Origin: Clostridiales bacterium
Lineage (GTDB): Bacteria > Bacillota > Clostridia > Lachnospirales > Anaerotignaceae
DNA length: 17,061 nucleotides
Reading direction: 5' to 3'
Assembly (NCBI GenBank): GCA_021202325.1
Contig: JAJQDF010000026.1
Location: 1-17,061, forward strand
In this document: one piece after another, positions 1 to 17,061 of the stretch
Layout: every line of letters starts with the position of its first letter
Numbering within the stretch: position 1 is the stretch's first letter
Made by a program: the position numbers and the translations under genes
Notes under the pieces: model-generated
Told to the model about the DNA's origin: nothing
Seen by the model: the letters and a program-made list of their open reading frames with translations, nothing else
Databases searched by the model: none

Positions 1-128
1 CCGGAATTCATTTCCGACCACTTCTATATTTAAAACACAGCCCAATGTAAAGGCGGATGTTTCGATGATTTTACGGAACATCCGCCTTTACCTCCGCAAT
101 CAGGCGGAAATCGAAGATTTTCGCCTAA
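1..128 (+). repeat. Half-copy R1 of a structured intergenic repeat, cut by the window start
   Basis: This is homologous to 9078-9203 (same strand) and to 8868-8955 (opposite strand). It contains a 15-bp perfect stem, 47-61 with 77-91, around a 15-base loop at 62-76. Loop bases T62-G76, C63-G75 and G64-C74 could extend the stem. A second hairpin pairs 102-112 with 116-126, with one G-T wobble. The copy stops at the TAA at 126-128, 23 bases beyond the end of the btuD stop codon, so it sits at the 3' end of the corrinoid operon. If it resembles the copy at 8868-9203, it is the right half of a longer element whose left half lies outside the window. There is no U-tract, so it is not a classical terminator. 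Confidence 0.75.
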
Positions 129-151
129 ACGGCTCAGCCGCTATCAAGACT

Positions 152-916
152 TCATCTTAACAACCGTACATGTCTATACCCATCCTCTGTCGTTACCGCC
201 GTTTCTACACCGTATACCTCTCTTATATTGCTCTCAGTCAGCGTATCATGCGGTTTTCCGCAGGCATACATCTCGGCGTCCTTCAATATAATTACATTAT
301 CGGCAAAAAGTGATGTCAGATTCAGGTCATGGATTGACATTATAACGCCGATATTTTTGCTGTGGGCAAGCTTTGTTATAAGCTCAAGTGTGAACATTTG
401 GTTCTTCAGGTCAAGACTGCTTGTGGGCTCGTCCATTATTATTATTTCCGGTTCCTGAGCCAATGCCCTCGCTATAAATACCCGCTGGCGTTCACCGCCG
501 CTCATCTCGCTGATATTTTTGAACGCAAAGTTCTCAAGATCCATTTTTTCGATTATGTCAAATACGATGTCCTTATCCTCGGTTCGTATTTTTCGTCCTG
601 CGAAAGCTATTCGCCCCATCATTATTGTGTCAACAACATTCATTTGGAACACATTGCTGTTATACTGCGGCACATAGCCTATCTTTTTTGCCCGCATAAT
701 CGACGTCATTTTTGCCACATCGTCTCCGTTTATATATACAGCTCCCTGCTTAGGCGTAAGCAAATGGTTAATGCATTTAAGCAGTGTAGTTTTTCCCGTA
801 CCGTTTGGTCCCAGCAAACAAAGCGTTTCGCCCTGATTGAGCTCAAAGCTGATATTTTTCAAAATTTCTCTGTCCGCTGTGTAGGAAAAGCTTATATTTT
901 CTACTTTCAGGCTCAT
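152..916 (-). CDS. btuD: Corrinoid (cobalamin) ABC transporter, ATP-binding protein
   Basis: This 254-residue ATPase of the FecE/BtuD/FhuC type powers import through the membrane subunit encoded just upstream. Visible motifs are Walker A GPNGTGKT (about 36-43), Q-loop YVPQ near 81-84, signature MSGGERQR (138-145), Walker B IIIMDEP (158-164) and switch His196 in MSIHDLN. It lacks the C-terminal TOBE domain of the molybdate ATPase elsewhere in the window, as expected for this branch. Its start overlaps the end of the permease gene by 4 bases, which suggests translational coupling. It is the last gene of a three-component operon under a cobalamin riboswitch. That riboswitch is the main reason for calling the substrate a corrinoid; the protein sequence alone would equally fit siderophore or haem uptake. 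Confidence 0.88.
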   Translation of the reverse strand: MSLKVENISFSYTADREILKNISFELNQGETLCLLGPNGTGKTTLLKCINHLLTPKQGAVYINGDDVAKMTSIMRAKKIGYVPQYNSNVFQMNVVDTIMMGRIAFAGRKIRTEDKDIVFDIIEKMDLENFAFKNISEMSGGERQRVFIARALAQEPEIIIMDEPTSSLDLKNQMFTLELITKLAHSKNIGVIMSIHDLNLTSLFADNVIILKDAEMYACGKPHDTLTESNIREVYGVETAVTTEDGYRHVRLLR

Positions 917-1992
917 TGCATTCTCCCCTTTTTCTGTCTCAGAATGAGGTTAATGAAAAGCGGAACGCCTAAAAACGAAACGACTATTCCGACCGGAATG
1001 CTTACCGGCGAAAGTATGGTCTTTCCTATGGCATCGGCAGCCATGAGAAGCATTGAGCCTGTCACAGCCGAAAACGGTATGAGATACTTATGGTCATTTC
1101 CTACAAGCATACGGGCTATATGGGGCGCAACAAGACCTACGAAACCTATAACTCCGGTAAAGCTAATGACCGCCGCAGTCATAAATACAGAAGCAACGCA
1201 CATCACTGTTCTTATCCTTTTAGGATTAAGTCCAAGGCTTTCCGCAAGCTCATCGTCGCCGGAAGCCATTGTGTTAAGCTTAAGAGAACAAGACATAATT
1301 ATAATTGTGCAGACAACTACAAAAACTCCCGAAAAAAACACATCGCTCCAAACAGTTCCGTTTAATGTGCCGAAGGTCCATTGTACAACAGCCGCCAGCT
1401 TATATTCCTCGGCAAAGAATTCAATTGCAGATGTCAGCGCACTAAAGAAGTAGTTCAGTGCAATTCCTGTCAGCACAACCGTTTCCGGCCCCATGCCTGC
1501 CTTTGACGAAATGCCGGATACTAGGGCTATACATAGTCCCGCCGCAGCAAAGGCACAGCATATGATTCCAAGCTCGCTTTTAAAAAATGCGCCTGTGCCG
1601 AAAACTATGCACATGCTGGCTCCAAAGGCCGCCGCATTGGATATACCCATGGTGAACGGGCTAACAAGCGGATTCCTCGTAACCGCCTGCATGGCCACAC
1701 CTGAAATCGACAGTCCCACTCCGGCCACAATAGCCATGGCTATTCTCGGCAATCGCATAAGTACAATTATTTTGTAATTTATATTTTCGGGAGAGCCGTC
1801 GTTAAGACGGCCCCCAATCCATGCTGATACTGCGGAAAGAACCTGCGAAAATGTTGTATCGGCTACACCTAGTGTCACAAAATACAGTCCGGCTATCAGC
1901 ATTATCACTATGCTCGCAAGAAGTATGATATTTTTTCGTCTGTTGCTCTGCTCATATTCCCTGCGGACATCTGAAATATTTTTGTTTTCCAT
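913..1992 (-). CDS. btuC: Corrinoid ABC transporter, FecCD-family permease
   Basis: This 359-residue membrane protein belongs to the FecCD/BtuC family. It has a basic, polar N-terminus (about 1-22), then a first helix around 23-45, and many further hydrophobic segments, fitting the roughly ten-helix BtuC fold. Family hallmarks include MRLPR near 79-83, the following glycine-rich segment, the AMQAVTRNPLVSP stretch (about 101-113) and the GFVGLVAPHIARM segment (about 283-295) before the last helices. The ATG sits behind a GAGG site formed by the end of the binding-protein gene, leaving only two bases between the genes. It would act as a homodimer with BtuD, receiving the corrinoid from BtuF. 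The substrate is inferred from the riboswitch at 3433-3652. Confidence 0.88.
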   Translation of the reverse strand: MENKNISDVRREYEQSNRRKNIILLASIVIMLIAGLYFVTLGVADTTFSQVLSAVSAWIGGRLNDGSPENINYKIIVLMRLPRIAMAIVAGVGLSISGVAMQAVTRNPLVSPFTMGISNAAAFGASMCIVFGTGAFFKSELGIICCAFAAAGLCIALVSGISSKAGMGPETVVLTGIALNYFFSALTSAIEFFAEEYKLAAVVQWTFGTLNGTVWSDVFFSGVFVVVCTIIIMSCSLKLNTMASGDDELAESLGLNPKRIRTVMCVASVFMTAAVISFTGVIGFVGLVAPHIARMLVGNDHKYLIPFSAVTGSMLLMAADAIGKTILSPVSIPVGIVVSFLGVPLFINLILRQKKGRMQ

Positions 1993-1994
1993 TA

Positions 1995-3098
1995 TTAATC
2001 CTCAAATGAATATGCCGGATATGTATGTCCCTCTATATAATCCAGCTTCTGATATTTTTCAAGCCAATCTTTGAATACTTCCTCCGGATGAAGGTCGGGA
2101 AGAAGATCAGGATAGAGGAATTTGGCTATATACATTGTTCCTACAAGCTTTGAAGCTCCGCCGTGTACATAGTGGGAAAGAAGAAGTACGTTATCGTTCT
2201 TTATGGCGTTTATCTCATCCCAGCCCGGTCTTGAGGCAAGCTCGTCCTTTATTGCCTGGTGTTCTTCCTCTGTCGGAGGATAATATGACGAATATACGTC
2301 GGGTGCCGAAACCTTTATTATATAGTCGGGATTAGCGGCAACTACAGCCTCTGATTCTACAGTTACGCTGGCTGAATCCTTAAAGAGGTTATCAGCTCCG
2401 GAGTATTCTACCATATAGTAGAAATAGTTCCCGGGAATAGTTGTGTTGCCTTCCGTTCTGTACTCAAAATATACTCTCTTTTTCTCTACGCCCTCAAGCT
2501 GTTCCTGTATGTAATCAAGCTTTTCCATGAAATAGTTGGAAAGCTCCTCGGCCTCTTCCTCTTTGCCGAAAACCTGACCAAGAAGCTCACAGCTTTTTTC
2601 AAACTCATTTGTATAATATGCATTGCATACAACCACCTTTATTCCAAAGGGTTCAAGCTGCTCTTCGGCTTCTTCCCATGTTCCATTATCAGTAAGGATA
2701 AGCACTTCGGGAGCAAGCTCTATTATCTTTTCATAGTTGAGATCCTTCTGGCTCTGGCCGATAACCATGTCCTCTGTAAATCTGTTCTGCCATGACTCCT
2801 CATCCTGATAAATGTTGTAATCAACACCTATCACGCAGTCAAGGGCATCGATGGCATTAATTATCTCTGTGTTATAAGCATTTGCAACTACCGCCTTTGT
2901 AACAGGATTGGGAATCTCAACTTCTCTGTCTATACTGTCAATTACTATTTGGGTTGCGCTTTCCTCTTCCGCTTCCGTTGTTACTTCTTCCGTTTCGGCA
3001 GTTTCCGTTGTGCTTGATGAGCATCCGGCAACTCCGCTTACCAATAATACTGCCGCCAAAACCATTGCAGCCTTTCTCTTAAAACTATAAGCCTTCAT
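1995..3098 (-). CDS. btuF: Corrinoid ABC transporter substrate-binding lipoprotein
   Basis: This 367-residue binding protein is of the helical-backbone type (periplasmic binding protein 2, BtuF/FecB-like). A lipoprotein signal peptide ends at lipobox Val-Ala-Gly-Cys26, and an acidic Thr/Glu-rich linker (about 27-48) follows, typical of a membrane-tethered binding protein in a Gram-positive. The ligand-binding domain starts near IVIDSIDREVEIP and contains the usual sequence around YEKIIELAPEVLILTDNG, where the family has its first lobe. The start has a strong GGAGG site seven bases upstream (AAAGGAGGATTACATAATG). It is the first intact gene of full family length after the cobalamin riboswitch, and a small interrupted reading frame lies between the two. 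The corrinoid substrate is an inference from that riboswitch; ferric complexes are the alternative. Confidence 0.85.
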   Translation of the reverse strand: MKAYSFKRKAAMVLAAVLLVSGVAGCSSSTTETAETEEVTTEAEEESATQIVIDSIDREVEIPNPVTKAVVANAYNTEIINAIDALDCVIGVDYNIYQDEESWQNRFTEDMVIGQSQKDLNYEKIIELAPEVLILTDNGTWEEAEEQLEPFGIKVVVCNAYYTNEFEKSCELLGQVFGKEEEAEELSNYFMEKLDYIQEQLEGVEKKRVYFEYRTEGNTTIPGNYFYYMVEYSGADNLFKDSASVTVESEAVVAANPDYIIKVSAPDVYSSYYPPTEEEHQAIKDELASRPGWDEINAIKNDNVLLLSHYVHGGASKLVGTMYIAKFLYPDLLPDLHPEEVFKDWLEKYQKLDYIEGHTYPAYSFED

Positions 3099-3227
3099 TA
3101 TGTAATCCTCCTTTAATTATCATTCGTCTGTACTGAAATTCGTTGGTACAGGCAAATACATCTTCTGTGTATTTCTTTAAGCCCCGCAAAAAGTCAAGAT
3201 TCTTTTTATCCTTAACTATTTTGCTTA
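3085..3227 (-). pseudogene. Out-of-phase continuation of the small riboswitch-controlled gene
   Basis: Immediately where the 45-codon frame at 3225-3362 stops, the minus-one phase becomes open. It stays open for about 47 codons to a TAG at 3087-3085, inside the start of btuF. It has no good start codon of its own. The reading begins around SKIVKDKKNLDFLRGLKK and continues through YTEDVFACTNEFQYRRM. It looks like a soluble, helical, charged protein rather than random translation, while the other two phases are closed by several stops. Joined to the upstream frame it would give a protein of about 92 residues whose 3' end carries the btuF ribosome-binding site. I do not recognise the family. It could be a frameshifted gene, a sequencing error or chance. 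Confidence 0.45.
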
Positions 3228-3362
3228 CCCAACAAGGTTATAAATTGCCTTATCTTCAATTCCGTTTTGCTCTTTGGTTGGGATTTTCCCACGAGCCAAG
3301 CTCTCTATGGCCTTTTTCCAACGGGCAGGCTCAAGAAAGCTTACTGCTGCTTTCATTTTCAT
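3225..3362 (-). CDS. Small protein of 45 residues, first frame after the cobalamin riboswitch
   Basis: The reading frame starts ATG-AAA-ATG behind a perfect GGAGGAG site with five bases of spacing. It begins MKMKAAVSFLEPARWKKAI and ends at a TAA at 3227-3225. It is rich in Lys, Glu and Ala, has no signal peptide or membrane segment, and the first half should be helical. A longer version starting at 3416 is rejected because its extra codons are the anti-Shine-Dalgarno hairpin. I do not recognise the family. The ribosome-binding site is paired in a hairpin (3367-3388), so this is probably the cistron directly switched by cobalamin. The frame seems to continue in another phase at 3085-3227, so what is seen may be the first half of a broken gene of about 92 codons. 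Confidence 0.55.
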   Translation of the reverse strand: MKMKAAVSFLEPARWKKAIESLARGKIPTKEQNGIEDKAIYNLVG

Positions 3363-3366
3363 TGTT

Positions 3367-3388
3367 TCTCCTCCTTTTTTGGAGGAAA
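3367..3388 (-). promoter_or_regulatory. Anti-Shine-Dalgarno hairpin, expression platform of the riboswitch
   Basis: On the minus strand, TCCTCC (3386-3381) pairs perfectly with the GGAGGA of the ribosome-binding site (3374-3369) across an A6 loop. A G-T and an A-T pair extend the stem to 8 bp. It encloses the entire ribosome-binding site of the small frame starting at 3362. No run of T follows, so control is expected at translation start rather than by termination. A second short stem (GGG/CCC arms, about 3390-3408) lies just upstream. Confidence 0.75.
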
Positions 3389-3432
3389 CGGGCATAAAAA
3401 TAATACCCATCTCCATTCCCCGAGATTTGCAT

Positions 3433-3652
3433 TTAGTTTCCCGTTAAGGCAGGTCTCCTGGCTTCTCATCGTCCTACTTCTGCCGCATACCTTCCCAACT
3501 GAAATAATCAGTCAGTGGCGGCCTATGGCCGCGGCATTTCGTCCGAGTTACAGTAGTGGGTGCTGTTACGGATTTTCACCGTATTCCCTATTCTCTTTCT
3601 GTTGCGAAAGCACCTTAACGCTGTTATATAAGCACCGGTTTCATTAAACTAA
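3433..3652 (-). ncRNA. Cobalamin riboswitch
   Basis: The minus strand carries the conserved blocks in order. First comes AAGGTGC near 3617-3611, then an AGGGAATACGGTGAAAATCC block, then the ACTGTAACTCGG block. After these come GCCACTG followed by GGGAAGG, and finally the B12 box AGCCAGGAGACCTGCC ending at 3448. A closing stem pairs TTAGTTT (3652-3646) with AAACTAA (3439-3433). The element lies about 12 bases after the predicted transcription start and upstream of the small frame and btuFCD. In this family corrinoid binding turns expression off. Its presence fixes the likely substrate of the transporter. Which corrinoid form it prefers cannot be told by eye. Confidence 0.96.
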
Positions 3653-3670
3653 CCCCTGTGCTTATAATAT

Positions 3671-3699
3671 ATAATATTATTAATGCTTCATTAAGTCAA
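3671..3699 (-). promoter_or_regulatory. Sigma-A type promoter of the corrinoid operon
   Basis: A -35 box TTGACT (3699-3694) and a -10 box TATTAT (3676-3671) are separated by exactly 17 bases. Transcription would start near 3664, just before the riboswitch. The -35 box lies inside a perfect 9-bp inverted repeat (3682-3690 with 3706-3714), a possible operator. Confidence 0.8.
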
Positions 3700-3714
3700 C
3701 TGTTTTGAAGCATT
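3682..3714. repeat. Perfect inverted repeat around the -35 box, possible operator
   Basis: AATGCTTCA (3682-3690) and TGAAGCATT (3706-3714) are exact reverse complements with a 15-base spacer holding the -35 hexamer of the corrinoid promoter. Relative to either strand it is not followed by a T-run, so it is not a simple terminator. Binding of a regulator here would block the promoter, but no regulator gene is adjacent. Confidence 0.45.
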
Positions 3715-3754
3715 AAAAAAACCGGCCATGCTATATTTAAAAAGCATGGTCAGT
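3715..3754 (-). terminator. Rho-independent terminator of the molybdenum operon
   Basis: Directly after the moaB stop, the minus strand forms a stem of about 11 pairs with one mismatch. ACTGACCATGCT (near 3754-3743) pairs with AGCATGGCCGGT (near 3733-3722), followed by seven T (3721-3715). It separates the molybdenum operon from the corrinoid promoter, which starts only about 16 bases further on. Confidence 0.85.
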
Positions 3755-3760
3755 TATAAT

Positions 3761-4255
3761 TCAGTCCTTTAATTCCGCACAATCCATCGGCTTATCCCTC
3801 AGCATTTTAAGTCCATGCTTTATGGGCTTGCTCACTGCCTCAAAATTTTCCTTGGCGGCCTTGGGGCTTCCCGGCAGATTTAATATAAGGGATCTTTTCC
3901 TTATTCCGCAGACAGCCCTCGAAAGTATTGAACGGCTTGTATATTTCATTGTCAGCATTCTCATGGCTTCAGGTATTCCGGGCACCAACTTTTCGCACAC
4001 GGCATATGTTGCCTCAGGGGTTACATCCCTGGGAGCAAAACCCGTTCCGCCGGTTGTCACAATAAGTGCAATATCCTTGGCGGCCGCTTTCATAAGCGCC
4101 TCGGAAATCATTTCCTTCTCATCAGGTACTATTGTGCATAAAATAACTTCGTATCCGTCATCCTCAAGCATTTGCTTAACCAACGGTCCTCCGCTGTCCT
4201 CTCTTTCACCTTTATAGCTTCTGTCGCTGACAGTTATAACTGCGGCAGTATACAT
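3761..4255 (-). CDS. moaB: MoaB/Mog-family molybdopterin adenylyltransferase
   Basis: This 164-residue protein of the MoaB/MogA fold adenylylates molybdopterin before molybdate insertion. It begins MYTAAVITVSDRS, has SGG at 21-23, the molybdopterin-binding TTGGTG (67-72) followed by RDVTPEA, and the LPGSPKA loop (127-133). The length matches the family (about 160-195). I chose the ATG at 4255 because it has AAAGGAGAG upstream at good spacing; the longer frame needs a TTG at 4276 without such a site. The gene lies 13 bases after the end of modC and is the last gene of the operon, just before a strong terminator. MoaB and Mog cannot be told apart safely here, but as the only such gene seen it probably does the adenylyl transfer step. 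Confidence 0.9.
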   Translation of the reverse strand: MYTAAVITVSDRSYKGEREDSGGPLVKQMLEDDGYEVILCTIVPDEKEMISEALMKAAAKDIALIVTTGGTGFAPRDVTPEATYAVCEKLVPGIPEAMRMLTMKYTSRSILSRAVCGIRKRSLILNLPGSPKAAKENFEAVSKPIKHGLKMLRDKPMDCAELKD

Positions 4256-4268
4256 AATAATCTCTCCT

Positions 4269-5300
4269 TTACTCAAGCAGCAAAATATCCTTGGAATCGA
4301 TATAAACGCTCATTTTATCGCCCTTATTAAGTCCTGCGGCCTTTTCCTTATCGGTTTCGAACCTTATTAAGGAATCCTTTGACTCAGCAGAAATCGGCTT
4401 CAGCATTATGATAGTAGAAAATACATCCCCGATTACCCGCTCTACTTCGCAATCTATTCTGTTTTCTAAGCCGTCTGTGCTGAAATAGTGGGCTCTCAGT
4501 CCAACATATTTTTGATTTTCATCGGCGTTCCTATCGGTACTTAAATATATATTCAGCTCAGGTACAAATATTTGTCTGTCTTCATTGGTTTTTACAAAAC
4601 CGTAAATATTTTTGCAGCCGGAAATTCTTGCGGCGCCCACCGTTTTGGACTGGTGCATAAATTCGTCGCCATTAAGCATAACCTCTATTTTGCCGTCATT
4701 TATAATGCATATTCTGCGGCAGTTCCTGTATGCTTCGTTTCTGTCGTGGGTTACCATTACCGTCAGTCCGCCAAAATCATTTATTATGTCGGACACCGTC
4801 ATTTCCAGCTTCCATCTCATATAGCTGTCAATAGCCGAAAAGGGTTCGTCCAGCAGTATGGCCTCAGGCTCACTGGCTATTATTCTGGCAAGGGCTGTCC
4901 TCTGCTGCTGTCCGCCTGAAATTTCCCTTGGATATTTGTTCTCAAGTCCCGAAAGATAAAAGTTTGAGATAAGGTTCTCTGTTTCTTCCGCACTTTTTTT
5001 AGATGCCACCTGAATATTTTGTTTTACTGTCATATTTGGAAAAAGCGCATAATTTTGGAACAGATAGCCTACGTTTCTCTTCTGCGGCGAAAGATTTATA
5101 TTTTTCTCCGAATCAAAGAGAGTCCGCCCATTGAGTATTATCACGCCTTCATCGGGCTTCTCAATGCCGGCTATGCATTTAAGCGTCATGCTTTTTCCGC
5201 TTCCTGATGCTCCGAGAAGTGCCATCGGAGCATCAGTCTCTATATTTGCCTCCAGTGTAAATTGGTGAAGGCGTTTTTTAATATTTACCTTTAGCTCCAT
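4269..5300 (-). CDS. modC: Molybdate ABC transporter, ATP-binding protein
   Basis: This 343-residue ATPase belongs to the molybdate/sulfate importer group. Motifs are Walker A GASGSGKS (30-37), Q-loop FQNY (81-84), signature ISGGQQQR (127-134), Walker B AILLDEP (147-153) and switch His175 in VTHDRNEA. The C-terminal part (about 225-343) is a TOBE-like regulatory domain: a region with GCKNIYGFV and a later beta-rich section with SVYIDSKDILLLE, as in ModC, where molybdate can bind and inhibit transport. A GGAGGAGATAG site that overlaps the end of modB precedes the ATG, with two bases between the genes. Placed after modA and modB and inside a cofactor operon, molybdate is the likely substrate. 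Tungstate cannot be excluded. Confidence 0.93.
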   Translation of the reverse strand: MELKVNIKKRLHQFTLEANIETDAPMALLGASGSGKSMTLKCIAGIEKPDEGVIILNGRTLFDSEKNINLSPQKRNVGYLFQNYALFPNMTVKQNIQVASKKSAEETENLISNFYLSGLENKYPREISGGQQQRTALARIIASEPEAILLDEPFSAIDSYMRWKLEMTVSDIINDFGGLTVMVTHDRNEAYRNCRRICIINDGKIEVMLNGDEFMHQSKTVGAARISGCKNIYGFVKTNEDRQIFVPELNIYLSTDRNADENQKYVGLRAHYFSTDGLENRIDCEVERVIGDVFSTIIMLKPISAESKDSLIRFETDKEKAAGLNKGDKMSVYIDSKDILLLE

Positions 5301-5302
5301 GA

Positions 5303-5971
5303 CTATCTCCTCCTTGTTTCCGCCCTTTTTTCAAAGAGATTCAGTGCCACCAGCACAACAAAGGATATTGCAAGATTTATAAATACCCATTTATAGGCAA
5401 GTTCATCGTTACCCTCACGCCACATCTGATATACAGTGGTCGAAATTGTTGCAGTTCTTCCCGGCGTATAGCCCGAAACCATGCTTGTGGCGCCGTACTC
5501 GCCCAAACCTCTGGCAAAAGCAAGCACTACTCCGGCCAAAAGGCCATCCTTACATCCCGGAATAAATATTCTCCAGAATATAAATGTGTTGGAAAGGCCA
5601 AGCGTTTTACCGGCATATATCAGATTTTTGTCAAAGGCTTCAAAGGAGCTTCTTGTTGTTCTGTACATCGGCGGGAACGTGACTATGATGACAGCAAGTA
5701 TAGATGCATACCATGTCATTGTAAGCTTAGTTCCGTTAAATGCCAAGAGAAATTTTCCCACAGGTCCGTTTACGCCTATTGTTTTAAGCAGGAAGAAACC
5801 AATTACAGTCGGCGGCAGAACCAGCGGAAGAGTCAGTATACAGTCAAGCACTCCTTTGAGCAATCTCGGCAGTTTGGCCACATAATAGGCCGTAAATATC
5901 CCTATGAAAAAAGTAAATACTGTGGCTATAAGCGCTATCCTTATTGTATTATAAAGAGGAAACCAGTCCAT
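5303..5971 (-). CDS. modB: Molybdate ABC transporter, permease
   Basis: This 222-residue membrane protein has about five or six hydrophobic segments: about 10-31, 38-65, 82-105, 135-160 and 190-212. The cytoplasmic coupling loop reads RGLGEYGATSMVSGYTPG (about 150-167), the EAA-type loop typical of ModB/CysT, and PPTVIGFFLL near 53-62 is also typical. Length matches ModB (about 225). It works as a homodimer with ModC and receives molybdate from ModA. The ATG has a GAGGTG site four bases upstream and follows modA by 27 bases. The molybdate assignment rests on the neighbouring ModA-like binding protein and the molybdopterin genes. Confidence 0.93.
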   Translation of the reverse strand: MDWFPLYNTIRIALIATVFTFFIGIFTAYYVAKLPRLLKGVLDCILTLPLVLPPTVIGFFLLKTIGVNGPVGKFLLAFNGTKLTMTWYASILAVIIVTFPPMYRTTRSSFEAFDKNLIYAGKTLGLSNTFIFWRIFIPGCKDGLLAGVVLAFARGLGEYGATSMVSGYTPGRTATISTTVYQMWREGNDELAYKWVFINLAISFVVLVALNLFEKRAETRRR

Positions 5972-5998
5972 AGAGCACCTCGTTATTCCAATTAAATT

Positions 5999-6844
5999 TT
6001 ATCTGTCAATTACAAAGCCTGCGGCTTCAAAAACAGCTGTACATTCGTCGGTTTTAAGATATTCAAGGAAAGCCTTAGCTGTATCGGGATCTGCGCTTGT
6101 CTTTAAAACAGCGGCCGGATATACTATAGGCGTATGGCTTCCTTCGGGAGCTGAAGCAACTATCTCAACAAGGTCTGTTGTAGCCGCATCTGTGCTGTAT
6201 ACAACTCCGCAGTCAACTGCTCCCTCTTCTACCTGTGCAAGAACCTCTCTTACGTTTGTTCCGAATGTTATTTTGCTTTCATCGTTAAGCTGGTCCCAAA
6301 CACCCATATATGTAAATATTTCTTCCGAATACTGTCCTACGGGAACGTCTGAGTTTCCAAGTGAAATAAGGCTTACTTTATCTGTTGCAACATCGTCAAA
6401 GCTCTCTACTCCGGCAGGGTTGCCTACGGGTGTAATAAGAACTACGCTGTTTGAAAGCAGGTCAAAGCGTGTATCTGTGTCAACAAAATCGAGTCCCTCT
6501 GTGTTTACATCTTCAGGCTGTGAAGCGTCAAGCTGATTCATCTGTTTCTGCGCTGCTGAAATGAATATGTCGCAGTCAGCGCCTTCCTGAATCTGTGTCT
6601 TAAGTGTTCCCGATGAGTCAAAGTTGAATGAAATGTTTACACTTGGATCAACTTCCTTATACATCTCTGCAATCTCCTGCATTGTGTCGGTCATTGATGC
6701 CGCCGCAAAAACAATAAGTTCCTTTTCCTCGGCAGTTTCTTCTGTTGTTTCTTCGCTTTCCTCTGTTTCGCTTGATGATGACGAGCATCCAACTGCTCCA
6801 AATACCATCATTGCTGAAACCAGTACGCATAAAAATTTCTTCAT
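5999..6844 (-). CDS. modA: Molybdate-binding lipoprotein
   Basis: This 281-residue lipoprotein binds molybdate outside the membrane. The signal peptide ends at lipobox Val-Gly-Cys20, followed by a Ser/Glu/Thr-rich linker (about 21-44). The mature domain starts ELIVFAAASMTDTMQEIA, the ModA signature in which early Ser residues hydrogen-bond the oxyanion. It then has NFDSSGTLKTQIQEGADCD (about 78-96) and ISAAQKQMNQL (about 98-108), both typical for ModA. The GVVYSTDA segment near 218-225 is the usual second-lobe contact. The ATG follows AAGGAGGATATTATA. It is 34 bases after the MoeA-like gene, so transport and cofactor insertion are co-transcribed. ModA proteins often bind tungstate as well. 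Confidence 0.94.
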   Translation of the reverse strand: MKKFLCVLVSAMMVFGAVGCSSSSSETEESEETTEETAEEKELIVFAAASMTDTMQEIAEMYKEVDPSVNISFNFDSSGTLKTQIQEGADCDIFISAAQKQMNQLDASQPEDVNTEGLDFVDTDTRFDLLSNSVVLITPVGNPAGVESFDDVATDKVSLISLGNSDVPVGQYSEEIFTYMGVWDQLNDESKITFGTNVREVLAQVEEGAVDCGVVYSTDAATTDLVEIVASAPEGSHTPIVYPAAVLKTSADPDTAKAFLEYLKTDECTAVFEAAGFVIDR

Positions 6845-6878
6845 TATAATATCCTCCTTGAATTAATATATATTACGA

Positions 6879-7907
6879 TCACGCCTGTTTTCCATAAGGA
6901 CAGACAGGATACCTGCATTCCTTACAGCCCAGGCAAAGACCGCCGTTGCCAAATTTAACTATATCCTTTTTGGACATTTTCTCTCCTGCCGCAATTTTAG
7001 GCAAAACAAGATCGAATATCGTTGCTCCGGCATACATTACGCATCCCGGCAGCCCCATAATTGGTGTTCCGTCATCATAATAACCCAACAGGAACATTGC
7101 TCCCGGAAGCACCGGCGCACCATAGGTTACTATTTCTGCACCGCTTAAAGCTATGGCTCCCGGGGTATTATCATCGGGATCTACGCTCATGCCTCCGGTA
7201 CAAAGTATCATGTCAAGATTCTTTTCCCTAAGCTCGTTTATGGCCTTAAGAATATTTTCTGTTCCGTCGTCGGAAACGATATGCTCCTTAACCTCTATTC
7301 CATAGGCCTTAAGCTTATCGATTATAACCGGCGTAAACGTATCCTTTATTATGCCTTTGAAAACCTCGCTTCCGGTAGTAACAACACCGGCAGTTTTAAG
7401 CTTATAAGGCGTAATTTTGAGTATCGGTCTGCCGTCAAATATTTTTTCGGCGGATTTAAGCTTTTCTTCCTCTATCACAAGGGGAATAACTCTCATTCCG
7501 GCCAGCTTATCGCCCTTTTTAACACCCGTTCCGCTATGGCGGGTGGCAATCATTATTTCGTCGAGTGAATTTATTTCATCTAATCTATCCACGTCAATCT
7601 CAAAATAGCCGTCACATTCGGCAAAAACTTCAATTTTGCCCTCACTTATTGTTTTTGAAGGATATATATTTTCATTGGCGCAAATGTTATAAAGCCGCTG
7701 GGCAGCATCATTTTCATGCACCATACCCTCTTCCATTTCCCACACATACAGCTTTTCCTTACCCATTGACAAAAGCATAGGTATATCCTCTTCGGTTACA
7801 ATATGGCCTTTTTTGAACTGCGCCCCCTTAAATTCACCTTTGACAATCCTCGTCATATCGTGGCACAGCACATGGCCTACAGCATCCTTTGTATCTATAA
7901 GTTTCAT
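6879..7907 (-). CDS. MoeA-like molybdopterin-binding protein with C-terminal Cys cluster
   Basis: This 342-residue protein is related to the molybdenum-insertion enzyme MoeA. Its C-terminal half holds the MoeA/Mog fold. TTGSEVFKG and DTFTPVI lead into VSDDGTENILKAI, then the CTGGMSVDPDDNTPGAI stretch and MGLPGCVMYAG. The N-terminal half differs from E. coli MoeA and the protein is shorter (342 against about 410). Its tail has Cys325, Cys328, Cys331 and Cys336 (C-x2-C-x2-C-x4-C), suited to a metal or an iron-sulfur cluster. It overlaps the MOSC gene by 4 bases and precedes modA. I infer a role in loading molybdenum, or a modified molybdenum cofactor, into an enzyme. The standard MoeA reaction is possible but should not be assumed, so I leave the symbol empty. 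Confidence 0.85.
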   Translation of the reverse strand: MKLIDTKDAVGHVLCHDMTRIVKGEFKGAQFKKGHIVTEEDIPMLLSMGKEKLYVWEMEEGMVHENDAAQRLYNICANENIYPSKTISEGKIEVFAECDGYFEIDVDRLDEINSLDEIMIATRHSGTGVKKGDKLAGMRVIPLVIEEEKLKSAEKIFDGRPILKITPYKLKTAGVVTTGSEVFKGIIKDTFTPVIIDKLKAYGIEVKEHIVSDDGTENILKAINELREKNLDMILCTGGMSVDPDDNTPGAIALSGAEIVTYGAPVLPGAMFLLGYYDDGTPIMGLPGCVMYAGATIFDLVLPKIAAGEKMSKKDIVKFGNGGLCLGCKECRYPVCPYGKQA

Positions 7908-8344
7908 TTATCTCCCTCCAATACAGTTATTTTATCTCCCTTGTGAACCGTTCCGCCCTTTTCCACAACGGCGAAAATTCCTTCGGTAGGCATAACACAT
8001 TTCCCCGTAATCTTCTTTATCTCACAATCGTTATGACATTCCTTGCCAATCTGCGTAACCCTAACAACACATTCGCCGATAGCCAGCTTTGTGCCTATGG
8101 GCTGAGATTTCAGGTCAATTCCGACTGTGTTTATATTTTCAGCAAAGGCACCATGTATAAGCTCAACACCAAGTGCCCTCATTTTATCAATGCTTTCCTC
8201 CGCCAATAGGCTAATCTGCCTATGCCAATTTCCGGCATGGGCATCGCCAACAATGCCGTGCTCAACAACAAGCTCTATGCTGTCCACCTCATGCTTCACA
8301 GTCCCCTTGCGTTCGCTTATATTTACAGAAGCTACTTCTGCCAT
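7904..8344 (-). CDS. MOSC-domain protein
   Basis: This 146-residue protein is little more than a single MOSC (molybdenum cofactor sulfurase C-terminal) domain. It shows the usual early segment [21 protein letters not shown] (29-49) and the later [14 protein letters not shown] (65-78). The block [20 protein letters not shown] (87-106) carries Cys92 and Cys103, and the tail has [11 protein letters not shown]. Further Cys at 107 and 116 are present. MOSC domains bind the cofactor or carry sulfur for it. Its start lies within the last codons of moaC (13-base overlap), and its end overlaps the MoeA-like gene by 4 bases, so the three are probably translated together. The precise substrate cannot be told from sequence. 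Confidence 0.9.
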
Positions 8345-8805
8345 TTATAATCACCGCTCTTTCCGCCGGTTTTTTCGACAAGCCTTATTTTGCCAATCGT
8401 CATATCCTTCTGCAAAGCCTTGCACATATCGTATATGGTAAGCGCCGCAGCAGAAACCGCAGTCAACGCCTCCATTTCCACACCGGTCTCGCCCTTGCAT
8501 TTAACCGTGCTTTTTATATCAATGGAAGCTTTATTTATCGTAAAGCTTATATCTATACCTGTTGTAATAATGGGATGGCACATCGGAATTATGTTCGAAG
8601 TCTGCTTCGCCGCCATTATACCGGCCACCTGGGCAACCGAAAGCACATCGCCCTTTTTAACTCCGCCGCTTTTTATCATTTCAACGGTGCTTTCCGCCAT
8701 ATATATCGTTCCGACTGCCGAAGCCGTCCTCACAGTAATATCTTTTTCGGAAACGTCAACCATTTTAGCACGCCCCTGACTGTTTATATGTGTAAAATCG
8801 CTCAT
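8332..8805 (-). CDS. moaC: Cyclic pyranopterin monophosphate synthase
   Basis: This 157-residue enzyme makes cyclic pyranopterin monophosphate from the product of MoaA, the first committed part of molybdenum cofactor synthesis. Visible motifs are [13 protein letters not shown] (67-79) with Cys76 and His77, and [20 protein letters not shown] (108-127). After these come Lys129 and KTGGKSG near the end. These match the known catalytic positions of the family. The frame is open upstream to 9096, but I chose ATG 8805. It begins with the family start MSDFTHIN, has GAGG seven bases upstream, lies about 22 bases after the predicted transcription start, and the upstream part is repeat sequence. It is the first gene of the operon. 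No moaA is in the window, so it must lie elsewhere. Confidence 0.95.
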
Positions 8806-8833
8806 AAAAGAACCTCGCTTATCTGTTTTCTCT

Positions 8834-8862
8834 ATTCTAGCATTATTCTCGAAAAAATGCAA
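8834..8862 (-). promoter_or_regulatory. Promoter of the molybdenum operon
   Basis: TTGCAT (8862-8857) and TAGAAT (8839-8834) are 17 bases apart, and a TG one base before the -10 box makes it an extended -10 promoter. The start would be near 8827, leaving a leader of only about 22 bases. There is no room for a molybdenum-cofactor riboswitch. The repeat element at 8868-9203 ends five bases upstream of the -35 box. Confidence 0.75.
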
Positions 8863-8907
8863 CGGATTTAAGCGGAAATCATTCGTGTTTTCGGTTTGAT
8901 AATGGCA

Positions 8908-8952
8908 ATAAAAGCCAATGTTCCGTAAAACCATCGAAACATTGGCTTTTAT
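8908..8952 (-). repeat. Hairpin of half-copy R3
   Basis: A perfect 15-bp stem, 8908-8922 with 8938-8952, surrounds a loop that differs by one base from the loops of the copies at 62-76 and 9137-9151. Read on the minus strand the stem arm is ATAAAAGCCAATGTT. Four stem positions differ from the first copy and all four stay paired. Confidence 0.85.
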
Positions 8953-9121
8953 ATTGGATAATTTTTGTTTATTGAAATTTCTTAAGAAGTCACATTCATC
9001 CAAGCAATCTACCTTAAAGCAACTGCCTCGAAATTTTGTACAAATCTCATTTTTTCGACAAAAGCAGTCATCGTCGGAGGAATTCACTTCCGACAACGTC
9101 TATATCTAAAATCCAACCAAT

Positions 9122-9166
9122 GTAAAGGCAGATGTTTCGATGATTTTACGGAACATCTGCCTTTAC
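9122..9166 (+). repeat. Hairpin of half-copy R2
   Basis: A perfect 15-bp stem, 9122-9136 with 9152-9166, surrounds a 15-base loop identical to that at 62-76. Compared with the first copy, one G-C pair has become A-T through changes on both arms. A second perfect hairpin follows at 9177-9201 (11 bp, AAA loop), which contains the stop codon of the Cas4-like gene. Confidence 0.85.
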
Positions 9167-9185
9167 CTCCGCAATCAGGCGAAAA

Positions 9186-9746
9186 TCAAAGATTTTCGCC
9201 TAAGCACTCTGCCTCATCACACACCGTCCCATTACACACACAGTGCCTGCATTTTGCAAAGCTTGGTTCTGCTTCCTCCTCGTCGGTTTCCAGCATTCTC
9301 CTCATTCGTTCTGCGGTATCAATCACATTTTTGCGCAGCAAATGGGTATTTCTCACCACAAATTGCGTATTTTTATATGAAATTACAGCTTTTTTAGGTC
9401 TTTTATGGTATATATCCTCCACAATCAGCATGTATGCCCCCACTTGCAGCATGTCTCCTTCGTGGGGCCAATCCGTCTGGCCGCTCTTAATCTCCACCGG
9501 GAGCAAATCTCCGGTTATTCTATGGCGGTATATCATGTCGGGCTTGCCCTTGAGGTCGTATTTTTCGGAATATAGTATGCTTCCGTAGGTTATGTCCTCC
9601 CTCTTATGTTCTGCGGCCATGTCCGTATAAATGAGCTTCCACATGAGAAGCCTCGGCATTTTCTTTTTTTCAGTAATGCCGCCTCTGCCAAAGACCGTCA
9701 TAAGCAAAAGGAGCAGAATAACCGCTCCTATAAGTACATATATCAT
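9186..9746 (-). CDS. Membrane-anchored Cas4-like nuclease, catalytic and C-terminal Cys part
   Basis: This 186-residue protein has an N-terminal membrane helix (about 2-19), then a PD-(D/E)xK nuclease core of the Cas4/Dna2 group. GKPDMIYR gives Asp70, PVEIKSGQ gives Glu85 and Lys87, and QVGAY (101-105) is the usual late helix motif. The tail has Cys166, Cys169, Cys171, Cys176 and Cys181, as in the C-terminal part of a Cas4 iron-sulfur site. It lacks the N-terminal Cys and motif-I His; both occur in the protein encoded just upstream, whose stop overlaps this start (ATGA). The start has GGGGAGGA eight bases upstream, so it is translated in its own right. The last codons lie in the repeat hairpin at 9177-9201. 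No CRISPR genes are near. Nuclease function is inferred from motifs. Confidence 0.8.
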   Translation of the reverse strand: MIYVLIGAVILLLLLMTVFGRGGITEKKKMPRLLMWKLIYTDMAAEHKREDITYGSILYSEKYDLKGKPDMIYRHRITGDLLPVEIKSGQTDWPHEGDMLQVGAYMLIVEDIYHKRPKKAVISYKNTQFVVRNTHLLRKNVIDTAERMRRMLETDEEEAEPSFAKCRHCVCNGTVCDEAECLGENL

Positions 9747-10039
9747 ATCACTATTCCTCCCCTTAAAAGGAAGTACAGCGCCGCCGCAATGATTATGACC
9801 AACGCCGCAGCGGCTCTTCTGCGCCTTCTTCCGGTTTTAACAAAGGTATCATGGTGATAGCCTGTGCCTCGCTCGAAAAATTCCTTTCGTTTATCTTCCA
9901 GCCCAAGCCTCTCGTTTCTCTCCATTTCCAGCCGTCTTAGTTCGTTTCTGCCGTAAAGTCTCTCGTAATACCATTGATAGGGGCAGTAGGCAAATTTACT
10001 TAATTCAGTGGCCGCAATTGTATGTCTGTCTTTGTCCAT
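9743..10039 (-). CDS. Membrane protein with the N-terminal Cas4 motifs, partner of the nuclease downstream
   Basis: This 98-residue protein starts with the Cas4-type N-terminal signature SKFAYCPYQWYYERLYG (14-30), with Cys19 as the expected first iron-sulfur ligand. It continues with a charged helix and RGTGYHHDTF (57-66), whose His fits motif I. After five Arg (71-75) comes one membrane helix (about 76-93) and the frame stops. The Arg cluster predicts an inside N-terminus, and the next protein would begin outside and return, so both soluble parts face the cytoplasm. Together the two equal one Cas4-like enzyme interrupted at a membrane hairpin. Its start overlaps the yhaM stop by one base. 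A very old frame break in a single gene is the alternative, but the 4-base ATGA overlap and good ribosome site favour two chains. Confidence 0.75.
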   Translation of the reverse strand: MDKDRHTIAATELSKFAYCPYQWYYERLYGRNELRRLEMERNERLGLEDKRKEFFERGTGYHHDTFVKTGRRRRRAAAALVIIIAAALYFLLRGGIVI

Positions 10040-10980
10040 CAGTACTCAGTCTTTCTAATGTTTCTCTGGAGCATTTTCTGATAACCTGCCCATGGCCCGG
10101 GAGTTGAATCAGCACCTATAAAATCTTCAAACACCTTACTCTTGGCATCCATATCATCGGCACAATGGAGAATGTGCGCCTCTATAGTCTTCGGAAGCAC
10201 CGGAGAGCCGTATTCAAACTCGCCGTGATGGGAAAGTATGCAATGCTTAATTATGGTTTTGAGCCTATCCGGAAAGCCTTCTATGGAAGAAGCTGTCTTT
10301 TCTACAAGCTCTGCCCCTATATAAATATGTCCGAGAAGCTGTCCGTCGTCGGTATAGTCATTGAGCGGAAAATCAGATAATTCCCAAAGCTTGCCCACAT
10401 CATGGAGCATTGCCGAAGCCACAAGCACATCCCTGTCCACAAATTTATATTTATCGGCCATGAAATCGCATATCTGCGTAACCGTGAGCGTGTGCTCCAG
10501 AAGTCCTCCCAAATAGCCGTGATGTACACTTTTGGCGGCAGAATGAATCGGAAAAGCCTTGGCAACATAGCCGTTTTTGAGGAATATTCTCTCCAACAGC
10601 TCCTTTATATGGGGATTTTTTATGGTATTGATATATCCAGTCAGCTCTCCCCACATTGCCTTTATGTCCTTATCCGTAGAAGGGATATAGTCAGTGGGAT
10701 CATATTCTCCCTCCTGGCTCTTTCTTATTCTCCTTACATTGAGCTGTATATCGTTGTTGAAAATTTGAGCAGTGGCATCAATCTTTATCATATCGTTCTC
10801 GGCAAAGGATTGAATGTCGTTATTCAGGTTCCAAACCTTGGCATCCACCGTTCCGGTCTTATCCGAAAGCTTAAGTGACAGATAATTTTTATCATTTTTG
10901 GATTTAAAGGTCTGTCTGCTTTTGCAAAGATAATGTCCTACTATCTGCTCGCCTTCCCTTATCTCGTTAATATATTTCAT
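10039..10980 (-). CDS. yhaM: YhaM-like 3'-5' exoribonuclease (OB fold plus HD domain)
   Basis: This 313-residue protein has the YhaM architecture. An N-terminal OB-fold nucleic-acid binding domain (about 12-90, with LSLKLSDKTGTVDAKVWN) is followed by an HD hydrolase domain. The HD part shows HHGYLGGLLEHTLTV (about 152-166), AMLHDVGKLWE (about 190-200), HILSHHGEFEYGSP-like sequence around 247-260, and HCADDMDAK (about 272-280). These supply metal ligands. Family members degrade RNA, and some DNA, from the 3' end. Length matches (about 314). The ATG at 10980 is preferred to that at 10983 because AGGAGG then lies at a normal distance. It follows the sensor kinase gene closely and overlaps the next gene by one base, which links it to the split Cas4-like nuclease. 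Confidence 0.9.
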   Translation of the reverse strand: MKYINEIREGEQIVGHYLCKSRQTFKSKNDKNYLSLKLSDKTGTVDAKVWNLNNDIQSFAENDMIKIDATAQIFNNDIQLNVRRIRKSQEGEYDPTDYIPSTDKDIKAMWGELTGYINTIKNPHIKELLERIFLKNGYVAKAFPIHSAAKSVHHGYLGGLLEHTLTVTQICDFMADKYKFVDRDVLVASAMLHDVGKLWELSDFPLNDYTDDGQLLGHIYIGAELVEKTASSIEGFPDRLKTIIKHCILSHHGEFEYGSPVLPKTIEAHILHCADDMDAKSKVFEDFIGADSTPGPWAGYQKMLQRNIRKTEY

Positions 10981-10989
10981 CATTTCCTC

Positions 10990-12417
10990 CTATTCCGCCA
11001 GCGTAAGGCTGAATTCGAATTTTGCTCCGCCCATATCCGACTCCTTGCAGACTATTATTTCCTTGTGGGCGTTTAATATTTCCTTTACAGCACACAGCCC
11101 CAGACCACTTCCGGTCTTGTCCATTCCTCTTGAGCTGTCGGCTTTATAGAATGCATCAAAAACATGACGTCTTTCATTTTCGGGTATTCCAACCCCGCTG
11201 TCGCTGACAGCCACATACACCTTTTCTTCATTTCTTGGCACAGTCGTTTCTATTTCTACAACTCCGTTTTCCGGAGTGAATTTAACTGCATTATCAACCA
11301 AATTATGAATAACCCTATGAATTTCCTGTTTATCGGCGTTTACAATTGTCTCGCTTTCGGCAAATATAAGACGGCAGGAAAGGTTTTTCTCTCCGAATCT
11401 ATGTTCAAAAATATCCATAACCTCTCTTATAAGCTCGTTTAAGTCAAAGTCCTCTCTGTTAAGCTCCAAAACATTCTCTTGGGTTTTTCCCATATCTACG
11501 ATGTTTGTCGCCAGCACGGACAGTCTTTCGGTTTCCTCCATAATAATGCCGAGATAATAATTGTACTGATCTTCGGGAATTATGCCGTCCTGCATAGCCT
11601 GTATAAAGCCCTGTATACTCGTAAGCGGCGAACGCAGGTCGTGGGCAATGCTGGCAATAAACAGCCTTCTGTCCTGCTCCTTTTTATCCAAGCTCTCCGC
11701 CATATAGTTGAAGCTTTCCGCCAACTGGCCTATTTCGTCGCTTGATGTTACTTCAAGCCTTCTGTCAAAGTTTCCGTCGGAAATAATTCTGGCTGTCTTA
11801 TTCATTTCAAGAAGCGGCTTTGTAAGCTTTCTCGAGAAAAAGTATATGAGCATCACTGCAAGAATTATGCCTAAAAGCGCCGACAGCAGCATTATTTCCA
11901 AAGTTGCATAAATTGTTGACTGTATTTCAGGCACCGGGGTGCAAAGGAAAATACCTCCGTATGTAACTCCGTTTATCTTTATCGGATAACCGACAGTTAT
12001 CATGCTTTCGGAAAACATGCCGCCTACCTGACCTCTGACAGTGACGATGTTTCCGTTCAAGACACCGTTTATTGTATCGTTTGTGATTGACTGGCCTATC
12101 CATTCGCTGTCAATGGACGATGACACGGTCGACACAACACCTGAACGGTTTACCAAAAATATGCTTGTTCCTGTATAATCCTCGATAATCTCAATCTTTG
12201 TCTGAAGCTCTGTATCATCTACAACGCCACTGGATATTGCCCTGCCGTACTGCTGGGCGATGGAGCGTGCCTGCTCCTTCAGCTGAGTCTGCTTCTGCTC
12301 ATAATAATATTCCGAACAGAAGTAATATACAGATGCGGTCATAATACAGAATACCGACAAAAATATAAGTATATAAACTCCTGTCTGCTTAAAAAACAGT
12401 GAGCTTTTTTTAGCCAT
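10990..12417 (-). CDS. Membrane sensor histidine kinase
   Basis: This 475-residue kinase has a first membrane helix (about 12-33), an extracellular sensor of about 135 residues and a second helix (about 172-195). A HAMP linker (about 196-248) and a HisKA domain with His259 in FIASIAHDLRSPLTSIQGF follow, then a HATPase domain. ATP-site motifs are HNLVDNAVKF (371-380, N box), DSGVGI (406-411) and GSGLGL (436-441). The sensor has YTGTSIFLVNRSGVV and a GYPIKINGVTYGGIFL segment, reminiscent of Cache/PAS-like folds, but the ligand cannot be told. It starts five bases after the response regulator gene without a clear ribosome-binding site, which suggests coupled translation. It should phosphorylate the neighbouring regulator. 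Targets are not shown by the sequence. Confidence 0.93.
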   Translation of the reverse strand: MAKKSSLFFKQTGVYILIFLSVFCIMTASVYYFCSEYYYEQKQTQLKEQARSIAQQYGRAISSGVVDDTELQTKIEIIEDYTGTSIFLVNRSGVVSTVSSSIDSEWIGQSITNDTINGVLNGNIVTVRGQVGGMFSESMITVGYPIKINGVTYGGIFLCTPVPEIQSTIYATLEIMLLSALLGIILAVMLIYFFSRKLTKPLLEMNKTARIISDGNFDRRLEVTSSDEIGQLAESFNYMAESLDKKEQDRRLFIASIAHDLRSPLTSIQGFIQAMQDGIIPEDQYNYYLGIIMEETERLSVLATNIVDMGKTQENVLELNREDFDLNELIREVMDIFEHRFGEKNLSCRLIFAESETIVNADKQEIHRVIHNLVDNAVKFTPENGVVEIETTVPRNEEKVYVAVSDSGVGIPENERRHVFDAFYKADSSRGMDKTGSGLGLCAVKEILNAHKEIIVCKESDMGGAKFEFSLTLAE

Positions 12418-12422
12418 TCATA

Positions 12423-13112
12423 TCATCTCGTTTCAAATTTATAACCGACTCCGTGAACCGTCTTAATGCTCCAGCTTTCGTCCCCTTTATTCAGCTTTTC
12501 ACGTATTCTCTTTATGTGAACATCAACGGTTCTTGAATCACCGACATATTCATAGCCCCATATTTTATCAAGCAGCTGTTCCCTTGTGAAAACCTGGTTT
12601 TTGTTTTCCGCAAGGAAGTAAAGAAGCTCCAGCTCCTTCGGTGGGAACGAAAGGCTCTCCCCATGATAAACAACAGTATAGTCGCTCATGCTAATTTTAA
12701 GATTTTCAAATGTTACTGTTTTGCTGTCCTGCTTTTCCTCTTTCTTTTCGGATCTTCTGAGCACCGCCTTAACCCTGGCCACCATTTCTTTTGGCTCGAA
12801 GGGCTTAACGATATAATCGTCGGCTCCCATTTCCAGTCCAAGCACCTTATCAAATGTATCGCTCCTTGCGGTCAGCATTATTATCGGCACATCGCTCTTT
12901 TTCCTTATTTCGATACATATCTGATAGCCATCCATTCCGGGAAGCATTACATCAAGTATGACAAGGGCAGGCGCAAATGCATAGAACTCGTCCAGCGCCT
13001 TTCTTCCGTCATATACCTCCTTCGTCTCATATCCGTCCTTTGTAAGGTAAAGAGATATAAGCTCGGCTATATGTTTTTCATCATCAACAACAAGTATTCT
13101 GGTCTTATCCAA
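12423..13112 (-). CDS. OmpR/PhoB-family response regulator
   Basis: This 229-residue regulator has a receiver domain (about 4-118) with Asp10-Asp11, phospho-acceptor Asp54 in VILDVMLPG, Thr81 in MLTARS and Lys103 in IVKPFEP. A winged-helix DNA-binding domain follows (about 130-229) with FPPKELELLYFLAENKNQVF, the ELL-type start of the effector domain, and RTVDVHIKRIREKL, the recognition helix region. The start is a TTG inside the end of the acyltransferase gene (8-base overlap) with GGAGGAGGAG just upstream. It forms a pair with the kinase that follows. The close packing implies that it may control its own operon, but no operator repeat could be assigned. Confidence 0.93.
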   Translation of the reverse strand: MDKTRILVVDDEKHIAELISLYLTKDGYETKEVYDGRKALDEFYAFAPALVILDVMLPGMDGYQICIEIRKKSDVPIIMLTARSDTFDKVLGLEMGADDYIVKPFEPKEMVARVKAVLRRSEKKEEKQDSKTVTFENLKISMSDYTVVYHGESLSFPPKELELLYFLAENKNQVFTREQLLDKIWGYEYVGDSRTVDVHIKRIREKLNKGDESWSIKTVHGVGYKFETR

Positions 13113-13839
13113 AACGCTCCTCCTCCTTCAATGCACTGCCGACTATGTCCTGAACCTTCCTCGGCAGAGCAGCTTCTTCATCCTTGGTCAGTCCCTTAGT
13201 TTCGACTATAGGATGATATGTAAACTTTACAGTTGCTTTCTTTATCCAGAAATGGTTATCCTCCAATATTCTGTGTGTTCCGTCTATTGTTAACGGCAAT
13301 ATTGGTGCGCCGCTTTTTGTGGCAAGCTTAAAGCTTCCGGCCTTGAATTCGAGCATAGGGCCGTCGGTTCTTGTTCCCTCGGGAAAAATACACATATTGT
13401 CCCCGGCCTTTACCTTTTTTACACCTGCCATAAGTGCCTTAAGGGATGCCTTCAAGTCGCTTCTGTCCATAAATATACATCCGACAGATTCCATCCACTT
13501 ATTAAGCACAGGAACCTTCTGCAGTTCTATCTTCGCTATAAATGCTATATGCCTTTTCATTGTCGCCATTATTATTATGGGATCCATCATACTCTGATGG
13601 TTGGCAATGAGTACGAAATTTCCGTCCTTAGGGATATTTTCCTCTCCCTCAATAATAATCTCTGCTCCGGTAAATTTAAGAGCTCTAGCAAGAATCTTTG
13701 AGCCCTTTTCTGCGGCATAGGCATCTCCAACGGCTTCGCCCTGCTCTTCTCTTATCTTATCTGCTTTAAATGCATGTGGGTATCCGCCCAAAACTCCACC
13801 TATAAGCACTACATATGATATTATCGTTCTGAAAAACAT
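13105..13839 (-). CDS. plsC: 1-acyl-sn-glycerol-3-phosphate acyltransferase
   Basis: This 244-residue PlsC-family enzyme adds the second acyl chain to lysophosphatidic acid in membrane lipid synthesis. A hydrophobic N-terminal segment (about 5-20) precedes the catalytic motif NHQSMMD (80-86, His-x4-Asp). Further motifs are FMDRSD (about 123-128), FPEGTRTDG (152-160) and PILPLTIDGTHRIL (about 185-198), matching the four acyltransferase blocks. The ATG has a GGAGG site that lies in the last codons of the MATE gene, one base after its stop. Why a lipid enzyme is placed between a transporter and a two-component system is not evident. A housekeeping role is likely. Confidence 0.92.
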   Translation of the reverse strand: MFFRTIISYVVLIGGVLGGYPHAFKADKIREEQGEAVGDAYAAEKGSKILARALKFTGAEIIIEGEENIPKDGNFVLIANHQSMMDPIIIMATMKRHIAFIAKIELQKVPVLNKWMESVGCIFMDRSDLKASLKALMAGVKKVKAGDNMCIFPEGTRTDGPMLEFKAGSFKLATKSGAPILPLTIDGTHRILEDNHFWIKKATVKFTYHPIVETKGLTKDEEAALPRKVQDIVGSALKEEERFG

Positions 13840-13840
13840 A

Positions 13841-15199
13841 TTAATCCTCCGAATTATTTAAATTCCAGTGTCTTCTCCATCTGCCCTTCTTTATATAAAG
13901 GGGATAGGTCGTTGCCGAGAACACCGGTGTAATTATCCATGTTGCCGCTATGCCTCTAAGCCCCAGCAGTGTAAAATGAGTCATTGCATATGCGACGGGT
14001 ATCTTTACCGCATATTGTATAAACAGACTGTTCAACAGCACAAAGCCTGAGCTTCCGCTTCCCTTCAGGAAGCCCTGCGCCGGGTAAACTATGGCATACA
14101 GGAAATACATGAAGCAGGCAATTCTAAGATAACTAACCGCTATCTCTATTACTTCTGCATCATTTGTAAATATGCCTGCCAGCTTTCCGCAAAAGAAAAA
14201 TATCGTTATAAACACGGCCAGCACATATATTGCGGCCATCTTTCTGCCTTCCGTTATGGCCGACAGCGCCCGTTTTTCTTTTCCTGCTCCCAAGTTCTGC
14301 GCCGAAAATGATGCCACCGCATCGTTTACCGCCGAGCAAGGCAATATTGCGAAACTGTCCAGCTTAACGGCGATACCATAGGCCGCCGCAGACGAAAGGC
14401 CGAAGGAATTAGCCATTCCTGTCATACAAAGGTTAGAGAAATGCACGCTAACCTGCTGTCCGGCACTTGGCAGGCCGTTGGCTATAAGCTCCAAGGCGAT
14501 ATTTTTCTCAAAGCACAAATCTCTTGGCGAAAACGTGACGACATGCTTTCTGCGCCTAAAGTACATTATGCCCATTATGAAGGAAAGCCCCTGAGATATA
14601 ACCGTAGCAAAAGCCGCCCCGGCAACGTCCATTTTCATTATACCCATAAAAACATAATCCAATATTATATTGACAATGGTTGCCGCAAGTACAAAATACA
14701 TTGAGCTTCTGGAATCGCCGAATCCCCTTTGCAGTGCGCATATCAGGTTATAGCCTATGGTAAATATCATTCCGCAGAAAACTATTCTCAAATATTTAAG
14801 CGCATAAGAGTAGGCCTCATCCGGTGTGGCAATCAGCCTGAGTATGGTCGGCGTCAAAAGAAACCCGAACACCGATATTACCACCGCCGCCGACATAAAC
14901 AAAACTATGGCAGTATTTGCGGCTTTTTTCAGCACCTCTTCCCTATCGTGGGCAATGTATTTCGCAATTACAACGCTGACGCCTACGCCGAATCCTGATA
15001 TGAACATAAGCATTACATTTATTACAGGTCCGCTGACGGAAACGCCGGTCATGCCTTCCGTTCCCATGAACCTTCCCGTAAAGTACATATCCACAGCGTT
15101 ATAAAGCGCCTGCATAATATTAGAAATGATAAGCGGAAAAGCAAAGGCCAGCAAATGCCTATGGATACTACCCTCCGTCAAATCCTTTGATAAAGCCAA
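13841..15199 (-). CDS. MATE-family efflux transporter (first)
   Basis: This 452-residue membrane protein has about twelve hydrophobic segments in two six-helix halves, the MATE layout. Family sequence is seen early: FAFPLIISNIMQALYNAVDMYFTGRF (15-40) with a following Gly/Val-rich second helix. The start of the second half reads NGLPSAGQQVSVHFSNL. It would export organic cations or drugs using a Na+ or H+ gradient; the substrate is unknown. The start is TTG at 15199 with GGGAGG eight bases upstream; no better ATG was found near it. It is the first gene of the operon that runs to 9186 and is driven by the promoter at 15234-15262. It diverges from a second MATE gene, and the two are clearly different in sequence. 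Confidence 0.9.
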   Translation of the reverse strand: MALSKDLTEGSIHRHLLAFAFPLIISNIMQALYNAVDMYFTGRFMGTEGMTGVSVSGPVINVMLMFISGFGVGVSVVIAKYIAHDREEVLKKAANTAIVLFMSAAVVISVFGFLLTPTILRLIATPDEAYSYALKYLRIVFCGMIFTIGYNLICALQRGFGDSRSSMYFVLAATIVNIILDYVFMGIMKMDVAGAAFATVISQGLSFIMGIMYFRRRKHVVTFSPRDLCFEKNIALELIANGLPSAGQQVSVHFSNLCMTGMANSFGLSSAAAYGIAVKLDSFAILPCSAVNDAVASFSAQNLGAGKEKRALSAITEGRKMAAIYVLAVFITIFFFCGKLAGIFTNDAEVIEIAVSYLRIACFMYFLYAIVYPAQGFLKGSGSSGFVLLNSLFIQYAVKIPVAYAMTHFTLLGLRGIAATWIITPVFSATTYPLYIKKGRWRRHWNLNNSED

Positions 15200-15233
15200 T
15201 TAAACTGCCTCCCATTAGAAATCATCACGTTAT

Positions 15234-15262
15234 ATTATATAACTTCCTTCCATCTTAAGCAA
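15234..15262 (-). promoter_or_regulatory. Promoter of the MATE-plsC-two-component-nuclease operon
   Basis: TTGCTT (15262-15257) and a perfect TATAAT (15239-15234) are separated by 17 bases on the minus strand. Transcription would start near 15227, about 28 bases before the TTG start codon at 15199. No other good promoter was seen within the operon, whose genes nearly all touch or overlap. Confidence 0.8.
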
Positions 15263-15292
15263 CAATAAAAAGCATTAAAAATCGCAGTTCGA

Positions 15293-15321
15293 TTGACAAA
15301 TAAATTTTTTGAATATATCAT
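15293..15321 (+). promoter_or_regulatory. Promoter of the second MATE gene
   Basis: A consensus TTGACA (15293-15298) and TATCAT (15316-15321) are 17 bases apart on the plus strand. The start would be near 15328, about 34 bases before the ATG at 15362. Its -35 box lies about 30 bases from the -35 box of the divergent promoter, so a shared regulator is possible. Confidence 0.75.
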
Positions 15322-15361
15322 TGAGTTAATTTCATCTTTTGTAAAAAACGGAGGCATTATA

Positions 15362-16708
15362 ATGGAAAATGACTATCTTATAAAGAAAAAGCCGCTCAAT
15401 GCGCTTATTATATTTGTACTTCCAATCATAATAGGAAACCTATTTCAGCAGACCTACACAATGGCTGATTCTGCCATTGTCGGACGATTTGTTGGAGAGC
15501 AAGCCCTTGCGGCGGTCGGCGCATCCTATTCGCTGACTAACATTTTCATATGGGTTGCCATAGGCGGCGGCACGGGTGCCTCTGTCATTGTCAGCCAATA
15601 TTTCGGAGCGAAGCGCTATCCCGAAATGAAGCTGGCTGCATACACCGCCCTGCTTTCATTTCTTATCATAAGCTTAATCGGCGCAGCTATAGGTCTTTTA
15701 TTCGGCAGACAGATAATGGTTTGGCTCAACACTCCCGACGATGTACTGGACTTGGCCTCAACATATCTGAACATATATTTCATGGGACTGCCATTCCTTT
15801 TTATGTACAACGTGCTTTCGGCCATGTTCAATGCTCTTGGAAAGTCCAAAATACCGCTGTGTTTCCTTATTTTTTCATCGGTTTTCAACATAATACTTGA
15901 CTATTATACCGTAACCGTATTGGAAATGGGCGTTGCCGGTGTTGCATGGGCGACACTGATTGCCCAAGGTATAGCCGCCGTATTATCATTTTTAGTATTC
16001 ATGCGGCTTTTAAGAAAAATCGGCGGAAAGTCGAGCGGAATATTCAGCCCTGCGGAATTTTTCTCAATGGCAAAGATAGCACTGCCCTCTATTCTCCAGC
16101 AGTCAACTGTATCCATAGGCATGATGCTTGTACAGTCCGTTGTAAACAGTTTCGGCTCACTGGTAATAGCAGGATTTTCGGCAGCAATGAGGATAGACTC
16201 GTTATGCATAGTGCCCATGAGCAGCATGAGCAACGCCATGTCGTCCTACACCGCCCAAAACATAGGCGCCGGAGAATACGACCGAGTTGTAGAAGGCTAC
16301 CATGCCGCCAACTGGGTAATTGTATTTTTTGCCGTCATAATATGCATTATACTTCAGCTTTTCAACGTGCAAATAATGACATTGTTCCTTGGTGAGGACG
16401 GAACCGCCGTTGCCATGCAAACCGGCTGCGACTATATCAGCTATATGGGCTGGTTCTTCTGCCTTATCGGCTTCAAAATGGCTGTGGATGGTCTTCTTAG
16501 AGGCGCCGGGGACATGAAAATGTTCACCATAGCCAATTTAGTGAATCTATCAATTCGAGTTATTCTCTCCATAACCCTTGCCCCCAAGGTTGGCGTAGCC
16601 ATGGTATGGTATGCTGTCCCCATCGGCTGGGCCGCAAACTGGGTTATTTCCTACGCCGAATACAGAACCGGAAAGTGGCGGAAAATATACAAGTCTAATG
16701 AGGCCTAA
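15362..16708 (+). CDS. MATE-family efflux transporter (second)
   Basis: This 448-residue membrane protein has about twelve helices in the two-half MATE layout. Family segments are LPIIIGNLFQQTYTMADSAI near the start (about 17-36), VGRFVGEQALAAVGASYSL (about 37-55) and the second-half start ALPSILQQSTVSIGMMLVQS. The substrate is unknown; multidrug or metabolite export driven by cations is the family role. I chose ATG 15362 because it has GGAGG seven bases upstream and matches the family start. The frame remains open back to 15293, but that region is the promoter. The gene is divergent from the first MATE gene and is followed after 31 bases by a small Cys-rich gene, probably in the same transcript. 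Confidence 0.92.
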   Translation: MENDYLIKKKPLNALIIFVLPIIIGNLFQQTYTMADSAIVGRFVGEQALAAVGASYSLTNIFIWVAIGGGTGASVIVSQYFGAKRYPEMKLAAYTALLSFLIISLIGAAIGLLFGRQIMVWLNTPDDVLDLASTYLNIYFMGLPFLFMYNVLSAMFNALGKSKIPLCFLIFSSVFNIILDYYTVTVLEMGVAGVAWATLIAQGIAAVLSFLVFMRLLRKIGGKSSGIFSPAEFFSMAKIALPSILQQSTVSIGMMLVQSVVNSFGSLVIAGFSAAMRIDSLCIVPMSSMSNAMSSYTAQNIGAGEYDRVVEGYHAANWVIVFFAVIICIILQLFNVQIMTLFLGEDGTAVAMQTGCDYISYMGWFFCLIGFKMAVDGLLRGAGDMKMFTIANLVNLSIRVILSITLAPKVGVAMVWYAVPIGWAANWVISYAEYRTGKWRKIYKSNEA

Positions 16709-16739
16709 ACTCTTAAAACTATAAAAAGGAGTAATACAT

Positions 16740-16955
16740 ATGGAAAATTTATCTAAATTCTGCACCTGTGACGACTTAAACTGTCCCATGCACCCTACAA
16801 ATCACGACAAGGGCTGTTCCCTCTGCATGGAAAAAAACCTGCGGAACGGCGTAATCCCCAACTGTTTCTTTAACCTCATCGGCGGCCATGAGGAAGGCAC
16901 AGGGTATAAAATTAAAGATTTTGCAGAGACAGTAATGAAAAGAGAAAACCTTTAA
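16740..16955 (+). CDS. Small Cys-rich protein, DUF6485-like
   Basis: This 71-residue soluble protein has Cys8, Cys10, Cys15, His18, His22, Cys26, Cys29 and Cys42, an arrangement suited to binding zinc or another metal. The block FCTCDDLNCPMHPTNHDKGC (7-26) and the following NGVIPNCFFN are what I recall of the uncharacterised DUF6485 family, found mainly in anaerobes; this recall is not checked. The ATG has AGGAG seven bases upstream. The gene follows the MATE gene by 31 bases with no terminator between them, so co-transcription is likely. No function is known to me. Length is normal for such a protein and no truncation is seen. Confidence 0.8.
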   Translation: MENLSKFCTCDDLNCPMHPTNHDKGCSLCMEKNLRNGVIPNCFFNLIGGHEEGTGYKIKDFAETVMKRENL

Positions 16956-16959
16956 AACC

Positions 16960-17029
16960 TTGAGGGTTTTACCCTCAAACACTAACATAAACTGCGTCTA
17001 TATATACCTACCGGAAAACTGAGTTTTCC
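16960..17029 (+). terminator. Two stem-loops after the Cys-rich gene, possible terminator region
   Basis: TTGAGGGT (16960-16967) pairs with ACCCTCAA (16971-16978) across TTT, but no T-run follows. A second stem, GGAAAAC (17013-17019) with GTTTTCC (17023-17029), is followed by a T-rich but interrupted stretch. Either may end the plus-strand transcript, and neither is a textbook terminator. Confidence 0.35.
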
Positions 17030-17061
17030 TTATACGTTTAAAATTTTTGTAACCTAATCTT

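Follow-up and report, generated by a model that had tools for sequence, protein, structure and literature searches.

A Cas4-like nuclease apparently divided between two predicted membrane chains in Bacillota and Thermoplasmatota

The 17,061-nucleotide stretch of DNA analysed here (the window; contig JAJQDF010000026.1 of the Clostridiales bacterium assembly GCA_021202325.1) carries two overlapping genes, for chain A and chain B, which are probably the halves of one Cas4-family nuclease, likely joined at the inner face of the membrane and sharing one active site and one predicted Fe-S cluster. The gene pair is genuine and occurs widely within its lineages. That the two chains form one enzyme is very probable, pairing and activity being predictions, and the proposal of a Cas4-like nuclease split over two predicted membrane chains, which goes back to a sequence-only reading of this DNA, is supported by the division of the motifs, by the conservation of the split and by natural fusions.

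The gene positions given in that reading are correct. Chain A (9743–10039, minus strand, 98 aa) represents the N-terminal half of a Cas4-type nuclease followed by a predicted C-terminal membrane helix, and chain B (9186–9746, minus strand, 186 aa) begins with a predicted membrane helix and continues with the catalytic core and a C-terminal Cys cluster; the two frames overlap by ATGA. The start of chain A overlaps by one base with a YhaM-like gene (10039–10983, minus strand), which encodes an OB-fold/HD-domain nuclease and scores 186.8 bits with the PRK13480 YhaM model, under its cut-off of 460, and 56.4 bits with PF01966 (HD). Just upstream of this gene, at a spacing of a few bases, histidine kinase and response regulator genes were recognized by eye (10990–13112, minus strand), and 17 of 67 loci have a related kinase-type gene close to the A/B pair. 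Downstream of chain B, a 90-nt inverted repeat (8886–9188, 70%) encloses two hairpins with 18-nt arms each (8908–8952 and 9122–9166), between which lies a Cys-rich minus-strand frame. Elsewhere in the window, a cobalamin riboswitch (RF00174, 105.8 bits; 3431–3632, minus strand) is located upstream of a set of genes at 152–3098 that reads by eye as an ABC importer.

All the residues that had been named for chain B, beginning with its hydrophobic N-terminal helix, are present: the predicted catalytic Asp70 within a GKPD sequence (9537–9548), the predicted catalytic pair E85-x-K87 (9486–9494), the Q101-x-x-x-Y105 motif (9432–9446) and the Cys cluster C166-x2-C169-x-C171-x4-C176 (9219–9251), all on the minus strand. 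An alignment of 26 genomes contains 23 invariant columns in this chain, among them D70, E85, K87, Q101, Y105 and all four Cys, and these four motifs are each invariant in the 26. In a count confined to 62 bacterial pairs, with archaeal pairs left out, every chain B has the D/E-x-K/Q-x3-Y set and 60 have C-x2-C-x6-C, the exceptions (L069 and L079) being one residue shorter. Chain B scores 71.7 bits with the NCBIfam Cas4 model TIGR00372 (cut-off 65) and 21.4 bits with the Pfam Cas4 model, below its cut-off of 22.7. Since the match to TIGR00372 spans model positions 53–178 of 180, the first third of Cas4 is missing from chain B. In PADLOC, Cas4 models come first, followed by weaker matches to Cas1b and DruK nuclease models. 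The dN/dS of chain B against the relative at locus L003 is 0.15; three other comparisons gave no dS estimate.

Chain A supplies what chain B lacks, namely Cys19 (9983–9985, minus strand), the predicted first Fe-S ligand, and the motif I G58-x-x-x-H62 (9854–9868, minus strand). Both had been pointed out before, together with a run of Arg (71–75) ahead of a hydrophobic C-terminus, and all of these are found. The four Cas4-type Cys are complete only with both chains, C19 coming from A and C166, C169 and C176 from B, with C171 as an extra. E12, Y18, C19, W23, Y24, Y29, G58 and H62 are invariant in the 26 aligned chains A; in the 62 bacterial pairs, the N-terminal C-x2-4-W is found in all and G-x3-H in 61. 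The exception, L086 of Thermoanaerobacterium saccharolyticum NTOU1, has a chain A that is broken by frame changes in the record and an open chain B. By itself, chain A reaches no family cut-off in Pfam, where PF12705 scores 17.4 bits against a cut-off of 22, or in NCBIfam, where it has no match; in PADLOC, Cas4d scores 14.2 bits (E 0.0064), and a profile of chain A matched no Cas4 chain in the PDB. In a search restricted to 0.55–1.75 times the query length, 98 of 101 matches to chain A measure 90–110 aa.

The membrane helices were called from hydropathy, the best 19-residue stretch being residues 80–98 in chain A (9746–9802, minus strand; mean 2.51) and residues 1–19 in chain B (9690–9746, minus strand; mean 2.89). 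Six K/R are located within the 15 residues that precede the helix of A and none after it, and five within the 15 residues that follow the helix of B. This arrangement recurs among the relatives: the best hydrophobic stretch is in the C-terminal part of A in 26 of 26 and at the N-terminus of B in 25 of 26 (L027 is without it), and K/R are richer before than after the helix in 25 of 26 chains A (exception L010) and richer after than before it in all 25 helix-bearing chains B. According to the positive-inside rule, the K/R-rich flank of a membrane helix is cytoplasmic, so both soluble halves are predicted to face the cytoplasm. The C-terminus of A and the N-terminus of B would then lie outside, such that the two helices would make up a hairpin interrupted in its outer loop, with both nuclease halves on the cytoplasmic side. 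The Fe-S cluster would be held by Cys19 of A and three Cys of B, and the active site would combine His62 from A with Asp70, Glu85 and Lys87 from B. In one clade (L027, L085, L087), chain B has no membrane helix and chain A keeps one; thus, the hairpin is not universal.

The split might have proved to be a peculiarity of a single record, with relatives that carry one unbroken frame. A genome-wide scan with one genome per species yielded 66 loci, none of them fused, and in 62 of these A occupies a separate frame directly upstream of B (tblastn). As to the other four, an A-like frame upstream was recognized by eye at L092 and L094; L065, from the MAG G454, has its A (L133) on another contig behind a yhaM-like frame and its B without yhaM upstream; and L095 encodes a soluble Cas4 in one chain, behind a frame that resembles Cas2 by eye. 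In an overlapping set of 60 genomes, comprising that of the window and those of 59 relatives, A and B are present in the same 26 and neither ever occurs alone. Identical lists of this kind have a probability of 1.4e-17 for two random draws, though the same genomes had supplied the profile of A, such that the co-occurrence is a count of presence and not an independent discovery. Chain A is upstream of B in 25 of 25 other loci of the 26-genome set. In a class-wide sample of 391 genomes there were two matches at E 1e-10, one of which is the window's own genome, and hence the pair is uncommon beyond its own lineages.

A local frameshift or assembly error is ruled out, since the split recurs across many genomes, including records titled as complete (L047, NZ_CP133078; L073, NC_015958). 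The frame of B relative to A is +1 in 33, +2 in 22 and 0 in 7 of the 62 loci; because this step varies, no single recoding event could join both frames, on which ground a programmed frameshift or stop read-through was rejected. With start positions assigned by a start-codon rule, the A stop most commonly ends 4, 8 or 14 bases past the start of B (12, 11 and 9 of 62). The possibility of a virus or phage gene was also rejected, as a scan of viral contigs by short patterns gave 10 stretches and none of them is a relative.

Relatives of the pair extend into the archaea. In the class of the Thermoplasmatota genome G456 (L091), the B profile matches 184 of 250 genomes (E 1e-8), in a search that also reaches single-chain Cas4. 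At least 150 archaeal frames were obtained, and the best 150 comprise 26 of under 260 aa and 115 of 300–449 aa. Of 40 archaeal loci covered (L139–L178), 16 have split pairs (L139 and L141–L155); the pair of L140, which is from the genome of L094, was missed by the motif filter. An ScpA-like frame was recognized by motif upstream in 17 of 17 loci (L139–L155), and SMC-type genes precede it in L089, L090, L091 and L094, with PF02463 scored for L094. This archaeal neighbour has no match to ScpA in Pfam; in the PDB it matches ScpA best (E 0.0017 with the frame of L147, 0.048 with that of L091). A further 22 loci (L156–L158 and L159–L177) carry long single-chain frames, and L178 is cut by the end of its contig. 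These 22 contain four hydrophobic segments in 16 cases, three in L163, L169, L170 and L177, and eight in L162 and L164, the last two being Cas4 frames of more than 500 aa in which all eight segments lie ahead of the catalytic half and the N half is not seen in the stretch fetched. Within short flanks, no ScpA-like gene was seen near the single-chain forms L156–L177. The split pair of L094/L140 keeps its Cys and has lost the His of motif I in A (by eye) as well as the catalytic Glu and Lys in B; judged by these residues, it is possibly a structural-only version, and L094 appears as one case of joint decay of A and B.

In the bacteria, yhaM is the usual neighbour upstream of the pair at loci of the Lachnospirales type. 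YhaM is a 3′-5′ nuclease, and its gene is immediately upstream in 51 of 66 loci, as well as in L045, which was excluded by a gap rule yet is adjacent as L110. It was not found upstream in seven Thermoanaerobacter-type loci, four archaeal loci, L092, L065 and L095. Among 30 yhaM loci, one from the window and 29 from relatives, 21 have both A and B, 9 have neither and none has one of the two. In 8 of these 9, an RlmD-like frame, recognized by eye from its start, follows yhaM (L105 being the exception). Among 67 loci, 39 have an RlmD-type gene (rlmD, for an rRNA methyltransferase) within the first two frames downstream of the pair; one example scores 528.6 bits for RlmD. The absence of CRISPR genes nearby, which had been noticed from the sequence, extends to the whole available genome (83% complete), where no cas1 was found. 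In the 60-genome set, 11 of the 26 genomes that carry the pair and 14 of the 34 that do not have cas1 (Fisher p = 1), and no link with CRISPR was found, so that a CRISPR association was rejected.

We infer a role for the pair as a membrane-assembled solo-Cas4 for DNA processing, i.e., a membrane-stationed nuclease that would trim or cut single-stranded DNA in genome upkeep, outside CRISPR, with YhaM as a partner in Lachnospirales relatives and a link to SMC-ScpA in Thermoplasmatota. The same pair might instead serve in defence and cut foreign DNA on its way through the membrane during phage injection, conjugation or transformation. This is an unlikely reading that does have points in its favour: the predicted placement in the membrane, the patchy occurrence among relatives (26 of 60 genomes) and the report, in excerpts of PMC10653904, that a Cas4-like nuclease in S. 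elongatus limits the transfer or maintenance of RSF1010 replicons. However, the neighbours are of the housekeeping type (yhaM, rlmD, smc-scpA), the pair is present or absent at one place, between yhaM and rlmD, the PADLOC matches of B are Cas4-type with weaker DruK and Cas1b, and the pattern-based viral scan was without any relative.

Further evidence that A and B belong together comes from proteins in which they are fused. A profile search that included joined and read-through rows gave 327 matches, of which at least three are 270 aa or longer among the best 120 of 327. Two of these, P0158 and P0233, are natural fusions with 97% query coverage, in which the halves follow one another in order, joined by a hydrophobic hairpin; the third, P0195, is a B with an unrelated-looking N-terminus. 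The search for single-chain homologues that had been suggested thus returned two among the matches listed, and both are nested within split relatives, since in a quick tree of 78 rows they group with L069/L079 (SH-aLRT 95) within the split rows. From this tree, in which the outgroup branches are long and the split/soluble branch is weak (22), fusion looks secondary. The expectation that a predicted structure would bring the two halves together was borne out in part, using proteins of relatives. The model of a tandem pair covers the whole fold and aligns across a complete Cas4, its closest folds among the matches listed being Cas4, EXO5, AdnA, MGME1 and Dna2, whereas the model of the fusion P0158 (pTM 0.61) matches Cas4 over the B half only and has the hairpin drawn as a single long helix.

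That A is undocked from B in one of two models, and that the A and B genes are on separate contigs in one MAG, would suit an arrangement in which B is the nuclease alone and A is a membrane partner or regulator that contributes no residue to the active site or the cluster. We regard this as improbable, because A has an invariant Cys19, G58 and H62, precisely the residues missing from B, because A stays in Cas4 order in the natural fusions, and because the archaeal pair L094 has lost active-site residues in both chains.

To our knowledge, the Fe-S exonuclease domains of EXO5, AdnA and AddB lie within single chains and are without a split membrane arrangement in their structures. The Cas4 proteins of CRISPR systems (CAS-Cas4; 7mi4, 8d3l, 4ic1) are single soluble chains beside cas1/cas2, in contrast to the two predicted membrane chains described here, in a genome where no cas1 was found. 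With solo-Cas4 (PF01930/TIGR00372), as far as excerpts of PMC5704561 describe it, the pair has in common the PD-(D/E)XK motifs, GxxxH, the Fe-S cysteines and a site outside cas loci, but here the residues are divided between two genes, with two predicted membrane helices at the break. Cas4 is usually one polypeptide, although this is not a stated definition, whereas two genes are found in 62 of the 66 loci. According to the same excerpts (Hudaiberdiev et al. 2017), all Cas4 members contain the four-Cys Fe-S module, and solo-Cas4 is monophyletic in most Thermoanaerobacterales; in four Thermoanaerobacter-type genomes, chain B occurs along with single-chain Cas4 matches of 166–183 aa. The words transmembrane and split are absent from the main text of that article, excerpts of PMC7055376 and PMC11237513 contain nothing on Cas4, and in the part of the open-licence literature that was covered we found no description of a split or membrane Cas4. 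The nearest counterpart is the Thermoplasmatota form of L156–L177, which shares with the window's pair the order of N half, membrane segments and C half, but is one chain with mostly four hydrophobic segments instead of two chains.

The DNA role rests on family knowledge, since YhaM of B. subtilis, which degrades ssRNA and ssDNA in vitro, prefers ssRNA (excerpts of PMC11347170), and since no yhaM was found upstream at the Thermoanaerobacter-type, planctomycete and archaeal loci. A membrane RNA nuclease that acts with YhaM in RNA decay, and not on DNA, is very improbable: yhaM upstream in most bacterial loci scanned and an rRNA methyltransferase gene so often downstream would agree with it, but the closest listed folds of the tandem model are known DNA nucleases, and the archaeal neighbour resembles ScpA, a chromosome protein.

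On balance, we lean towards an overlooked class of membrane-embedded Cas4 in Bacillota, Thermoplasmatota and a planctomycete, in which one DNA-cutting site and one Fe-S cluster would be built either by two separately made chains with a single span each or by one chain with an even bundle of helices between its halves. Such a class would act as a membrane DNA-processing station, linked in bacteria with YhaM and in archaea with SMC-ScpA. If this is the case, the family of nucleases familiar from CRISPR includes a branch located in the membrane, with an active site and a metal cluster that two chains complete together. Some of the proteins annotated as Cas4 would then lack their N-terminal half because a neighbouring gene of about 98 codons encodes it, one that is mostly called hypothetical by the sources that name it. 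Solo-Cas4 would gain a location in the cell and partners in YhaM and SMC-ScpA, and the pair would represent a natural split nuclease for which nature also provides the fused controls.
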